Source of the DNA: Acidimicrobiaceae bacterium | Lineage (GTDB): Bacteria > Actinomycetota > Acidimicrobiia > Acidimicrobiales > UBA8592 | Assembly (NCBI GenBank): GCA_024641655.1 | Contig: JAHECR010000011.1 | Coordinates: forward strand, 7,564 to 71,563 | Length of the DNA: 64,000 nucleotides | Reading direction: 5' to 3' | Shown here: piece by piece, positions 1 through 64,000 of the stretch | Position numbering within the stretch: position 1 is the first letter of the stretch | Layout: the number at the start of each line of letters is the position of its first letter | Position numbers and translations under genes: made by a program | The notes under the pieces: model-generated | What the model saw: only the letters and a program-made list of their open reading frames with translations | Told to the model about the DNA's origin: nothing | The model's database searches: none

Positions 1-308
1 GGATTGAGCGAGGTCATGGGGTCCTGGAAGACCATTGCGATGCGGCGACCCCAGAGATGCTGCCGGTCCTGACCGCAGAGCTCCTCCCCGTCGAGTCGCA
101 CCGAGCCTTCCTCGAGGTGTTGGTGTCCGCTCAGCAGTCCCATGATCGAACGGCTGAGCACCGACTTTCCCGATCCGGACTCGCCGACCACGCCGAGGGT
201 GTGGCCCGCTTCGAGAGTGAACGACACGCCGTCGACAGCGCGCGCTCGGCCCTTCGGGGTGCGGAAGCCGACGTGATAGTCGCGTACCTCGAGCAGTGGC
301 GGGCTCAC
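1..308 (-). CDS. ABC transporter ATP-binding protein, OppD/DppD type (3' part outside window)
   Basis: Energises a peptide/nickel-type ABC importer by hydrolysing ATP at the cytoplasmic face. About 102 codons are visible from a GTG start at 308; the rest lies beyond base 1. The translation starts MSPPLLEVRDYHVGF, has a perfect Walker A (GESGSGKS, about residues 41-48) and a Q-loop with the OppD-type signature VFQDPMTSLN at the cut edge. Its start overlaps the stop of the upstream permease by 4 nt (GTGA), so the two are translationally coupled and belong to the operon running from 3858. The substrate (peptide, nickel or other) cannot be told from this fragment. Confidence 0.93.
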   Translation of the reverse strand, partial: MSPPLLEVRDYHVGFRTPKGRARAVDGVSFTLEAGHTLGVVGESGSGKSVLSRSIMGLLSGHQHLEEGSVRLDGEELCGQDRQHLWGRRIAMVFQDPMTSLN

Positions 309-1180
309 AGCGACACATCCCTCACGTCGGTGAACTCCCGGATACGGTCGCCGGCGAAGTTCAACGCGAGCACGGTGACGAACAACGTGGCGATCGGTGC
401 GAAGGCCACCCACGGTGCGCTCTCGAGCACGCGAGGGCCCGAGCCGGTGAGGATCAGCTTCCCCCAGGTGCTGCCGCTCTCGACGGAGAGACCGAGGAAC
501 GCAAGGCCGCCTTCGGCGACGATGGCCACGGCGACGCCGAGCAGGGCGAGCGCAGCCATGGGGATCAGCACGTTCGGGAGGATCTCGCGCACGAGGATGC
601 GCGCCGGACGCGCGCCCAGGCTCCGGGCCGCAGTGACGTAGTCGCTCTCGGCGCAGGAGAGAGTCGCGGCGCGCGCGAGGCGGCCGATGGGCGCGATCGC
701 GAGGACGCCGAGTGTGATCGAGATCGTCAAGAGGCTGCGATCGAGCAGCGCCGTGATCAAGATCGCGAGCAGCAGCGCCGGAAATGACAGGAGGGTCAGG
801 AAGACGAAGCTCACGACGCGGTCGGTCCACCCCCGAAGGAAGCCCGCCACCATGCCCAGGCTGCCCCCGATCAGCATGCCGCTGGCGATCGCTGCGAAGC
901 CGACGGTGAGCGACACCCGCGCCCCGTGAACGGTCCGGGCAAGCATGTCGCGGGCATCTTGGTCAGTGCCGAAGGGGTGGGTGAGCGAAGGGCCGTAGGG
1001 GGGTCTGACGCCGACCTGGACGTAGTTCCGATCCGGATCCTTGAGCGGCAGCACCGGAGCCAGCACCGCTGCGGCAACCACGAGCGCGATCCACGCGATC
1101 GCCACCCAGAATCCCAGTCCCAGCCGGCGGGGGGCCGAGGTTCCCTCCGGTGCGCCGCCGACTGGCGCGACCGCGCTCAC
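305..1180 (-). CDS. ABC transporter permease, DppC/OppC family
   Basis: Second membrane subunit of the importer (291 aa). The N-terminal cytoplasmic tail and first membrane segment (LGFWVAIAWIALVVAAAV) are followed by a periplasmic segment with the family pattern HPFGTDQDARDMLARTVHGAR, then a five-helix BPD_transp_1 core with the EAA loop (AARSLGARPARILVREILPN, about residues 190-210). The GTG start at 1180 overlaps the dppB stop by 4 nt; a longer open frame upstream is only a shadow of dppB. Family membership is firm, substrate unknown. Confidence 0.95.
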   Translation of the reverse strand: MSAVAPVGGAPEGTSAPRRLGLGFWVAIAWIALVVAAAVLAPVLPLKDPDRNYVQVGVRPPYGPSLTHPFGTDQDARDMLARTVHGARVSLTVGFAAIASGMLIGGSLGMVAGFLRGWTDRVVSFVFLTLLSFPALLLAILITALLDRSLLTISITLGVLAIAPIGRLARAATLSCAESDYVTAARSLGARPARILVREILPNVLIPMAALALLGVAVAIVAEGGLAFLGLSVESGSTWGKLILTGSGPRVLESAPWVAFAPIATLFVTVLALNFAGDRIREFTDVRDVSL

Positions 1181-2133
1181 CGTGCCACCCGCGGGTCGAG
1201 GATCGAGTAGAGGACGTCGACCGCGAGGTTGAAGACGATGAATCCCGCCGCGGTGATCATCACTACGGCGAGCACGACCGGGAAGTCCTCCCGGATCATC
1301 GCCTCGACGACGGCTGATCCGATACCCGGGATGCGGAAGTACTGCTCGACGACGAGAGCCCCGCCCAGCAGGGCGCCGGCGTTGATGCCGACGACGCTGA
1401 TGAGCGAGAACAACGATGGGCGTAACGCATGACGCACCAGCACCTGCCGACGCGGTACCCCTTTGGCGCGCGCGGTCAGGATGAAGTCCTGCTGGAGGGT
1501 GGCGATCAGATCCGTGCGGAGCAAGCGCTGGTAGATCGCTGCTGCCGGCAGCGCGAGGGTGAGCGCCGGCAGCACGAGCTCGTACAGGTTGTCGAGCGGG
1601 GAACCGGTCGGATCGTACGTGTCGGGGAACCAGTCGAGCTTGACGGCGAACACGTAGAACAAGATCACCCCGAGCGCGAAGTTCGGCATCGCCACCAACG
1701 CGAACGACACGCTCGTGGAAGCCCGGTCGGTGAGCGAGGCAGCGCGCGAAGCGCTCCAGATCCCCCACGGTACGGCCAGCGCGAGCGCCAGCACCTGGGC
1801 GAGGCCGGTGAGCGCAAGGGTGCGGGGGAGGCGTTCCCCGAGCAGGTCGGTCACGGGGGGCTGTCCATCTGTGGAGAACTGCACACCGAAGTCGCCGGTC
1901 GCGAAGTCCCCGAGCCATCGGACGTAGCGCTCCGGGAGTGGACGGTCGAGGTGGTACTGGGCCTCGGCCGCCTCGATCTTTGCAAGGCTCTCGGGGTTGC
2001 TGCGGTCACCTGCGGCGGGGCCGAGAATGTTGAACAGCGGATCGCCGAGCAGGTTCATGGCGCCGAAGGTGAGCATCGACACCGCGAGCAACAGCGCAAC
2101 CGCCATCACGAGGCGCTGCAGCCAGTAGGTCAC
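1177..2133 (-). CDS. ABC transporter permease, DppB/OppB family
   Basis: First membrane subunit of the importer (318 aa). MTYWLQRLVMAVALLLAVSM is the usual first helix of DppB proteins, and the middle has the EAA motif region TARAKGVPRRQVLVRHALRP followed by the typical C-terminal helices ending SILDPRVAR. It starts 12 nt after the binding-protein gene and overlaps dppC by 4 nt, so binding protein, DppB, DppC and ATPase form one transcription unit. The length matches the family norm. Confidence 0.95.
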   Translation of the reverse strand: MTYWLQRLVMAVALLLAVSMLTFGAMNLLGDPLFNILGPAAGDRSNPESLAKIEAAEAQYHLDRPLPERYVRWLGDFATGDFGVQFSTDGQPPVTDLLGERLPRTLALTGLAQVLALALAVPWGIWSASRAASLTDRASTSVSFALVAMPNFALGVILFYVFAVKLDWFPDTYDPTGSPLDNLYELVLPALTLALPAAAIYQRLLRTDLIATLQQDFILTARAKGVPRRQVLVRHALRPSLFSLISVVGINAGALLGGALVVEQYFRIPGIGSAVVEAMIREDFPVVLAVVMITAAGFIVFNLAVDVLYSILDPRVAR

Positions 2134-2145
2134 GGCGTGCCCGCG

Positions 2146-3858
2146 TCAGCCGTCGACCCAGGCCTTGTCGAAGAAGACCCGGCCGTTGACCTGACAGCGC
2201 AGCGCAACCCCTTCCGGAGACGTTCGGGCACACAGCCCGTGCACGTTGTCGCGCATGGCGATGTCCCACAGGGTGTGGGCGTAGAAGAGGTAGACGTAGT
2301 CCTGGTTCACCATCGCCGCCAGCTCCTGGTAGAGCTCGGCGCGCCGAGCGGGGTCGAGCTCGTTCTGCGCGTCGAGCAGCAGCGCGTCGCGTTCAGGACT
2401 GCAGAAGCGTGGGAAGTTCAGCGCGACGGCGCTGGTCGCGGTCTTGCAGAGCAGCCAGACATTGTCCTCGCTCGGGTCGACGGCGCCGAACTGGCGCCAG
2501 TCGGCGACCTGGAACTCGCCGAAGATCACGTCTTCGATGTGGTCATCGAGGGGGATCATGCTGGTGGTGACGTTGAAGGCGACGCTCCACCCTTGCTTGA
2601 GCAGGTCGGCCTCCCTGGTCTGGCCGACCGACGGTCCCGATGTCTGGCGGATCATGTCGATCTTGCCGTTGGTGCAGTTCTCGGGTGCGTCTGCGCAGTA
2701 CTCGGCCGCCATCGCAACCGCCATTTCCGGCTGGTCGGTTTCTTGGACCACGGCGGGATTGTGGAACGGACTGCCGGGCGCAAACATCTGATCGGCGCGC
2801 AGCAGCTGGCCGGCACCGAGAAGCGTCACGTAGTTGTCCTGGGGCGTCGCGTAGGTGAGGGCCTTCCGGGCCCGGATGTCGTCGAAGGGCGGACGCGACG
2901 TGTTGATCAGGTCGAGTTGCTCGTCGCCGGTGTCGTCGAGCGCGTTCTCGATGGTGTCATCGTCGCGGAGGACTTCGATGGCCTCGGCTTCGTTGGTGTG
3001 CATGGCGTCGAGTGCACCCTCGACAAGCAGCGTTGCGCGGGTCTCGCCGTCGGGGACGATCTCGAACTCCAGCGTGTCGAGGTAGACCGGACCGTTCCAG
3101 TAGTCGTCGTTGCGTACCAGGCGAGTTATCGAGTCCTTCGTGCGGCTCTCGAACCGGAACGGGCCGGTACCGACCGGTTCCTGGTTGAGTGCGGGGTTCG
3201 CAGCGGCGGCCTCGAGCCAGGTGGGGGATGCAATCATGCCGAACTGGAGGCCGGCCATGAACGCCGGGAAGTACACCCACGGCTCGTTCAGCAGGATCTC
3301 GAAGGTGAGATCATCGACCTTGACGAAGGGATCGCCGACCTTGACGAAGGTACGGACCGCGAGCCCGATCGTCGGGTCGGCCTTCTGGAGCTGCAGGGTC
3401 TTGATGGCCGCGTCGGCGTTCAACGCGGTGCCGTCGTGGAAGCTGATGCCGCTGCGTAGTCCGATGGTCCATACCGTGTAATCGTCGTTCGGGGTGACCG
3501 TCTTCGCGAGGTAGGGCACCGCGTTGCCGTCCTTGTCGAACGCGGTGAGCGTGTCGAAGACTGCGCTCGCGATGGTGAGTCCCGGTGCCGACAGCCGCGA
3601 CTTGGCCGGGTTGAGCCCGTCGTCTTCGCCGTTGAGAGCGAAGCGGAGGGTTCCGCCGGCGATGGGCTCGGAGGTGGTGCCACTGTCGTCGGGCTCCGCG
3701 GTGCCCACCGCGGTCACGCTGGTGGGCGTCGGCGACCCGTCGTTCCCGTCGGCGGCGCCCTGGTCGTCGCTGGCTGAGTCGCCGCCGCCGCACGCGGCGG
3801 CGAGGAGGCAGGTCGTGACGAGCAGGGCGACGAGCCGCCGGCGGTTGGTCGTGTGCAT
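2146..3858 (-). CDS. ABC transporter substrate-binding lipoprotein, SBP_bac_5 family
   Basis: Extracellular, lipid-anchored binding protein that delivers ligand to the DppBC permease (570 aa). The start at 3858 is chosen because it is preceded by GGAGGG at good spacing and gives a classical lipoprotein signal (MHTTNRRRLVALL...LLAAACGGG, Cys about residue 21). A Ser/Asp/Gly/Thr-rich linker follows, then the SBP_bac_5 fold with LNPAKS, the phrase GISFHDGTALNADAAIKTLQ and a C-terminal AELYQELAAMVNQDYVYLF typical of peptide/nickel binders. A TACCTT hexamer at 3906-3911 would give a leader of about 45 nt. Ligand unknown. Confidence 0.93.
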   Translation of the reverse strand: MHTTNRRRLVALLVTTCLLAAACGGGDSASDDQGAADGNDGSPTPTSVTAVGTAEPDDSGTTSEPIAGGTLRFALNGEDDGLNPAKSRLSAPGLTIASAVFDTLTAFDKDGNAVPYLAKTVTPNDDYTVWTIGLRSGISFHDGTALNADAAIKTLQLQKADPTIGLAVRTFVKVGDPFVKVDDLTFEILLNEPWVYFPAFMAGLQFGMIASPTWLEAAAANPALNQEPVGTGPFRFESRTKDSITRLVRNDDYWNGPVYLDTLEFEIVPDGETRATLLVEGALDAMHTNEAEAIEVLRDDDTIENALDDTGDEQLDLINTSRPPFDDIRARKALTYATPQDNYVTLLGAGQLLRADQMFAPGSPFHNPAVVQETDQPEMAVAMAAEYCADAPENCTNGKIDMIRQTSGPSVGQTREADLLKQGWSVAFNVTTSMIPLDDHIEDVIFGEFQVADWRQFGAVDPSEDNVWLLCKTATSAVALNFPRFCSPERDALLLDAQNELDPARRAELYQELAAMVNQDYVYLFYAHTLWDIAMRDNVHGLCARTSPEGVALRCQVNGRVFFDKAWVDG

Positions 3859-3905
3859 GGTTGGGTGACCCTCCAGTCGCCGAGACCTCGGCGGTGACGG
3901 GCCCA

Positions 3906-3911
3906 AAGGTA
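3906..3911 (-). promoter_or_regulatory. Candidate -10 element (TACCTT) of the ABC importer operon
   Basis: On the minus strand TACCTT lies about 48 nt before the binding-protein ATG, leaving room for a leader with the GGAGGG ribosome site and a small hairpin (GCCGA/TCGGC). No convincing -35 was seen. Prediction by eye only. Confidence 0.4.
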
Positions 3912-3976
3912 CTTCGCCGAGCGGGTTCAGCGGGGGTGGGGGCCCAACGAGGAGGGGCGAGCCGTGGGCGGAGGCC

Positions 3977-4420
3977 TCAGCGCGCCGACAGGTATTCCTC
4001 GAGTACCCGGGCGGAGCGTTCGAGCTCGTTGACCCGCCGTCGAACGACGTCGGTGATGCTGATCATGCCGCAGAGGCGGGTGGGTCCGTCGCCGGGCTCG
4101 ACCACCGGGACGTGCCGGAAACCGTGTTCGGTCATCAACGACATCACGTGTTCGATCGTGTCGTCGGCGGTGCAGGTGTGGACGTCGCGGGTCATGACCG
4201 AGCGGACCGGGATGGTGAGCGCTGCAGGGCCGAGCTTGGCGACGCGGTGCACGATGTCCCGTTCCGAGATGATGCCGGCGATCGAGCGGCCGTCCTCGGA
4301 TGCCACGAGGACCCCGAAGCCGAAGCGGGCCAGCTGTCGGGTTGCGTGTTGGAGGGTGACGTCGGGGTGGATCGTGACGACGAGGTCGCCCTTGTCCGCG
4401 AGGATGTCGTTTACGTACAT
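3977..4420 (-). CDS. Tandem CBS-domain protein
   Basis: Small cytoplasmic protein (147 aa) made only of two CBS motifs, the fold that binds adenine nucleotides to sense energy or ligand state. CBS1 spans about residues 8-65 (VTIHPDVTLQHATRQLARFGFGVLV... GIISERDIV) and CBS2 about 75-130 (RSVMTRDVHTCTADDTIEHVM... LCGMISITDVV). A C-terminal helix (NELERSARVLEEYLSAR) may dimerise it. The start at 4420 is the last ATG before the domain and has GGGAG 7 nt upstream; the open frame extends far upstream only because the adjacent 40-bp repeat lacks stops. Stand-alone CBS pairs usually have an unknown partner. Confidence 0.9.
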   Translation of the reverse strand: MYVNDILADKGDLVVTIHPDVTLQHATRQLARFGFGVLVASEDGRSIAGIISERDIVHRVAKLGPAALTIPVRSVMTRDVHTCTADDTIEHVMSLMTEHGFRHVPVVEPGDGPTRLCGMISITDVVRRRVNELERSARVLEEYLSAR

Positions 4421-4435
4421 TGTCGGACTCCCATG

Positions 4436-4609
4436 AGGATGGACACTGCGTTCGCAAGAAGCACGTCGCGTTCGCAGGATGGACACTGCGTTCGCAAGAA
4501 GCACGTCGCGTTCGCAGGATGGACACTGCGTTCGCAAGAAGCACGTCGCGTTCGCAGGATGGACACTGCGTTCGCAAGAAGCACGTCGCGTTCGCAGGAT
4601 GGACACTGC
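4436..4609. repeat. Minisatellite, 40-bp unit, 4 copies plus 14 bp
   Basis: Four identical 40-bp units start at 4436, 4476, 4516 and 4556, with a partial unit at 4596. Each unit is two related 20-bp halves, AGGATGGACACTGCGTTCGC and AAGAAGCACGTCGCGTTCGC, which share their last bases, so GCGTTCGCA recurs every 20 bp, with arms TGCG/CGCA around TT in one half. Complete identity of the copies suggests recent expansion or gene-conversion-like homogenisation. The array sits just upstream of the CBS gene start. Confidence 0.97.
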
Positions 4610-4863
4610 CTGGAGGCGATCCGCTCGCTGGACTCTGGTCGATCTGGACTCTGGTCGATGGAGTTCCGGGTGGGTGATGCAGCAGGACGCTCGAGGCATC
4701 CGGCCCGACATCGTCGGCGGACCAGGGAACGATCCTAGCACGGAAGTGACGATGGTCACATCGCCCGGCGACGCGGGGTCCGGCTCGACGATGCGCCGTG
4801 CTCGGCCGTGACCCGGCGTCGAAGAATCCGGTAAGAGCCGAGCCCGCTCCACCAGCCGCGTCG

Positions 4864-4869
4864 TACCCT
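4864..4869 (+). promoter_or_regulatory. -10 element (TACCCT) of a leaderless transcript
   Basis: TACCCT ends 7 nt before the ATG at 4877, the spacing seen at many genes in this window where the mRNA would begin at or next to the start codon. It drives the micro-ORF at 4877 and the response regulator behind it. Confidence 0.6.
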
Positions 4870-4876
4870 CGTCTGC

Positions 4877-4909
4877 ATGGGTACGCACCACGATCGTCGA
4901 ACGGCCTGA
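4877..4909 (+). CDS. Upstream micro-ORF (10 codons) preceding the response regulator
   Basis: ATG at 4877 lies 7 nt after TACCCT and opens a frame encoding MGTHHDRRTA, ending TGA at 4907-4909. One nucleotide later comes the ATG (4911) of the response regulator, which has no ribosome site of its own. The arrangement suggests a leaderless upstream peptide whose termination feeds translation of the regulator. The peptide is rich in His and Arg (2 His, 2 Arg), so codon-dependent control is possible but not shown. Confidence 0.5.
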   Translation: MGTHHDRRTA

Positions 4910-4910
4910 A

Positions 4911-5594
4911 ATGGCTGGCGACCACTTGCTCATCGCCGAAGACGACAAGGGTGTACGCGAGGCCCTCGAGAGGGCGCTGCGGTTCGAGGGCTACGAGATC
5001 AGCGTCGCTTCCGACGGCGCCCAGGCGCTGGAGCTCGCGGCGCGCAACGCCCCGGACCTCTACCTGCTCGACGTGCTCATGCCCCACGTAGACGGGTTGT
5101 CGGTGTGCCGGGCCCTTCGCCAACGCGGCGACCGCACGCCGATCCTGGTGCTGACCGCCCGCCACGAGGTGGCCGATCGGGTGGCCGGGCTCGACGCCGG
5201 TGCCGACGACTACCTCGTCAAACCGTTCGCCCTCGACGAACTGCTGGCGCGGGTCCGGGCGCTGCTGCGGCGGTCGAACCCGATCGATGCCGACGGGCCC
5301 TTGGCCTTCGCGGATCTCGTCGTCGACCCGGCGGCGCGCACGGTGCGACGGGGCGATCGCCAAGTCGAGCTCACCAAGACCGAGTTCGACCTGCTCGAGC
5401 TGTTGATGCGCAACGCCGGCATCGTGGTCCGGCGGGACACGATCTACGAACGCATCTGGGGATACGACTTCGAGACGAACTCGAAATCCCTCGACGTGTA
5501 CATCGGCTACCTCCGTCGCAAGACCGAGGAGGGTAGCGAGGCTCGGCTGATCCAGACCGTGCGCGGGGTCGGGTACAGCCTGCGGGCATCATGA
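4911..5594 (+). CDS. OmpR/PhoB-family response regulator (MprA/TcrA-like)
   Basis: DNA-binding transcription factor activated by phosphorylation from the kinase encoded next (227 aa). The receiver domain has the acidic pair EDD at residues 8-10, phospho-acceptor Asp at about 53 (LLDVLMPHVDG), the conserved Thr (LVLTAR) and Lys (LVKPFALDELLARVRALLRR). A winged helix follows with ELTKTEFDLLELLMRNAG, VWGYDF-type IWGYDFETNSKSLDVYIGYL and the terminal TVRGVGYSLR. It overlaps the kinase gene by 4 nt (ATGA). Close to actinobacterial MprA/TcrA proteins; target genes unknown. Confidence 0.97.
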   Translation: MAGDHLLIAEDDKGVREALERALRFEGYEISVASDGAQALELAARNAPDLYLLDVLMPHVDGLSVCRALRQRGDRTPILVLTARHEVADRVAGLDAGADDYLVKPFALDELLARVRALLRRSNPIDADGPLAFADLVVDPAARTVRRGDRQVELTKTEFDLLELLMRNAGIVVRRDTIYERIWGYDFETNSKSLDVYIGYLRRKTEEGSEARLIQTVRGVGYSLRAS

Positions 5595-6967
5595 CGCTGC
5601 GGAGCCGCCTCACGGTCGCGGTCGCGGTCGCGGTCGCGGTCGCCATCGCTCTCAGCGGTCTGCTGACGGTGCTCAGCGCACGCGGAGAGCTCAACGGAGA
5701 GGTCGACATGTTCCTGAGGCGCCGTGTCGACACGCTGCAGTCGCTCGACGCGTCGCTCGCCGATCGCCAGGGGCGCCCGATCCGGCCGCCGGGGCCGTTG
5801 TTCTTCGACCAGGCCGACGCGGTGACGCAGATCCTCGATCCCGCGGGTTCGGTGCGGGTGAGCGGTCAGGTCGCGCTGCCCGTCGACGATCGTGACGTTG
5901 CCATTGCCGGTGCGAGGATGCCGTCGACGATCCATTCGGTGACCGTCGGCGGCATCGCCTACCGGATGATGACCGCCCCCCTTCGAAGCGGCGGTGCGGT
6001 CCAGGTGGCGCGTGACACCTCGGAGATCGACGCGGCGATCAGCGGGCTGACTCGGCGCGCCATCGTGTTCGGCGTCATCGGTGCCGGGCTTGCCGCGCTC
6101 GTCGCCTGGCTGCTGGCGTCGCGGTTGACGCGCCCGGTCGCGCAGCTCACGAGCGCCGCCGAGCACGTGGCGCGGACGCAGGATCTGTCGGCGTCGATCG
6201 AGGTGAGCGGCAGTGACGAGGTCGGCCGTCTCGCCAGCAGCTTCAACACGATGCTCGCCGCGCTCGAGACCTCCCGGCGCCAACAGCACCGGCTCGTGAC
6301 CGACGCCAGCCACGAGTTGCGAACACCGCTCACGAGCCTTCGCACCAACGTCGAGCTGTTGCTGCGGGCACCGTCGATGGCCGATCCGCAGCGCGCTGAA
6401 ATCCTTGGTGCGGTCAATGAGGAAGTCGACGAGCTCGCTTCCCTCGTTACCGAGCTGGTCGATCTCGCGACCGAGTCGTCACGGCCGGAGGAACCGCTGG
6501 TGGAGACCGACCTGGGGGTCCTGGTGCACGAGGTCGCCGAGCGGTTCCGTCGTCGCTCGGGGCGCGACATCCGCGTCGAGGCGACAACGGCCTCTGTCGT
6601 GCCCCTGCGCGCTGCGGCAATCGATCGTGCGGTCTCGAACCTGATCGACAACGCCGTCAAGTTCGCACCCGCAGCGACGGTGGTCGATGTCACCGTGACC
6701 GGACACCGGGTCTCGGTGCGCGATCGTGGTGAGGGCATTGCCGTCGCTGACCGGGCACACGTCTTCGATCGCTTCTTCAGGTCGACGCGCGCACGGACCT
6801 TGCCGGGTTCGGGCCTCGGCCTCGCCATCGTGGCTGAGATCGTCGAGCGGCACGGAGGAACGGTTTTCGCCGACGCACCCGCTGACGGCGGCAGCGGTGC
6901 AGTCGTCGGGTTCGACCTCGGTGGAGCGACGACTTCGACGACGCACCGTGACCTTTCGCGCACCTGA
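5591..6967 (+). CDS. Sensor histidine kinase, HAMP-HisKA-HATPase (MprB-like)
   Basis: Membrane kinase (458 aa) that phosphorylates the adjacent OmpR-type regulator. TM1 is at residues 5-27, an extracellular sensor follows to about 148, TM2 is about 150-175, then HAMP (RLTRPVAQLTSAAEHVA), HisKA with phospho-His near residue 240 (VTDASHELRTPLTSL), and HATPase_c with N box NLIDNAVKFAP, DRGEGI, and GSGLGLAIV. All catalytic motifs are intact. TM1 contains five perfect GGTCGC hexanucleotides (5614-5643) encoding a Val-Ala repeat. ATGA overlap with the regulator supports co-translation. Confidence 0.96.
   Translation: MTLRSRLTVAVAVAVAVAIALSGLLTVLSARGELNGEVDMFLRRRVDTLQSLDASLADRQGRPIRPPGPLFFDQADAVTQILDPAGSVRVSGQVALPVDDRDVAIAGARMPSTIHSVTVGGIAYRMMTAPLRSGGAVQVARDTSEIDAAISGLTRRAIVFGVIGAGLAALVAWLLASRLTRPVAQLTSAAEHVARTQDLSASIEVSGSDEVGRLASSFNTMLAALETSRRQQHRLVTDASHELRTPLTSLRTNVELLLRAPSMADPQRAEILGAVNEEVDELASLVTELVDLATESSRPEEPLVETDLGVLVHEVAERFRRRSGRDIRVEATTASVVPLRAAAIDRAVSNLIDNAVKFAPAATVVDVTVTGHRVSVRDRGEGIAVADRAHVFDRFFRSTRARTLPGSGLGLAIVAEIVERHGGTVFADAPADGGSGAVVGFDLGGATTSTTHRDLSRT
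5614..5643. repeat. Microsatellite (GGTCGC)x5 inside a kinase membrane segment
   Basis: Five uninterrupted 6-bp units encode alternating Val-Ala in the first transmembrane helix of the histidine kinase. Because the unit is two codons long, slippage would lengthen or shorten the helix without breaking the frame. Confidence 0.9.
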
Positions 6968-7059
6968 AGTCCACGAGCATCCGGGCTATTCGACCGGTTC
7001 GGCTCGGGGAATGCTGCGCGCATCGGCCGGCGCGGCCAGGATCGCTCCAGGAACTCTCG

Positions 7060-7611
7060 ATGACCGATCCAACACGCCACCTCCGTTCGCGCCGCTTCGT
7101 CTGCGCCCAGTGCCGCCTCGATCCGATGGCGATCCCGGCGCGCGACCTTCCCGCGGCGTTCGTCGACTCCGCACGGCGGTGGCGAGGGTTCGTCGAGACC
7201 GTGCTCGACCATCCCGGCGGCGCCGACGCGCTGGCGACTCGGCCCGGGTCGGGAACGTGGTCGGCTTCGGAGTACGCCGGTCACGTGCGCGACGTGCTCA
7301 CCACCACCACTCGCCAGGTCGAGCGCATCTTGTTGGCCACCGACCCCGAGTGCGACGCCGTCGATCTGTGGGCGGTGGTCGAGTCGGGTCACTACGACGC
7401 CCTGTGTGCGCGAGCTCTGATGGACGACCTGTCGGCAGCGGCGTTCGACCTCGCCGATCTGCTCGGTCCCATCGACGCGCCACAACTGGCGCGCACCGGA
7501 CGCGTGGCCGGCGCCCCCGTGTCGGTCGAGACGCAGGTCCGGCTTGCGCTCCACGAATGTCGCCATCACCTCGACGACGCTCGCCGAATCGTGGAACCCG
7601 CCAGGGTCTGA
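7060..7611 (+). CDS. DinB-like superfamily protein
   Basis: Small four-helix-bundle metalloprotein candidate (183 aa) of the DinB/MDMPI type, a group that includes bacillithiol- and mycothiol-dependent thiol transferases. The usual histidine positions can be seen: YAGHVRD in the second helix and HECRHHLDD near the C-terminus; WSASEYAGHVRDVL is the family's typical opening of helix 2. A CAQC pair lies in the N-terminal 25 residues, unusual for the family and perhaps outside the true start. The gene follows the two-component pair by about 90 bp. Specific substrate cannot be assigned. Confidence 0.8.
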   Translation: MTDPTRHLRSRRFVCAQCRLDPMAIPARDLPAAFVDSARRWRGFVETVLDHPGGADALATRPGSGTWSASEYAGHVRDVLTTTTRQVERILLATDPECDAVDLWAVVESGHYDALCARALMDDLSAAAFDLADLLGPIDAPQLARTGRVAGAPVSVETQVRLALHECRHHLDDARRIVEPARV

Positions 7612-7633
7612 CGGCGACGGACCGGTCGAGTCG

Positions 7634-8473
7634 TCAGCGGCGCAAGTCGGCGATGAGCTCCCGGACCGTCTCCAGGTCATCGGGGTTGGTCAGCCCGGTC
7701 CAGGTCTCGGGGCTGGAGACCACCTCGACGGTGAGGTCGCCGGAGTTGATCAGCTCCCCGATCTCGGTGGGCAGGAGGCACTCGGCGGTCGCGTGGCCCG
7801 AAGTAGCTGCGTGGAAGAGGTCCCATCGGTTCTGGAGCTTGTCCATGATCGAGGGATGGAAGGCCCAGAGGTTCATCGACACCGGTGTCGAGTGGGCGAT
7901 CGCGTGGGCGTCGGGCCCGAGGCCGATCGTGCCATCGGCCCGACGCTGCAGGCCCCCGGTCTCGGCAATGGCCGTGAGGCGGCCGTCGGTGACCTGACAG
8001 ACCCCACGGGTGACCGCTCCCGTGGCCGGCAGCGTGTTTCCGAGATCGAACGCAACGAGCAGGGCCCGGCTCTCGTCGACGTGGCCGAGGTGGTCGACTG
8101 CGAGCTGGAACGAGCGCCGCCCGTAGTAGTCGTCGGCATTGGCGAGTACGAACGGCGACGCCACGACCTCGGCGGCCGAAAGCACCGCGTGCACGGTTCC
8201 CCAGGGCTTGTCGCGCGGCGGCCCGAGGTCGTCCTGACAGACGACGGTCAGTGGTACGCCGTCGCCGTGCACGGCACGGACATGCGCCTCGGTGTCGTCA
8301 CGGATCTCGGAGCGAACGATGAGCACGACCTGTTCGACGCCTGCGTCGAGCGAATCGCGGATCGTGTAGTCGAGGATGACTTCGCCGTCGGGGCCGACCG
8401 GCGCGAGTTGTTTCACCCCTCCGAACCGGCTTCCGAGTCCGGCGGCCATCACGACGAGGGAGGAGTTGGTCAT
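7634..8473 (-). CDS. Sugar-phosphate nucleotidyltransferase-like protein
   Basis: GT-A fold nucleotidyltransferase (279 aa) predicted to join a nucleotide to a sugar or polyol phosphate. The N-terminus carries the NTP-binding signature MAAGLGSRFGGVKQL (variant of GxGTRxxPxTxxxPK), and residues 105-120 the metal site ANADDYYG. The domain pattern fits NDP-sugar pyrophosphorylases lacking an acyltransferase tail. It is transcribed away from the FKBP gene and converges with the DinB gene. The substrate cannot be inferred from neighbours; the nucleotide-sugar genes uxs/ugd are 22 kb away. Confidence 0.8.
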   Translation of the reverse strand: MTNSSLVVMAAGLGSRFGGVKQLAPVGPDGEVILDYTIRDSLDAGVEQVVLIVRSEIRDDTEAHVRAVHGDGVPLTVVCQDDLGPPRDKPWGTVHAVLSAAEVVASPFVLANADDYYGRRSFQLAVDHLGHVDESRALLVAFDLGNTLPATGAVTRGVCQVTDGRLTAIAETGGLQRRADGTIGLGPDAHAIAHSTPVSMNLWAFHPSIMDKLQNRWDLFHAATSGHATAECLLPTEIGELINSGDLTVEVVSSPETWTGLTNPDDLETVRELIADLRR

Positions 8474-8704
8474 GGGCCCAAGGGTGTCTGGCCCAGCCCC
8501 GGATTTCAAGCACCCCTCGAGGGTCAGGTGGCACGTCTGGCGGACGAGGGCGGCGGCGCACCAGGAGTTCACCCAACCGTCATCTCCGCGCCCGCTGTGC
8601 GACCACGGGCGGCAAGCTCGGGTTCCTACTGTGCTCGACGTCGACGTGACCGCAGCGGGCAGCGCGGCCGGCGACAGGCGCCAAACCCCTCCGGCGTCGG
8701 TCAA

Positions 8705-8759
8705 CCCACCACGGTGGCACCGCGGACTTCCTGGGTCGCCGCGGTGCCCCGGTGGTGGG
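8705..8759. repeat. Long inverted repeat with a T-box-like core
   Basis: The left arm 8705-8725 and right arm 8739-8759 pair at 19 of 21 positions around a 13-nt loop. The left arm contains ACGGTGGCACCGCG, matching the T-box consensus AGGGUGGNACCGCG at 13 of 14 positions, and the right arm is its complement as in T-box terminators. However, no stem I or specifier region is recognisable upstream, no T-run follows, and the next gene is not an aminoacyl-tRNA synthetase. Function unresolved. Confidence 0.85.
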
Positions 8760-8793
8760 CATGGCGCGCCGTCGGTTCCCGGTGACCCACTAC

Positions 8794-8899
8794 GACGGTC
8801 GACGTGGGCGCGCCGCGACGGTCGACATGGGAGCGCGGCGACGGTCGACATGGGAGCGCGGCGACGGTCGACATGGGAGCGCGGCGACGGTCGACATGG
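8794..8899. repeat. Minisatellite, 23-bp unit, about 4.6 copies
   Basis: Units begin at 8794 (diverged), 8817, 8840, 8863 and 8886 (partial). The unit opens with GACGGTCGACATGGGAGCGC and ends GGC; it contains the palindrome GTCGAC. The three central copies are identical. The array ends about 45 bp upstream of the FKBP gene start. Confidence 0.96.
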
Positions 8900-8931
8900 C
8901 GCCCGTCGGTCGGGCGACGGCTGAAGCGCAG

Positions 8932-8937
8932 TAGCAT
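8932..8937 (+). promoter_or_regulatory. -10 element (TAGCAT) of the FKBP gene
   Basis: TAGCAT ends 8 nt before the ATG at 8946, consistent with a transcript starting at or next to the start codon. No ribosome site is visible between them. Confidence 0.5.
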
Positions 8938-8945
8938 CAGCGCCC

Positions 8946-9929
8946 ATGGCACGCCCCCTGTCTCTCCGGTTCGTCGCGGCCCTCGCTGCCTTCTTGGTGG
9001 TCCTGAGCGCCTGCGGAGGTGACGACGACACCGCAGCCACGCCGACGCCGACGCCGACGAGTGCCGATCAGTCCGTCGACCCGTCCGAGGCGACCACGAC
9101 ACCCACCGTCGAGCCGACGGCAGCCCCGACCCCGACCCCTGCAGCCGATGTGGACCTCACCGACCTCGCGGTGCGCCCGCTGATCGCCATTCCCGACGGT
9201 GACCCGCCGACCGAGCTCGAGATCGAGGACATCGTCCAAGGCTCGGGAACCGTCGCGCATACTGGCGATGCTGTGCTGATGCGCTACGTGGGAGCGGCCT
9301 GGAGCACGGGTCTCGAGTTCGACGCTTCGTGGAACCGAGATCAGGCGTTTGGGTTCGAGCTGGGCGCCGGCAACGTCATCCCCGGCTGGGACCAGGGGAT
9401 CGAGGGCATGGCGATCGGCGGGCGCCGACGGCTCACGATCCCCGGCGACTTGGCCTACGGGGCCGCCGGGCGTGGTCAGCTGATCGGGCCCGACGAGACC
9501 CTCGTCTTCATCGTGGACCTCGTGGCCGTCGTTCCCACGGACGCGCCGAAGCCGACGGTCACGGTGCCCGACGCCCCAGCCACCGAGTTCAGTTTCGAGG
9601 ATCTCGTCGTCGGGGACGGCCCGATGGTCGAGACCGGAGACACGGTCTACCTGCACTACGTCGGAGTCGCTCAGTCGACCGGCGAGCAGTTCGACGCCTC
9701 GTGGGACCGCGGTCCGGCCCCGGTCATGAAGGTCGCCGGGATCGGCCAGTTCATCCCCGGTATCGAGGCCGGCCTCGTCGGGATGCACGCCGGCGGGCGC
9801 CGCCAGCTGATCATCCCACCCGACCTCGGCTTCGGGGACACCGGTGCCGGTGACGGTGCCATCGCCCCTGGTGAGACGCTGGTGTTCGTGATCGACCTCA
9901 TCTGGGTCGATCATCCCTCTGCGAACTGA
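8946..9929 (+). CDS. Lipoprotein with two FKBP-type peptidyl-prolyl isomerase domains
   Basis: Predicted extracytoplasmic prolyl cis-trans isomerase (327 aa). The signal peptide ends in a lipobox (VVLSACGGD, Cys about residue 21) and is followed by a Thr/Pro-rich linker. FKBP domain 1 covers about residues 97-197 (GDAVLMRYVGAAWSTGLEFDASW... GNVIPGWDQGIEGM... IPGDLAYG) and domain 2 about 214-322 (GDTVYLHYVGVAQSTGEQFDASW... GQFIPGIEAGLVGM... IIPPDLGFGDTG). Both retain the FD, VIPGW-type and YG/FG positions, though domain 2 has I for the canonical Trp. Likely helps folding of secreted proteins. Confidence 0.93.
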   Translation: MARPLSLRFVAALAAFLVVLSACGGDDDTAATPTPTPTSADQSVDPSEATTTPTVEPTAAPTPTPAADVDLTDLAVRPLIAIPDGDPPTELEIEDIVQGSGTVAHTGDAVLMRYVGAAWSTGLEFDASWNRDQAFGFELGAGNVIPGWDQGIEGMAIGGRRRLTIPGDLAYGAAGRGQLIGPDETLVFIVDLVAVVPTDAPKPTVTVPDAPATEFSFEDLVVGDGPMVETGDTVYLHYVGVAQSTGEQFDASWDRGPAPVMKVAGIGQFIPGIEAGLVGMHAGGRRQLIIPPDLGFGDTGAGDGAIAPGETLVFVIDLIWVDHPSAN

Positions 9930-9979
9930 TCCGAACGCCCGGGTGCGGACCGGTCAGAGCGCAGTCGCAGGGCGACGTT

Positions 9980-10369
9980 TCAACGCGAGACGCCGAGCCG
10001 CTCGAGCGCGGCGTTCGTGCGATCGAGCAACAGTTGGGGAACGGCGACGCCGTTGACGGTCACCCCGCCGGCAGCCCCGTCGTCGGCGATCTCGGCGCCG
10101 GCCACTTCGGGACCGTCCACCACGGCGTCCACCTGACGCTCCCGGTCGATCAGGTACTGCTCCCACTCGGCGACCCGGACGAGCTTCTCGCGTCCGAGAC
10201 TCCCCATGTCGATGCCGTTGTCGAAGGACACCCAGTACCGGGTCCAGCCGATCCCGTTGCTCAGCATGACGCGACCTTCGGTTCCCTCGGGCACGTCGCG
10301 AAGATCGGTGGCAGCCTTGACCCGCTCCTTGCGACGGAGGGCCTCGGGGCGCACCTTGGTTCTGGGCAT
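9980..10369 (-). CDS. Conserved hypothetical protein, SH3-like barrel candidate
   Basis: Unrecognised cytoplasmic protein (129 aa). The N-terminal 25 residues are basic (MPRTKVRPEALRRKERVKA), then a compact beta-rich stretch about 28-65 (VPEGTEGRVMLSNGIGWTRY... FDNGIDMG) resembles small SH3-like barrels, and the C-terminal half is acidic and Val/Ala-rich. A GGAG site precedes the ATG, and TAGTTT at 10403-10408 is a plausible -10. The short divergent gap to the methyltransferase suggests a shared control region. No function proposed. Confidence 0.75.
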   Translation of the reverse strand: MPRTKVRPEALRRKERVKAATDLRDVPEGTEGRVMLSNGIGWTRYWVSFDNGIDMGSLGREKLVRVAEWEQYLIDRERQVDAVVDGPEVAGAEIADDGAAGGVTVNGVAVPQLLLDRTNAALERLGVSR

Positions 10370-10402
10370 GTCGGCTCCGTTTGACAGCGAACGAACCCGT
10401 TG

Positions 10403-10412
10403 AAACTACACC
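10403..10412. promoter_or_regulatory. Compact divergent promoter candidate
   Basis: AAACTACACC holds TAGTTT for the minus-strand gene (9980-10369) and TACACC for the plus strand; the two overlap at a shared TA. TACACC lies 7 nt before ATG 10420 but lacks the final T of TANNNT, so the plus-strand half is weak. Confidence 0.35.
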
Positions 10413-10419
10413 GTCGATC

Positions 10420-11238
10420 ATGCCCCGGCGCACATCGACCGCCGACAACGTAGGCCCGCGGCGCCCGGGTGTGCGACGATGGCCGGCGATGTCGCCCAGT
10501 GACCGTTACCTGACCGTGCACGGCCGCAAGCCCGTCCTCGAAGCGCTCCAGCAGGGGCGGGCCATCGCGCGCATCCACCTGTCGGAGCGCGGTCAGGGCC
10601 CGGTGGTGGGCGAGATTCTCGATCTGGCGCGCCAGCGCGACGTGGTTGTCGAGCGGGTCTCCGAGAAGCGGTTGGCCGCGCTCGCCCGCAGTGGGCAGCA
10701 CCAGGGTGTCGTCGCCGACGTGCGGGCGCCGCGCCTGCAGACGCTGCTCGGCTTCCTGGAGCAGCGCACCGGTCGTCAGCACGCCACCACGTTGCTCGTG
10801 CTCGACCGGGTGCACAATCCGGCGAACCTCGGGATGATCCTGCGGAGCGCCACCGCAGCGGGGATCGACGGGATCGTGGTACCCGAGGCCGGCACTGCCG
10901 ATATCGGTCCGGTTGCGATCAAGGCCTCCGCGGGGGTTGCGTTCCAGGCTCCGATCCTTCGGGTCGATCGCGTCGAGTACGCCATGACGCAGCTGGTCGA
11001 CGCCCGTTTCGCAATCGTCGCGCTCGATGCCGGTGGCGACTCGATCTTCGAGGCGGTCCTCGGTGACCGCCTGGCGCTGGTGGTCGGCAATGAGACCGAG
11101 GGCCTCAGCGCGCAGACGCGCGCTGCCTGCACACAGACGGTGTCGCTCCCGCTCGCCAACGGGGTCGAGTCGTTGAATGTGGCTGCGGCGGCAACGGTCG
11201 CGGTCTACGAGCTCATGCGGCGCCGCGCGACGCGCTGA
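10420..11238 (+). CDS. TrmH/RlmB-family 2'-O-ribose RNA methyltransferase (SpoU type)
   Basis: SAM-dependent SPOUT enzyme that methylates a ribose in rRNA or tRNA (272 aa from this start). The N-terminal substrate-binding domain (VHGRKPVLEALQQGRAIARIHLSE) is followed by the SPOUT core with motif 1 VHNPANLGMILRSATAAGIDGIV, motif 2 LVVGNETEGLS and motif 3 SLPLANGVESLNVAAAATVAVYEL, all intact. The start at 10420 is favoured by a near -10 seven nt upstream; the in-frame ATG at 10489, just before the conserved SDRYLTVHG, is an alternative. RlmB (23S Gm2251) is the closest named family; the exact target is unproved. Confidence 0.9.
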   Translation: MPRRTSTADNVGPRRPGVRRWPAMSPSDRYLTVHGRKPVLEALQQGRAIARIHLSERGQGPVVGEILDLARQRDVVVERVSEKRLAALARSGQHQGVVADVRAPRLQTLLGFLEQRTGRQHATTLLVLDRVHNPANLGMILRSATAAGIDGIVVPEAGTADIGPVAIKASAGVAFQAPILRVDRVEYAMTQLVDARFAIVALDAGGDSIFEAVLGDRLALVVGNETEGLSAQTRAACTQTVSLPLANGVESLNVAAAATVAVYELMRRRATR

Positions 11239-11256
11239 GCCCGGCGCGACGTGCCG

Positions 11257-12621
11257 TCAGCGGACGCGGCGCCAGATCGCCCCGGTCGGGGCGTCTTCGA
11301 TCTCGATGCCCTGCGCCTGGAGCTCGTCTCGGATTCTGTCCGCAGTGGCGAAGTCCCGGGCAGCGCGCGCGGCCTGACGGGCCCCCAGCAAGGCGTCGAT
11401 CTCCGCGTCGGCCTCCGCAGCCAGGGGCTCGAGCCCGAGCACCGCGAGCAGCTCGGTGATCGTGGCGGCAAGACGTTCTGCCTGGTCGGCGTGGCCACGA
11501 TCGAGAGCGGCATTGGCCGCGCCGATCGTGTCGAAGATCACCGCGACGGCGTCCGGAGTGCCGAGATCGGTGTCCATCGCCCGCACGAACCGCGCGACGA
11601 CCTCATTGTCGACGCCTCCCGATCGTGGCACCGCCGCGGCCTGGAGCCGCCGGAAGAAGGCATCGATGCGTTCGATGCCGCCGATGGCGCCGGCCATCGT
11701 GTCATCGGAGAGCTCCATCAGTGATCGGTAGTGGGCCTGGAGCATGCCGAGCCGGAGCGGGCGCCCACCGTACTCCCCGAGCGCGTCACCCAGGGTGGTG
11801 AAGTTGCCGACGGACTTCGCCATCTTCTCGCCGTTGACGTTCAACATCGCGCTGTGGACCCAGTGGCGGGCGAAGCGGTGCCCCGCGGCTTCGGCCTCGG
11901 CACGCTCGTTCTCGTGGTGGGGGAACGCCAGGTCGGTGCCTCCACCGTGGATGTCGAAGCCTTCCCCCAGCAAGCCCAGGGCCATCGCCACGCACTCGAT
12001 GTGCCAGCCCGGACGCCCCGGTCCCCAGGCGCTTTCCCAGCTCGGTTCCCCCGGTTTTCCCGTCTTCCACAGCGCGAAGTCGAGGGGGTCGTCCTTTCTC
12101 TCGTCGGTCTCGATGCGGCCCTGCCCCGACTCGCGTAGGTCGTCGGCATGGCGATGTGTGAGCGCGCCGTACCCGGCGAAGGCGGACACGTCGAAGTAGA
12201 CGCCGTTGCCGTCGATGGCATAGGCGGCGCCCCGATCGACGAGCTCGGTGATGACCGCGAGCATCTCGTCGACGTACTCCGTCGCCCGGGGCCGGTGATC
12301 TGGGTCCTCTACACCGAGCCCGCGGAGCTGCTCGATGTACACGTCGGTGTAGTGACTGGTGAGCTCGACCTCGGAGATACCGCGCTCGGCGGCGCGCGCG
12401 ATGATCTTGTCCTCGATGTCGGTGATGTTGCTGACGAGTGTCACCTCCAAGCCTCGCCAACGCAGGTAGCGGCGGAGCACGTCGTAGGTGAGCGCGGTGC
12501 GAGCATGACCGAGGTGCGGTACGTCGTAGACCGTAGGGCCACACGCGTAGATGGAAATCTTCCCGGGTTCGCCCGGAACGAGCTCGACCAGATCGCCGGC
12601 CATCGTGTCGTAGATCCGCAT
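11257..12621 (-). CDS. cysS: Cysteinyl-tRNA synthetase
   Basis: Class I aminoacyl-tRNA synthetase charging tRNA-Cys (454 aa, normal length). The HIGH motif appears as HLGHA in GPTVYDVPHLGHARTALTYD, the Cys of ACGPTVYD and later CVAM plus HHENE are the zinc-binding set that reads cysteine, and KMAKS (GEKMAKSVGN) is the KMSKS loop. The mycothiol ligase MshC is a shorter paralogue, but the C-terminal DALR-like region and tail ending TGAIWRRVR favour CysS. The leaderless start at 12621 follows TATCCT (12628-12633) by 6 nt. Converges with the methyltransferase gene. Confidence 0.93.
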   Translation of the reverse strand: MRIYDTMAGDLVELVPGEPGKISIYACGPTVYDVPHLGHARTALTYDVLRRYLRWRGLEVTLVSNITDIEDKIIARAAERGISEVELTSHYTDVYIEQLRGLGVEDPDHRPRATEYVDEMLAVITELVDRGAAYAIDGNGVYFDVSAFAGYGALTHRHADDLRESGQGRIETDERKDDPLDFALWKTGKPGEPSWESAWGPGRPGWHIECVAMALGLLGEGFDIHGGGTDLAFPHHENERAEAEAAGHRFARHWVHSAMLNVNGEKMAKSVGNFTTLGDALGEYGGRPLRLGMLQAHYRSLMELSDDTMAGAIGGIERIDAFFRRLQAAAVPRSGGVDNEVVARFVRAMDTDLGTPDAVAVIFDTIGAANAALDRGHADQAERLAATITELLAVLGLEPLAAEADAEIDALLGARQAARAARDFATADRIRDELQAQGIEIEDAPTGAIWRRVR

Positions 12622-12627
12622 GCCGAA

Positions 12628-12633
12628 AGGATA
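12628..12633 (-). promoter_or_regulatory. -10 element (TATCCT) of cysS
   Basis: Ends 6 nt before the cysS ATG on the minus strand, supporting a leaderless mRNA. Confidence 0.5.
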
Positions 12634-12690
12634 CGGGCCGGTTCTGGGAGCGCCCACGAGTTCCCGTGATCGAAGACCGCGATCGCGACG

Positions 12691-12764
12691 CGCCCTCGAC
12701 AGGAATTGAACCTGTGACCTACCGCTTAGGAGGCGGTCGCTCTATCCGACTGAGCTACGAGGGC
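12691..12764 (-). tRNA. tRNA-Arg (anticodon CCT)
   Basis: A 74-nt cloverleaf on the minus strand. The 7-bp acceptor stem GCCCTCG/CGAGGGC is perfect, the D arm is GCTC/GAGC, the anticodon stem ACCGC/GCGGT encloses the loop CTCCTAA with anticodon CCT (reads AGG), and the T arm is ACAGG-TTCAATT-CCTGT. The discriminator is G; no CCA is encoded. It stands alone between cysS and a membrane-protein gene. Confidence 0.97.
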
Positions 12765-12795
12765 TTGGTGACCCGAGGATAGTCGGGGCACCTGC

Positions 12796-13347
12796 TCAGA
12801 CCGTCCGTGCCGCGTCGAGTCCGATGACGACGGCGACGACGATGGCTCCGGCCCCGACCAGGCGGACCAGGGCGGGCCCCAAGGTGGTGTCCCCGCGCGG
12901 CGCGATCAGCGCAACTGCTGACGCGACCGCTGCCATGGCCAGCGCGATCAGTGCCGCGCCGATGCCGGCGTCGGCGGCACCGGCAGCAGCGGCGAACACC
13001 GGTGCCGGTGCGAGCAGGTGTAACACGGCGACGATGGTCGCCCCGTCGCCCCGGCTCGGTGTCGACGAGACCGAAACCGGCGTGGCGAGGAAGGCGCGTG
13101 TCCCGGCGAGTCCGACCACCACCGAGACGGCCAGCCGGAACGTTGGCGGCGACACGTCGATCGCGTCGAGGACCGCTTCGGTGCCCACGATGACAACGCC
13201 GAGGACGACCGTCGCGGCGCCGACGGCGCCGAGCAGCGTGCGGCGCCACGCGGTCGTCGCCCGTTCGCGCCATCCGACCGACCACGACAGCAACGCCGGG
13301 TTGGTCGCGACGAGCAGCACGAGCACTGCTCCGATGGTGCCGTTCAT
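12796..13347 (-). CDS. MarC/SnatA-like multi-helix membrane protein
   Basis: Integral membrane protein (183 aa, about six helices). The N-terminus (VLVLLVATNPALLSW) resembles the NP motif of the MarC family, and the segment RRTLLGAVGAATVVLGVVIV followed by AIDVSPPTFRLAVSVVVGLAG matches the MarC pattern in which a second helix leads to a hydrophilic turn and an FRIAGG-type helix. MarC-type proteins export or carry small molecules, but no substrate is firm. Start at 13347 has a strong GGAGG site. It lies 16 bp downstream of the toroid gene and is probably cotranscribed with it. Divergent; assignment is moderate. Confidence 0.6.
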   Translation of the reverse strand: MNGTIGAVLVLLVATNPALLSWSVGWRERATTAWRRTLLGAVGAATVVLGVVIVGTEAVLDAIDVSPPTFRLAVSVVVGLAGTRAFLATPVSVSSTPSRGDGATIVAVLHLLAPAPVFAAAAGAADAGIGAALIALAMAAVASAVALIAPRGDTTLGPALVRLVGAGAIVVAVVIGLDAARTV

Positions 13348-13363
13348 GGTGAATCCTCCGTCG

Positions 13364-14554
13364 TCATGAGCCGGATTGCTCCTCGCGCTCGCGCAGCAAC
13401 TGCTCGGCGAAGAGAAGGCCGCCGAGAACGTGCTGTTGGCCGTCCACACGGGTCGTGCGGTCCACGAAGAAGGCCCCGTCGAGCTCGGGAACCCCGGTGC
13501 CGTTCATCTGCTTGTCGACCATGCGTCCCGCGGTGCACACCAAGCGATCGCCGAGCTCCTCGCCGGTGCCGGTGGGGGAGTCGAAGCGGGTGTCGATCGC
13601 CGCGACCCTCTCCAGCGCGCCCAAGCCCTCGAGCCACGTGCCCTGACCGGCCGCAATCGATTCGGGGGCGTGCACCAGACCCGTGATGCCGTCATTGCGC
13701 TGCGACTCCCAACGAACGGCCATCCCGTACTGCGCGGCGAGGATGCGGGCGTACTCGAGGTGGGTCTCCGACAGGCCCCACGGTGCCATCTGGGCCAGGC
13801 TGTACGCGGCCCACTGATCGGCCCACGGCCGAGGCCAGACGTCCTCGTCTTCGTCGCGGTCGGTGGCGATGTACTCGAGCGTGCGATACGCGAGCTCGTC
13901 CCACCCCTGCCCGGGGAACGCCTCGGCGAGCAGCGTCAGTGCCCACAGCGACTCCCCGGTGAAGTACAGCGACGTGCGTCCGGGAATCGGCATGCCGGTG
14001 GCGATGTCCCACGATTCGAGCATGCTTCCGTCGCTTCGCTGCATGGCCTCGATGAACCGGCCGGCCTGCACCATCAACGCGTCGTATCCGGTGTCGCCGG
14101 TCGCGAGGCGCCGGTGCGCGAGCCCGACTGCGAGCAGGGCGGTCGTACCGAGCCGGGCGGTGGTCGTCGAGTCGCCCACGGCGCGAAGGGCGCCGTCGCC
14201 GACGAGCCGGGAGCGCATCCATTCCATGCCCGCATCTGCGGCAGGGAGGTACCCGTCCTCGCCCGTCGCGAGCATCTGGTAGAGCGCCATCGTCGCTCCG
14301 GCATGGCGAACCGTGTTGTAGCTCGTCGACCGCTCGAGCGTGCCGTCGCTCCCGATGGTCAGCTCGTAGAGGTACGTGCCGTCGGGTGCCTGGTTGCGTG
14401 CGATCCAGTCAGCGGCCGCAATGGCTGCGGCACGGGCGTCGTCGGAGCGCAGTGGCGGGCAGATCTCGGGCGCGAGAAGCGTGACCCGTAACCCCATGAG
14501 GCCGAGGAGCCACACGAGTCCCCATACGACGAGGCGTCGTCCCACATCCAGCAT
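13364..14554 (-). CDS. Membrane-anchored alpha/alpha-toroid protein of unknown function
   Basis: Protein of 396 aa with one N-terminal hydrophobic segment (residues 9-28, VWGLVWLLGLMGLRVTLLA), probably an uncleaved anchor or signal, and a long helical remainder. Repeated blocks such as AADWIARNQAPDGTYLYE, GMEWMRSRLVGDGALRAVG and AGRFIEAMQRSDGSMLESW look like the helix pairs of (alpha/alpha)6 toroids found in prenyltransferase/squalene-cyclase-like or glycan-active proteins. I see no DxDD or DCTAE motif of squalene cyclases. TAGTCT (14564-14569) lies 9 nt before the ATG. Role unknown; its partner gene may be the MarC-like protein. Confidence 0.75.
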   Translation of the reverse strand: MLDVGRRLVVWGLVWLLGLMGLRVTLLAPEICPPLRSDDARAAAIAAADWIARNQAPDGTYLYELTIGSDGTLERSTSYNTVRHAGATMALYQMLATGEDGYLPAADAGMEWMRSRLVGDGALRAVGDSTTTARLGTTALLAVGLAHRRLATGDTGYDALMVQAGRFIEAMQRSDGSMLESWDIATGMPIPGRTSLYFTGESLWALTLLAEAFPGQGWDELAYRTLEYIATDRDEDEDVWPRPWADQWAAYSLAQMAPWGLSETHLEYARILAAQYGMAVRWESQRNDGITGLVHAPESIAAGQGTWLEGLGALERVAAIDTRFDSPTGTGEELGDRLVCTAGRMVDKQMNGTGVPELDGAFFVDRTTRVDGQQHVLGGLLFAEQLLREREEQSGS

Positions 14555-14616
14555 TGCGGGCGGAGACTAGTTGCGCGTCGCCGAAATAGCGACGTTGAAG
14601 CCCTGCCTGGGCGATC

Positions 14617-16779
14617 TCAGGCTTCGTGGTAGAGCACCGGCTCACGGGCGTGGCGGCCGAGCGCCCCATGGGGCATCGGCGCAATTGGGTCCGAAGCTGC
14701 CTCGATCCCGGGAACCACGGTCCCGAGGTGCTTGTCTGCGGCGAGCATCGCCCCGACGGAACCCTGGTCGCGTCCGCGGATCCACTCCTCGAACTCATCG
14801 GCAGGCAACGGGCGTGAGTGCAGGTAGCCCTGCGAGGCCTCGCAGCCGAGCCGGCGCAGTTCGCGCAGCTGCCGCTCGTTTTCAACCCCTTCGGCGACGA
14901 CCTTGAAGTCCAACGCGCTGGCCAGCGCCACGATGCCCGTCACCAGCGCCGTGTCCTCGGGACTGGTGCCGAGTCCGTTCACGAACGCCTTGTCGATCTT
15001 GAGGGTCTGTGCCGGCATGGACTTGAGATAGGCCAGCGAGGAGTACCCCGTCCCGAAGTCGTCGATCGCGATGCCGATGCCGAGATCACGGAGACGTCCG
15101 AGCGTCGCCATGGTCTCACCCACGTCGACCATGAGCGTGCTCTCGGTGACCTCGAGGGTCAGCTTGGCGGGGTCGAGACCGCTGCGTGACAGCGCCGCGT
15201 GCACGCTTCGCTCCAGCGCGGCATCGCCGAGTTGCACGCCCGAGAGGTTCACGCTGATCGACAGCGCCCTACGCGTCAGCCGGTCACGATTCCACGCCGA
15301 CACCTGCTCGACGGCGGTTTCGAGCACCTTGGCACCGATCTGTCCGATCAGCCCCGTCTCCTCGGCGACGGGGATGAACTGGTCAGGTGGTACCAGGCCG
15401 CGTCGGGGATGCATCCACCGGACGAGCGCCTCGGCGCCCGTCGGGCGGCCGGTGATCACGTCCATGATCGGCTGGTAGTGCACGACGAACTCGTCGTTTT
15501 CGATCCCGCGCCGGAGGTCGGACTCGATCTCCAGACGCTGCGCGGCGCGGTGCTCGAGCGACTCGTCGTACACGGCGATGGTGTTCTTGCCTCGTCGCTT
15601 CGCCTCGTACATCGCGAGGTCGGCGGCTTTGAGGAGCCGCTCGCTGTCGGCCTCCTGCGGTGAAGGAGCAGCGGCGATGCCGACGCTTGCAGTGATGTTG
15701 AAGGCCTTCCCGTCGAGGGTCATGGGGTGACCGAAGGGAAGCGCGACCAGGTGCTCCAGCTCGCCGTGTCCGGCTCCCGGAGCGGTGCTGCAGGCCACGA
15801 CGAACTCGTCGCCGCCGATGCGCCCGACGAGCCCGTAGCCACCGATCGCCTCCTCGAGACGTTCGCCGACCGTACGCAGGACCTGATCGCCCATGTCGTG
15901 GCCGAGTGCGTCGTTGATCGTCTTGAAGTTGTCGAGGTCCAGGAATGCCAGCGTGAGCACCCGACCGTTCCCGGCCTCGGCGAGGTGGCGAATGTGATTG
16001 GCCAGCCCGGCGCGATTGGCGAGCCCCGTCAGGGGGTCGACGGTGTGCAGCTCGGCAAGTTGATCTTCCTGGTTTCGCGCGCTGGTGCGGTCGTCGAGGG
16101 TGATCGCGATCAGGTCGCCGAGGTCGGCGACGTGCACCGCAGCCACCCGTCGCTGCTTGGTGCGGTGGTCGAGCTCGACGACGGTGCCCTCGCTCGAGCG
16201 TCGGGAGACGAGTTCGGCCAGCCGCGACCAGTCGTCGGCGGTCGCGATGCGTCGGACGTCGGTCCCGAGGAGCGCACCTTGGGTTCTGCCGAGGTAGGCC
16301 GCAGCGGCGGCGTTGAGGTACTCGATATGGAAGTCGAGCCCAGCAGCGATGACCGGGGCACTGATGGCATCGAGGATGCCGTGATGGGGGCCGAGGTCGG
16401 TCACAGGCCGCACGGTCTGCAGGGTCAGCAGCGCCAGCCGTTGGCCACCTCCGGAGGGGGTCGGTGCCAGTCGCAGCGTCACCGCCACGTCGCTCACGAG
16501 CGCGGGTTGGTCTTCGTCGAGGAGCACGCGTGGCGCGTCGACGTCCTCTCGCATGGCCGTGGCGACGAGCTCGGCGACACTCTCGGCGAGGAAACTCGAC
16601 AGCTGGCGTCGCATCGTTTCGCGCAGCGGCTTCCCGGTGAGGCGGGCGAACTCCTCGTTGCCGCCGACGACGGTGAGGTCCTCGCCCGAGAGGCGGATGA
16701 CGACCGCAGGATCCGGTGCTGCCGCGAGAAGGCTGGGAAGATGATCGAGCTGGATGACACCGTGTGCTGAGGCTCCCAC
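14617..16779 (-). CDS. PAS-PAS-GGDEF-EAL cyclic-di-GMP turnover protein
   Basis: Bifunctional-type c-di-GMP enzyme (720 aa, soluble). Two PAS-like sensor regions (about residues 10-120 and 130-235) precede a GGDEF domain with intact RIGGDEF at about 320 and an EAL domain with EALVRW at about 450. The EAL domain keeps [26 protein letters not shown] and VAEGVE, so phosphodiesterase activity is expected. The GGDEF active site is also complete but the RxxD inhibitory site is absent. No membrane segment is seen, so signals are probably intracellular. The start at 16779 is the track ATG; other starts are possible. Confidence 0.94.
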
Positions 16780-16942
16780 GGTCGGGAATTCGGCCCGCAG
16801 GCGTCGATCTTGACGATGGCGGCGGACAAGGTGTCGTGCGGCCTACGGTTCGATCGGCCATCTGATTCGGGCGCCCCCGCGGCCGCTCGTGGGTTCCCGA
16901 TCGGAAATCGGACGGTCGGGTGGCGCTCGGCCAAGTCCTGGG

Positions 16943-16948
16943 TAAACT
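16943..16948 (+). promoter_or_regulatory. -10 element (TAAACT) of rpmB-rpmG
   Basis: TAAACT ends 9 nt before the rpmB ATG, with no ribosome site between, so the transcript probably starts within a few bases of the start codon. No palindromic Zur-type box was seen. Confidence 0.5.
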
Positions 16949-16957
16949 CGTCCCCCT

Positions 16958-17194
16958 ATGTCACGGATCTGTCAGGTCACCGGGCGCAAGCCGGCCTTCG
17001 GGAACAACGTCTCGCACTCGCACCGCAAGACGCGTCGCCGTTGGAACCCGAACATTCAGACGAAGCGCTTCTACGTGCCGAACGAGAAGCGTTGGGTCAC
17101 GCTCACGGTGAGTGCCAAAGGGGTCAAGACCATCAACAAGCGCGGCATCGACCGGGTGCTCGCCGACATGCGTCGTCGTGGGGAGAAGATCTGA
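16958..17194 (+). CDS. rpmB: 50S ribosomal protein L28
   Basis: Large-subunit ribosomal protein (78 aa). It opens [20 protein letters not shown] and contains the family phrase [13 protein letters not shown]. Only one cysteine is present, so this is the zinc-independent (C-minus) form, whereas the C-plus form carries CxxC pairs. The stop and the rpmG start overlap by one base (TGATG). In mycobacteria and streptomycetes C-minus L28/L33 pairs are the zinc-starvation versions, but whether this genome has other copies cannot be seen here. Confidence 0.98.
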
Positions 17195-17361
17195 TGCCAG
17201 CTGGAAGCGACAAGCGCCCGGTCATCAAGCTCAAGTCGACCGCAGGCACCGGCTACACGTACGTGACGAACAAGAACAAGGTCAACTCGCGTGAGCGTAT
17301 CGAGCTCAAGAAGTACGACCCCATCGTGCGCCAGCACGTGGTGTTCCGCGAAGAGAAGTAG
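17194..17361 (+). CDS. rpmG: 50S ribosomal protein L33
   Basis: Large-subunit ribosomal protein (55 aa) with the family core [19 protein letters not shown] and [16 protein letters not shown]. It contains no cysteine and is therefore the zinc-free form, matching the adjacent L28. Start ATG 17194 overlaps the rpmB stop. Short tail-to-head distance (24 bp) suggests the HD-domain gene behind it may be in the same transcript. Confidence 0.98.
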
Positions 17362-17385
17362 GCCAGCGGCGGCTTCGCCCTGGAT

Positions 17386-18168
17386 ATGACTCACACCGTA
17401 GAGGAGCAGCGCGAGCTGCTCGACGCCGCGCTCATGGCAGACGACGTCGCCGATGCCCTCTGGCGATTCGTCGACTGCGGGTTCGCGGACGAAATCGTCC
17501 CTGAGCTTCCCGCGCTCCGACTCGAGCAGGATCCGATCCATCGGCACAAGGACGTGCTGGCGCACACGATTGCGGTGATCGCGCAGACCCCGCCGGTGCA
17601 CGTCGTCCGTCTCGGGGCGTTGTTTCACGATGTCGGAAAGCCGGCGACACGCTCGTTCGAGCACGGCGGGGTGACCTTCCGTCACCACGAAGCGGTCGGT
17701 GCGAAGATGGCCCGGTCGCGCATGCGCGCGTTGGCGTATCCTCCCGAGACCGTGCGCGACGTCGTCGAGCTCGTGCGGCTCTCCGGTCGATTCAAGGGCT
17801 ATGCCGACGGGTGGAGCGACGCAGCGGTGCGCCGTTTCGCCCGCGACGCCGGCCACCTGCTCGGGCACCTCAACGCGTTGGTGCGCTCCGACTGCACCAC
17901 CCGAAATCCGAAGAAGCGCATGGAGCTCCAGCACCACGTCGACGAGCTGGAAGCCCGGATCGCCGAGCTGGCCGAAGCGGACCGAATCGCAGCGGAGCGC
18001 CCGTTGCTCGATGGCGAGGCGGTGATGGAGCTCCTCGGTGTCGGCCCCGGGCCGGTGATCGGCCAGGCGCTCGCGTTCTTGTTGGACCTCAAGCGCTCCG
18101 AGCCCGACCTCGACGCCGCGCAGACCGAGGTGCGCCTGCGCGCCTGGTGGGCCGACAGGGCCGGCTGA
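17386..18168 (+). CDS. HD-domain protein resembling the PcnA/CCA-adding enzyme body without its catalytic head
   Basis: A 260-aa protein that aligns by eye with the C-terminal half of actinobacterial PcnA-type tRNA nucleotidyltransferases: neck (ALWRFVDCGFADEIVPELPALRLEQDP), HD domain (HRHKDVLAHT, LGALFHDVGKPATR, RHHEAVGAKM), then RSDCTTRNPKKRMELQ and the RNA-binding tail (ELLGVGPGPVIGQALAFLLDLK). The N-terminal polymerase head of about 200 residues is absent and no such sequence lies upstream, where rpmG ends 24 bp earlier. It may act as an HD phosphohydrolase or RNA-binding protein; CCA addition is not expected. Confidence 0.8.
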   Translation: MTHTVEEQRELLDAALMADDVADALWRFVDCGFADEIVPELPALRLEQDPIHRHKDVLAHTIAVIAQTPPVHVVRLGALFHDVGKPATRSFEHGGVTFRHHEAVGAKMARSRMRALAYPPETVRDVVELVRLSGRFKGYADGWSDAAVRRFARDAGHLLGHLNALVRSDCTTRNPKKRMELQHHVDELEARIAELAEADRIAAERPLLDGEAVMELLGVGPGPVIGQALAFLLDLKRSEPDLDAAQTEVRLRAWWADRAG

Positions 18169-18213
18169 GGTACCTGCGTCACCGAAAAACTGGGCGATTC
18201 GCCTCACGGAACC

Positions 18214-19647
18214 ATGGTTTCGCGCCGATTGGGCCCCATGCGTTTCTCGAATGATCCTCCGGCCAGGGGTCCGCGACCCCTCGGCGACCGTCGGGCACGG
18301 ATGCTCGTGCTCAGCGGTGCGATTGCCTTGTCGGCGTTGTTCGCACCCGGCTCGATGCGATCGGCGATGGCGCAGGCCATCGACGTGCCCCTCGGTGGCA
18401 CCGCGACGATCTCCAACGGGACCGAGTGTGCTCCCAATGCCGAGGCTCAGGTGTACCTCACGGTCGGCGACAACGACCCGCTGCCGATGGGCCAGGTCAC
18501 CACCGACGCCGACGGGCACTTCGAGGTCGCGATCCCGGTGCCGTCGAATCTCGACACCGGACCTGGTGCAGTCGTGATCGACTGCGGCATCGAGGGTTCG
18601 GTCCTGATCTACGAGGTCGAGTTCTCGAGCTCCGGCTCGACGTTGTTCTCGCTCGATGTGGGACTGCTCGCGATCGTCGGCGCCGGCGTTCTCGCCGTGT
18701 TCTCGGTCGTGGCCCTGGTCTGGGCCCGGCGGAGCCGGAGTGCCGCAGCCGAGACATGGGAGCCCCCGGCAAACCCCACTCCGGCCGAGGCCGACGATGC
18801 AGAAGCTGACGCCGAAGCGGTGGACTTCAGCTTCGTCGCACCCGTCGACCCGAGTGCCCCCGCCTTCGCAGCGGCCACATCCGACGCCCCGTCAGCCTTC
18901 GGCTTGCCGGTGCAGGCAGGGGCCGAGACCACGATTGAGGGCAACGGTCTCGCGTTCGCCCCACTCGACGGTGCACCGTCCGTCGACACCTCAGCCTTCG
19001 GCGTGGCTGCCTTCACCGGGCGCCCCCACGGCGATCCCGAAACCGACCGCGACGACGATCTCCACTCCGACGAGGTGCCCGCGCCGGCCTTCGGCGTAGA
19101 CGACGTCGAGACCTCCGGATCCGGGGCGCCAGGCTCCACCGCAGACTCGGAAGCCACCGGTGGTGACACCGAGGACGATCCCTGCGACGAGGTACTCCGA
19201 TCGAGTGCGGTCGCTTCGGGCCAACGGGTCGCTGAGCCGTCGACTCCCGTCGGGGGATCGGCACGGCACGACGACGATGACGAGGACGACGAAGGCGCCG
19301 ACTACTGGTTCTGGGACGTCGAAACCCCGCGTGGACCGGCGCGGCGGTTGGCATGCCTGACCGAGAACACGTTCCACCTCGATGAGGTCCCCGTCGAGGG
19401 CTTCTCCGGTCTCCTGGGGCGAATCGCGCAGCTCGGCCCCGAGACCGCACTGGCCCGCTCGTTCGTCTCGGTTCGTCTCGAGGACGTCGACGGGGTGTAT
19501 CGCCGAGGCACAGAGATCAAGATCTCCTATCGCAACGACGCCGGGAACCCGGTCGCGAAGACCGTAGACCTGGGCGCGGAGCTCAACGGGGTCCTCGACC
19601 TGCTGAGCAGGCGCTTCGTCGTGCACCAGGTGCCCCTGCCGGTCTGA
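18214..19647 (+). CDS. Single-pass membrane protein of unknown function
   Basis: Unrecognised protein (477 aa). Visible layout: signal peptide (about 30-55, MLVLSGAIALSALFAPGSM), a secreted beta-rich domain of about 90 residues beginning IDVPLGGTATIS, a transmembrane helix at about 148-170 (LDVGLLAIVGAGVLAVFSVVALVW) and basic stop-transfer ARRSRS, then a 190-residue acidic, Asp/Ala/Ser/Pro-rich linker including a run HDDDDEDDEGA, and a globular C-terminal domain of about 110 residues (YWFWDVETPRGPARRLACL onward). The linker suggests a cytoplasmic tether between membrane and C-terminal domain. Which of several N-terminal ATGs is used is uncertain. Confidence 0.75.
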   Translation: MVSRRLGPMRFSNDPPARGPRPLGDRRARMLVLSGAIALSALFAPGSMRSAMAQAIDVPLGGTATISNGTECAPNAEAQVYLTVGDNDPLPMGQVTTDADGHFEVAIPVPSNLDTGPGAVVIDCGIEGSVLIYEVEFSSSGSTLFSLDVGLLAIVGAGVLAVFSVVALVWARRSRSAAAETWEPPANPTPAEADDAEADAEAVDFSFVAPVDPSAPAFAAATSDAPSAFGLPVQAGAETTIEGNGLAFAPLDGAPSVDTSAFGVAAFTGRPHGDPETDRDDDLHSDEVPAPAFGVDDVETSGSGAPGSTADSEATGGDTEDDPCDEVLRSSAVASGQRVAEPSTPVGGSARHDDDDEDDEGADYWFWDVETPRGPARRLACLTENTFHLDEVPVEGFSGLLGRIAQLGPETALARSFVSVRLEDVDGVYRRGTEIKISYRNDAGNPVAKTVDLGAELNGVLDLLSRRFVVHQVPLPV

Positions 19648-19677
19648 AGGCGGTTGACCCGGCGCCCCACGAGCGGT

Positions 19678-20598
19678 TCAGGACCGGTTGGGGTCGTACA
19701 GCGCAGGCTCGAGGTAGATGATCCCGACAATGGGGTCCGCGGCGCGCACCGCACGCTCGGTCTCGTCGATGGCTCTGGCGAGCTCGGCGGACGACAGGTC
19801 GGAGCGGAACTGGACCTTGGCGGCCACGAGCAGATCGTCGGGCCCGACGTACTCCGTGCGCATGTGGATCACTCTTTCGACCGCAGGCGACCCGTCGAAC
19901 GCGGCACGGATGGCCTCGAGCTGCTCGGGCAGCGCCCCTTCGCCGATGAGCAGGCTCTTCATCTCGACGGCGAGCACGATGGCGATGATGCCCAGGAGTA
20001 CACCGATCCCCAGTGTGCCGACGCCGTCCCAGCGAGGGTCGCCGGTCACCTCGGCGATGATCAGCGCGGTGAAGGCCAGGACTAGGCCGATCATCGCGCC
20101 GAGGTCTTCGAGCATGATCACGGGGAGTTCGGGAACCCGGGCGCGACGGACGAACGCCGGCCAGGAGTGCGGCCCCTTGATGTGGGACGCCTCGCGGACC
20201 GCCGTGTGGAACGCGGTGGCCTCCATGGCGAAAGCGAAGGCCAAGATGGCGACCGCCCACCCGAACGACTCGATCTCGTGGGGGTGCCGCACCTTGTCGA
20301 TGCCTTCGTAGATCGCGAAGAGTGACCCCAGGGAGAACAGCACGAGGGCAACGACGAAGGCCCAGAAATATCGTTCCCGCCCGTGCCCGAACGGGTGCTC
20401 CGGGGTCTCGGCCTGCTTGGCCCGCTTCGTGCCGAGCATCAGAAGCGCCTGGTTCCCGGTGTCGGCGGCGGAGTGCACGGCTTCGGCGAGCATCGACGAC
20501 GAGCCGGTGACCAGAAACCCCACGAGCTTGCCCACCGCGATGGCCAGGTTGGCGAGGAACGCGGTGATGATCGCCCTCGTCCCACCACCTGTCGACAC
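19678..20598 (-). CDS. Cation diffusion facilitator, ZnT9 (SLC30A9)-like
   Basis: Six-helix metal/proton antiporter (306 aa). TM2 has the metal site HSAAD (EAVHSAADTGNQ), and the characteristic HPFGHGRERYFWAFVVAL follows. The second site in TM5, usually HxxxD, reads MLEDLGAMIGL, the ED pattern of ZnT9-like members; so transport of zinc is plausible but not certain. The C-terminal cytoplasmic ferredoxin-like domain (RTEYVGPDDLLVAAKVQF) is intact. GTG start 20598 is chosen for its GAGGAG site; TAGACT at 20633-20638 may be the -10. Confidence 0.9.
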   Translation of the reverse strand: MSTGGGTRAIITAFLANLAIAVGKLVGFLVTGSSSMLAEAVHSAADTGNQALLMLGTKRAKQAETPEHPFGHGRERYFWAFVVALVLFSLGSLFAIYEGIDKVRHPHEIESFGWAVAILAFAFAMEATAFHTAVREASHIKGPHSWPAFVRRARVPELPVIMLEDLGAMIGLVLAFTALIIAEVTGDPRWDGVGTLGIGVLLGIIAIVLAVEMKSLLIGEGALPEQLEAIRAAFDGSPAVERVIHMRTEYVGPDDLLVAAKVQFRSDLSSAELARAIDETERAVRAADPIVGIIYLEPALYDPNRS

Positions 20599-20632
20599 GG
20601 GAAACTCCTCACGATCGTGATGCCGGCGCTGG

Positions 20633-20638
20633 AGTCTA
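20633..20638 (-). promoter_or_regulatory. Candidate -10 element (TAGACT) of the CDF transporter gene
   Basis: Minus-strand TAGACT lies 34 nt before the GTG start, giving a short leader that carries the GAGGAG ribosome site. Confidence 0.4.
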
Positions 20639-20729
20639 ACGGCGTTCACGAGTGCCCTTCGGCACTCGACCGGGCGTTGCCGCGGTGCCGCGGAGGCTCC
20701 TTGCCCGCCTCCTCGCCTGGGGTAGCTCC

Positions 20730-20735
20730 TAACCT
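20730..20735 (+). promoter_or_regulatory. -10 element (TAACCT) of map
   Basis: TAACCT ends 6 nt before the ATG at 20742; GGAG between them could be coincidental. Leaderless start likely. Confidence 0.45.
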
Positions 20736-20741
20736 GGAGCC

Positions 20742-21677
20742 ATGGTGAAACGACGACGCAAGACCTCGAGCGCACTGGCGCCTGCATCGGACCCGCCCGT
20801 CCAGGCGGGACTCCTCTCGCCGATGCGCACCGTGCCACCGTCGATCGCACGTCCTCCCTACGCTCGGACCGGAGACCCGGGTCCGTCGGTGCTGCCGCTG
20901 ATCCGCACCCCCGAGGAGATCACGGCGATGCGCGCTGCCGGTGCGGTGGCTGCCGAGATCCTGCTGCATGTCGGGAAGTTCGTCGAAGTCGGGGTCACGA
21001 CCGACAAGCTCGACCAGGTCGCCCACGACGAGACGGTCCGACTCGGTGCGTACCCCAGTCCGCTGAACTACCGCGGGTACCCGAAGTCGATCTGCACGTC
21101 GGTGAACGAGGTCGTGTGCCACGGCATCCCCGACAGCCGCCGCCTCCGCGACGGCGACATCGTGAACATCGATGTCACCGCCTACTACCAGGGAGTCCAC
21201 GGCGACACGTCGGTCACCTTCGTGGTGGGGGACGCCGACGAGCCATCGCGTCACCTGGTGCGGGAGACCCGCAACGCGCTCTACGCCGGCATCGCCGCCG
21301 TCGCTCCCGGCGCGCGGGTGCACGACATCGGTCGGGCGATCGAAGCCCATGCGCGAGCCAACGACCTTTCGGTGGTCCGTGAGTTCATCGGGCACGGGGT
21401 CGGGCCCGAGTTCCACAGCGCGCTAGCGATTCCCCACTACTTCGATCGTCGCGCCACCACCGTTCTCGAGCCGGGGATGACCTTCACGATCGAGCCGATG
21501 CTCAACCTGGGCCGAGCGTCGCTGCACGTCTGGGACGACGACTGGACCGCGGTCACCGACGACGGCTGCCGCTCGGCTCAGTTCGAACACACGCTGCTCG
21601 TCACCGACGGCGGCTGCGACATCTTGACTGTGACCGATTCCGGTACGGTGCCCGCCGAGGTGTTCGCCGCCGACTGA
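20742..21677 (+). CDS. map: Type I methionine aminopeptidase with N-terminal extension
   Basis: Removes the initiator methionine from nascent proteins (311 aa). The pita-bread core carries all metal ligands: two Asp (NIDVTAYYQGVHGDTS), His (FIGHGVGPEFHS), Glu (FTIEPML) and Glu (QFEHTLLVT). The N-terminal 45 residues are basic and Pro-rich (MVKRRRKTSSAL...), and PPSIARPPYA is the linker seen in the actinobacterial MapB type that docks on the ribosome through an SH3-ligand-like segment. Active enzyme expected. Confidence 0.96.
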   Translation: MVKRRRKTSSALAPASDPPVQAGLLSPMRTVPPSIARPPYARTGDPGPSVLPLIRTPEEITAMRAAGAVAAEILLHVGKFVEVGVTTDKLDQVAHDETVRLGAYPSPLNYRGYPKSICTSVNEVVCHGIPDSRRLRDGDIVNIDVTAYYQGVHGDTSVTFVVGDADEPSRHLVRETRNALYAGIAAVAPGARVHDIGRAIEAHARANDLSVVREFIGHGVGPEFHSALAIPHYFDRRATTVLEPGMTFTIEPMLNLGRASLHVWDDDWTAVTDDGCRSAQFEHTLLVTDGGCDILTVTDSGTVPAEVFAAD

Positions 21678-21715
21678 CCCGCGGGTACCACGCCGCGACG
21701 GGGCCGGCCGGGCTC

Positions 21716-21721
21716 TACGCT
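21716..21721 (+). promoter_or_regulatory. -10 element (TACGCT) of the DUF2071 gene
   Basis: Ends 6 nt before the GTG at 21728, supporting a leaderless start. Confidence 0.45.
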
Positions 21722-21727
21722 TCAGTC

Positions 21728-22513
21728 GTGTCCCGATACGCACCGACGACCGACGAGCCCGTCGAGTGGGCGCTCATGCACCAGGAGTGGAACAACCTGC
21801 TCTTCGTGCACTGGCGGGTGCCGGTGGAGGTCGTGCAGCAACGGCTGCCTCGCGGTGTGACTGCCGATGCCTACGACGGGAGCGCCTGGGTGGGGCTGGT
21901 GGCGTTCCAGATGCAGCGCGTCGGGATCCGGCCGCCGTTGGCGGTCCCCTACCTTGGTTCGTTCCCAGAAACCAACATTCGCACGTATGTACGGGGCCCT
22001 GACGGGCGCCCCGGTGTCTGGTTCGACTCACTCGACATCTCGCGGCTCGTCCCGGCCCTGGTCGCTCGTTCGACCTATGGACTTCCCTACATGTGGTCGA
22101 GCATGCGGATCACGAGCCCTGCCGTCGCTGAGCGCCGCTACACCTGTCGGCGTCGCTGGGGCGGCCCCGCAGCGGCTTGCTCTATGCGGGCCACGATCGG
22201 TCCCGAGATCGCCTCGGCCGACGTTTCGCCCCTCGAGCGCTTCCTCACCTGCCGTTGGGGGCTCTACTCGACGGTCGTCGGTCGTCTGGTGTACGCCGCC
22301 GTGGAACACCCGGAATGGCCGCTGCACCGTGCGAGCCTGGTCGATTTCCACGACACCCTGGCGAGAGCTGCCGGCTACCCGCCGCCGGCCGAAGCCCCCG
22401 TCGTCCACTGGACGCCGGGCGTCAAGGTGCGCATCGGTCGGCCGCGGCGGGTGCGGGTCCCGGTGTTCGCCCGTGCCGAGCTCGGGATGCGCCCCAGCCC
22501 GGCAGGCTCCTGA
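21728..22513 (+). CDS. DUF2071 (YqjF-family) protein
   Basis: Cytoplasmic protein (261 aa) of the YqjF/DUF2071 family, related in fold to acetoacetate decarboxylase-like proteins; no reaction is established. The family opening is clear: MHQEWNNLLFVHWRVPVEVV followed by LPRGVTADAYDGSAWVGLVAFQM, and ETNIRTYVRGPDGRPGVWF with the SLD motif. The C-terminal region contains LVDFHDTLARAAGY and GVKVRIGRPRRV. The GTG start is leaderless by the spacing of TACGCT. Transcribed with map direction but from its own promoter. Confidence 0.85.
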   Translation: MSRYAPTTDEPVEWALMHQEWNNLLFVHWRVPVEVVQQRLPRGVTADAYDGSAWVGLVAFQMQRVGIRPPLAVPYLGSFPETNIRTYVRGPDGRPGVWFDSLDISRLVPALVARSTYGLPYMWSSMRITSPAVAERRYTCRRRWGGPAAACSMRATIGPEIASADVSPLERFLTCRWGLYSTVVGRLVYAAVEHPEWPLHRASLVDFHDTLARAAGYPPPAEAPVVHWTPGVKVRIGRPRRVRVPVFARAELGMRPSPAGS

Positions 22514-22533
22514 GCGGTCGGGTCAGGACCCCG

Positions 22534-23967
22534 TCACAGGTCGCTGGCAGCCGAGCCGGCACTGCTCGGTGACCACACGGCGTGCTCTCCGACGGCGACG
22601 AGCTGTGGTGCATCGGGGACGTTCACGTTGAGCGTGAAGATGCCTCGCTGGCCCGTGGCCACATCGGTGCCCGCGTAGACGATCGCGTCCCCCGCCGGGG
22701 ACCAGTACGTCGAGCTCTGGCCGTACTGGTCGAAGAACGGCAGGTACGCACACGCGAAGGTGGCGGTGGGCACGAACTCCGGGCCGACGACGAGATTGTT
22801 GTCGAACCAGAACTGCCAGCGCAGGGTGGAGGTTTCGGAGGCGCAGTCGCCATCGCCGCTGCCGACTTCGACCACCCACGCCAGCGCGTCGCCGCTCGGG
22901 TTCCAGTAGAACGCTCGTACCGGCTCGAGGAAGCTGTCGAACTCGGTGGGGTAGAGGACAGTCGGATCACCGCCGAACACCGCCATCAGCACGAGCTGGC
23001 CCTGCGGGATCCGATCGACGATGTCGCCGCCACGGGGCTGGTGGTACGACACCGTGATGGCACGTGGGGTGGGCGCCGCCGACTCGTCGAGCACCTGGAG
23101 GGCGATGAAGCCCGACGCCGGGCTCACGGCGTACTGCAGGTAGCCGTCGTAGCTGATGAGTGCCCGTCTGCCGGCGCCCTCGTTGCCGGCCACGACGAGA
23201 TAGTCCTGGCCGGACTGCTCGTCGGCGTACACGAGTGGGGTCGGTCCGGCGAGCCAGGCCGGCGTCTGGAAGCTGCCCGGACGACGCTCGAGAACGTTCG
23301 GTGGCGAACCGTCGGTGGGGACGAAATCCAGGCGGATGCCGCTCGCGTGTACGAGCAACGCGTCGCCGTCGGGGCCCCAGGAGAAGAACAGCGGCGCCCC
23401 TGAGTCGATGGCCTGGTACCCGGAGCGGTCACCGAGACCGACGATGCCCAGCTCGAGCGGTTCGCCACCTGCTGACAAGGCGGCGATCTGCGTGCCCGTC
23501 GGGTCCCACGCGAGGGCGACGGGTTGCACCGGTACCGCCGTGTCGGACCAGCTTGTACCGTCGAATCTGGCGGCGCGGACGTGGGCGCCGCCGGTGGGGT
23601 CGACGGTCGCCCAGGCCAGACGGTTGCCGTCGGGGGACCAGGTGGCCTGGCCGTTCCTGGTTGCCTCGCCGGGGTCGGTCAGTGCGATGAGATTGGTCCC
23701 GTCTGGTCGTATCGTGACCAGCTGGCCATCGGGAGTCTCGACCGCCAGGCGGTCACCGGCGACGATCTCGGTGCCGTCGGGGAGCGGGGCGCGACCGGGT
23801 GGGTCCGGTTCGGGGGTGGGGGCCGGGGTCGGCGCTGCCGGCGCCGTCGCCGCTGCAATCGGGGTCGCCGCCTGGCGGTCGATCACCACCCCGGCCGATC
23901 CGCGACATGCCGAGACCGCCAGGAGAGCTCCAGCAACAAGGGCAATCGACGGGCGGCGGGCGAACAC
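22534..23967 (-). CDS. Lipoprotein with TolB/PD40-type beta-propeller
   Basis: Predicted cell-surface lipoprotein (477 aa). GTG 23967 is preferred over the ATG at 24000 because TACGGT (23975-23980) ends 7 nt before it and the resulting N-terminus VFARRPSIALVAGALLAVSAC is a cleaner lipobox signal. A Pro/Ala/Thr linker follows, then repeated propeller blades marked by WSPDGNRLAW, WDPTGTQIA, WGPDGDALLV, WNPSGDALAW and WSPAGDAIVY, the PD40 pattern. No catalytic motif seen; probably a binding scaffold. It converges with the DUF2071 gene. Confidence 0.85.
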   Translation of the reverse strand: MFARRPSIALVAGALLAVSACRGSAGVVIDRQAATPIAAATAPAAPTPAPTPEPDPPGRAPLPDGTEIVAGDRLAVETPDGQLVTIRPDGTNLIALTDPGEATRNGQATWSPDGNRLAWATVDPTGGAHVRAARFDGTSWSDTAVPVQPVALAWDPTGTQIAALSAGGEPLELGIVGLGDRSGYQAIDSGAPLFFSWGPDGDALLVHASGIRLDFVPTDGSPPNVLERRPGSFQTPAWLAGPTPLVYADEQSGQDYLVVAGNEGAGRRALISYDGYLQYAVSPASGFIALQVLDESAAPTPRAITVSYHQPRGGDIVDRIPQGQLVLMAVFGGDPTVLYPTEFDSFLEPVRAFYWNPSGDALAWVVEVGSGDGDCASETSTLRWQFWFDNNLVVGPEFVPTATFACAYLPFFDQYGQSSTYWSPAGDAIVYAGTDVATGQRGIFTLNVNVPDAPQLVAVGEHAVWSPSSAGSAASDL

Positions 23968-23974
23968 GCGGATC

Positions 23975-23980
23975 ACCGTA
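23975..23980 (-). promoter_or_regulatory. -10 element (TACGGT) deciding the propeller lipoprotein start
   Basis: Minus-strand TACGGT ends 7 nt before GTG 23967. It lies inside the longer frame from 24000, arguing that translation begins downstream of it. Confidence 0.45.
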
Positions 23981-24022
23981 CCGGTGTGCGGCGTTGCCAT
24001 CGGCGCGGGAGACCCGGCGGCG

Positions 24023-25135
24023 TCACCGATGGGTGAAGTCGGTCCAGGACGCTCCGTTCCACCATCGAAGGCCCGGCTCGCCCGAGGGGTCGGCGTACCA
24101 GCCAGGCTGGGTGCTCCGAGCCAGCTCGACCGGCGTGGGTGCCTGGGTCGGCGTCGCCACGTCGGTGGGTGCGTCGCCGAGGGACGGGCCTTCGTAGGGG
24201 CCGAGACCTTCCATGGCCCGCAGCAGATCGATGCGCTCCGACAGAGGCGGGTGGGTGTTGAACATGTCGTTGAATCGACGCCCCTTCGCTCCTGGATCGT
24301 GGTCGTCGGGCGCCTCGATCCAGAGGTGGCTGGTCGCGTGCGAGGTGTGGCGGACCACGGTCCGGTCGCTGTCGAGGCGCTCGAGCGCTCGGCGCAGCCC
24401 CGAAGGGTTGCGCGTCAGTTCGACCGCGCTCGCGTCTGCGAGGCTTTCTCGGCTCCGGCTGACCGCGGCGCGCAGAAGCGCCGCGGCCAACGGCGCGAGC
24501 ACGGACACGAATACCAGGCCGACGATCATGAACAACGCGCCTGCGCCGTTGTCGCGATCGTTGGAGCGGCGGCGTCCACCACTGAGCCCGCCGAAGTACA
24601 GAAGCCGCCAGAACAGGTCCGCGATCAGTGCAATGGCCCCCGCAGTGGCGACGGCAACGGTCATGATCCGGATGTCGTTGTTGCGGATGTGGGCCATCTC
24701 GTGGGCGATGACGCCCTGGAGCTCGTTGCGCTCCATCTTCTCGAGCAGGCCGGTCGTGGCGGCGATCGCGGCATGGTCGAGATCTCGACCGGTCGCGAAC
24801 GCATTCGGGGCGGAGTCCTCGACGACGAACACACGCGGTTTCGGGACACCTGCGGCGATGGCCATCTCTTCGACCACGTTGTGGAGACGGGCGTACTGCG
24901 TCGGATCGGCAGGCACCGCTCGGGTCGATCGGAGTGCGATGGTGTCCGACGAGCGGTAGCCGCCGTAGGTCATGACCGCGGAGAGCACGACCGCGAAGAT
25001 CGCCGCGACGATGCCACCCACGGTGATCATGGCCACCGTGACGGTCACCAGTCCGAGCAATGCGAAGCTTGCGAACAACAGCACCCAGGTCGCACGCTGG
25101 TTCTTCGCTTGGAGGTCACGGAAGTTGGTGGTCAT
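24023..25135 (-). CDS. HtpX-type membrane zinc metalloprotease with C-terminal DUF2510 domain
   Basis: M48B protease for membrane-protein quality control (370 aa). Two N-terminal helices (residues 15-58) precede the catalytic motif HEMAHIRNND (HExxH at about 143), two more helices (about 155-220), and a third ligand in SRESLADASAVEL. The C-terminus adds a DUF2510 module (QPGWYADPSGEPGLRWWNGASWTDFTH), a small actinobacterial surface-binding-type domain not part of standard HtpX. Start 25135 follows MTTNFRDLQAKNQRATW; the open frame upstream is antisense shadow of the nucleoside hydrolase. Confidence 0.93.
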   Translation of the reverse strand: MTTNFRDLQAKNQRATWVLLFASFALLGLVTVTVAMITVGGIVAAIFAVVLSAVMTYGGYRSSDTIALRSTRAVPADPTQYARLHNVVEEMAIAAGVPKPRVFVVEDSAPNAFATGRDLDHAAIAATTGLLEKMERNELQGVIAHEMAHIRNNDIRIMTVAVATAGAIALIADLFWRLLYFGGLSGGRRRSNDRDNGAGALFMIVGLVFVSVLAPLAAALLRAAVSRSRESLADASAVELTRNPSGLRRALERLDSDRTVVRHTSHATSHLWIEAPDDHDPGAKGRRFNDMFNTHPPLSERIDLLRAMEGLGPYEGPSLGDAPTDVATPTQAPTPVELARSTQPGWYADPSGEPGLRWWNGASWTDFTHR

Positions 25136-25221
25136 GGGGTTGTCGTGGGGCTTCGCCTGAAGGGTGATCGTCCCAAGTCCGAGGCTACTGGGCGCCCGAT
25201 GCGACCGAGAGGCGCGTCTCG

Positions 25222-25227
25222 TAGCCT
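25222..25227 (+). promoter_or_regulatory. -10 element (TAGCCT) of the nucleoside hydrolase gene
   Basis: Ends 7 nt before GTG 25235; supports that start over the longer upstream frame. Confidence 0.5.
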
Positions 25228-25234
25228 CTCGGAC

Positions 25235-26173
25235 GTGACCACGCGCAAGATCATCATCGACACCGATCCCGGCCAAGACGATGCAATCGCCATTCTCCTG
25301 GCGCTGGCGTCGCCGGAGCTCGAGGTCCTCGGCATCACCTGCGTTGCCGGAAACGTGCCGCTCCCGCTGACGACCAGGAACGCGCTCTTGTTGTGTGAGC
25401 TTGCCGATCGAGGCGATGTGCCGGTGTTCGCCGGGTGCGCTCGACCGATGATCAGGCCACTGGTGACGGCCGAGGAGGTGCACGGCAAGACCGGACTCGA
25501 CGGACCCGAATGGGACGAGCCGCGGCTCGCGCTGCAGCAGGCGCACGCGGTCGACTGGATGATCGACACACTGCTGGGCGCGTCCGACGGCGAGGTCACG
25601 ATCTGCCCGATTGGGCCGCTCACCAACGTCGCGCTCGCGCTCGTGCGAGAACCACGGATCGTGCCGAAGATCGCCCAGATCGTGACGATGGGCGGCGGCT
25701 ACTTCGTGGGTGGCAACGTCACGCCGGCCGCCGAGTTCAACGTCTACGTCGATCCCCACGCCGCGGACATCGTCTATCGCAGCGGCGTCCCCATCGTGAC
25801 GATGCCTCTCGACGTGACCCACCGGGCACTGATGTCGCACGAATGGATCACCCAGCTCGCTGCCATCGGAACCGAGGTGGGGCGCAAGGCCGCCCAGATG
25901 CTTGCGTTCTACGAGCGCTTCGACATGGAGCGGTACGGCTCCAAGGGTGGACCGGTCCACGATCCCGCGACGATCGCCTTCCTCCTCGAACCCGGGCTCT
26001 ATGGCGGCAAGGACGTCCATGTGGCTGTCGAGACGGCGTCGCCGTTGACGATGGGGATGACCGTCGTCGACTACTGGGGGCGAGGTGGCGAGGATCCGAA
26101 CTGCCGCTGGATGACCGAGGTCGATGCCGACGGTTTCTTCGACTTGATGCTGGAGCGTCTCGCCCTTCTGTAG
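25235..26173 (+). CDS. Inosine/uridine-preferring nucleoside hydrolase
   Basis: Cleaves the N-glycosidic bond of ribonucleosides to free base and ribose in salvage (312 aa). The calcium-binding signature DTDPGQDDA is at residues 8-16, with GNVPL, a central MGGGYFVGGNVTPAAEFNVYVDPHAA and the catalytic-side segment LDVTHRALMS. The C-terminal His/Asp region (KGGPVHDPATIAFLLEP) is also present, so all active-site blocks are intact. Start GTG 25235 gives the usual VTTRKIIIDTDPG opening; a frame extending to 23315 is spurious. Base preference not determinable. Confidence 0.95.
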   Translation: MTTRKIIIDTDPGQDDAIAILLALASPELEVLGITCVAGNVPLPLTTRNALLLCELADRGDVPVFAGCARPMIRPLVTAEEVHGKTGLDGPEWDEPRLALQQAHAVDWMIDTLLGASDGEVTICPIGPLTNVALALVREPRIVPKIAQIVTMGGGYFVGGNVTPAAEFNVYVDPHAADIVYRSGVPIVTMPLDVTHRALMSHEWITQLAAIGTEVGRKAAQMLAFYERFDMERYGSKGGPVHDPATIAFLLEPGLYGGKDVHVAVETASPLTMGMTVVDYWGRGGEDPNCRWMTEVDADGFFDLMLERLALL

Positions 26174-26193
26174 CGGCGCGACCGTGACCTGGT

Positions 26194-26985
26194 TCAGCGC
26201 GTCTGGCAGGTCGGACACCAGGTCGTGGTTCGGCCATCGATCGTCGAGCGCCGCAGCACCGTGCCGCAGTCCACGCAGGGTTCGCCGTAGCGGCCGTAAC
26301 AGTGCAGGTGATGCTGATTGGCGCCGCTGCGCCCGTCGGCATCGAGGTAGTCGCGCAGCGTCGTGCCCCCGTTGTCGACGCCTTGGCGGAGGACGTGGAC
26401 GATGGCCTCGTGGAGCGCGGTGGCGCGAGGTCTGCTGATCCGACGGGTCGCGGGATGGATGCCGGCCCTGAAGCACGCCTCGTCGGCGTAGATGTTGCCG
26501 ACTCCGGCGACGGGGCGTTGGCTGAGGAGCTGGGTCTTGAGGTGTCGGCTGCTCGAGCGGAGCGAACGGTACAAGTGGTCAGGGGTGAAGGAGTCGTCGA
26601 AGGGCTCGGGCCCGAGCACGGCCAGGGTGCCGTCGTATCGGTGGTTGTACGCGACCCGGATACGTCCGAAGCGTCGAACGTCGCTGAATCCGATGGTCGC
26701 GCCGTCGTCGAGACGCCACCAGGCTCGGAGGTAGGGATCGTCGAAGTCGGCACCCGGGCGGAGGCGACCGGTCATGCCGAGATGGATGACGAGCTCGCGA
26801 TCATCGTCCACGCCGAGGAGCAGGAACTTGCCGCGTCTCCGCACCGCCTCGAACGTGGCGCCCACGAGCTCGATCGCCGGGGTGAACTTCGGCGAGGGGT
26901 GGCTACCGGCATCGACGATCGCGCGTCCGACGAGTCGGGGCTCGAGCTGGCGACGTATGGTCTCGACCTCGGGCAGCTCGGGCAC
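26194..26985 (-). CDS. mutM: Formamidopyrimidine-DNA glycosylase (Fpg/MutM) family
   Basis: Base-excision repair glycosylase/AP lyase for oxidised purines (263 aa). GTG 26985 gives V/M-PELPEVETIRRQL, placing the catalytic Pro2 and Glu3 correctly after Met removal; the frame from 27012 would bury them. Also visible: SPKFTP region with the conserved Lys, RRGKFLLL, GNIYADEACFRAGIHP (H2TH) and a C-terminal zinc finger with four cysteines (CYGRYGEPCVDCG... WCPTC). Could be a Nei-like paralogue, but the finger fits Fpg. A leaderless start is set by TATCGT 7 nt upstream. Confidence 0.93.
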   Translation of the reverse strand: MPELPEVETIRRQLEPRLVGRAIVDAGSHPSPKFTPAIELVGATFEAVRRRGKFLLLGVDDDRELVIHLGMTGRLRPGADFDDPYLRAWWRLDDGATIGFSDVRRFGRIRVAYNHRYDGTLAVLGPEPFDDSFTPDHLYRSLRSSSRHLKTQLLSQRPVAGVGNIYADEACFRAGIHPATRRISRPRATALHEAIVHVLRQGVDNGGTTLRDYLDADGRSGANQHHLHCYGRYGEPCVDCGTVLRRSTIDGRTTTWCPTCQTR

Positions 26986-26992
26986 GCTGGTC

Positions 26993-27002
26993 ACGATAGC
27001 GT
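26993..27002. promoter_or_regulatory. Compact divergent promoter (two -10 elements sharing TA)
   Basis: The 10-bp sequence ACGATAGCGT contains TATCGT on the minus strand (26998-26993) and TAGCGT on the plus strand (26997-27002), overlapping at TA. The minus element lies 7 nt before the mutM GTG and the plus element 8 nt before ATG 27011, so the whole 25-bp gap is taken up by two leaderless promoters. Confidence 0.6.
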
Positions 27003-27010
27003 CGGCCCCC

Positions 27011-28147
27011 ATGACTGATCAGGGCGTATTCGACGACGTCGTGGCGGCAGCGGGAGTCCTGCGGGACCTCGTCGACGTCGGACGAGTCGAGGCATGGGGC
27101 TCGTCGGTGTTGTCGGTGTGGCGTGAAGACGATGCCGCCGATGAGCTCGACGGGGAGCTCATCGAATGGTTGCTCTGCCGTGGCGACGATCGTGCTCTCC
27201 TGGTCGTGCTTGCCGTCGCCGACGCACTGGGTCTGGGTGACGAGACCGTCGGCGCGACCCGTGACCGACTCACCGATGCGCCCGGGTGGGTGCACCACAT
27301 CGGGACCGCGGCTGTCACGCGGGCCTGGCAGGTCGCCGACGGCCTGGAGCGCTCCGTCGGGATCGGCTTCGTCCACGGCGACGGGTCGGAGCTGTCGTTG
27401 CTCGGCGACCTCGATGATCATGGTCTGCACTCGTTGGTCGTGGCGCCCGGGCCCGACGAGCTCTTCGCCGAGGCCGAGGACCTCGTCGCCCCGACGCGTC
27501 TCGATCCGGTCGCGGCCGCCGAGGCCCTCGTGGAGGGCTGGCACCGAACCCTCGCGTCGGGCCAACCGCTGCCGGAGTCCGTCCTGGTCAACCAGTCGAT
27601 CGGTCGACGCCGCCTCGAGGTCGCGCTCGGTCGTCGGCTCGACGAGCTGCGGGAGGTCCGCACCGGGGCGGTCGGCGACGAGGTCGGCGACGAACTCGAC
27701 CCCGACGTGCGAGCCGAGCTCGACGCCTGGGCACTGTCGACGCTCACGTTCGCGCTGGGGCCTGCTGTGGTCGCTGCCGGGAGCGCCGCCGTGATCGCCG
27801 ACGGGCTCCTCGATCCGTTCACCCCAGCGGGTCGGGCCGCGTATCCCGCCGAGGAACGCGAGGCGTTCGCGGCGCTCGAGTGGGCCGACTGGCTGGGCGC
27901 GGTCATCGGCGTGGTCCGAGCGGGGACCGGTGCGGACCTGTCGTCGGCGGCACTCGTGGACCAGGTGAACCGCTGCCCCGAGGTTACCTCGACAGTGCCG
28001 AAGCAGGACCGTCCCTACTATGAATGGGCGTGGCAGCACGTCGTCGCGTTGTGGCAGCGCCACGGCCTGGCCGACGCCGAGCGACAACTCACCGACGAGG
28101 GTGTCATCGTGCTTCCCCAGATCCTGGTCAGGGCCTGGACGCACTGA
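27011..28147 (+). CDS. Hypothetical protein, alpha-helical, divergent from mutM
   Basis: Unrecognised soluble protein (378 aa), with very acidic composition and no membrane segment. Visible features: a GDDRALLVVLAVADALG helix near residue 65, the phrase VGIGFVHGDGSELSLLGDLDDHGLHSLVVAPGPDELF at about 115-150 (a plausible beta-rich region), LVNQSIGRRRLEVALGRRLDELR at about 195, and a helical C-terminal half ending YYEWAWQHVVALWQRHGL. The gene shares a divergent promoter with mutM, which might hint at co-regulation rather than shared function. Confidence 0.8.
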   Translation: MTDQGVFDDVVAAAGVLRDLVDVGRVEAWGSSVLSVWREDDAADELDGELIEWLLCRGDDRALLVVLAVADALGLGDETVGATRDRLTDAPGWVHHIGTAAVTRAWQVADGLERSVGIGFVHGDGSELSLLGDLDDHGLHSLVVAPGPDELFAEAEDLVAPTRLDPVAAAEALVEGWHRTLASGQPLPESVLVNQSIGRRRLEVALGRRLDELREVRTGAVGDEVGDELDPDVRAELDAWALSTLTFALGPAVVAAGSAAVIADGLLDPFTPAGRAAYPAEEREAFAALEWADWLGAVIGVVRAGTGADLSSAALVDQVNRCPEVTSTVPKQDRPYYEWAWQHVVALWQRHGLADAERQLTDEGVIVLPQILVRAWTH

Positions 28148-28198
28148 CCGAGGTCGCCGTGGCGCTGGTACGCCGCGCTGAGGGGGGCGTCGCCGGGT

Positions 28199-28942
28199 TC
28201 AGTACCGCGCGAAGACCTGGGTAACGTAAACCAGGCCATCTCTTTGCACGATGCCGATCCCGACGTGGGTGAAGGCCTCGTTGACCATGTTGTGATAGTG
28301 GCCTTCGCTCGCCTCGAGCGCGGCCTCGGCCGCTGCCATCGAACCGTGGTAGGCCACGTTCTCGCCCCAGGCCGTCCATCCCCCGGGGATCTGGCTGCCG
28401 ACGTTGGGATTGTGCTGGAACGTGGTGCTCAAGGTGGCACTCCAGTTCCTTGCCACCTGGGTCATCGTGGGGTCCACCCGCAGCGCCGGGAGGCCGACCG
28501 CCGAACGGACCTGATTGACGAGGCCCACCATCTGCGATTCGAGGGCTGGTGACCCCGCGACCTTGGCGACCGGAGCGGGGGTCGCTGTTGCTGGGATGGG
28601 CGTCGCCGTCGGCGGGACCGGGGTTGCGGTGGGTGGTGCTGGCGTCGGTGGTGGCGGCGGAGGCGTGACCGCGACGACCGTGACCTCGTCAGTGGGCACC
28701 GCCGTCGGCTCGGGGGTCGCGGTGGGCGTCGCCGTGGGGGTGGCGGTCGGAGTCGGGGTGACCTCGAGGATGTACATCTCCGACAAGGTGCCGTAGTCGA
28801 ATGGCGCAGTGTGGATGCTTGCGACGCTCTGGGGAGCGTCCGCGCCGCACGCGCTCAGCACGGTGGCGATCAGCACGCCAACGACGGCGGTGCGGCCCAG
28901 CGGGCTCTTCGGGCGGCGAAGCAGCGTGCGCATTGGCTCCAC
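28199..28942 (-). CDS. CAP (SCP/YkwD-like) domain lipoprotein
   Basis: Secreted lipoprotein (247 aa). Signal peptide with lipobox VLSACG (Cys about 32), a Pro/Thr/Ala-rich stalk of about 70 residues with (T/A)TPTATP repeats, then a CAP domain (about 128-247) containing LVNQVRSAVGLPALRVDPTM, WSATLSTTFQHNP, WGENVAYHGS and SEGHYHNMVNEAFTHVGIG. The His/Glu/His arrangement of the CAP cavity (QHNP, GENVA, HYHNM) is preserved. The gene is read from an unusually AT-rich upstream region. GTG 28942 or ATG 28933 may be used. Confidence 0.92.
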   Translation of the reverse strand: MEPMRTLLRRPKSPLGRTAVVGVLIATVLSACGADAPQSVASIHTAPFDYGTLSEMYILEVTPTPTATPTATPTATPEPTAVPTDEVTVVAVTPPPPPPTPAPPTATPVPPTATPIPATATPAPVAKVAGSPALESQMVGLVNQVRSAVGLPALRVDPTMTQVARNWSATLSTTFQHNPNVGSQIPGGWTAWGENVAYHGSMAAAEAALEASEGHYHNMVNEAFTHVGIGIVQRDGLVYVTQVFARY

Positions 28943-29131
28943 TATCGCCCATTTGCGTCGACAAGTTTACATTTTCATGACAAGTACTACTCTATGTGTC
29001 GGAATTTCGCCGAAAGGTCAACACAGCGTCGAGATTTTGTGCACAACGCGACAACCCGTCGACACGTTGCATTCGTGTGGCGATTGCGTGGCAGTTGTGT
29101 CTCGGGACCGCGTCAGCGATGGCGACGGGTC
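28943..29131. other. AT-rich upstream region of the CAP lipoprotein gene
   Basis: 189 bp with visibly lower GC than the rest of the window. It contains a minus-strand -10-like TAAACT (28964-28969) about 21 nt before the GTG, and a direct repeat ACAAGT at 28961 and 28980 (ACTTGT on the gene strand) straddling it. No terminator or riboswitch consensus recognised. Confidence 0.4.
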
Positions 29132-30085
29132 TCAGCTGGCAGCGGCGAGGACCGTCAGTGCCGGTGCGTCGGCTCGGACGCGTCCTGCGAGGCGGCGCTG
29201 CTCGACCTCGGCGCGACCTTCGGGACAGTGCGCGACGAACGGGCACCAGGCACACAGCGGCCCGGTGTGTGCCTCGAACGTATCGGCTTCACAGGACCGC
29301 AGGAGCGTCTCCCATGTGTCGCGCAGCGCGCCCACGGCCTCGCCCAGATTCGCCTCGGTCACGCCGACCTCGACGATCCGCTGATTCAAGTAGAGCAACC
29401 GGGCACGAACGGGTCGACGGCCGTGGACCTCGGTGAGGGCCGCCGCATACAGCAGTACCTGCTTGAGTCGATCCTCGGCGAAGCGTTCGCTTGGTGCTCG
29501 TCCGGACTTGTAGTCGGCGATCACCAGACCGTCGGGTTCGGCGTCGACCCGATCGATGATGCCACGAAAGGGCACGCTGTCGATCGTGACCCGGACGTCT
29601 TGTTCGGTGGCGGTGACCTCGACGGAGGTGGGATCCTCGATGGCCCAGAGGCCCTCGATGGCCTGCCAGCCCCGCCAGCGGAAGGCGCGCTCGGCGTCGT
29701 CGTCGAGCGCCAGCGCGACGAACTCGGGGTTCTGCGCGGTCTCGGGCCAGACGTCGCGTGCCAGGGCGCGGGCGCGCTCTCGGGTGCGCGCCTCGGGTTC
29801 CTCCTGGAGGAGCAGCTCGAGCACCCGGTGGGCGAAGGTCCCAGCCAGCGCCGGCTCACCGGGGGGGTCGGGATAGCCGTCGAGGTAGCGATGCTTCCAC
29901 TTCCGTGGGCACTGCTGGAACATGCTGCTGCTCGAAGGCGACAGGTACCGCGGAACGTGCGCACCGCGGTCGTCGGCGGGGTCGGCCCCCGAGGCGTGGT
30001 CGACGTCGGCAATCGACTCGGGCTGCTCGTCGAGGCGCACGATGGTGCCTTGCTCAGCATCGGGGAGATCGCCGTCGAATTCCAT
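29132..30085 (-). CDS. RecB-like PD-(D/E)XK nuclease with Cas4-type cysteine set
   Basis: Predicted iron-sulphur nuclease (317 aa). The nuclease core shows HRVLE at about 86, then GIIDRVDAEPDGLVIADYKSG (Asp, Asp-x-Lys motif) and QVLLYAAAL. One Cys lies near residue 60 (FQQCPRKWKHRYLDG) and three near the C-terminus (CAWCPFVAHC), the 4Fe-4S spacing of Cas4/AddB-type nucleases. No CRISPR array or cas gene lies nearby, so this belongs to the stand-alone actinobacterial RecB/PDDEXK_1 group, probably in DNA repair. Start 30085 gives an acidic N-terminal tail before the core. The frame continuing to 31102 is antisense shadow. Confidence 0.88.
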   Translation of the reverse strand: MEFDGDLPDAEQGTIVRLDEQPESIADVDHASGADPADDRGAHVPRYLSPSSSSMFQQCPRKWKHRYLDGYPDPPGEPALAGTFAHRVLELLLQEEPEARTRERARALARDVWPETAQNPEFVALALDDDAERAFRWRGWQAIEGLWAIEDPTSVEVTATEQDVRVTIDSVPFRGIIDRVDAEPDGLVIADYKSGRAPSERFAEDRLKQVLLYAAALTEVHGRRPVRARLLYLNQRIVEVGVTEANLGEAVGALRDTWETLLRSCEADTFEAHTGPLCAWCPFVAHCPEGRAEVEQRRLAGRVRADAPALTVLAAAS

Positions 30086-30183
30086 AGCTGTAGTTCTAGC
30101 AGCCAGGTGTGACGGTGTCGTGCGGCGTGCGCCCAGCGGAGCACCGACCCAGCGCCCGTCACCGAGCAGCGCGAGTCGTTGGG

Positions 30184-30189
30184 TACCCT
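30184..30189 (+). promoter_or_regulatory. -10 element (TACCCT) of the GNAT gene
   Basis: Ends 7 nt before GTG 30197, which decides the start over the ATG at 30179. Confidence 0.5.
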
Positions 30190-30196
30190 CGCCGCC

Positions 30197-30754
30197 GTGG
30201 ACGACGCGATCGAGACGGGGCATGAAGCCAACCCCGGTGCTGACGACGTGGCCGACGCCCGAGGGGCGCGCGACTCGTCGCAGGTGACTGCGGTGGCGAC
30301 CTTCACGGTTGTGCATCCCCTCCACGCAGACGCGCGCCAAGCGATGGCCGCGTACGTCGCCGAGCTCGATCGCCGCTTCCCGACAGGGTTCGAGGTGGCT
30401 GAGGCGTTGGCACACGACGCCGAGGCGCTCGCTGCGCCGACCGGCGTGTTCGTGGTGGCCCGTGTCGACGACCGAGCCGTGGGTTGTGGTGGGCTCCAAC
30501 GTTTCGCTGATCGGACCGGTGAGGTCAAGCGCATGTGGATCGACGAGGGGCGACGCGGGGTCGGACTCGGTCGCCGCATGCTTGCCGAGCTCGAGGGCCA
30601 CGCCCGTCGCCTCGGTTATCGACGGGTCCTGCTCGACACGAACGCAGTGCTCGTCGAGGCCATCGCCCTGTACCGGTCCTCCGGGTACCGGCAGATCGAG
30701 CGATACAACGAGAACCCCCACGCGACGGAGTGGTTCGCCAAGGACCTCCCTTGA
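30197..30754 (+). CDS. GNAT-family N-acetyltransferase
   Basis: Acetyl-CoA-dependent N-acetyltransferase of unknown substrate (185 aa). The GNAT fold is clear in the C-terminal 120 residues: VAVDDRAVGCGGL-type strand, VKRMWIDEGRRGVGLGRRMLAELEGHARRLGYRRVLLDTN carrying the acetyl-CoA loop RGVGLGRRML, and the terminal YRSSGYRQIERYNENPHATEWFAKDL. The N-terminal 30 residues are acidic and weakly conserved. GTG start chosen from the upstream TACCCT spacing. Diverges from the nuclease gene. Confidence 0.9.
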   Translation: MDDAIETGHEANPGADDVADARGARDSSQVTAVATFTVVHPLHADARQAMAAYVAELDRRFPTGFEVAEALAHDAEALAAPTGVFVVARVDDRAVGCGGLQRFADRTGEVKRMWIDEGRRGVGLGRRMLAELEGHARRLGYRRVLLDTNAVLVEAIALYRSSGYRQIERYNENPHATEWFAKDLP

Positions 30755-30776
30755 TGGTGGGGCACGACGATACGGG

Positions 30777-31715
30777 TCAGACGCCCAATGCGGCGGCGAA
30801 CCAGTCCGCTGCTGGGGTGAGCCCGTCGCGGAGGGCAACCATGGGCTCCCAGCCGAGGCGGGTGCGGGCCAAGGTGAGGTCGGGTCGGCGCTGGCGCGGA
30901 TCGTCGGCGGGGAGCGGTTCGAAGACGATCTCGCTCGTGCTGTTGGTGACCTCGAGCACGAGGTCGGCGAGCTCGAGCATCGTGAATTCCGTGTCGTTGC
31001 CGATGTTGACCGGCCCGATGAGATTGCTGTCGAGGAGAGCGAGATGGCCCGCCACCTGATCGGAGACGTAGCAGAAGCTCCGGGTCTGGGACCCGTCGCC
31101 ATAGATCGTGAGCGGGCGGTTCCGCAGGGCCTGAACCAGGAAGTTCGAGATCACCCGGCCGTCGTCGGGGCGCATTCGCGGGCCGTAGGTGTTGAAGATC
31201 CGGATGATCCGCACGTCGACGCCGTGCATGCGGTGGTAGGCCATGGTGATGGCCTCGGCGAAGCGTTTCGACTCGTCGTAGGCCCCGCGGACACCGATGG
31301 GGTTCACGTTGCCCCAGTAGGTCTCGGGCTGGGGATGCACCAGCGGGTCGCCGTACACCTCGCTGGTCGACGCGAGGAAGAACCGCGCGCCTTTGGCCAT
31401 GGCCAGACCGAGGCAGTTGTGGGTGCCGAGACTGCCGACCTTGAGGATCTGGATCGGGAGCTTCTCGAAATCTGCCGGGGACGCCGGACTGGCGAGGTGC
31501 ATGACCGCATCGACGCGTCCAGGGATGGAGATGGTCTTCGACAGGTCGTGCTCGACGAACTCGAACGCCGCTTCGTCGGTGAGATGGGCGATGTTCTGCA
31601 AGCGACCGGTGACGAGGTTGTCGACGCAGACGACTTCGTCGCCTCGGGCGATCAGCGCATCGCACACATGGGATCCGACGAAGCCGGCGCCGCCGGCGAC
31701 GACGACGCGTGTCAT
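30777..31715 (-). CDS. UDP-glucuronate decarboxylase (UDP-xylose synthase) family NAD-dependent SDR
   Basis: Extended short-chain dehydrogenase (312 aa) predicted to convert UDP-glucuronate to UDP-xylose. NAD-binding [14 protein letters not shown] starts at residue 8, catalytic SxnYxxxK is present as STSEVYGDP followed by [13 protein letters not shown], and [14 protein letters not shown] plus ARTRLGWEP fit UXS. The gene overlaps the UDP-glucose dehydrogenase stop by one base (TGATG), so substrate production and use are coupled. A neighbouring 4-epimerase or other glycosyl enzyme cannot be excluded as the true activity. Confidence 0.9.
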
Positions 31716-32992
31716 CAGCGACCCATGCCGATGTGGGTGAAGCCCCTCCGCTTGAGCGCCGAGCGGTCGAGCAGGTTCCGGGCATCGACGATGGTGCGAC
31801 TGCGCATGAGCTCGCCGACCTTGTCGAAGTTGAGTCCCTTGAACTCGCTCCACTCGGTGAGCACCACGAGCACGTCGGCCTGATCGACCGCGGAATACGG
31901 GTCTTCGACGACCCGAACCCCCGGCAGCGATGCCAGTTGGCCGTGCACGGCAGGGTCGTAGGCGACGATGTCGGCGCCCATCGCGCCGAGCCTCGCCAGC
32001 ACCTCGATGGCAGGCGACTCGCGCAGGTCGTCGGTGCCGGCCTTGAAGGTGAGGCCCCACGCAGCGACGGTCTTTCCGGCGACGCCGCCTTGGACCGCGC
32101 TCTCGACCTTGTCGGCAGTGCGTTGGAAGTGGGCGGTGTTGAGCGTGATCGCCTGCTCGATGAAGTCGAAGGCACAGCCGGCGTCGGCGGCGATGCGGAC
32201 CAGCGCCGCGGTGTCCTTGGGGAAACACGACCCGCCCCAGCCCGGGCCAGGGCGCAGGAAGCTCCGGCCGATGCGCGTGTCGTAGCCCATGCCGAGGGTC
32301 ACGTCGTCGATATCGGCTCCGACGCGTTCGCACAACGTGGCGATCTCGTTGACGAAGGTGAGCTTGACGGCGAGGAACGCGTTCGATGCGTACTTGATGA
32401 GTTCGGCCGACACGGGGTCGGTCACCATCACCGGTGACGCGACGCGGGCATAGAGCCCGGCGACGCGTATGGCGGCCTCCTGGTCCTCGGCGCCCACCAC
32501 GACGCGGTCGGGGTGCAGGAAGTCGCTGACGGCGGTGCCCTCACGGAGGAACTCGGGATTGGAGACGACCTTGACGTCCTCGCGTCGGATCACGTCCTCG
32601 ACCACGGTGGTGGTGCCGACAGGCACCGTCGACTTGTTCACGACCACGGAGTTGGCGGGCAGGATGTCCTTGATCTCCGCCGCAGCGGCCACGAGGTACG
32701 ACAGGTCGGCGCTGCCATCGCTGCCCTGGGGAGTGGGCACACAGAGATAGTGGAACTCCGCGGTGCGACAGGCGTTGGCGGCGCCGAGGACGAACCGGAG
32801 GTTTCCTGCCTCGAGCCCTTCCGCCACGAGCTCGTCGAGCCCGGCCTCCAGGATGGGGATCTCACCTCGGTTGAGCCGCTCGATCTTCTCGGGAACGACG
32901 TCGGCGACGGTGACGTCATGGCCGAGGTGGGCGAAGCACGCCCCGGTGGTCAAGCCGACATAACCGGCGCCGATGATTGCGATATCCGCCAT
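31715..32992 (-). CDS. ugd: UDP-glucose 6-dehydrogenase
   Basis: Oxidises UDP-glucose to UDP-glucuronate with two NAD (425 aa). N-terminal Rossmann [43 protein letters not shown], the central helix [17 protein letters not shown] and the catalytic Cys in [11 protein letters not shown] (about residue 262) are all intact, followed by [19 protein letters not shown]. Start 32992 is a normal ATG with a GAAAGG site. The pair ugd-uxs provides UDP-glucuronate and UDP-xylose for glycosylation, but no glycosyltransferase gene adjoins it. Confidence 0.96.
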
Positions 32993-33588
32993 GGCGAGCC
33001 TTTCCGCGTCTGGTGCAGTGGTCCTATCGGCCCATTGCTCGTCTGCCTGAGCGAAACGTCGCTTCCGCCCGACGCCCACCGGTGGTCGCCGGTGAGCGGT
33101 TCCCCGAGGAGGATATCTCTCGGGTCGGGGTCGAGGTGTCGGCTCGAGGGAAAAACAAGCTGGTCAGACTGGTCCGAGCGCGGTGATGACGTCGGTCCAG
33201 CGAGCGAGGTCATCGTGGCTCGGAGCGGTGAGCCGCAACCGTTGCACCACCTCGCCGTACCGGCGAAGCAGCTCAGGCGCGACGTCGTCGGGGCAGTCTC
33301 TGTGACCCAGAGCCCGCCGTATCGTGCGGCCTCGCCGGCGCGCGCTGTCGCTGCCAGACGACCCGCGTGGGGCACGGTCTCGAGGTTGCCGTCGACTCGC
33401 ATGTGGAGGATCCAGGACGCCGGGCGCGGTGTCGCCCACCGGGGATGGCCCCCGTTCTGGCACGACCCGCCGGGGTCGCAGTCGGCCCGACGTCACTGCG
33501 AGCGTCGTGTCGGCGCGCGTGGGAAGGCCACGCTCTACGGTGGATCGGCGGTGCCCGACGGCGGTGCCGCGGCAGGAGGACGAGTGAC
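32993..33588. other. Region between ugd and the thiolase-like gene with a gene remnant
   Basis: About 600 bp holding the ugd leader (a TATCCT hexamer at about 33110 on the minus strand, palindrome CCACCGGTGG), the collapsed oxidoreductase remnant at 33164-33402, and the thiolase promoter region (TACGGT at 33536-33541). Nothing else is supported. Confidence 0.6.
33164..33402 (-). pseudogene. Remnant of an F420-dependent LLM-class oxidoreductase
   Basis: Reading from ATG 33402, the first 36 codons (MRVDGNLETVPHAGRL... GGLWVTET) match the N-terminus of luciferase-like F420 oxidoreductases (TIGR03617-like). Reading then continues only in another frame: CPDDVAPELLRRYGEVVQRL... ARWTDVITALGPV, then TGA, which resembles the C-terminus of the same family. 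About 240 central residues are missing and the junction near CACAGAGACTGC shifts the frame. The two ends being in register with one family argues for a single internal deletion of a former full-length gene. Confidence 0.75.
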
Positions 33589-33592
33589 GTGA
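33551..33592 (+). CDS. Possible leaderless micro-ORF overlapping the thiolase-like start
   Basis: TACGGT (33536-33541) ends 9 nt before GTG 33551, which opens a 13-codon frame (VPDGGAAAGGRVT) stopping with TGA at 33590-33592, so it overlaps the thiolase GTG (33589) by GTGA. It also carries GGAGGA inside, which could serve as an ordinary ribosome site, so translation of the micro-ORF itself is unproved. Confidence 0.3.
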   Translation: MPDGGAAAGGRVT

Positions 33593-35067
33593 CGATCGAT
33601 GAGCGCACCCCGGTGGTGGTCGGGGTGGGTCAGTACCGCCAGCAGCTCGACGACCCCACGCAGGCCCTCGAGCAGTACCGCCTCATGGAGGAGGCGCTGC
33701 GCGCCGCGGGGAGCGACAGCGGCAGCGCGGTGTTGGCACAACTCGACGAGGTGGTCGTCATCGGTGGTATGTGGCGCTATCCCGACCCGGGCCGGCTCAT
33801 CGCCGACGCGGTGGGGGCGACGAGCGCCCGGACGGTCCTCACCGCGATGGGCGGGAACATGCCTCAGGCGATCCTGAACGATGCCGCGGCACGGATCGCC
33901 GCAGGCTCGGTCGACGTGGTGGCCATCACCGGGGGAGAGGCGGTGTACAGCAAGAACAAACTTCGCGGGCTCGGGCTCGATCTGCCCCGCACCGGCTATG
34001 ACCTGCCGCCGGCAGGCGGTTTCGGCACCGAGCTGCCGATGTCGTCGTCCCATGAGCTCGAGCGCGGGTTCACCACGCCGACCGAGGTCTACCCGCTGTT
34101 CGAGTCGGCGATTCGTGCCGATCGGGGCGAAAGCCACGACGAGCACCGCCGTCGCATCGGGACGCTCTGGGCGGGCTTCAACGCCGTGGCCGTCGCCAAT
34201 CCCTACGCGTGGAGCCGCACGCCGATGACGGCGGAGGAGATCATCACCGCCTCGCCGTCGAACCGGATGGTCGGCTACCCGTACACGAAGGTCATGAACG
34301 CCAACAGCTTCGTCGACTTCGGCGCCGCGGTCGTCGTGTGCTCCGCGTCCCGGGCCCGGGCGCTCGGCATCGCTCCCGACCAGTGGGTCTTCCCGGTCGC
34401 GGGTGCCGAAGGAACAGCCACGGAGCGCTTCTCGGAGCGTGCGGTCTTCCACGAATCCCCGGCAATCCGCGAGGTCGGTCGCCGGTGCCTCGCGCTCGCC
34501 GAGCTTACCATCGACGAGATCGGCCCCATCGACCTCTACTCCTGTTTCCCCTCGGTCGTGCAGCTCTCCATGCGCGCCCTCGGCATCGCCGAGAGCCGCC
34601 CGGTCACCACGACCGGAGGCCTCACCTTCTTCGGGGGACCGATGAACAGCTACGTGTTGCATGCGATCGCGTCAACGGTCGAAGCCGTCCGCGCGACGGG
34701 GCGCCCCGGGTTCGTGCACGGCAATGGGGGGTATGCGACCAAGCACTCCTGCGGGGTCTACGCGCCGTCGGCCCCTTCGTTCGGGTTTCGTCTCGAAGAC
34801 GTCCAGGCCGCAATCGACACGTACCCCACCAGGGCCGTCGACGAGGCCCCCGACGGCATCGGTCGCGTCGAGAGCTACACCGTCATGCACGGCAAGGACG
34901 GGCCTGATCGAGCCTTGCTGACGCTCATCATGGCCGACGGCGCTCGTGCGCTGGGCCACAGTCGTGACCACGACGTCATGGCCGACATGACCGAGATCGA
35001 ATACGTCGGCCGGTCGGCACGGATAACACCCTCGGGCGCAGTGGTCGACTTCGTCGACCGGGGTTGA
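33589..35067 (+). CDS. Thiolase-like acetyl-CoA acetyltransferase lacking the nucleophilic cysteine
   Basis: Thiolase-superfamily protein (492 aa) as found in lipid or steroid metabolism of actinobacteria. The N-terminal half gives VVVGVGQYRQQ and AAARIAAGSVDVVAITGGEAVYS; the usual Cys of NxxCaSG is replaced in AMGGNMPQAI. The C-terminal half keeps SVVQLSMRALGI, HGNGGYATKHSCGVY with conserved His and Cys. So claisen chemistry of the classical type is doubtful, and a lyase or transferase role is possible. Start GTG 33589 has GGAGGA upstream. The last seven codons VDFVDRG and stop come from the first unit of a minisatellite. Confidence 0.85.
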   Translation: MTIDERTPVVVGVGQYRQQLDDPTQALEQYRLMEEALRAAGSDSGSAVLAQLDEVVVIGGMWRYPDPGRLIADAVGATSARTVLTAMGGNMPQAILNDAAARIAAGSVDVVAITGGEAVYSKNKLRGLGLDLPRTGYDLPPAGGFGTELPMSSSHELERGFTTPTEVYPLFESAIRADRGESHDEHRRRIGTLWAGFNAVAVANPYAWSRTPMTAEEIITASPSNRMVGYPYTKVMNANSFVDFGAAVVVCSASRARALGIAPDQWVFPVAGAEGTATERFSERAVFHESPAIREVGRRCLALAELTIDEIGPIDLYSCFPSVVQLSMRALGIAESRPVTTTGGLTFFGGPMNSYVLHAIASTVEAVRATGRPGFVHGNGGYATKHSCGVYAPSAPSFGFRLEDVQAAIDTYPTRAVDEAPDGIGRVESYTVMHGKDGPDRALLTLIMADGARALGHSRDHDVMADMTEIEYVGRSARITPSGAVVDFVDRG

Positions 35068-35189
35068 CAGTGGTCGACTTCGTCGACCGGGGTTGACAGG
35101 GTCGACTTCGTCGACCGGGGTTGACAGGGTCGACTTCGTCGACCGGGGTTGACAGGGTCGACTTCGTCGACCGGGGTTGACAGGGTCGA
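35044..35189. repeat. Minisatellite, 28-29 bp unit, 5 copies plus partial
   Basis: Units start at 35044, 35073, 35101, 35129, 35157 and partial 35185. Each begins GTCGACTTCGTCGAC, continues CGGGGTTGACAG, and ends G or TG; two GTCGAC palindromes flank TTC. Each full unit contains TTGACA, a perfect -35-type hexamer (35064, 35093, 35121, 35149, 35177). Unit 1 encodes the C-terminus and stop of the thiolase-like gene. The array lies between convergent genes. Confidence 0.97.
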
Positions 35190-35198
35190 GGGCACCGT

Positions 35199-36086
35199 TC
35201 AGAGCAGCCAGCGCCCGGGTCTTGTCTCGTCCACCCGCAGCACCACGTCGCCGACGGGGGAGCCGGGCTGGCCCGGGAGGGTGAACTCGACGACCAGCCG
35301 CGCCTCGGTTTCCGGGCTCTGGTCGACGCCCGGTTCGCGCCGTGCCGCGGCCAGCAGCAGGCGCGCCCGGAAGCTTGCTGCGATATCGATGCCGCCGGCG
35401 CGCCGGACGACGGCGGCGGATGAGCCCGCTGAGGGATGGATCTGCGTCTCCAGCGTGACCGCCCCGGCCGACGATCCGGGAAACGACACGGTTGCGGCGA
35501 AGTCGCGATCGGCGATCGTCTCGACCCTCGCCCCCAGCGTCAGCTCGATGACGCCGCGATAGACGAACAGGTCGCTGCCCTCCGACGTGGCCGACCGCTC
35601 GAGCCACGCGCCGGCGATCGGCGACGAGGGCAGCCCCTCGGCAGGCTCGCCGCGATGGGCTGGCGGCACCCGAGCGCGACCGAGCGCGCCGTTCTCGTAC
35701 CAGGGCACGACCGCCCTGCCGTGATGGGTCGCGGTGATCAACTCCGCCGCGTGGTGGACGAAAGCCGCGACCACGTACCTCTCGCCGACGTCGACGACCA
35801 CGACGTCGAAGTCGGCGGGGAACCCGGGAAACCGGCTCCGCACCTCGTCCCAGTACTCCTGCGGCGGGGGAGTCGCGACCCCGACCACGGCCCGGTGCTC
35901 CACGCCGATGAGCAGGAGTGCCGTCCGGTCACCGGCGCTGTTGGCGAGCCCGGCGAGTGTGCGGGTGGTTCGTTTCGGACGTGGCGGTTCGGACGCAGTT
36001 GCGACGAGCAGACGCGGGTCGGAACGCCCCTGCACGGCGAGCTCGACGACTCGGAGCGTCAGCGCCTCGAACGCGACCGGATCCAC
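35199..36086 (-). CDS. Hypothetical protein with AlbA_2/Schlafen-like N-terminal domain
   Basis: Unrecognised soluble protein (295 aa) from the GTG at 36086; a longer frame to 36353 is improbable. The first 140 residues (LVATASEPPRPKRTTRTLAGLANS... TALLLIGVEHRAVVGV... VVVVDVGERYVVAAFV) resemble the AlbA_2 putative DNA-binding fold found in divergent AAA-4 proteins, in which LANS-x-GG-x-LLIGV is typical, but no ATPase domain follows. The C-terminal half is beta-rich (LFVYRGVIELTLGARVETIADRD) with no known motif. The similarity is weak. Confidence 0.65.
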   Translation of the reverse strand: MDPVAFEALTLRVVELAVQGRSDPRLLVATASEPPRPKRTTRTLAGLANSAGDRTALLLIGVEHRAVVGVATPPPQEYWDEVRSRFPGFPADFDVVVVDVGERYVVAAFVHHAAELITATHHGRAVVPWYENGALGRARVPPAHRGEPAEGLPSSPIAGAWLERSATSEGSDLFVYRGVIELTLGARVETIADRDFAATVSFPGSSAGAVTLETQIHPSAGSSAAVVRRAGGIDIAASFRARLLLAAARREPGVDQSPETEARLVVEFTLPGQPGSPVGDVVLRVDETRPGRWLL

Positions 36087-36231
36087 CGCCCCAGTGTGCG
36101 TGCTCGAGTCGGCAAGGGCCAGCGCCGCGTGGCGTCGAACCCGGGGGAAGGAACGTCGAGCCCAGGGAAGGTGCGCCGAGCACGGCAGAGCGCGTCGGGC
36201 CCCCCGCAGCGCGTGGGGCCGGCTCCGGCGA

Positions 36232-36678
36232 TCAGGCCGCAGCGCGGGAGAGTGCGTCGATCGCAGCGTCCGCGAACGTCGCGGTCGCCTCGGTGAGATC
36301 GGGACGTCGCGGACCCCGGACCCGCAGCCCTGCGGTGGCGACCACGTCGGCACCGCGTTCAGTCGCCCAGTCCGCGAGGCCGGCCAACGAGCGCTTCGGG
36401 CTGATCTCGTAGGTTACGAAAACCGCAACGTTGCGGTGAGCGATCGAGGGGAGCGCGTTCAGCTTTCCGATCTGCGCCGGTTTGGCCGCGATGCCGAAGA
36501 GCCCGTCGGTCCAGGTCCCGATGACGATGAGGTCGGCCTTGAGCACGAACTGCGCGTCGAATTGCGTCACCGGGTAGACCCCGACGGTGGCGTTGCGGGC
36601 TTCGAAGGCCTCACCGATCCGGTGGGCGGCACGCTCGGTGCCTCCCCGGAGGCTCTGATACAGGACTGCGACGTTCAC
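36232..36678 (-). CDS. Flavodoxin-like protein
   Basis: Single-domain protein (148 aa) of the flavodoxin fold. VNVAVLYQSLRGGTERAAHRIGEAF corresponds to the FMN phosphate-binding loop (here SLRGGTERAA), and LIVIGTWTDGLFGIAA matches the second FMN loop. GTG 36678 is fixed by TACGTT (36686-36691) 7 nt upstream. Could act in one-electron transfer; its partner is unknown. It runs the same direction as surE, 60 bp behind. Confidence 0.85.
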   Translation of the reverse strand: MNVAVLYQSLRGGTERAAHRIGEAFEARNATVGVYPVTQFDAQFVLKADLIVIGTWTDGLFGIAAKPAQIGKLNALPSIAHRNVAVFVTYEISPKRSLAGLADWATERGADVVATAGLRVRGPRRPDLTEATATFADAAIDALSRAAA

Positions 36679-36685
36679 GCCGCAG

Positions 36686-36691
36686 AACGTA
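36686..36691 (-). promoter_or_regulatory. -10 element (TACGTT) of the flavodoxin gene
   Basis: Minus-strand hexamer ends 7 nt before GTG 36678, supporting a leaderless mRNA that starts downstream of the surE stop. Confidence 0.5.
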
Positions 36692-36739
36692 GCACCGGTG
36701 CGCCCACCGACGAGAAGATGAGCGCCGAGGTGATCGTCG

Positions 36740-37573
36740 TCAGCGTCGGAGGAGTCGGTCGATCGCCGACCCCAGCGACGTGACGTCGCCGGACCCCGCG
36801 CGTCCGAGTTCGCTGAGCCAGGTGAGGGCGACGTGACCGGTGGCGACCGCGCCGGCATCGGTCGTCGGATCGGGTGCACCCCGTCGGGCTCCGTCCCAGG
36901 CCATCTGCAGGTGGAAGGCGCCTTCGTGGCCCGGCTTGGGCTCGCGTTTGACCGTGGTGAGGCTGTTGACCGGTGTCGACTCGACATCGGCATGGACCCA
37001 TCCCTGGAGGTCGGCGAGCTCCACGTTGGGGACATTGAGGTTGAGCACCTGCGGCCGCGCCGGCGGATGGTTGATGAGGTCTCGGGCGACGACGGCGGCA
37101 ATCGTCGCCGCGGTGTGCCATTTCTGGGCGTCGAGCCCCTCCTCGACGCCCTGACCGAGATGGCTCCCACGGGGCACGGATTGGCTCACCGCGATGGCGT
37201 TGATGCCGCCCTGGCGGGCGGTCAACGCCGCCCCGACCGTGCCCGAGTGGTAGATGGCACCACCGACGTTGGCACCGGGGTTGATGCCGGCCACCACGAG
37301 GTCGAACGACCCACCCTCGATCGCGCCGAGCCCGGCGAACAGGACGCACAGCGCCGGCGCACCGGTGATGCTCCATGCCTCGTCGATGCCGGCAACCGAT
37401 GCCCGGTGCAGTTCGGGCTTGATCAGATGGACCGGGCCGAGGCTGGCTCCCGCTCCGGAATATTCGGCGTCGGGTGCGCACACCACGACGTCGCCGAGCG
37501 GCAGCAGTGAACGGGCGAGCTCGTGGAGGCCGAGCGAGTCGATGCCGTCGTCGTTGGTCACGAGGATGCGCAT
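36740..37573 (-). CDS. surE: 5'/3'-nucleotidase SurE
   Basis: Metal-dependent nucleoside-monophosphatase of the stationary-phase survival family (277 aa). The N-terminus MRILVTNDDGIDSLGLHEL carries the metal-binding NDDG, and the SurE signature VAGINPGANVGGAIYHSGTVGAAL is at about residue 95-118; a tetramer-forming C-terminal extension ends LGSAIDRLLRR. Start ATG 37573 is preceded by TAGGGT (37580-37585) at 6 nt. Confidence 0.93.
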   Translation of the reverse strand: MRILVTNDDGIDSLGLHELARSLLPLGDVVVCAPDAEYSGAGASLGPVHLIKPELHRASVAGIDEAWSITGAPALCVLFAGLGAIEGGSFDLVVAGINPGANVGGAIYHSGTVGAALTARQGGINAIAVSQSVPRGSHLGQGVEEGLDAQKWHTAATIAAVVARDLINHPPARPQVLNLNVPNVELADLQGWVHADVESTPVNSLTTVKREPKPGHEGAFHLQMAWDGARRGAPDPTTDAGAVATGHVALTWLSELGRAGSGDVTSLGSAIDRLLRR

Positions 37574-37579
37574 GTGCCG

Positions 37580-37585
37580 ACCCTA
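37580..37585 (-). promoter_or_regulatory. -10 element (TAGGGT) of surE
   Basis: Ends 6 nt before the surE ATG on the minus strand. Confidence 0.45.
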
Positions 37586-37685
37586 CCGGTCCACCCGGGG
37601 TGCCCCGCACGGGTCCGCCATGAACCGAGCGGCGAACGTGGACCGGTTCGCCTAACGCGTCGGTCCGCGATGCCGATGGGACCTG

Positions 37686-38984
37686 GTGGATGACACCAAC
37701 CAGCAGCCAGCCCCCGAAACGACCACCTACGGTGGTGTGTCGGGCATCGTGCACATCGAGGCTCCCTCTCCACCGATTTCGGCGGGCCTCCTCGAGGCAG
37801 CCGAGGATCTCGGCGCCGTGCGCGAGCTCCTCGAACGCGTGCATCGCGATCATCACCCCCAGATCGAGCGCCTCGTGCGTTGGCTCGCCGACGGGGGCGA
37901 CTGCCGGCACGGCATCGACGTCGCGCTTCGATCGGCTCCCGGCAGGTCCGATCGGGCACTCGTGCTCGGCGAGCGCGTCGGCGACCAGCTCCGCTTCTCG
38001 CTCGTGCCCGTCGGGCCCGACCCGGTCCTTCCCGCGCTGGATCTCATCGTCGGCCGCCGACCGCTCGACGCGGTGCTGCAGGAGGTGGTGGGTGCCTTCG
38101 GCCGGCTCGGTGTGCCGGTGTGGGCGACGGTCCACTTCGATGCCGACTACGGGCAGCGCTTCCGCGCCGTCGTCGCCGCGACCGGCTTCGACACGTTCCG
38201 CCGGGCCGTCGAGTCCGCCGCCGCGAGCGAGCGCCCCTGTGTGTGGGACTGCGAGCCCGACGACGACGCCACCTACCGGATGTCCGATGTCGGCGAGGGC
38301 CTCGCCCTGGCGGGTCGCCATGCCGGGATCGGTGCCTGCCGCGTCACGCCGTTGCACGACGACGACGGCGGTTCGGCCGCAGCGCTCGTCGTGTGGGCCG
38401 AGACCGTGGAGTTGCTGGCGCATCCCGCCGTCGAGTCGCTGCACGAACGGGTCACGCCGCTCGCCGCGGTGGCATTCGCTCAGCAGCGCTCTCGTGATGC
38501 GGTTGCATGGTCCGAAGACCACGATCCGCTGACCGGGCTGCTCAACCGCCCGGCGTTCCTCGCCCAGTTGCGGACGCCCGCCGCGCAGCGTCACTGCGCC
38601 ATCGCGTGCGTCGACATCGACGACTTCCGCGGCGTGAACGAGCGCCATGGCGCGTCCGCCGGTGATCACCTCCTGGTGGAGGTCGGGCAGCGACTGCGCG
38701 AGATCATGCGACCGGGTGACCGTGCCGCTCGGGTCTCGGGCGACCGTTTCGCCGTGCTGTACACCGATCTCCCCACCGCTGACGCCGCAGTTGCCATTGC
38801 GACGCGCTTGCAGGCCTTGTTCGACGCGCCGGTGAACCTCTCCGGCGCGCTCACTGCCGTGTCGGTGAGCACCGGCATCGCCTCGTCGACTCCCGAGCTC
38901 GCCGGCGTTCGTCTCTTCGACGCGGCCGAGCGCGCCATGCTCGCGGTCAAGGCGTCCCAGCGGGGGAGCTGGCACGCTCACTGA
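37686..38984 (+). CDS. Degenerate GGDEF-domain protein with intact RxxD site
   Basis: Predicted c-di-GMP-binding rather than synthesising protein (432 aa). The N-terminal 260 residues contain a GAF-like sensor region (RALVLGERVGDQLRFSLVPVG, WATVHFDADYGQRF) without membrane segments. A GGDEF domain follows at about 275-430 (DHDPLTGLLNRPAFLAQL, CVDIDDFRGVNERHG) but the active-site GGDEF is SGDRF, so cyclase activity is not expected. The upstream RPGD, followed by five residues to the motif, has the spacing of the allosteric RxxD I-site. Could be a receptor. The GTG start at 37686 is not supported by an obvious ribosome site. Confidence 0.85.
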   Translation: MDDTNQQPAPETTTYGGVSGIVHIEAPSPPISAGLLEAAEDLGAVRELLERVHRDHHPQIERLVRWLADGGDCRHGIDVALRSAPGRSDRALVLGERVGDQLRFSLVPVGPDPVLPALDLIVGRRPLDAVLQEVVGAFGRLGVPVWATVHFDADYGQRFRAVVAATGFDTFRRAVESAAASERPCVWDCEPDDDATYRMSDVGEGLALAGRHAGIGACRVTPLHDDDGGSAAALVVWAETVELLAHPAVESLHERVTPLAAVAFAQQRSRDAVAWSEDHDPLTGLLNRPAFLAQLRTPAAQRHCAIACVDIDDFRGVNERHGASAGDHLLVEVGQRLREIMRPGDRAARVSGDRFAVLYTDLPTADAAVAIATRLQALFDAPVNLSGALTAVSVSTGIASSTPELAGVRLFDAAERAMLAVKASQRGSWHAH

Positions 38985-39018
38985 TCCGCGGTTCGGACGC
39001 GGTCGTCGGACCGCCGCC

Positions 39019-39024
39019 TAGCCT
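39019..39024 (+). promoter_or_regulatory. -10 element (TAGCCT) of arfB
   Basis: Ends 6 nt before GTG 39031, consistent with a leaderless transcript. Confidence 0.5.
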
Positions 39025-39030
39025 CCAACC

Positions 39031-39438
39031 GTGGACGTCACCGTACGACCGGGCCTCGTGATTCCCGAAGCGGAGCTCATCATGCGCTTCACCACGTCGG
39101 GTGGACCGGGGGGCCAGCATGCCAACCGCGCTGCGACTCGGGTCGAGTTGGTCTGGGACGTCACCGCGTCGACGGTCCTCGACGAGGCCGACCGCGCCCG
39201 TCTGCTCCAGGTGCTCGGCCCCGTGGTGCGCATCGTGGCCGACGAGGAACGGTCGCAGCTGCGCAATCGTGAGCTCGCGCAGACCCGCCTGGGCGAACGC
39301 GTCGCTGCGGCGCTCGTGCGTCCGAAACGTCGCCGACCCACGAAACCGAGCCGGAGCGCGAAACGGCGGCGGGTCGAGAGCAAGCGGCGTCGTGGCGAGA
39401 CCAAGGAGGGCCGCCGCCGTCCGCGTCCAGAGGACTGA
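39031..39438 (+). CDS. arfB: Ribosome-rescue peptidyl-tRNA hydrolase ArfB
   Basis: Codon-independent hydrolase that frees stalled ribosomes (135 aa). The RF1-type core has the catalytic GGQ in TSGGPGGQHANRAATRVEL at about residue 25, and the C-terminal tail from about 100 is extremely basic (KRRRPTKPSRSAKRRRV ESKRR), as needed to enter the empty mRNA channel. No codon-recognition domain. Length matches ArfB/YaeJ/ICT1-type proteins. Confidence 0.94.
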   Translation: MDVTVRPGLVIPEAELIMRFTTSGGPGGQHANRAATRVELVWDVTASTVLDEADRARLLQVLGPVVRIVADEERSQLRNRELAQTRLGERVAAALVRPKRRRPTKPSRSAKRRRVESKRRRGETKEGRRRPRPED

Positions 39439-39486
39439 ATCGAGGCGAGAAGCCCGGTGCGCAGCGTCGATGGCCCACCGGCTGCG

Positions 39487-40215
39487 TCAGCGGCGCCGGG
39501 ACCCATCGAGGCGGGTGCACATCGCCTGCCAGACGTTGTCGGCGATGTACCGGTACGCAGCGTCGTTGGGGTGGAACTTGTCCTCGGCCCACACGCCCAC
39601 GCCGGTCGGCCACTGCCATGCCTCGAAGAGCGTCACGGCGCCACGTTGCTGAGCGGCCTCGAACACCTCGTTCACGCCGCGACGGCGCCGGTCGAGGCGC
39701 GCTTCGGAGACGCGACTCAGCAGCGCATCGGACGGCAGTGAGTCCACGACGAGGCGCGCGTCGGAGATGATGCCGTCGGTGTCGCGGCGCCAGATCACGT
39801 CGTTGCTGCCGATCACCGCCGTGACGATGTCGGGCTCGAGCCCGGCGCCCTGCATCGCCGGCAGCTGTCGGTGGACGACGTCCTCGAAGCGCCCGCCGCT
39901 CATCGACAGGTTGACGAGTCGCCAGGGCTCGCCGGTCTCGCGACGGAGCTCGTCGAGTACCCGAGCGGCATAGCTGCGGCCGGGATGGGTGGCCCCGATT
40001 CCCTGCGTGACCGAGTCACCGAGCGCGACCCACAGGGGGCCCTCAGCCGCCAGCGCCGCCGTGTTGTGGTCGTCCCAGTACGCAGCCACGGGCTCGACGG
40101 TCGCGTTGATGTTCGCGATACCCCGGTGCACGAGCCCCGCGACGCGGGCGACGCTCAGAGGTCGGCGGGCTCGCCGGAGGCGGGGGAGAGAAGGATGCGA
40201 CGGGGACGCCATCAC
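39487..40215 (-). CDS. SGNH/GDSL-type hydrolase
   Basis: Predicted esterase/lipase-like hydrolase (242 aa) of the SGNH fold. Block I LWVALGDSVTQGIGATHPG has the nucleophilic Ser (about 68), block II SMSGGRFEDV, block III GSNDV (Asn), and block V has the catalytic His as DKFHPNDAAY. The N-terminal 50 residues are basic and may be a signal or a linker. Substrate unknown; possibly lipid or peptidoglycan. It converges with arfB. Confidence 0.9.
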   Translation of the reverse strand: MMASPSHPSLPRLRRARRPLSVARVAGLVHRGIANINATVEPVAAYWDDHNTAALAAEGPLWVALGDSVTQGIGATHPGRSYAARVLDELRRETGEPWRLVNLSMSGGRFEDVVHRQLPAMQGAGLEPDIVTAVIGSNDVIWRRDTDGIISDARLVVDSLPSDALLSRVSEARLDRRRRGVNEVFEAAQQRGAVTLFEAWQWPTGVGVWAEDKFHPNDAAYRYIADNVWQAMCTRLDGSRRR

Positions 40216-40327
40216 CGATCATTGTCGCCGCTCCTCGCCGCAGCTCGCGTCGCCCAATGCGGGAAATCCTCCGGTGGTCTCACCGCTCCGCCGGGGCACG
40301 GCGTCCATGACGGGCTCGGCGACGCCC

Positions 40328-40333
40328 TACATT
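40328..40333 (+). promoter_or_regulatory. -10 element (TACATT) before a small membrane protein ORF
   Basis: Ends 6 nt before ATG 40340, the same geometry as at established genes in this window. Confidence 0.5.
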
Positions 40334-40339
40334 GCCCTC

Positions 40340-40435
40340 ATGGCGCTGCGTGTGTTCCTCATCTGCTGGGGGCTGGTGATCCTCGGATGGATGCTCTGGG
40401 TCAGCGTCGGGCGGTACAACCAGCGACGACGCTGA
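40340..40435 (+). CDS. Small membrane protein, 31 aa
   Basis: MALRVFLICWGLVILGWMLW is one hydrophobic helix, followed by VSVGRYNQRRR, a basic cytoplasmic tail that would orient the peptide. It is too short for ordinary gene finding but is preceded by TACATT at 6 nt, the leaderless pattern. It ends 4 nt before the convergent DUF1003 gene stop. No function inferred. Confidence 0.5.
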   Translation: MALRVFLICWGLVILGWMLWVSVGRYNQRRR

Positions 40436-40439
40436 CGGC

Positions 40440-40934
40440 TCACTCGTCGCGCGCGGCCTCGTCGGTGTTGACGTTTGCAATGGCGTGATCGATGACGTCG
40501 CGCATGTCCTCGAGCTCGTCGGTCGTGACCATGTCGTCGAGGCGCAGGCGGATGCCCGCGAGTTCACGTGACAAGAAGCCGGTGTCGGCGAGGATCATCG
40601 CATTGACCTCGCGGTCGCGCTCGGCCAGCGCCCGCTCGCGGGCGTCGGAACGGTTCTGGGCGAGCAGGATGAGCGGAGCCGCATACGCGGCCTGCGTGCT
40701 GAACACGAGGTTCAGCAAGATGAACGGGTACTTGTCCCAGGGTTTGGACATCGCCACGGCATTGAGTGCGATCCACACCGCCACCACCACGGTCTGGATC
40801 GCCAGGTAGCGGCCGGTGCCCAAGAAGAGGGCGATGTTCTCCGACCAGCGGCCTACCGCGTCGCGGTTGTAGCTGCTGGCCCGCGCCGGTCTGAGCCCGC
40901 CCGGCTTGGCGACGGCGTCGTCGCGGACCCTCAT
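40440..40934 (-). CDS. DUF1003 membrane protein
   Basis: Small integral membrane protein (164 aa) of the DUF1003 family. Two hydrophobic segments (about 45-63 ALFLGTGRYLAIQTVVVAVW and 70-93 KPWDKYPFILLNLVFSTQAA) carry the family signature FDPYPFILLN-like stretch, followed by a charged helix NRSDARERALAERDREVNAM and a coiled segment. It overlaps the MgtE-N/CBS gene by 3 nt (ATGA-type); this pairing recurs in actinobacteria. Function unknown. Confidence 0.88.
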   Translation of the reverse strand: MRVRDDAVAKPGGLRPARASSYNRDAVGRWSENIALFLGTGRYLAIQTVVVAVWIALNAVAMSKPWDKYPFILLNLVFSTQAAYAAPLILLAQNRSDARERALAERDREVNAMILADTGFLSRELAGIRLRLDDMVTTDELEDMRDVIDHAIANVNTDEAARDE

Positions 40935-42169
40935 TTGCGGCCCCTCTGGAGGAGTCGGTGCAGCACGTCGTCGACGGTCACCACCCCGACGAGTCGTTCC
41001 TGCTCATCGACCACGGCCACCGCGAGGAGGTCATAGCGCGCCAGCACCGCGGCAACCTCGCCTTCGGGGGTGGTGGGCGACAGGGTCGCCGGGTCGTCCT
41101 GGTCGTTGGTGAGGTCGCCGACGGTATGGGTCGGAGGCTCACGGAGCAGTCGGGCCAACCGGATGCTCCCCAGGAAGCGCCCGGTCGGCGGTTCCACCGG
41201 CTCTTCGACGACGAAGAGCCGAGCAGCCAGGGCGGGAGGCAGCTCGGTGTCGCGCAGCCGGGCGATGGCTTCCGCAACAGAGGTCTCGCCGTCGACGATG
41301 ATGGCCTCAGGGGTCATCATGCCTCCCGCGGTGTCCTCCTGGTACGACAGGAGGGAGCGCAGTCGGATCACCTCGTCGGGGGGCATCTGCGCCAGGAAGG
41401 CCTCGCGATCGACGGCTTTGAGCTCCTTGAGCAGATCGATCTCGTCGTCGTACTCCATCTCTTCGAGCACCGCGACTGCTGCCTGAGGGTCCAAGGTGCT
41501 CAAGATCGCGGCCTGCGCCGCTTCGGGGAGCTCCTCGAGCAGGTCGGCCAGCCGGCTTGCGTCGAGGGCGGCGGCGACCTCTGCACGTCGCTCGTCGGGA
41601 AGCGACTGGATCGCGAGTGCTGCGTCGGCCTTGTGCATGTCGCGCAGCGCCGCGAGCTGGCCGGCAACCCGATCTGGCTGGAACCGCGCTGCAATCGTGT
41701 CCCAGCCCGCGAAGTCCAGCGAACGGCGGCGGAGGCGCCCTCCGGCTGCGGTGGCGATCTGGTGGGCCTCCCACAGGCCGTCGTCGTCGGCACGCTCGAC
41801 GAAGCCGACATCGGTGACCGGCCCCCGGGGCGTGCTGGTGCCCAGGACATCGCCGGCCACGAGGATCTCGCCGGGACGTTTCTGGAATCGCCGAAGGTCC
41901 ACGGTGCCCCCGCGCAGGTGCAGGCCGTCGCGGTCGACGGCATCGACCCGGCTCTCGTGTACGAAGATCCGTCGACGGTCGACGTTGGCGACGAAACCCT
42001 GCAGGCGTGGTCGCCGACCACCGGTCCCGGGCAGCAGCACGAGGTCGTTCACCGAGCCGATGGTGCTCCCGTCGGCGTCGAAGATGGCGCGGCGAAGGAG
42101 TCGAGTGGCCCACAGCACCGTCCGTTGATCGGTACCTGCCGTGTCGGCGTCGTGTTCGGTGTCGGTCAT
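40931..42169 (-). CDS. Soluble PRC barrel, MgtE-N and CBS domain protein without a transporter domain
   Basis: Cytoplasmic protein (412 aa): a PRC-barrel-like region (about 20-140, RRAIFDADGSTIGSVNDLVLLPG), an MgtE-N superhelix (about 180-285; DMHKADAALAIQSLPDERRAEVAAALDASRLADLLEELPE), and a CBS pair (about 290-400, GGMMTPEAIIVDGETSVAEAIARLRD to LVGVVTVDDVLHRLL). Real MgtE adds five transmembrane helices, which are absent. It probably senses magnesium or nucleotides and controls a partner, likely the overlapping DUF1003 protein. TAGCCT at 42186-42191 and a GGGAG site support start 42169. Confidence 0.85.
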   Translation of the reverse strand: MTDTEHDADTAGTDQRTVLWATRLLRRAIFDADGSTIGSVNDLVLLPGTGGRRPRLQGFVANVDRRRIFVHESRVDAVDRDGLHLRGGTVDLRRFQKRPGEILVAGDVLGTSTPRGPVTDVGFVERADDDGLWEAHQIATAAGGRLRRRSLDFAGWDTIAARFQPDRVAGQLAALRDMHKADAALAIQSLPDERRAEVAAALDASRLADLLEELPEAAQAAILSTLDPQAAVAVLEEMEYDDEIDLLKELKAVDREAFLAQMPPDEVIRLRSLLSYQEDTAGGMMTPEAIIVDGETSVAEAIARLRDTELPPALAARLFVVEEPVEPPTGRFLGSIRLARLLREPPTHTVGDLTNDQDDPATLSPTTPEGEVAAVLARYDLLAVAVVDEQERLVGVVTVDDVLHRLLQRGRK

Positions 42170-42266
42170 CGCTGCTCCCGGCCCAAGGCTACGCCCACCC
42201 GCGACCCGGGAGCGACCCGGTCGGTCGGTTCCGGTGATTGGTCGATCGTCCCGTGGCTCGGGCCGG

Positions 42267-44243
42267 TCACGATCGTTCGAGCGTGATGCTCAGGCGCTCC
42301 CACTCGCTCATCAGCGTCGATGCCTCGTCCTTGGCCTTGTCGTGTTCGGCGACCAGCGCGGCGAGCCGCTCGCTGTCGGCGTACACCGCGGGGTCGGCGA
42401 GCTTCTCGTGGAGTTCGACGACCTTGGCTTCGGCCCGCTCCCACTGGGACTCGACACGGTTGAGGGTCTTGCGGAGCTCCCGCGCCTGCTGGTTGGAACG
42501 GTCGCCCTGTCCGTTCGTCTTGGAACGGCGGGTCGCCTCAGGGGACGTAGCGGGCGCCTTGGGTGGTGCCGCCGGTGCGTTCGCACGGGGGTTGGCCGCC
42601 TTGGGGTTGGCAGCCTTGGCGTTGGGACTGGCTTTCGCCGGGGCCGGTTGGCTGCCGGCGAGGCGATCCTCGTCGATGCCCTCCGACCAGCGCACCTTGC
42701 CGTCGCGCACTTCGATCACCGCGTCGGCGACAGCACGGATGAGATGACGATCGTGGGTGACGAGCAGCACCGTGCCCGGGTACGCGCTCAACGCGTCCTC
42801 GAGGAGGTCACAGCTGGGCAGGTCGAGGTGGTTGGTTGGCTCGTCGAGCACGAGCAGGTTCACCGGCGTGGCCATGACCTTGGCCAGCGCGAGCCGCGTC
42901 TGCTCGCCACCTGAGAGCTCACCGACGAGGCGGTCGGCAGCGTCGCCGGTGAACCCGAACGAGCCGAGGACCGTGCGGAGGTTCCGGGGGTCGCCTTTGG
43001 GGAGCGCCTCGCGAAACTCCTCGTTCACCTTCCGGTCGAGGTTCATGACCTCGGCCTGGTGCTGATCGAAGCGAGCGGTGTCGACATTGCTGCCGATGAC
43101 GATCTCGCCGGCGAGCGGCGGAATCTCCCCGAGGAGCGTGCGGATCAGCGTGGTCTTGCCGGCGCCGTTGGGCCCGAGGATCGCGACCTTGCGGCCGCGC
43201 TCGATGACGAGGTCGAACGGTTCGAGCACCGGTGTGCCCTCGTAGCCGGCCGCCACGCCGGTCGCTTCGATGACCACACGATTGGCCCGACGCGGTTCGG
43301 GGAATGCGAAGCGAGCAGCGATGGCCCGTTGGTCGGTGACGTTGATGGCGTCGAGCTTCTCGAGTTGCTTGATGCGGCTCTGGACCTGCCGCGCCTTGGT
43401 GGCCTTGTACCGGAAGCGGTCGATGAACTTCTCCACCTGCGCGACCTTGCGTGCCTGATTCGCTGCAGCCGCGCGCAGCCGCTCGAGCCGTTCCTCGCGC
43501 TCGACGACGAAGTCCATGAAGCCGCCGACGTACTCGGTCCCGGTGCCGTTGGCGATCTCGTACACGTGGGTGGCGACCCCGTCGATGAAGTCGCGATCGT
43601 GGCTCACGAACAGCAGTGCCCCGCCCCACTCGGAGAGGTGGTTCTCGAGCCAGGCGACTGAATCGACGTCGAGATGGTTGGTGGGCTCGTCGAGCAGCAT
43701 CACGTCGGGCTCGCTCAGCAAGAGGCGGGCGAGCGCGAGGCGCATGCGCCACCCGCCCGAGAGCTCCCGGACGTTGCGCTCACCGCTGTCGTTGGCGAAC
43801 CCCAGTCCGGAGAGCACTCGGTACGCCTCGGCCTCGATCGCGTAGCCCCCGAGCTGCTCGAAGCGGCTCTGGAGTTCGCCGTAGCGCTCGATGGCGCGGG
43901 CCTGTGCGTCGCCGGTGGCGGCCGTCATCGCGTGTTCGAGCGCGTGGAGTTCGGCCTGGATCTCGGTGATGTGGGTTGCGCCGCGCAACGCCTCCTCGAT
44001 CACGGTGCCGCGCTGTTCGGCGGCAAGATCCTGCGGGAGGTAACCGACCCGGGTCTTGGCCGCCTTCGTGACCTCGCCGGCGTCCGCGGCCTGTTCGTTC
44101 ATCACGATCTCGAGAAGCGTGGTCTTGCCCACGCCATTGGGTCCGACGAGGGCGACCCGACGACCGGGGGTCAACTGGAGCGTGATGTCGCGGAACAGTT
44201 CTCGGCCGCCATGGGATTTGCGGAGGCCTGACACGCTGAGCAT
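42267..44243 (-). CDS. ABC-F ATPase with C-terminal coiled coil (Uup/YheS-like)
   Basis: Cytoplasmic tandem ATPase (658 aa) acting on ribosomes. Walker A motifs GPNGVGKTTLL (about 33) and GPNGAGKTTLIR (about 345), signatures ELSGGWRMRLALARLLLSEP and ELSGGEQTRLALAKVM, two LLDEPTNHLD boxes. A P-site tRNA-interaction linker precedes NBD2. The Pro/Ala/Lys-rich hinge at about 515-570 leads to a C-terminal coiled coil (RELRKTLNRVESQWERAEAKVVELH) as in Uup. ATG 44243 is 7 nt after TACCCT. Function as translation factor or R-loop/branched DNA modulator uncertain. Confidence 0.93.
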   Translation of the reverse strand: MLSVSGLRKSHGGRELFRDITLQLTPGRRVALVGPNGVGKTTLLEIVMNEQAADAGEVTKAAKTRVGYLPQDLAAEQRGTVIEEALRGATHITEIQAELHALEHAMTAATGDAQARAIERYGELQSRFEQLGGYAIEAEAYRVLSGLGFANDSGERNVRELSGGWRMRLALARLLLSEPDVMLLDEPTNHLDVDSVAWLENHLSEWGGALLFVSHDRDFIDGVATHVYEIANGTGTEYVGGFMDFVVEREERLERLRAAAANQARKVAQVEKFIDRFRYKATKARQVQSRIKQLEKLDAINVTDQRAIAARFAFPEPRRANRVVIEATGVAAGYEGTPVLEPFDLVIERGRKVAILGPNGAGKTTLIRTLLGEIPPLAGEIVIGSNVDTARFDQHQAEVMNLDRKVNEEFREALPKGDPRNLRTVLGSFGFTGDAADRLVGELSGGEQTRLALAKVMATPVNLLVLDEPTNHLDLPSCDLLEDALSAYPGTVLLVTHDRHLIRAVADAVIEVRDGKVRWSEGIDEDRLAGSQPAPAKASPNAKAANPKAANPRANAPAAPPKAPATSPEATRRSKTNGQGDRSNQQARELRKTLNRVESQWERAEAKVVELHEKLADPAVYADSERLAALVAEHDKAKDEASTLMSEWERLSITLERS

Positions 44244-44250
44244 GACAGGC

Positions 44251-44260
44251 AGGGTACTGT
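44251..44260. promoter_or_regulatory. Compact divergent promoter (two -10 elements sharing TA)
   Basis: AGGGTACTGT carries TACCCT for the minus-strand ABC-F gene (7 nt before its ATG) and TACTGT for the plus strand toward the GDPD gene, overlapping at TA. Same geometry as at 26993-27002. Confidence 0.55.
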
Positions 44261-44262
44261 CG

Positions 44263-44328
44263 ATGACCACGCCATCGAGCGTGACCGACGGCTCCAGAGA
44301 CGTCGGTCGATCGGGTCCGACCCCATGA
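44263..44328 (+). CDS. Possible 21-codon upstream ORF before GDPD
   Basis: An open frame with starts at ATG 44263 or GTG 44281 runs to TGA 44326-44328, overlapping the GDPD ATG (44325) by ATGA. GDPD has no clear ribosome site. ATG 44263 lies only 2 nt after the predicted -10, so GTG 44281 is the likelier start if it is used at all. Confidence 0.3.
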   Translation: MTTPSSVTDGSRDVGRSGPTP

Positions 44329-45092
44329 CGTTCCGTACTCCACCCCGGCCGCAGCTCGTCGCCCACAAGGGCAACTCCTGGGACTACCCCGAGAACAGCC
44401 GGGCGTCGGTCCTCTCCGCGATCGACGTCGGTGTCGACGTCGTGGAGATCGACGTGTCGACGACCGCCGACGGTGTGCCCGTGGTCTTCCACGGGCCGCT
44501 GCTGCACAACACGACCGACGTCGAGGGCAAGGTGTCCCGAATGCCGTGGAGCGTGCTGGCGGTCGCGCGTGCCCGCAACCGGGACGGTTCCGTGAGCGCC
44601 GAGACCGTGCCTCGGGTGGAGGATCTGTTGCGAGAGCTCGGTCACCGCACGTTGTGGAACATCGACCTCAAGGACGACGCAGCGGTTGGACCGGTGATCG
44701 AGATCGTCGAGCGCCTCGGGATCGCGGACAGGGTGGTGCTGTCGGGATCGAAGCTCCGCCGAGTCAGGCGGGTGCTCGGGGCAAGTCGCCAGGTCGCGGT
44801 CCTGCTCGATCTGACGCGAGTCGATCAGTTCTTCGCGCTCTGGCCCCGGACGCGGCGGGTGTGGCTCTGCCGCCGCTACCACAAGGTGCTGCGCGACCCC
44901 CTCGTGATCGGGCTCAACGTCAACGCTCGGTACGTCGATGCGGTGCTGGTGCACTGTGTCCACGACGTCGGTGCGGAGCTGTGGACCTTCACCGTGGACG
45001 ACCAGGCTCGGATCGACTTCCTCGTGGCGCTCGGCGTGGACTCGGTCACCACGAACCGGCCTGCCGATCTCCTTGTGCGTCGGCCGCAGTAG
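44325..45092 (+). CDS. Glycerophosphodiester phosphodiesterase family protein
   Basis: TIM-barrel phosphodiesterase (255 aa) that hydrolyses glycerophosphodiesters. The active-site opening is VAHKGNSWDYPENS (HRGxxx...PENT with Lys in place of Arg), followed by EIDVSTTADGVPVVFH with the metal Glu, Asp and the second His. LWNIDLKDD and VDSVTTNRPADLLV complete the barrel. The His-Lys variation may weaken phosphate binding. No signal peptide, so cytoplasmic. Start is joined to an upstream ORF by ATGA overlap. Confidence 0.9.
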   Translation: MTFRTPPRPQLVAHKGNSWDYPENSRASVLSAIDVGVDVVEIDVSTTADGVPVVFHGPLLHNTTDVEGKVSRMPWSVLAVARARNRDGSVSAETVPRVEDLLRELGHRTLWNIDLKDDAAVGPVIEIVERLGIADRVVLSGSKLRRVRRVLGASRQVAVLLDLTRVDQFFALWPRTRRVWLCRRYHKVLRDPLVIGLNVNARYVDAVLVHCVHDVGAELWTFTVDDQARIDFLVALGVDSVTTNRPADLLVRRPQ

Positions 45093-45146
45093 GCCCTGGC
45101 GACGGCTGGTCCCCGTTGCCCGGAACGGGCCGACGACGCGGTCGGC

Positions 45147-45152
45147 TACGAT
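45147..45152 (+). promoter_or_regulatory. Candidate -10 element (TACGAT) of the enoyl-CoA hydratase/MFS operon
   Basis: Hexamer lies about 100 nt before ATG 45255 and would give a leader of about 95 nt ending with GAGAGG before the start. Confidence 0.35.
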
Positions 45153-45254
45153 CCGACCCGCCGAGCGATGGCCCCACGTCCGCGGGCCTCAGGTCGCGCC
45201 CCCCGTTCGACGTCACGCGACGACGAGAAGACATCGACCAAGAGAGGTCCAGCC

Positions 45255-46040
45255 ATGGGAGAACTCGTTCGACTCGAGGAAGGCACCGCGCCAGGCGTGG
45301 CGACGATCCGCCTCGACAGGCCGCCGATGAACGCGATCAGCAACCAGCTGACCGCCGAGCTGCACGCGGTCGTGGACGGTCTTGCCTCGCGCGACGACAT
45401 CGGTGCCGTCGTGGTCTGGGGCGGCCCCAAGATCTTCGCGGCGGGGGCCGACATCAAGGAGTTCCCGAACCTCAAGGACAAGCCCGAGGCCGTTGCGTTC
45501 TCCCGCAAGCTCAACGACGCGCTGCTCGCGCTCGAGAACCTGCCGCAGATCACCATCGCCGCCGTCAACGGCTTTGCCCTCGGGGGTGGGTGCGAGCTGT
45601 GCATGGCAACCGATTTCCGGGTTGCCGGTGAACGCGCGACCTTCGGCCAGCCTGAGGTTCTCCTGGGGATATCGCCGGGCGCGGGCGGCACCCAACGCCT
45701 CAGCCGGCTGGTGGGCATCACCAAGGCGAAGGAGATGAACTACACCGGTCGCCAGGTCAAGGCCGATGGGGCCCTCGCCATGGGCCTCGTCTCCGCGGTG
45801 CATCCCGATGACGACTGCTACCCGAAAGCCCTCGAGCTCGCGGCGGGCTACGCGCGGGGACCGAAGGCGTTGCGCTACATCAAGCGCGCCATGATGGAGG
45901 GCCTGTCGCTGCCGCTGGCTGAAGCCGTGGCGCTCGAAGCCGAGGCCTTCGGCGACTGCTTCGAGACCGAGGACCGCGTCACCGGCATCGCCAGCTTCAT
46001 CGAGCACGGACCAGGCAAGGCGGAGTTCAACCGCAAATGA
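45255..46040 (+). CDS. Enoyl-CoA hydratase/isomerase family protein
   Basis: Crotonase-fold enzyme of fatty acid beta-oxidation (261 aa), adding water to trans-2-enoyl-CoA. The oxyanion hole residues lie in FAAGADIKEF and NGFALGGGCEL, and both catalytic glutamates are present (GGGCELCMATDFR and FGQPEVLLGISPGAGGTQRL). The C-terminal region shows FSD-type EDRVTGIASFIEHGPGKAEF. Its last 4 nt overlap the MFS start (ATGA). No fad genes adjoin apart from the acyl-CoA dehydrogenase 8 kb away. Confidence 0.95.
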   Translation: MGELVRLEEGTAPGVATIRLDRPPMNAISNQLTAELHAVVDGLASRDDIGAVVVWGGPKIFAAGADIKEFPNLKDKPEAVAFSRKLNDALLALENLPQITIAAVNGFALGGGCELCMATDFRVAGERATFGQPEVLLGISPGAGGTQRLSRLVGITKAKEMNYTGRQVKADGALAMGLVSAVHPDDDCYPKALELAAGYARGPKALRYIKRAMMEGLSLPLAEAVALEAEAFGDCFETEDRVTGIASFIEHGPGKAEFNRK

Positions 46041-47365
46041 CCGATCGGGCCCCCGGGACCATTCCGCGGCCGGTCTGGGCCCTGCTGTTCGCATTGTTCT
46101 TCTCGGCCCTGGCGGTGGTCGGGATGATCACTATCGTGGGCAAGCAGGTGTTCGACATGACCGGGCGACCGCTCGACCTTGGCCTCCTCGGTCTCGCAGA
46201 GTTCGTCCCCGTCGCGCTGTTCTCGCCGTTCACCGGCTCGATCGCCGACCGTTTCGACCGCCGCAAGATCTTCGCCATCGGTCTCGCCGGCGAGGCGGCG
46301 GTCGCTGTCGGGCTTTTCGCCTACGTATCGTCCGACCCCACCTCCGTGCTGCCGATCTTCGCCCTCATCTCGGCGTTCGGGGTCGCCCGCGCGGTCGTTG
46401 CGCCATCGAGTCGGGCGCTTCCCATCGACCTCGCTCCGCTCGATGTGGTCGAGCGGGTCGTGGCCATGAAGTCGGTCGCCTTCCAGGCGGGGCTCATCAT
46501 CGGGCCGGTGCTGTTCGGGGTGATCTTCCTCGCCGGACCGCAGTGGCCCTACCTCGCGGCGCTCGCTGCCTTCGCGGCGTCAATGTCGATGTTGTCGGCG
46601 GTCGGAGCCGTCCCGGTCGCCCGCCTCGACACGGTCGGCGGCCGCCAGGCATTGCGCGACGCGCTCGATGGTCTGCGGTTCATCCGTCGCCGACCCGTCG
46701 TGTTCGGGGCGATTTCCCTGGACCTGTTCGCCGTCTTGTTCGGCGGGATCATCGCGCTGCTCCCCGCCATCGCCGAGGAGCGTCTCGGCGTGGGCGCAGT
46801 CGGGCTCGGCGGTCTCCGGGCCGCCACCGGTATCGGGGCGGGCGCAGTTGCGCTGACCATGTCGATGCGACCGATCCGGCGACGGGTCGGTCGGGTGCTG
46901 CTCAGCGTCGTTGCCATCTTCGGGGTCTGCACCATCTCGATCGCGTTCACCAAGACCTACCTCGTGGCCTTCGTCTTGTTGCTCGTCGCTGCCGCGGCGG
47001 ATTCGGTATCGGTCTTCATCCGCTCGACGATCGTGCCCTTGGCGACGCCTGAGAACATGCGGGGACGGGTGCTGGCGGTCGAGAACGTCTTCATCGGTGC
47101 GTCCAACGAGCTCGGTCATGTGGAATCGGGGCTCACCGCCGCCGCGTTCGGTCTGGTCGGTGCCATGGTCTTCGGAGGAGTCGGAACCCTGGTCGTGGTC
47201 GCTGTGTGGTGGACCTACTTCCCGGCGCTGCGCGACCTCGATCGCTTCGCCGATGCGCAGACCGCCGGGACCCGCGTCCAGCCGGCGGTGGCCGTCCCGT
47301 CGGAGGTGGCTCAGGCTCCGGTGGCGCCGGCACCAGTGGCGCAGGCCACCGAACCGGGAACGTGA
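46037..47365 (+). CDS. MFS exporter (EntS/MFS_3-like)
   Basis: Twelve-helix major facilitator (442 aa). MFS motif A between TM2 and TM3 reads GSIADRFDRRKIFAIG, and helix patterns run FALFFSALAVVGMITIVG to LRDLDRFADAQ, the arrangement of EntS/MFS_3 exporters. The last 45 residues are Pro/Ala/Gln-rich and hydrophilic (VPSEVAQAPVAPAPVAQATEP). Start overlaps the enoyl-CoA hydratase stop. Substrate unknown. It abuts tail-to-tail with the iron permease gene with no spacer. Confidence 0.93.
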   Translation: MTDRAPGTIPRPVWALLFALFFSALAVVGMITIVGKQVFDMTGRPLDLGLLGLAEFVPVALFSPFTGSIADRFDRRKIFAIGLAGEAAVAVGLFAYVSSDPTSVLPIFALISAFGVARAVVAPSSRALPIDLAPLDVVERVVAMKSVAFQAGLIIGPVLFGVIFLAGPQWPYLAALAAFAASMSMLSAVGAVPVARLDTVGGRQALRDALDGLRFIRRRPVVFGAISLDLFAVLFGGIIALLPAIAEERLGVGAVGLGGLRAATGIGAGAVALTMSMRPIRRRVGRVLLSVVAIFGVCTISIAFTKTYLVAFVLLLVAAAADSVSVFIRSTIVPLATPENMRGRVLAVENVFIGASNELGHVESGLTAAAFGLVGAMVFGGVGTLVVVAVWWTYFPALRDLDRFADAQTAGTRVQPAVAVPSEVAQAPVAPAPVAQATEPGT

Positions 47366-48220
47366 TCAGACGACGGCAGCGTCGCTGTCCGCCGGGGTCT
47401 TGGCGGGCTTGGGAAGTCTCGGTGCCCCGGTGAAGTAGAACCACAGGGTCGGAAGCAGGAACGCGACGTAGGCGACGACGCGGATCCGCTCGGGGTGGGG
47501 ACTCCACCCGAAGAGGCCGGCGAGGAAGTCGTTGGTCCAGCCGTCGGCCAGCGGCCCCGAATCGATCTGCCAGACCGTGGAGGAGTACCAGGACCCCTCG
47601 AACCCGAACAGCTCCCGGAGCTCGTGCACCGCCTTGGCGAACAGGCCCGCAGCGAACAAGATCAGCAGGAGGCCCGTCCAGTTGAAGAACTTCTGCAGGT
47701 TGATCCGGTCGCTGCCGTAGTAGAACAACACGCCGAGCACGGCGGAGATCGCCAGTCCGATGAGCCCGCCGATCACCACTTCGGTGCCCGATGCCGAGGA
47801 GGTCTCCGCTCCCAGCAGGAACAGCACGGTCTCGAAGCCTTCGCGTGCAACGGCCACGAACGCCACGACCGCCAGCGCGGTGAACGACCGGTCGATGGCA
47901 TCGTCGATGCGTTGGTGCAGGTTCGAAGCAATACCTCGGGCATGGCCTCGCATCCAGAAGATCATCCAGGTCAAGATCGCGACAGCGGCGAGGGCGAGGA
48001 AGCCCTCGATGAACTGCTCCCACTTGCCCGTGAAATCGCCGACAAGGGACTGGAATATGGCTCCGGCGAGGATGCAGGCGGCGGCTGCAGCGCCCGCCCC
48101 CACCCACACTGCGTCGAGTCGGTCGCGCCGGCCCGTCTTGGTGAGGTACGCAGTGATGATCGCGAGGACCAGCGCAATCTCGAGGCCTTCACGAAGTGTG
48201 ATCAGCAGGCTGGATCCCAT
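47366..48220 (-). CDS. efeU: FTR1/EfeU-type iron permease
   Basis: High-affinity iron uptake permease (284 aa, 7 helices). The two iron-binding motifs REGLE (residues 10-14) and REGFE (about 124) are in place, each in a predicted helix. EfeO and EfeB, usual partners, are not in this window; the ftr1-only form is known in other bacteria. Start 48220 is preceded by a well-spaced promoter (48229-48257). The C-terminal tail ends KPAKTPADSDAAVV. Confidence 0.93.
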   Translation of the reverse strand: MGSSLLITLREGLEIALVLAIITAYLTKTGRRDRLDAVWVGAGAAAAACILAGAIFQSLVGDFTGKWEQFIEGFLALAAVAILTWMIFWMRGHARGIASNLHQRIDDAIDRSFTALAVVAFVAVAREGFETVLFLLGAETSSASGTEVVIGGLIGLAISAVLGVLFYYGSDRINLQKFFNWTGLLLILFAAGLFAKAVHELRELFGFEGSWYSSTVWQIDSGPLADGWTNDFLAGLFGWSPHPERIRVVAYVAFLLPTLWFYFTGAPRLPKPAKTPADSDAAVV

Positions 48221-48228
48221 GGCACGCG

Positions 48229-48257
48229 AGTTAACCCGGCCTTACGGGAGTGGTCAA
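48229..48257 (-). promoter_or_regulatory. Housekeeping-type promoter of efeU with an internal inverted repeat
   Basis: Minus strand: TTGACC (48257-48252), exactly 17 nt spacer, TTAACT (48234-48229), then 8 nt to the ATG. The edges GTTGACC and GGTTAAC form an imperfect inverted repeat (one mismatch), which could be an operator. No full DtxR/IdeR box seen. Confidence 0.6.
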
Positions 48258-48299
48258 CTTGTGAGCAGGGAAAAGGGTCCGCTCAGCACCCGATGGAGC

Positions 48300-51200
48300 T
48301 CAGATCGGGATCTCGACGCGTTCGGTCCGTCGGGCCGGGGTGCGCTCACCGGGCAGGATCACGCCGGTGAGGTTGAGCGGGTCCGAGCCGCTGATGACAA
48401 GGGTGCGTCCGGAAGGTTCCTGGCGTCGGACGGCCTGCAAGGCCTCGGCCGCCTCGGGCAGCGCGAACTGTTCGCCACTGAACCCGGAGACGAAGCGTCC
48501 ACCGCGGATCAGTCCACGGTCTTCGAGGCGGCGCAGCGCCCACTGGAGGTCGCGCCAGGGAATCGAGAGGTCCTCGTGGGCGACGAGGTCGTAGAACAGC
48601 ACTCCCCACCGTTGGAGGAGCTGATCGGCGACGGCCTCGACGAGCTCGTCGCGATCGACGACCGGCTCGATGTCGGGCACGAGTGACCAGCGGCCCGCAG
48701 CGTGCGCGGCGCGCACACCGCTGCGCCGCAGCTTCGACAGCGAACGTTCGCGCCGATCGGCCCGCCGACGCGCTGAGGTCAGCCCGCGCACCGCTTCGAA
48801 CCCGTCTGCGGTGAAGAGGCCGCGCGCCACGCCGTCCCACAACGCCGATTCGATGTCGGTGGTGAGTCGGCGAGTGTCGGCAGCGAGTTCGGTGAGGAAC
48901 CGCGCTCCGTTGCGGTCGAGCGCCTCGGCGATCTCCGCGATCGGCCCGGCCGTGGGGGTCGCCGGTCGTTGCTCACCCCGGACGGCATGCAAAAGCCACG
49001 GGAGATCGTCGCGGAACACCAGACCCACGGGAGTGGCCTTCGAGGGTCCGCTCCCGCGTCGATCGGGGTCGTCCAACGTGGGCGGGGACAGGCGCAGCCA
49101 CTGGATCTCGCCGTCGTGGCACAGCCGGTCGATCCACGACGGTTGGTACCCACGCACCCGGCTGCCGAGCAGGTCGGGCTCCCACGACGCGACCGCTGCT
49201 TCCCATCCTTGGAGCTGCTCGATGACCCGAGCGAGGCCCGCCGGCGTCGACACCTGGGTACCTGGTGCCACATGTTGCCACCGGGCGAGGAAGCCGATGA
49301 ACTGCTCGGGCGAGGCCGATTCGACGGAGCGGCGCCGCGCGCCGCGAGACAGCCCGTGCATGCGCGCGAGCAGGCGGCGCGAGCACCACTCCATCGGCGC
49401 GGCAGCCTCGCCGGCCGACGCGCTGAAGCGCCCCTGAATCGCGGCGCCCTGGGATTCGAGGGTGAGCAGCCCGACCAGGAGTTGCGTCGCGGGGAGACCC
49501 GTCAGCGCCCCCAGGGCTTCGGCGGTGATCGGTGAGTGCATCTCGAGGTGGCCGCGCACCACTGCGGCCGCCACCGTTTCGGGCGACGTCCGCTCGGATG
49601 GGACACCGGAACGCAGCACCTCGAGCTGCTCGGCCGACTCCACTGCGTGCCACCGCTCCGGGGTGTCGCCGTCGGCCGCGATGCGTCGGCCCCGGCCCCG
49701 AGCCTCGAGCTCGGCGAACAGCAGTCGCCACTCGTCGCGCGCCGCGAGCAGGAGGGTGTCTCGGAGCAGATCGTGCAGTTCGTCGGGGGTGCGCGGATGG
49801 GGGGTGAGCTCGGCGCGGACCTGTGCGATGGCCTCGGGGCGCAACGAGCCGATGTCGGACGGATCGACCGGCAGGCCGCGTCGCAGGGGCACGGCGCGGG
49901 TGCGGCGGTCCTGGAGCTCGGCATCGTCGAGGAAGGCGTAGGGCCGAGCGGAGAGGATCTCGTGGCCGAGCAACGACGGTTCGGTGGTGTCGACGTGATG
50001 GAACGTGACCGTGCCCGCACGCAGGTCGGTCCACAGCTCGATGAGCCCGTCGACGTCGAGGCTCTCGGTCAAGGTGTCGTGCACTGTCTGCCGTACGATC
50101 GGGTGGTCGGGGATGGTGCGGGGGCCGGAGAGGTTCTCCTGGCAGGCGGCGGCATCGGGGAACAGGGCAGCCATGAGGTCGTCGCTCTCCATACGCTGGA
50201 TCGGCGGGGGATTGCGCTTCCCGTTGCGCATCCGCAGCACGATGAGGGCCCGGTTGAGATTCCACCGCCAGCGTGACTGGAAGGCCGGCTGGTCGAGCAT
50301 GGCCTGGATGAGCGTGTCGCGGATGGTTTCGGGGGTGAGGAACCGCTCCACGTCGGTGAGAGGGAACGAGTGGTGCGGGCCGAGGGAGATGACGACGGCG
50401 TCGTCGTTCGCCGCGGCCTGGAGCTCGAAGTTGAAGCCCACGCAGAACTTCTTGCGCAGCGCGTAGCCCATGGCGCGGTTGATGCGTCCGCCGAGCGGCG
50501 AGTGGATGACGAGCTGCATGCCGTCGGCGTCGTCGAAGAACCGTTCCATGACCAGCTGCGTCGACGTCGGCATCACCCCGAGCACGGCTGCGCCTGCCGC
50601 GAGGTAGGCGACGATGAGCGCGGCGACCTCGCGACCGACGCCGGCGTCGGCCACGACCCAGTCGGTTGCACCCACGGGGTCGTTGCGGCGCAGGTACGCG
50701 TCGACGTGGCTGCGCAGACGCGAGACCTCCTCGCTCAGCTCGGCGGTGCGGGCGGGCGCCTCACCGAGCCAGAAGGGAACGGTGGGTGACGCGTCCCCGG
50801 CGTCGGTGACACGCACCTCGCCGCCGGTGACGCGACGGATCCGCCACGAGTTGGAACCCAGCAGGAAGATGTCGCCGACCATCGACTCCATCGCCCAGTC
50901 CTCGTTGACGGTCCCGATGAACGTCTCCTCGGGCTCGGCGACGACACGCATGTCGTAGACCTCGGGAATGGCGCCGCCGGAGGTGAGCGCGACATACCGA
51001 GCGCCGCGCCGGCCCCTGACCTCCCCGTTCACGGCGTCGTGGTGCACCCATGCGGCTCGTCGGCCGCGACCGGTCATGATCCCGTCGCTGACCTGCGCGA
51101 GGATCTCGTCGAACACCTCGCGTGTGAGCGCTCGGTAGGGGTGGGCTCGACGCATGAGGGCGAACAGGTCGTCGGTGCGCCACTCCTCGGCGCCGGCTTC

Positions 51201-52565
51201 GGCGACGATCTGCTGCGCCAGGATGTCGAGCGGGGCCTCGGGCGGGTGCAGGGCGTCGAGGCGACCCTGGCGAATCGCCGATACCAGTGCGGTGCACTCG
51301 ACGAGCTCGTCGCGGGTGAGCGGGTACAGGCGTCCTTTGGGGGTGCCGTGGCGGGTGTGGTTCGAGCGCCCGACACGTTGGAGGAACGTGGCGATCGACC
51401 GTGGCGAGCCGATCTGGCACACGAGCTCCACCGGTCCGACGTCGATACCGAGCTCCAGCGATGCCGTCGCAACCAGGGCCTTGAGGTCCCCGGCGCGCAG
51501 CCGGCGCTCGACGAGGTGGCGACGGTCCTTGCTGAGGCTGCCGTGGTGGGCCGCGACGACGTCGTCGCCGAGGCGTTCGGCGAGCTGGTGCGCCAGTCGC
51601 TCGGCGAGCCTCCGCGTGTTGACGAAGATCAGCGTCGTGTGGTGCACCGCGACGAGGGCGGCGATGCCGTCGAGCACGTTATCGATCTGGGACTGCGAGG
51701 CCACCGCCTCGAGTTCGAGGTCGGGGAGCTCGATCTCGATGTCGAGGTCGCGCTGATGGCCGCTATCGACGATGGTGCAGGCGGATGCGCCGTCGTTGCT
51801 GCCGGCGCCGACGAGCAGCCGGGCGACCGTCTCGATCGGGCGCTGCGTGGCCGACAGACCGACGCGCACCGGCCGACGGCGGCAGACGTGGTCGAGGCGC
51901 TCGAGGGTGATGGCCAGGTGTGCGCCCCGCTTGTCGCGCGCCATGGCGTGGATCTCGTCGACGACCACGGTCTCCACGTCGCGCAGGACCTCGCGGCTCT
52001 TCGCCGCGGTGACCAGCAGGTAGAGCGATTCGGGGGTCGTGACGACGAACGTGCGAGGCGAGCGCACCATGGCCTGCCGCTCCGCCGGCGGTGTGTCGCC
52101 CGTGCGGACGCCGATGGTGAGCTTCGGCGCGCTCAACCCCATCGAGCGGGCCATGGCGGCGATCTCGTCGAGCGGCCGCTCGAGATTCTCGGCGATGTCC
52201 ACGGCGAGGGCCTTGAGGGGCGAGACGTAGGCCACGCGCGTCCCGGTGACGACCTCGCCGGCTGCGTGGGCCACGTAGAGCCGGTTGATGCACATGAGGA
52301 AGCCGGCCAACGTCTTGCCCGAACCCGTGGGCGCGGCGATGAGGGTGTGGCGTCGTGCCGCGATGTGGGGCCAGCCGTCGAGCTGGGGCGGTGTGGGTCC
52401 TCCCACGAACCGCTGCTCGAACCAGCGCGCCACCGCCGGGTGCAGTCCCACGCCGGGAACGAGATCGTGACGGAGCTCCACGATGTCACGGACCGTTGGC
52501 GCGAAGAGCTCGGCGTCGAGCGGCTCTTGCAGCGCTGCGTCGTGGAGCGGGTCGACGACGGTCAC
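48300..52565 (-). CDS. lhr: Lhr-family ATP-dependent DNA/RNA helicase
   Basis: Large superfamily 2 helicase (1421 aa) of DNA repair. Motifs in order: APTGSGKT (about 77), TTPESLYLL, DEIHAM (about 203), GLSATQRP, SLELGIDVG, QRVGRSNH (motif VI), then the large Lhr-specific winged-helix and C-terminal DEAD/H_assoc region (VDPSDIGSLRPEAIAQVRAEL). GTG start 52565 has a GGAGA site and overlaps the preceding HTTM stop by 4 nt. The longer open frame to 53927 is antisense artefact. Translational coupling to two membrane-protein genes is unusual for Lhr. Confidence 0.94.
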   Translation of the reverse strand: MTVVDPLHDAALQEPLDAELFAPTVRDIVELRHDLVPGVGLHPAVARWFEQRFVGGPTPPQLDGWPHIAARRHTLIAAPTGSGKTLAGFLMCINRLYVAHAAGEVVTGTRVAYVSPLKALAVDIAENLERPLDEIAAMARSMGLSAPKLTIGVRTGDTPPAERQAMVRSPRTFVVTTPESLYLLVTAAKSREVLRDVETVVVDEIHAMARDKRGAHLAITLERLDHVCRRRPVRVGLSATQRPIETVARLLVGAGSNDGASACTIVDSGHQRDLDIEIELPDLELEAVASQSQIDNVLDGIAALVAVHHTTLIFVNTRRLAERLAHQLAERLGDDVVAAHHGSLSKDRRHLVERRLRAGDLKALVATASLELGIDVGPVELVCQIGSPRSIATFLQRVGRSNHTRHGTPKGRLYPLTRDELVECTALVSAIRQGRLDALHPPEAPLDILAQQIVAEAGAEEWRTDDLFALMRRAHPYRALTREVFDEILAQVSDGIMTGRGRRAAWVHHDAVNGEVRGRRGARYVALTSGGAIPEVYDMRVVAEPEETFIGTVNEDWAMESMVGDIFLLGSNSWRIRRVTGGEVRVTDAGDASPTVPFWLGEAPARTAELSEEVSRLRSHVDAYLRRNDPVGATDWVVADAGVGREVAALIVAYLAAGAAVLGVMPTSTQLVMERFFDDADGMQLVIHSPLGGRINRAMGYALRKKFCVGFNFELQAAANDDAVVISLGPHHSFPLTDVERFLTPETIRDTLIQAMLDQPAFQSRWRWNLNRALIVLRMRNGKRNPPPIQRMESDDLMAALFPDAAACQENLSGPRTIPDHPIVRQTVHDTLTESLDVDGLIELWTDLRAGTVTFHHVDTTEPSLLGHEILSARPYAFLDDAELQDRRTRAVPLRRGLPVDPSDIGSLRPEAIAQVRAELTPHPRTPDELHDLLRDTLLLAARDEWRLLFAELEARGRGRRIAADGDTPERWHAVESAEQLEVLRSGVPSERTSPETVAAAVVRGHLEMHSPITAEALGALTGLPATQLLVGLLTLESQGAAIQGRFSASAGEAAAPMEWCSRRLLARMHGLSRGARRRSVESASPEQFIGFLARWQHVAPGTQVSTPAGLARVIEQLQGWEAAVASWEPDLLGSRVRGYQPSWIDRLCHDGEIQWLRLSPPTLDDPDRRGSGPSKATPVGLVFRDDLPWLLHAVRGEQRPATPTAGPIAEIAEALDRNGARFLTELAADTRRLTTDIESALWDGVARGLFTADGFEAVRGLTSARRRADRRERSLSKLRRSGVRAAHAAGRWSLVPDIEPVVDRDELVEAVADQLLQRWGVLFYDLVAHEDLSIPWRDLQWALRRLEDRGLIRGGRFVSGFSGEQFALPEAAEALQAVRRQEPSGRTLVISGSDPLNLTGVILPGERTPARRTERVEIPI

Positions 52566-53746
52566 GGAAGGTCTCCTGGCGGTGCGTGGCGACGCGTGGC
52601 GTCCTGAGGGCATTCTGCACCGTAGCGAGTCGGTGTGACAGAGCCGGCGCGCGCTGCACCTCCTCGGTACCGGACCCACACGAGGGCAGGAGCGACGAAC
52701 CAGAACGTCAACGGCAGTCGGCTGAGCACGGTCAGGCGGGCATAGGTGCCGGTGCGTACCAGGGCGTGGCGGTCCTCGAGGCGGAGCTCGCCGGCGCCGG
52801 CGATCACCTCGAATCGGTCGAACCAGTCGAGTCGTCTGACCCATGCAGCGAAGCGATCGTCGGCCGGTCCGACCCGCAGGACGCGATCGCGCTCTGTTGG
52901 GGTCACCCAGAGGCACAGCGCCGCGAGTGCCGCCCAACTGAACACCTGCACGGCTGCGAACACCTGGATCGCGAGATGGAACGGGATCGCGACCCAGATC
53001 GCGACGAGTCGGCTGCGTCGCCGCGACAAACCGATCCCGATCACGAGCTCGGTCGCAATCGCCCCCTTGGCGAACCACCACTGCACGGTGCCGTCGGCGA
53101 GCAGATCCATCGCCCACCCCGGGGCTCCCTTTCCGATTGCGAGCGCCCGGTTGTCGATGGCACGGCGCTGGAGTACCAACCCACCGAACCAGTCCTGGTC
53201 GATCGCCTTCGACGTCGCCGACGCCAGGTACACCACGCAGACCTCGAAGCGGGCCAGCCACAATGGCCAGAGCGGCGCGGGAGCGGCCGGGGGGTCGCCG
53301 CGGCGCGTCCGCCGCCAGGCGTCCACAGAGAGCCGATCGCCGGTCGGCATCACGGCCACGAGAACGAGCAGTATCAGCAGGAAGGCCCGGTTGTGGCTGA
53401 AGTGCGTACGCGAGAGGAAGAGGTTGTAGCCGACGAAGCCCGCCGTGTAGGCGGTGCTCGCGCGAGTCCACAGCCCCAGTGACATCGTGGTTGCGCTGAC
53501 GACCACGACCCCCAGCAGCAGGAGGTAGAGCGTCGGGGAGGCCTCGGGGTACCACGACGCATAGGGCAGGTAGTAGCGATCGGAATACACGACACCGTCG
53601 AGTCCGTCGCGTAGGTAGTCCTGGAGGTGGAGCACCACGATCGGGCCCAGCGCGATGCGCAACACGGCCAGCGCCGGCGCGGCGCCCTCGCGGTCGATGG
53701 CCTCGTAGTCGATGGCCTCGTAGAGGCGCGTCAGCGCCGCGTTCAC
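52562..53746 (-). CDS. HTTM-domain multi-pass membrane protein
   Basis: Integral membrane protein (394 aa) with the HTTM domain of vitamin K-dependent gamma-carboxylase-like proteins: helices APALAVLRIALGPIVVLHL, LYLLLLGVVVVSATTMSLGLW, NRAFLLILLVLVAVMPTG, and the GGxVLQRRAIDNRALA region. Carboxylase activity is not implied. The N-terminus contains an in-frame YEAID duplication from a 15-bp DNA repeat (about 53693-53722). GTG 53746 overlaps the upstream ORF by 4 nt. Confidence 0.88.
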   Translation of the reverse strand: MNAALTRLYEAIDYEAIDREGAAPALAVLRIALGPIVVLHLQDYLRDGLDGVVYSDRYYLPYASWYPEASPTLYLLLLGVVVVSATTMSLGLWTRASTAYTAGFVGYNLFLSRTHFSHNRAFLLILLVLVAVMPTGDRLSVDAWRRTRRGDPPAAPAPLWPLWLARFEVCVVYLASATSKAIDQDWFGGLVLQRRAIDNRALAIGKGAPGWAMDLLADGTVQWWFAKGAIATELVIGIGLSRRRSRLVAIWVAIPFHLAIQVFAAVQVFSWAALAALCLWVTPTERDRVLRVGPADDRFAAWVRRLDWFDRFEVIAGAGELRLEDRHALVRTGTYARLTVLSRLPLTFWFVAPALVWVRYRGGAARAGSVTPTRYGAECPQDATRRHAPPGDLP

Positions 53747-54192
53747 GGCGTCGGTACCACGCGTGTGACCGACCGGAACGTCCGGGTGAACGGTCCCCGA
53801 CCGTTGTCGGTGTAGGTGACCGTCGCTTCGAGGTACGAGGTCGTCGTGTCCGCCGGCGTGTTGGCCGCCACCCAGTCGAGGGCGCCCTGGAACAACGCGA
53901 ACTGGTGCCGCAGCCCGCTGTCGGCATGGTGATCGGGGAAGGGGTTCGTCAGGCCGTGGCCGCGCACGAGGTCCGACCAGCGGTACTCCCAACCGTCCTG
54001 GAGCGCCACGACGCTACCGTCGCTCTGCACCCGGACGATCTCCGCAGACCATCGGCTCGCCTCGGGGAACATCTGGAACCCGAACACCTTGTGGTCGGAG
54101 TCGTATGCGGCGACCACGGCGAAGAGTTGCGCGCCGACCACGACGCCGATGACCACACGGCGAGCGACACGACGGACGTTGGACTGGTCCAC
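53743..54192 (-). CDS. Small membrane-anchored hypothetical protein, operon with HTTM and Lhr
   Basis: Protein of 149 aa, probably from GTG 54192. One hydrophobic helix (about 11-30, VVIGVVVGAQLFAVVAAYDS) is followed by a soluble domain with FGFQMFPEASRW, GWEYRWSDLV, and EATVTYTDNGRGPFTRTF. Overlaps the HTTM start by 4 nt (GTGA), so the pair looks obligate. The frame extends upstream through APAPNRFGLTWG, so the start is uncertain. No family recognised. Confidence 0.7.
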   Translation of the reverse strand: MDQSNVRRVARRVVIGVVVGAQLFAVVAAYDSDHKVFGFQMFPEASRWSAEIVRVQSDGSVVALQDGWEYRWSDLVRGHGLTNPFPDHHADSGLRHQFALFQGALDWVAANTPADTTTSYLEATVTYTDNGRGPFTRTFRSVTRVVPTP

Positions 54193-54204
54193 GCCCCAAG
54201 TCAA

Positions 54205-54220
54205 GCCGAACCGGTTCGGC
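54205..54220. promoter_or_regulatory. Perfect 16-bp palindrome upstream of the lhr operon
   Basis: GCCGAACCGGTTCGGC is fully palindromic, 13 bp before the first operon GTG and after the acyl-CoA dehydrogenase stop. Could be an operator or a short hairpin ending that gene; the T-run needed for a terminator is missing. Confidence 0.45.
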
Positions 54221-54272
54221 GCCGGCGCGGATGCCGCCCGCGTCGACTTCGGGGCAGTCAGGGCGTTCGCAC

Positions 54273-56063
54273 TCAGTCGAGGCCGACGGCGTAGAGCGGC
54301 GCGGCACCCGCCATCACCGAGGGCAGCAGGCCCTGTACCTGAGGCAGGATCTGACCGGCGTAGAAGCGTGCCGTCGCCAGCTTTGCCTCGAGGAATTCCC
54401 GGTCGGGCCCGGACGCACCCTCGGCGAGGCGCCGCTGCGCGGCCAGCGCGCTCTTGGCGAGCAGCCAGCCGCCCACGGTCGTCGCGAGGAGACGGAGATA
54501 CGGCGTGGCCCCGGCGAGGCCGTCGTCGGACCCGCCGCCGCCTCGCTGGAGCAACCACCGGCTCGCTGCTCGGGCATCGGCGGCCGCAGCCTCGAGGCGG
54601 TCGGCCATCTCGCCCAGGTCGGCCTCGACGAGTGCCCGAACGGTGAGCCCCATCTCGCCGATGAGCTCCTCGATGACTGCTCCGTCGCGCATGGCGAGCT
54701 TGCGACCGACGAGGTCGATTGCCTGGATGCCGTTCGTGCCCTCGTAGATCGCCGCGATCCGGATGTCGCGGAAGTGCTGCGCAACCCCGGTCTCCTCGAT
54801 GTACCCCATGCCGCCGTGGACTTGCACCGCGAGGCTCGTGATCTCGTTGCCGAGGTCGGTGCCCCAGGCCTTCGACAGCGGCGTGAGCAGGTCGGTGAGC
54901 TCCTGGTTACGCCGTCGCTCGCCTTCGTCGCTGCTCCACCGTGCCCGGTCGATGGCTACGGCATTGAGGTAGACCAGGCAGCGCAGCGCCTCGATCTGGG
55001 CCTTCATCGTGACGAGCATGCGACGCACGTCGGGGTGCTCGACGATGGGTGCCGACTCGCCCGCCGGGGTGTCGTCGCGTCGACCCTGGCGGCGGTCGCG
55101 CGCGTAGGCGCGCGCCTGCTGATACGAGCGTTCGGCGACGGCAAGGCCCTCGAGGCCCACGGCCAGACGGGCCTGGTTCATCATCGTGAACATGTATCGC
55201 ATACCCGCGTGTTCGTCTCCGATGCGGTAGCCCACCGCCCCGCCATTTTCGCCGAACTGGAGCACGCAGGTGGGCGAGGCATGGATGCCCATCTTGTGCT
55301 CGAGTGAAACGCAGTGGACGTCGTTGCGGGCACCGAGGGAGCCATCGGGCTCCACGAGGTGCTTGGGGACGATGAACAAGCTGATACCCCTGGTCCCTGC
55401 TGGCGCATCGGGTGTCCGCGCAAGCACCAGGTGCACGATGTTGTCGGTGAGGTCGTGTTCGCCCCAGGTGATGAAGATCTTCTGGCCGCTGAGGAGGTAG
55501 GAGCCGTCGGGTTGCGGGACCGCCCGCGTGGTGAGTGCTCCCACGTCGGAGCCCGCCTGGGGCTCGGTGAGGTTCATCGTTCCCGACCACTCGCCGCTGA
55601 TGAGTTTGGGCAGCCAGCGCGCCTTCTGGACGTCGCTGCCGTGCGCGGTCAACGCGTGGATGGAGCCCTGCGTCAACATCGGGTTGAGCGACAACGCCAT
55701 GTTGGCAGCGGTCAGCATCTCGGTGATGGCGATGCCGACCACCCAGGGGAACCCGCCGCCGCCGTACTCTGGATCGAAGGCCATCGCCCCCCAGCCGGCA
55801 TCGACGTAGTGGCGGTAGGCCTCGAGGAACCCGTCGGGCGTCGTGACGCTGCCGTCGGGGTTGCGCACGCTGCCTTCGAGATCGCCGGTGCGGTTCGTGG
55901 GTGCGATCACCTCGGCGAAGAACCGTCCGGCCTCGGCGAGCACGTCCGGGAGCGCGTCGAGCCCGGCGTCGGCGAACGCGCTCAGTTGGGCGAGCCGGTC
56001 GATGTCGGCGATCTCGTCGAGCACGAACGCCATGTCGGACAAGGGTGCGTGATAGTCGCTCAT
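54273..56063 (-). CDS. Acyl-CoA dehydrogenase, long FadE5-like form
   Basis: FAD-dependent oxidation of acyl-CoA to enoyl-CoA (596 aa, about 200 longer than the short-chain form). NLTEPQAGSDVGAL (FAD/substrate binding), KIFITWGEHDLTDN, HKMGIHASPTC, GLAVAERSYQQ, the QVHGGMGYIEETGVAQHFRDIRIAAIYEGTNGIQ block with catalytic-side IYEGTN, and a C-terminal Acyl-CoA_dh_C extension to residue 596. It shares direction with the EamA and ettA genes upstream and may be cotranscribed with them. Confidence 0.94.
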   Translation of the reverse strand: MSDYHAPLSDMAFVLDEIADIDRLAQLSAFADAGLDALPDVLAEAGRFFAEVIAPTNRTGDLEGSVRNPDGSVTTPDGFLEAYRHYVDAGWGAMAFDPEYGGGGFPWVVGIAITEMLTAANMALSLNPMLTQGSIHALTAHGSDVQKARWLPKLISGEWSGTMNLTEPQAGSDVGALTTRAVPQPDGSYLLSGQKIFITWGEHDLTDNIVHLVLARTPDAPAGTRGISLFIVPKHLVEPDGSLGARNDVHCVSLEHKMGIHASPTCVLQFGENGGAVGYRIGDEHAGMRYMFTMMNQARLAVGLEGLAVAERSYQQARAYARDRRQGRRDDTPAGESAPIVEHPDVRRMLVTMKAQIEALRCLVYLNAVAIDRARWSSDEGERRRNQELTDLLTPLSKAWGTDLGNEITSLAVQVHGGMGYIEETGVAQHFRDIRIAAIYEGTNGIQAIDLVGRKLAMRDGAVIEELIGEMGLTVRALVEADLGEMADRLEAAAADARAASRWLLQRGGGGSDDGLAGATPYLRLLATTVGGWLLAKSALAAQRRLAEGASGPDREFLEAKLATARFYAGQILPQVQGLLPSVMAGAAPLYAVGLD

Positions 56064-56121
56064 GGCGCCGAGCGTAGCGGCGCCCCCGGGGCCGCTCGCC
56101 CGAGACCGGGGCCGCGACGCT

Positions 56122-56988
56122 TCACGGTGCCACGGGCTCGGTGGCCGCAGCCCGGCCTCGGAGCGCGAGCGCCACCACCACCAGGCCGATCCCGACGAGC
56201 TCGCCCCCACTGGGACGTTGCGCCAACAACAAGAAGCCGAGCACGGTCGCCGAGACGGGCAACATCGACTGGAGCAACGCGAAGCGGGCCACCTCGACTC
56301 GTTGGAGCACGACCTGGTCGAGCACGTAGGGGACGGCATTGGACAACACGCCGGTGGCCAGCGCGGCGAGCAGCAGGCCCGGTGCGACGAGCGCCGGCCC
56401 GAGGTGCGGCACCCCGAACGGCGCGACGGCGAGGAGGCCGATCAGCATGCCCACACCGAGGCCGTCGGCTGCCAGGCCGGTGCGGGCCACACGGTGGCCG
56501 AGCACGATGTAGCCGGCCCAGGCTCCCCCTGCCGCGACGGCGAAGAACACTCCGGAGGCCGAGCCGCTCGGCGCGATGCCGCTCAACAGCGCGATGCCGG
56601 CGACGGCGAAAACGAGTGCCAGCGCGCTCCGCCTGGTGCGCGAGCCGAGCGCGGCCACCGCAATGGGGCCCCAGAACTCGAAGGCGACGGCGTTCCCGAG
56701 CGGCAGCGTGTCGATCGCCAGGTAGAAGCACAGGTTCATCAGCGCCAGGCAGATGCCGAACGCCGCGGTCCACGCAAATGTCCCGCGGGCCCAACGACGC
56801 CGCCAGGGTCGCCGGATCGCGACGACGAGGACCCCGGCTCCGAGCACCCGGAGCCAGGCCACACCGGCGGGATCGAGGCGGTCGAAGAGGTGGACGGCGA
56901 TCGACGCGCCGAGGTACTGGGAGACCGCGCCGACCGCGAAGAGCGCCTCGGGGGTCCAGCCGAGCTGGCGTGATCGTCCCGTCGTCAC
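56122..56988 (-). CDS. EamA/RhtA-like drug/metabolite exporter
   Basis: Ten-helix DMT transporter (288 aa), two EamA repeats. The opening QYLGASIAVHLFDRLDPAGVAWLRV and LPLGNAVAFEFWGPI, with SYLLPVFA-like LQSMLPVSATVLGFLLL near the C-terminus, resemble RhtA threonine/homoserine exporters, but substrates vary. GTG 56988 lies 8 bp after the ettA stop, so it is likely cotranscribed with ettA. Confidence 0.88.
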   Translation of the reverse strand: MTTGRSRQLGWTPEALFAVGAVSQYLGASIAVHLFDRLDPAGVAWLRVLGAGVLVVAIRRPWRRRWARGTFAWTAAFGICLALMNLCFYLAIDTLPLGNAVAFEFWGPIAVAALGSRTRRSALALVFAVAGIALLSGIAPSGSASGVFFAVAAGGAWAGYIVLGHRVARTGLAADGLGVGMLIGLLAVAPFGVPHLGPALVAPGLLLAALATGVLSNAVPYVLDQVVLQRVEVARFALLQSMLPVSATVLGFLLLAQRPSGGELVGIGLVVVALALRGRAAATEPVAP

Positions 56989-56996
56989 GAAGGGGA

Positions 56997-58670
<1,674 letters not shown>

Positions 58671-58678
58671 GATCGCAG

Positions 58679-58684
58679 AGGGTA
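58679..58684 (-). promoter_or_regulatory. -10 element (TACCCT) of ettA
   Basis: Ends 8 nt before the ettA ATG on the minus strand, so the ettA mRNA does not include the structured region to its right. Confidence 0.5.
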
Positions 58685-58818
58685 GCGGCGGTGCGCGGCG
58701 CTGACGGAGGTCCGCGGGGCCACGCTGGCGGTCTGCGGCCCTGGCGCAAGGGCGATATCGCCTGTTGCGTGTGCGTCGAGCGGACCATCTTGCGCCCCGT
58801 CGACGAGGGTTCTACCCA

Positions 58819-58847
58819 TTCACGCCAGTGCCGGCGATACCTACAGT
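58819..58847 (+). promoter_or_regulatory. Candidate promoter of a small RNA
   Basis: TTCACG (58819-58824), 17-nt spacer, TACAGT (58842-58847). It points into the structured segment that ends in the terminator at 58969. Initiation near 58854 would be expected. Confidence 0.45.
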
Positions 58848-58853
58848 GATCTT

Positions 58854-59007
58854 CATCAGCTCGTGGTGGCGATGCAACACCGCAGCACCGACCAGACCGA
58901 TCCCCCTCCATCGGGTCGGTTCTGCGGACCACAACGAGGACGGAGCCAGGCGATAGCCAGGTGACGTTGCGGAGAGGAAGGATCGGGCGCCTTCCTCTCC
59001 GCTTTCT
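58854..59007 (+). ncRNA. Candidate small RNA with a C-rich hairpin loop
   Basis: About 150 nt between a plausible promoter and a strong intrinsic terminator, with no ORF. A long hairpin at 58880-58927 stacks CCGCAG/CTGCGG, ACCGAC/GTCGGT and CCGAT/ATCGG around the loop CCCCCTCC (58902-58909), and flanking GTGGT (58863-58867) pairs with ACCAC (58928-58932). The loop contains CCTCC, complementary to GGAGG ribosome sites, as in C-rich-loop regulators such as the actinobacterial 6C RNA. I could not match it to a known RNA family. The downstream HAD gene has its own promoter beyond the terminator. Confidence 0.6.
58969..59007 (+). terminator. Intrinsic terminator of the small RNA
   Basis: Perfect 13-bp stem GCGGAGAGGAAGG/CCTTCCTCTCCGC with an 8-nt loop (58982-58989), followed by TTTCT. 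Only the plus strand carries the T-rich tail, so it ends a plus-strand transcript. Confidence 0.8.
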
Positions 59008-59028
59008 CGCGTCGGCAGGGCCGTCACG

Positions 59029-59034
59029 TACGCT
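59029..59034 (+). promoter_or_regulatory. -10 element (TACGCT) of the HAD hydrolase
   Basis: Ends 6 nt before GTG 59041, beyond the terminator. Confidence 0.5.
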
Positions 59035-59040
59035 CGCCGG

Positions 59041-59718
59041 GTGATCGAGGCCGGGAGTTCCGAGGCAGCGTCGTCCGAAACAGCATTGTTCGACGCAGTG
59101 TTGTTCGACTTCGGCGGGGTCGTCACCACCAGCCCCTTCGACGGGTTCGCGGCCTACGAGGCCCGTACCGGGCTGCCCCCGGGGCTGATCCGGCACATCA
59201 ACAGTACCAACCCCGACACCAACGCCTGGGCCCGCTTCGAGCGCAGCGACGTCGGGCGCGACGAGTTCGCGTCGCTCTTCGAGGCCGAGGCTGCAGCACT
59301 CGGTCACACGCTCGATGCGCGCGAGGTGCTCGCCTGTCTGGCGACGACCGTGCGTCCGGAGATGGTGCGGGCCATCGAGCGGCTCCGCGGGACCCACAAG
59401 ACCGCGATCGTGACGAACAACGTCGTCTCCGAACCGACGTCCCGACCCGACGAGGCGGCTGCTCCGACGGCCTCGGTCCTGGGGCTGGTCGACGTCGTGG
59501 TGGAGTCGTCCAAGGTCGGGGTCCGCAAGCCCGAGACGAGGTTCTACGAGATCGCGTGCGAGGCGCTCGGCGTCGCGGCCACCGCATGCGTGTTCCTCGA
59601 CGACCTCGGCATCAACCTCAAGCCCGCCCGGGCCATGGGAATGACGACGATCAAGGTGACCAGCGGACCCCAGGCGCTCGTTGATCTCGAAGCCGTCCTG
59701 GGCGTCACGCTCACCTGA
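59041..59718 (+). CDS. HAD-superfamily hydrolase, epoxide-hydrolase-N-like
   Basis: Haloacid-dehalogenase-like phosphatase (225 aa). Motif I reads AVLFDFGGVVTTS, the nucleophile Asp with Gly-Gly instead of DxD, as in the N-terminal phosphatase of soluble epoxide hydrolase. Motif II is TNNVVS-type Asn-Asn, motif III KVGVRKPETRFYEIA, motif IV FLDDLGINLKPARAMGM. The missing second Asp suggests altered catalysis. The first 17 residues are low complexity and might not be translated from GTG 59041. Confidence 0.88.
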   Translation: MIEAGSSEAASSETALFDAVLFDFGGVVTTSPFDGFAAYEARTGLPPGLIRHINSTNPDTNAWARFERSDVGRDEFASLFEAEAAALGHTLDAREVLACLATTVRPEMVRAIERLRGTHKTAIVTNNVVSEPTSRPDEAAAPTASVLGLVDVVVESSKVGVRKPETRFYEIACEALGVAATACVFLDDLGINLKPARAMGMTTIKVTSGPQALVDLEAVLGVTLT

Positions 59719-59773
59719 CTGTCGACCTGAGCCGGTCGGACGCGCCCGACCAGGCGCGGCCTCGGGGGCGGAG

Positions 59774-60466
59774 CTACCGGCCGGCGCGTAGATAGGTCAG
59801 CACGGCGAGGACTCTTCGGTGGGCGCCGTCTTCGGGCTCGAGCCCGAGTTTCATGAACACGTTGGTGATGTGCTTTTCGACCGCGCCCTGCGAGATGACG
59901 AGCTGCTCACCGATGCCGGCGTTCGACAGGCCTTCGGCCATCAATCCGAGCACCTGGCGCTCACGGGGGGTGAGTCGCTCGAGCTCCAGCCCCTGACGGG
60001 AGCGGGCCAGGAGCTGGCTCACGACTTCGGCGTCGACGGCACTGCCGCCGGCGGCCACCCGGCGCAACGAAGCGAGGAAGTCCTGCGTGTCGATGACACG
60101 ATCCTTCAGGAGGTAGCCCACGCCCGCGACGTCGCCGGCCAGGAGGTCGCCGGCGTATCGTTCCTCGACGTACTGCGAGAGCACGAGGACCGCCACGGCG
60201 GGGTGTGAGCGGCGGATCTCCAACGCGGCCCGGACACCCTCGTCGGTATGGGTGGGCGGCATGCGCACGTCGATCAGCGCGAGGTCCGGTTCGTGGTCGG
60301 CGACCGCGTCGAGCAGCGAGGGTGCGTCGCCGACCGCCGCGGCCACCTCGATGCCGTCATCGGTCAGGAGCCGAACGATGCCGTCGCGCAGCAGCACCGA
60401 GTCGTCGGCGACGACGGCGCGAATCGGCGGCCGTTCGTACGATTCGTGGGTGCCGGGCCTAGCCAT
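59774..60466 (-). CDS. NarL/LuxR-family response regulator
   Basis: Receiver plus HTH_LuxR transcription factor (230 aa). Receiver: VVADDS with phospho-Asp at 66 (LALIDVRMP), conserved Ser (LVLSQY) and Lys (LLKDRV). DNA-binding domain: LTPRERQVLGLMAEGLSNAGIGEQLVISQGAVEKHITNVFMKL. Start 60466 lies 8 nt inside the end of the kinase gene, so they are coupled. Promoters it controls are unknown. Confidence 0.96.
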   Translation of the reverse strand: MARPGTHESYERPPIRAVVADDSVLLRDGIVRLLTDDGIEVAAAVGDAPSLLDAVADHEPDLALIDVRMPPTHTDEGVRAALEIRRSHPAVAVLVLSQYVEERYAGDLLAGDVAGVGYLLKDRVIDTQDFLASLRRVAAGGSAVDAEVVSQLLARSRQGLELERLTPRERQVLGLMAEGLSNAGIGEQLVISQGAVEKHITNVFMKLGLEPEDGAHRRVLAVLTYLRAGR

Positions 60467-61796
60467 GACGGGGGATCTCCGCGGTGATCGTGGTGGGCCC
60501 ACCACGAGGCGACGTGATGGTCAGCGTCCCGTCCACGCCGTGGACCCGCGCTCGCATCCCCGCCAAACCGGTTCCCTCGGACACGTCAGCCCCCCCGGAA
60601 CCGTCGTCGTGGATCGTGACCCGCACGCGGTCACCGAGTCCGATCACGTGCACCGACGCGACCCGGGCGTGTGCGTGCTTCAAGATGTTCGCGATCGCCT
60701 CGTTGGCGATGAAGTAGACGGTCTCGGCCACGTCGGTGTCGAGGTCGAGGTCGGGCTCGACGCGCACGGAGATGGGGATCGGGGCGCCGGCGACGATCGC
60801 CGAGAGCGCGGCATCGACCCCGCGATCCTCGAGGATCGCCGGATGTAGCCCCCGGCCGAGTTGGCGCAGCTCACCGATCGAGCCCTGCACCTTGTCGCGC
60901 GCCTGGAGTACCAGCACCCGAGCCCGCTCGGGGTCGCGGTCCAGGTGGCTTGCGGCCATGGCGAGGTCGAGGCCGATGGCCACCAGTTGCTGTTGCACCC
61001 CGTCGTGCAGGTTGCGTTCGATGCGGCGGCGCTCGCGCGCCACGGCATCGAGGATTTCTTCGCGCTGCCCGGTCAGCGCCGACACCCGCTGTTCGGCCTC
61101 GGCGAGGCGATCCGGGCCGAGGAACCACGACGCGAAGGCCGCCTTGCGGTGCGCGACCCAGATCGCGACCCTCGGCCCTGCCGCGAGCAGAAGCGCGATC
61201 AGCGGCAGCGAAAGGAGGAGGCCGCCGCCGGAGATGTGCAGGTTCCAGAAGGGAACGACGTTGGCCCCGAAGGCGAGCTGAGCCACGACCGCGTAGGGCA
61301 GCACACCGATGGCGTAGAACACCGGGCCGACGAGCACGTTGGCGGCGACGAAGGCCACCTGTCGCCACCGGGCAGCGTCGGACCAGGCACGGCGGAGGGC
61401 GCCGATCCAGACGCCGTGCACGACCGTGGTGGGGCGTTCGGCGATCTCGACGCCCACCCAACCTGCCATGGCGCGCTCGGCGCGGGCGAAGGCGCTGATC
61501 GCGGCGAACCAGGGAACCACCAGCAGCAGACCGATTCCGGCAAAGGTCAGCCCGAAGACGATCGTTGCCAGCGCCAGCGCTGCGACGAAGAACACCGCAC
61601 TTGTCATGACTCCCACCAGCAGGTACGCCACCGCGAGCCACCCCTCGGGTTGGGCGAGCGGCTCGTACCACTGGCGGGCGAGCGCAACGACCGTTTCCCG
61701 GTCCCACTCGAACGGTGCGGGTGCCGACGTCTCCGCCGGCGGGGCCGGTGAAGAAGTGAGCGTCTGCGGGTCGGTCACGAAGACAGTCTCGCTCAT
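60459..61796 (-). CDS. HisKA_3-type sensor histidine kinase with six membrane segments
   Basis: NarX/LiaS-style kinase (445 aa). Several membrane helices lie in residues about 50-235 (PEGWLAVAYLLVGVMTSAVFFV, TIVFGLTFAGIGLLLVVPWFAAI, VAFVAANVLVGPVFYAIGVLPY), with no extracellular sensor, then the phospho-His in RRRIERNLHDGVQQQLVAIGL (about 260) and the HATPase_c ending IHDDGSGGADVSEGTGLAGM. ATG 61796 overlaps the permease stop by 4 nt and its end overlaps the regulator start. Confidence 0.94.
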   Translation of the reverse strand: MSETVFVTDPQTLTSSPAPPAETSAPAPFEWDRETVVALARQWYEPLAQPEGWLAVAYLLVGVMTSAVFFVAALALATIVFGLTFAGIGLLLVVPWFAAISAFARAERAMAGWVGVEIAERPTTVVHGVWIGALRRAWSDAARWRQVAFVAANVLVGPVFYAIGVLPYAVVAQLAFGANVVPFWNLHISGGGLLLSLPLIALLLAAGPRVAIWVAHRKAAFASWFLGPDRLAEAEQRVSALTGQREEILDAVARERRRIERNLHDGVQQQLVAIGLDLAMAASHLDRDPERARVLVLQARDKVQGSIGELRQLGRGLHPAILEDRGVDAALSAIVAGAPIPISVRVEPDLDLDTDVAETVYFIANEAIANILKHAHARVASVHVIGLGDRVRVTIHDDGSGGADVSEGTGLAGMRARVHGVDGTLTITSPRGGPTTITAEIPRHG

Positions 61797-64000
61797 GCGG
61801 CGCCCCGAAGGGTCACAGCGATCGATCGGCTGGATGCGGACCGGACGGCGAGCGAGGCGAGCACCGAGACCGCGGCCAGCGTGGCGAGCGCGATCACCGG
61901 GACCGCCGAGACGGCGAAGACCGTGCCGATGTCGACCGCGTTGGATGCCTCGAACGAGGCGATGATGCCCTTGGTGCCGAACCAACCCCCAACGACGCCG
62001 AGCGCGAGACCGAGCGCCGCGAGGCCCAACAGCTCACGTCGGACCACCTTGCGCAGGTCGCGTTGCCCGGCGCCGAGGGCGCGCATGGCGGCGAGCGCGT
62101 GACGACGCTCGTAGAGGTTCACGGCCATCGTCGAGGCCACGGCCAGCGCTGCGACTCCGGCAACGACGCCCGCGATCGAGCCGAAGATGAGCACGATCGC
62201 GTGACGCGCCGCCTCGTCCTCTGTAGCCAGCTCGCCAGCGGTCGAGGTCCTCGTGCCGACGTCGAGCAGCATCGTCGGTGACGCGTCGGCGGACCACACC
62301 GTATTCGCCATCCCGGGAGCGCCCAGGTCGGTGGCGACGTCGGCGCGGTCCACGTACACCGACCGGCCGCCGTCCTCGACGGTCCCGACGACGAGATAGC
62401 GCGCTGGACCCGACGCGAGCTCCAGCAGCATCTCGTCGCCCACCCGAACGTCGGTGCGAGCCACGAAACCGGCGCTGACGAGGGCCTCGTGGGAGCCGGC
62501 TCTGATGGTGCGGCCGTCGCGCAGCTGGGGGTGGAACAGCTCGGTTCCGGGTCGCAGCCCGAACACGTCCATGTCCCACCCGTCGACTTCACCGGTCGTC
62601 CACACGCCCGCCTCGGCGCCGTCGGCCTCCGAGACGGTGTCGACCGCGAAGGGGAGTCCGGGGTCCTCGGCTCGGGTCAGCGACTCCCAGCGCCACGGGG
62701 CGTCGACGGAGCCGTTGTAACGGTTGACCGACATCGTGAGACCGATGATCACCACCACGGCGCCGACCGCCGCAGCGATCTGCAGCACGACCGCGGTGGC
62801 GCGGGCCCGCTGGTGCAGCGAGGCCCTCGTCGCGAGTCGGGTCTGGAGGCTCCCGAGTCGCAGGTGTGCCAGGGCCCGTTCCGACCAGCGTCGCCCGTAC
62901 GGCGCACCTTCGCGGTCGCGGAGCGCTTCGGCAAGCGCCACGCCGGTGACCCGGCGTGCCGCCCGCGCCGCGACGAGGCGGGCGCCCACCAGGGCGAACA
63001 CCGCGCTCCCCGCGACGACCGGCCAGCTCCACGCCAGAGCGGGCGTGATCCCGACGAACTGCTCGAGCACGAGCCGCGCGATCACGTTGGCGATGACGAT
63101 CCCCAGTGGAAGTCCGATGAGCAGCGACGCCGCGGCGATCACCACCGCGATGGCGCGGAGTCGTCGACGCAGCGGTCGGCTCTGCGCGCCGAGCGCCCGC
63201 ATCACCGCGACCTCACGGGTCCGCTCGGAGATCAGGGTGTTCGTGGTGGATGCCAACAAGACGAGGGCGACGATGCCGGCCACGACGCCGAGCATCCCGA
63301 TCAGCTGGCTCACCTGCGCGATGTCGGCATCGATCGGCGTGGAGCCATCGGGTAGGAACGAGGGGAAGTCCACGAATCGGGCCCCTTCGTCCGTCAGCGC
63401 GGAGCGCATCGACGCCGCGATGGAACGCAACGAGTCGATGTCGTCGTCGGCGGCGGTGATGGCGAGCGTGTTGGTGCCCGCGAGACCGGTGACCATCGCG
63501 GCCGTGTCGAGGTCGGTGAACAACGCCGTACTACCAGACCACCAGATCGTCCCGCCGTGGCCGACGACGGTGAGGGACACGCCCCCGATCTCGACCTGGG
63601 CGCCCACGGGCGCGAGGTCTGCGCTGGTGACCACCTCGCCGTGTTGGCGGGGTAGGGCGCCGGCGTCGAGGTGTAGGCGGTTGATCGTCTGGTCGGGTCC
63701 GATGTCGAGGCCCACCAGACGGGCATGGCGACCATCGGCCAGACGGACCGCTCGGTCGATTGCTCCCTCGGCGGCGGTGACGCCGTCGATGCCGGCAACC
63801 CGGTGGAGCTGGTCGGGCGACAGCGGGCTCGTGGTGACCACGATATCGGCCAGCCCGTCCTCGGCGGCCAGCTGGTGAAGGGTGCCCTCCGACACGGTGG
63901 GAATGGCGAGCACCCCGATCGCGCCCACGGCCAGGGCCAGCGCGAGCACGCTCGTGATGACGCGTCCGGGTGCCCGGCGGAACTGTCGCAGCAGGGATCG
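61793..64000 (-). CDS. FtsX-like ABC transporter permease (5' part outside window)
   Basis: MacB/FtsX-type permease, partial: the frame is open to the window end, where RSLLRQFRRAPGRVITSVLAL precedes the first visible helix. It carries two FtsX domains (VMRALGAQSRPLRRRLRAIA about 260 nt-scale upstream half, and AMRALGAGQRDLRKVVRREL near the C-terminus), each with a four-helix unit, and a large extracytoplasmic core between. Its own ATPase should lie beyond 64000. It is translationally coupled to the kinase-regulator pair, so these three form an export/signalling operon like peptide-sensing systems. Confidence 0.93.
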   Translation of the reverse strand, partial: RSLLRQFRRAPGRVITSVLALALAVGAIGVLAIPTVSEGTLHQLAAEDGLADIVVTTSPLSPDQLHRVAGIDGVTAAEGAIDRAVRLADGRHARLVGLDIGPDQTINRLHLDAGALPRQHGEVVTSADLAPVGAQVEIGGVSLTVVGHGGTIWWSGSTALFTDLDTAAMVTGLAGTNTLAITAADDDIDSLRSIAASMRSALTDEGARFVDFPSFLPDGSTPIDADIAQVSQLIGMLGVVAGIVALVLLASTTNTLISERTREVAVMRALGAQSRPLRRRLRAIAVVIAAASLLIGLPLGIVIANVIARLVLEQFVGITPALAWSWPVVAGSAVFALVGARLVAARAARRVTGVALAEALRDREGAPYGRRWSERALAHLRLGSLQTRLATRASLHQRARATAVVLQIAAAVGAVVVIIGLTMSVNRYNGSVDAPWRWESLTRAEDPGLPFAVDTVSEADGAEAGVWTTGEVDGWDMDVFGLRPGTELFHPQLRDGRTIRAGSHEALVSAGFVARTDVRVGDEMLLELASGPARYLVVGTVEDGGRSVYVDRADVATDLGAPGMANTVWSADASPTMLLDVGTRTSTAGELATEDEAARHAIVLIFGSIAGVVAGVAALAVASTMAVNLYERRHALAAMRALGAGQRDLRKVVRRELLGLAALGLALGVVGGWFGTKGIIASFEASNAVDIGTVFAVSAVPVIALATLAAVSVLASLAVRSASSRSIAVTLRGAA

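Follow-up and report, generated by a model that had tools for sequence, protein, structure and literature searches.

Apparent division of a CCA-adding enzyme between two genes in a branch of Acidimicrobiales

Introduction

The reason why an HD hydrolase domain is present in bacterial CCA enzymes is, to our knowledge, not settled. In the actinobacterial form of the enzyme (NCBIfam TIGR02692), to which Rv3907c of M. tuberculosis belongs, a nucleotidyltransferase head, a neck, an HD-bearing body and a tail are fused in one protein. According to the available text of PMC10673834, pNPP in the presence of metals was hydrolysed by wild-type Rv3907c and by a head mutant, but not by the H298A mutant; with reference to Yakunin 2004 on the E. 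coli HD domain, the same text connects HD activity with clearing tRNA 3' ends of 2',3'-cyclic phosphates. For HD proteins more widely, the accessible portion of PMC8177086 distinguishes the motif H...HD...D, which denotes one metal, from H...HD...H...H...D, which is diagnostic for two, and from H...HD...H...HH...D, which marks polynuclear phosphodiesterases. Because one- and two-metal HD phosphatases can act on similar substrates (same portion of PMC8177086), a count of metals is not enough to say which substrate is used.

Division of a task at the tRNA 3' end between two enzymes is described for the CC-adding and A-adding enzymes (PMC7014341, in the part available): both are nucleotidyltransferases, whereas in the case reported here a polymerase is divided from an HD hydrolase. 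An HD fold beside tRNA-binding parts that resemble those of CCA enzymes is also described, in the available sections of PMC8464048, for the HD-like domain of the beta subunit of heterotetrameric GlyRS (7eiv_D, Z 8.3); the catalytic doublet is lost there but invariant in the family described below. A 2018 marker study reports a one-amino-acid deletion in the CCA enzyme of Acidimicrobiia, and its available text mentions no such division (PMC5962788). Our literature search, in which coverage of subscription journals was thin and sources were partly accessible, found no prior report of a headless CCA enzyme or of a division between polymerase and HD hydrolase.

Here we describe a headless relative of the CCA-adding enzyme in a 64,000-nucleotide stretch of DNA from an Acidimicrobiaceae bacterium (the window), together with its separately encoded counterpart. 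In a branch of Acidimicrobiales, it appears, separate genes now encode the two activities of what was a single enzyme.

Results

A CCA-enzyme paralogue without a head

The open reading frame that lies directly after rpmG in the window, across a gap of 24 bp (Table 1), corresponds to the latter part of a CCA-adding enzyme: against the 466-position model TIGR02692 it matches positions 206-466 with 268.3 bits (1.1e-79, NCBIfam), below the curated cut-off of 438.8 bits. It belongs to the HD superfamily (PF01966, 35 bits against a cut-off of 22, doublet H81-D82 included) and to the HDIG subgroup (TIGR00277, 49 bits against 27.6), and has no Pfam match to the nucleotidyltransferase head PF01743. The profile match, the Pfam HD domain and the structural model agree with the sequence-only reading of this locus, according to which neck, HD and tail are present and the head is missing. 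That reading also held that no head could be hidden upstream, which is borne out: the reading frame is closed eight codons 5' of its ATG, and the only PF01743 domain in the genome lies on a different contig.

Table 1. Coordinates of the headless gene, its predicted functional residues and its upstream neighbors in the window
Feature	Position	Strand	Basis
Headless CCA-enzyme paralogue, 260 aa (neck, HD domain, body/tail)	17386..18168	+	TIGR02692 positions 206-466; PF01966 HD; AlphaFold2 pLDDT 95.0
HD domain by Pfam match, residues 63-137	17572..17796	+	PF01966
H60, presumed first metal ligand	17563..17565	+	H in 105/105 headless and 45/45 fused; presumed role from motif in available text of PMC8177086
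H81-D82, HD doublet	17626..17631	+	Invariant in headless and fused groups
H101, presumed second-metal histidine, retained	17686..17688	+	Invariant in headless and fused groups
S133-G134-R135-F136-K137, headless signature in place of fused H-L-R-F-H	17782..17796	+	No sites but 133, 134 and 137 differ between the groups by fixation
D169, presumed last metal aspartate	17890..17892	+	Invariant in both groups; role presumed
Tail, residues 203-260	17992..18165	+	Tail profile match; model helices 210-217, 223-238, 244-259
rpmG (ribosomal protein L33), lineage-specific neighbor, 24 bp upstream of headless gene	17194..17361	+	PF00471; neighborhood counts
rpmB (ribosomal protein L28), upstream of rpmG	16958..17194	+	PF00830

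Neck, HD body and tail of the fused actinobacterial enzyme align over the whole headless protein (approximately 50-57% identity within the order) and the HD domain is likewise of HDIG type; the headless protein differs in the absence of the head, in the replacement of H133, L134 and H137 by S, G and K, and in its genomic place. The nearest solved fold is that of the HD-bearing tRNA processing enzyme of PDB entries 3wfo-3wfs, which is near by sequence too: the AlphaFold2 model superimposes on 3wfo_A with Z 21.3 and 2.0 A over 184 residues (range 2-197). That enzyme, however, has a head, and carries H-H-L-R where the headless family has L-S-G-R.

On the opposite strand a PAS-GGDEF-EAL protein (window 14617-16779, -) adjoins rpmB. 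Downstream of the headless gene lies a 477-aa open reading frame without any Pfam match (window 18214-19647, +), a homologue of which also follows the headless gene in a second genome (G001).

A separate head gene that has lost its HD domain

The source genome (121 contigs, 92.8% complete) contains a single PF01743 head, on contig C102. Head and neck of the encoded protein match TIGR02692 positions 46-244 (NCBIfam, a second matching stretch being counted); beyond them, alignment with the headless protein is limited to the tail, the HD stretch being gone. PF01743 combined with PolyA_pol_RNAbd (PF12627), the nucleotidyltransferase residues and the CCA-enzyme fold make it a class II CCA-adding enzyme. 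Its AlphaFold2 model (pLDDT 93.3) has the whole CCA-enzyme fold, with the best match to 1miv (TM 0.79/0.83), the CCA-adding enzyme of Bacillus, which we take to lack an HD domain. The partner gene shares architecture and fold with this Bacillus-type class II enzyme but derives, by locus and by sequence, from the actinobacterial fused enzyme, of which the headless protein is the complementary part. The nucleotidyltransferase residues are conserved throughout the HD-less partner family (37 rows), where the motifs presumably have their usual roles. The sequence-only reading had proposed a search for a full pcnA elsewhere in the genome: a gene for a CCA-type nucleotidyltransferase is indeed there, but its HD domain has been lost.

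Searches with the PF01743 profile, plus fetched loci, gave a similar picture across the 104 genomes that carry the headless form (see below): 98 have a separate head gene and two have a fused enzyme (G025 and G207, family f7), while in four (G015, G221, G230 and G286) no PF01743 head was found. The separate head is of actinobacterial type in 92 of the 98 and has a detectable tail, and hence full length, in 88 of these 92 (exceptions: G036, G052, G090 and G097). The 88 full-length heads score at most 34 bits with the HD profiles (83 of them nothing at all), as against 119-180 bits for fused proteins. The score of 34 bits belongs to the head gene of G031 (L064, 1213-2760, +), whose HD domain is decayed and reaches 17.5 bits with the Pfam HD model, below the cut-off: an apparent intermediate of HD loss.

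The other six separate heads come from family f40. Of these, G058 was compared with NCBIfam and comes closest to the E. coli-type model PRK10885, with the HD domain present; the remaining five have similarly low head-profile scores. In this family (L071, 1956-4868, -; L281-L285) the actinobacterial CCA enzyme appears to have been exchanged for another, and the headless gene has been retained.

The headless form was seen in one order only and has a single origin

The headless form was found in 104 genomes from 16 family groups, all of them within Acidimicrobiales. The order was sampled with 297 genomes, 288 of which match the headless protein, and each match was called headless or fused according to which HD profile fits better. 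By this measure 97 of the 297 genomes have the headless form: 95 at 302-575 bits, plus second copies in G025 and G207. Seven further genomes from a separate search bring the total to 104; one candidate (G073) was removed, its fused gene being cut by the end of a contig. Most of the genomes examined are metagenome-assembled, and for most of the other matching genomes of the order fused status is read from frame length and score, genes not having been inspected individually. Outside the order no headless form was seen among 246 genomes of the phylum, 145 of them with a match: every outside frame among the matches listed has at least 442 aa. Three genomes assembled as single contigs (G179, 3.59 Mb; G235, 3.81 Mb; G069, 2.29 Mb) each contain one headless gene and one HD-less head gene, far apart, and no fused gene.

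Ten genomes have an HD-less head but no headless gene that could be found (G073 excluded), seven of which belong to genus g3. In that genus the headless gene is missing from 9 of 18 genomes, and since its upstream neighbor rpmB is likewise absent from all nine assemblies (the control, G003, has rpmB), the apparent loss is most plausibly a gap in the assemblies. The other three of the ten, G111, G195 and G234, lie outside g3 and are not accounted for in this way.

Two peculiarities of individual records deserve mention. The headless gene of G025 (L074, 1557-2744, +) has a 396-aa frame, about 135 aa of which precede the match, and lacks a head; and three records (L161, L175 and L188) titled Bifidobacterium breve or Acidimicrobium ferrooxidans came up among uncultured Acidimicrobiales, so that their titles are probably wrong.

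When one headless sequence per genus is taken (44 rows, quick tree method), all fall into one clade (SH-aLRT 100) on a stem of 0.64, and the two f7 sequences sit inside it on a long branch (1.03): the headless family has a single origin. The tree of head domains (78 rows) is poorly resolved. The data do not establish a multiple origin of the HD-less heads (38 of the 78 rows): a tree in which they are kept as one clade is not rejected (p-AU 0.576).

The headless gene is under strong purifying selection, with a median dN/dS of 0.086 and a maximum of 0.173 in the 60 closest of 155 pairs above 80% identity; these 60 pairs share genomes and are thus non-independent. Sequencing error, pseudogene formation and assembly break are therefore ruled out for the family by 104 genomes, one clade and this dN/dS, and with them the upstream sequencing error that might have undone the sequence-only reading. 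That the headless form is a frameshifted, broken or decayed fused enzyme is not an idle suspicion, the discarded candidate G073 having been exactly such a case; but three of the 104 genomes are single contigs and none of the headless frames has a head match, so that the chance of an artefact is negligible.

The HD-less gene occupies the ancestral locus

The neighborhoods of the three kinds of gene show which copy has moved. Among loci with a flank of 3 kb or more, 32 of 38 fused genes are followed by a DUF5318 gene (Pfam); so are 78 of 99 HD-less heads with a flank of 550 bp or more, but none of 139 headless genes and none of six f40 heads. Likewise, a histone-deacetylase-like gene lies upstream of 12 of 34 fused genes (at least 3 kb of flank) and 69 of 96 HD-less heads (at least 1 kb), and of none of 138 headless genes and none of three f40 heads. 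(Counts for the heads include the split fused gene of G073.) Since fused and HD-less genes share these flanks, it is the HD-less head gene that has kept the ancestral locus and the headless copy that has moved.

The sequence-only reading had linked the protein to ribosomal proteins. In 37 of 104 genomes, from 7 of 16 families, rpmG does precede the headless gene on the same strand by no more than 3.5 kb, but a position directly before it, at 0-96 bp from the estimated start, is limited to 26 genomes in f1, f35 and f52 (six others have too little flank to tell). With rpmG near in only 37 of 104 genomes, linkage to ribosomal proteins as a general rule is rejected; the association is lineage-specific.

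A fixed residue switch at the predicted metal site

Residues were compared between 105 headless and 45 fused rows, 11 of the latter coming from outside the order by tree grouping. Exactly three sites are fixed differently (H133->S, L134->G and H137->K): position 133 is S in 105/105 headless and H in 45/45 fused rows, position 134 is G in 105/105 headless rows and L (39) or H (6) in fused rows, and position 137 is K in 105/105 headless and H in 45/45 fused rows. By contrast H54, H60, H81, D82, H101, D145, R149 and D169 are invariant in headless and fused rows.

Additional named loci were found with search patterns that contain the signature, and so were left out of these counts. With them added, 123 of 124 distinct headless rows read S-G-R-F-K, two with a short insertion after the motif; the only exception, L170, reads S-G-R-F-H. 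Four fused proteins (L175, L178, L180 and L191) also carry S-G-R-F-H, with S-G at 133-134 and the later histidine kept. The change at H133 has thus also arisen in fused enzymes, and S-G by itself does not set headless proteins apart from fused ones.

Judged from the alignment, the fused enzymes fit the two-metal form, with H60, H81-D82, H101, H133 and D169 as the presumptive residues. H60, H133 and D169 would on this assignment be ligands, D169 rather than D145 probably being the last one, and S133 would be placed at the metal site. The headless proteins lack the six-residue two-metal signature, its fifth residue, H133, being replaced in 105/105, and retain the one-metal signature H...HD...D in invariant H60, H81, D82 and D169.

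Discussion

We propose the following history. An ancestor within the Acidimicrobiales would have had an ordinary fused actinobacterial CCA enzyme, with nucleotidyltransferase head, neck, HD-bearing body and tail. A copy of the 3' part of the gene (neck, HD, body and tail) would have become established elsewhere, the head being lost, and would be the gene found in the window; the original, still at the old locus, would then have lost its HD domain, so that it now resembles an HD-less CCA-adding enzyme of the Bacillus type. Most likely the headless protein acts on its own as an HD phosphohydrolase that binds tRNA and works on its 3' end, the metal centre being reduced; we infer tRNA binding, catalysis, metal number and substrate alike. 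It would bind tRNA through body and tail, and its HD metal site, acting in trans, would strip a phosphate from damaged or immature 3' ends. Through H133->S and H137->K the two-metal signature loses its fifth residue, so that a one-metal or weakened two-metal centre is expected. Such a centre would act on a phosphomonoester (2'- or 3'-phosphate) in preference to a cyclic phosphodiester; H133->S might also weaken or eliminate catalysis. For this explanation as a whole, a relocated headless tRNA 3'-end phosphohydrolase beside an HD-less CCA enzyme at the old locus, we estimate a probability of about 0.55.

The sequence-only reading had suggested a specialised phosphohydrolase for cyclic or 3'-phosphate tRNA ends. 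A phosphohydrolase remains a sound suggestion by analogy with the HD-dependent activity of fused Rv3907c; the cyclic-phosphodiesterase version is weakened, because the predicted second-metal histidine is replaced in 105/105 headless proteins. Nor would the headless protein simply replace the lost HD domain, because it coexists with HD-bearing CCA enzymes in f7 (two genomes, fused) and f40 (six genomes, judged from G058). This coexistence argues that its putative function is something that the fused HD domain does not do, or that it does better.

Each protein has what the other lacks, so the two might associate into a heteromer that restores the bifunctional enzyme, and their joint presence in 92 of 104 headless genomes is in keeping with this. 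A separately encoded head that binds the protein had been named as a possible refutation of the sequence-only reading; such a head does exist in 98 of 104 genomes, but nothing requires it to bind the headless protein. The HD-less protein, however, is already equipped with neck, body and tail and, by its confident model, has a complete CCA-enzyme fold; none of the three single-contig genomes has the two genes linked; and the headless protein is retained beside a fused enzyme in two genomes and beside the different f40 head in six. We consider a heteromer decidedly unlikely. An HD phosphohydrolase that has left tRNA-end repair altogether, for a free nucleotide, an alarmone or another RNA, with S-G-R-F-K as the new pocket, would account for a motif fixed in 105/105 rows while the rest of the metal site is kept, for the long stem (0.64) of the clade, and for retention alongside HD-bearing CCA enzymes (in f7, on a long branch, together with the fused one). 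Yet body and tail, the tRNA-holding parts in this class of enzyme, are kept at full length and only three sites are fixed differently, and a new substrate of this kind seems unlikely to us.

Loss of the predicted second-metal histidine could alternatively mean that the headless protein still binds tRNA but has no catalytic activity left, a state for which the GlyRS beta subunit, whose HD-like domain is an HD fold with the doublet lost (PMC8464048, available part), offers a precedent. A dead site is expected to drift, however, and H60, H81, D82, H101 and D169 are each invariant in 105/105, which makes a dead protein highly improbable.

More tentatively, the relocated phosphohydrolase may represent a new class of tRNA-guided HD enzyme: the detached body of a CCA enzyme, its metal centre rebuilt by the fixed replacement of two histidines (H133->S and H137->K), would then act on a substrate, or by a chemistry, on tRNA that the fused enzyme lacks, and would for that reason be kept beside HD-bearing CCA enzymes.

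On the preferred reading, that of a relocated phosphohydrolase beside an HD-less CCA enzyme, CCA addition would be done by the HD-less head gene. Two activities would thus stand in two genes, with intermediates left behind: both forms in f7, a decaying HD domain in G031 and, in f40, a CCA enzyme that appears to have been exchanged. Deleting one gene would then put the function of the HD domain to the test with essential CCA addition left intact, and the fixed residue switch would offer a direct handle on one-metal versus two-metal HD chemistry on a tRNA substrate.

Follow-up and report, generated by a model that had tools for sequence, protein, structure and literature searches.

The array and the genes that flank it

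The window (the whole stretch of 64,000 nucleotides that was analysed) contains a tandem array at 35039-35189 made of five near-identical units of 28-29 bp and a 9 bp remnant. TRF reported the interval 35043-35189 with a period of 28, 5.2 copies, 99% matches and a score of 285. In the register CAG...TGA, split at each TGA, the units measure 29, 29, 28, 28 and 28 bp and are followed by CAGGGTCGA. The array occupies the gap between two convergent genes, and the features of the locus are the following.

33589..35067, plus strand: 492 aa thiolase-like protein type 1 (PRK08257-like acetyl-CoA acetyltransferase) with a probable GTG start and its TGA in unit 1
35039..35067, plus strand: unit 1, 29 bp, CAGTGGTCGACTTCGTCGACCGGGGTTGA, the gene's last codons and stop; probable founder (from the sequence, the unit split and the alignment of homologue ends)
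35068-35096, plus strand: unit 2, 29 bp, non-coding copy (TRF and unit split)
35097-35180, plus strand: units 3-5, 28 bp each, non-coding copies (TRF and unit split)
35181..35189, plus strand: 3' remnant CAGGGTCGA, which probably represents the other half of the direct repeat that founded the array
35043..35059, also at 35072, 35100, 35128 and 35156, no strand assigned: perfect hairpin GGTCGAC-TTC-GTCGACC, one per unit
35199..36353, minus strand: convergent gene with no assigned function, start uncertain, stop 9 bp past the array

The source assembly is fragmented (121 contigs, 92.8% complete, 5.7% contaminated) and probably metagenomic, and the copy number of the array may itself be wrong, as about 150 bp of near-perfect units approaches the length of a short read.

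The thiolase-like protein matches Pfam PF18313 (TLP1_add_C) at 2.2e-10 and NCBIfam NF006103 at 2.2e-141, the latter yet under the family cutoff; the closest NCBIfam entry is PRK08257 acetyl-CoA acetyltransferase, and homologues within the family are about 60% identical. Its C-terminus, ...SGAVVDFVDRG, is followed by the TGA that ends the gene at 35067, within unit 1. This confirms an earlier reading made from the sequence alone, which had placed the end of the gene (VDFVDRG, TGA) in the first repeat unit. That reading was also right that gain or loss of whole units spares the protein, since the same last codons and TGA are found in every unit. The convergent gene had no Pfam or NCBIfam match; it is probably real, because its residues 98-382 have a homologue with 38% identity in a genome of the same family. 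Without the four extra units, the stops of the two genes would lie about 18 bp apart, which is the usual spacing for convergent pairs in this genome.

Homologues and the probable order of events

We compared the gene ends of about 30 homologous loci with 47-63% identity, some of which represent one genome present in two collections. The homologous proteins stop at nearly the same alignment column, the closer ones 2-4 residues earlier than this protein, with C-termini such as ...NGTVNVLTG, ...EGKVNVFSA, ...TGDFMLRGD and GEFVIKS in place of the SGAVVDFVDRG found here. A repeat at the gene end was absent from all homologous loci whose downstream sequence was inspected, and the unit pattern was absent from 59 relatives. 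The claim of the sequence-only reading that the minisatellite supplies the C-terminus is therefore probably wrong. As repeat-free homologues end at nearly the same place, the gene end most likely founded the array, and not the array the gene end, and the ancestral locus would have been single-copy.

The units differ by one base, an extra T that is present in units 1 and 2 and missing from units 3-5 and from the remnant. This order fits the birth of the array by slippage or unequal recombination, as does the imperfect direct repeat CAG(T)GGTCGA that flanks it, with CAGTGGTCGA opening unit 1 and CAGGGTCGA following the last TGA. Within the window, the exact 15-mer GTCGACTTCGTCGAC is confined to the five units, and the 17-mer GGTCGACTTCGTCGACC is restricted to them genome-wide. 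Viral contigs contained no exact match to the unit, and plasmid records contained nothing similar to it.

With tandem units of at least 10 bp, several copies and high identity, the array has the properties of an intergenic minisatellite. It resembles bacterial intergenic minisatellites or VNTR loci, which are head-to-tail, near-identical, mostly intergenic and species-specific, but differs from them in that its first unit includes a gene's final codons and stop and in that it is known here from one copy number. MIRUs are also actinobacterial tandem units at gene ends whose copy number can change without breaking the gene; however, they are dispersed homologous elements inserted at start codons, with a coupled ORF (PMC12548453), whereas the 28 bp unit is not dispersed, its core being found at a single locus where two genes converge, and lies at a stop codon. 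REP/BIME units likewise share a palindromic core, an intergenic position and clustering, but no dispersed palindromic family of this unit was found in the genome.

Other arrays in the genome

We scanned stretches amounting to 1.56 Mb, or about 40% of the genome, for arrays with a unit of at least 10 bp, at least 2.5 copies and at least 90% matches. The scan returned 39 arrays, indicating that minisatellites are common in this genome. A smaller sample of 0.90 Mb had 30 arrays per Mb, compared with 17.5 per Mb over 0.4 Mb taken from two other genomes of the order, although the numbers are small. Five of the 39 arrays extend across a stop codon, including the one at 35039-35189; the others are listed below.

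C106:253662-253804 (= L112:3163-3305): 26 bp, 5.5 copies; first unit formed by the gene's six terminal codons plus the stop (VDPVDD*); unit hairpin GTCGAC-CCG-GTCGAC
C106:79738-79883: 25 bp, 5.8 copies, 100% identical; first unit formed by the gene end KELKLL*; hairpin GGAGCT-GA-AGCTCC
C107:11212-11293: no hairpin
L105:14049-14093: no hairpin

At C106:253662-253804 a CBS-domain-like gene faces a convergent luciferase-like monooxygenase gene (both were named by eye, with no profile search). The array at C106:79738-79883 enters an assembly gap (Ns), and another unit-like stretch lies past the gap. A hairpin across the last codons is present in three of the five stop-straddling arrays, namely the two with hairpins above and the array of this study.

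Of about 23 arrays that do not lie entirely within genes, five straddle a stop, where random placement of a 26 bp founder would give 9% (P = 0.053); these counts are approximate, coming from a crude ORF caller that placed the window arrays at 4436 and 8793 inside a gene, probably wrongly. The excess is barely above random placement and does not reach a significant preference, so tolerance alone comes close to predicting the stop position. Hairpins were modestly enriched over 14 non-coding long-unit arrays (Fisher P = 0.0027, and 0.016 when this array is left out), in an exploratory comparison devised after the first cases had been seen. Slippage on hairpins with short flanking direct repeats may explain this enrichment without selection.

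Other repeats were also observed. At 4436-4609 of the window, a 40 bp unit with 100% identity is repeated 4.3 times. This array lies immediately before the probable start of a gene on the minus strand and would form part of its leader; a 16 bp repeat in two copies follows at 4628-4659. A 23 bp unit in 4.7 copies (96%), the first of them diverged, lies at 8793-8899, in the gap before a gene starting at 8946. At C106:343607-343766, seven copies of a 23 bp unit (97%) are apparently within a long ORF, although a unit length of 23 is not divisible by three.

Alternative explanations and the probable origin of the array

TTGACA occurs once per unit, at 35064, 35093, 35121, 35149 and 35177, and the earlier observation of a perfect hexamer in phase in every unit was thus confirmed. 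The dinucleotide composition predicts about 5.3 occurrences per strand in 64 kb; one founder copy is therefore nothing unusual, and the five are one founder motif copied by the repeat. That these hexamers act as the -35 boxes of a variable promoter array driving antisense transcripts into the convergent gene is extremely improbable: each unit does carry the perfect TTGACA, but no unit has a -10 hexamer 15-20 bp downstream (the best has 2 of 6 matches to TATAAT) that could complete a promoter with 16-18 bp spacing, a promoter scan of 33000-37000 returned no promoter-like site, and the hexamer is explained by its founder copy. The minus strand of the window has no TTGACA. The promoter role hinted at by the sequence-only reading is consequently unsupported. 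It is also very unlikely that the array arose from a mobile or dispersed repeat of REP or MIRU type that was inserted at the gene end and later amplified. The 26 bp array at C106:253662-253804, which has a GTCGAC-N3-GTCGAC hairpin and spans another stop codon, could speak for such an element, but its match to the unit is only 78%, gapped and on the opposite strand. Moreover, the unit core is found nowhere else in the genome, there is no clear family of single dispersed copies, and unit 1 aligns with the native C-termini of the homologues.

More weight can be given to termination. The unit hairpin has 7 bp arms (shuffle P = 0.0055) and a predicted energy of -9.5 kcal/mol, and the fold of the whole array has a z of -5.3 against shuffles, as any tandem palindrome must. 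No known RNA family attained its gathering score. The array could be an amplified bidirectional terminator under selection, each unit adding a GC-rich hairpin between the convergent genes. This is consistent with the hairpin in every unit, with the two other stop-straddling arrays of unlike sequence that have hairpins across their last codons, and with the enrichment of hairpin units among non-coding arrays. It also agrees with a modest excess of predicted structure that convergent gene ends of this genome show at +15 to +45 from the stop (-11.3 versus about -9.8 kcal/mol), a zone into which the hairpins of units 2 and 3 fall. On the other hand, no T tract (U tract in the RNA) was found at the array, which therefore has the hairpin but not the remainder of a canonical Rho-independent terminator. 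Perfect stems of at least 7 bp are not more frequent at convergent stops than they are within genes, which argues against a general use of strong hairpins as terminators there; two of the five stop-straddling arrays have no hairpin; and hairpins promote slippage too, so that their enrichment needs no selection. We consider a selected terminator rather unlikely. The array hairpins might reinforce termination, but the case for this predicted effect is weak, because such stems are not enriched at convergent stops and a U-tract terminator is missing.

Taken together, we favour, with a probability of about 0.8, a species-specific, neutral or near-neutral minisatellite that arose by tandem duplication where the thiolase-like gene has its 3' end. 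A stretch of 28-29 bp comprising the last codons, the stop and the imperfect direct repeat would have been duplicated into the gap before the convergent gene, by replication slippage or unequal recombination. The flanking pair CAGTGGTCGA / CAGGGTCGA would permit the first slippage, and the hairpin GGTCGAC-TTC-GTCGACC probably assists the duplication; a hairpin with short flanking direct repeats is an established slippage substrate, as shown for deletions (PMC4134008). The array would be tolerated because unit 1 preserves the reading frame and the stop and further copies are untranslated, and the extra hairpin copies past the stop may reinforce termination between both convergent genes.

The three independent cases with a hairpin, seen in 40% of a single genome, also raise the idea that, in this lineage, hairpins in last codons repeatedly seed arrays that start at the gene's own stop, gene ends being nurseries of expandable terminators whose strength tracks unit number. 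We regard this as quite unlikely, and such recurrent arrays would matter only if unit number alters termination. By itself the locus is ordinary and the array is an ordinary intergenic minisatellite, but its origin at a stop codon is instructive. It offers a clear example of how a minisatellite may arise at a place where duplication of any length never alters the protein, and suggests that gene ends in compact genomes are safe sites for the growth of arrays.
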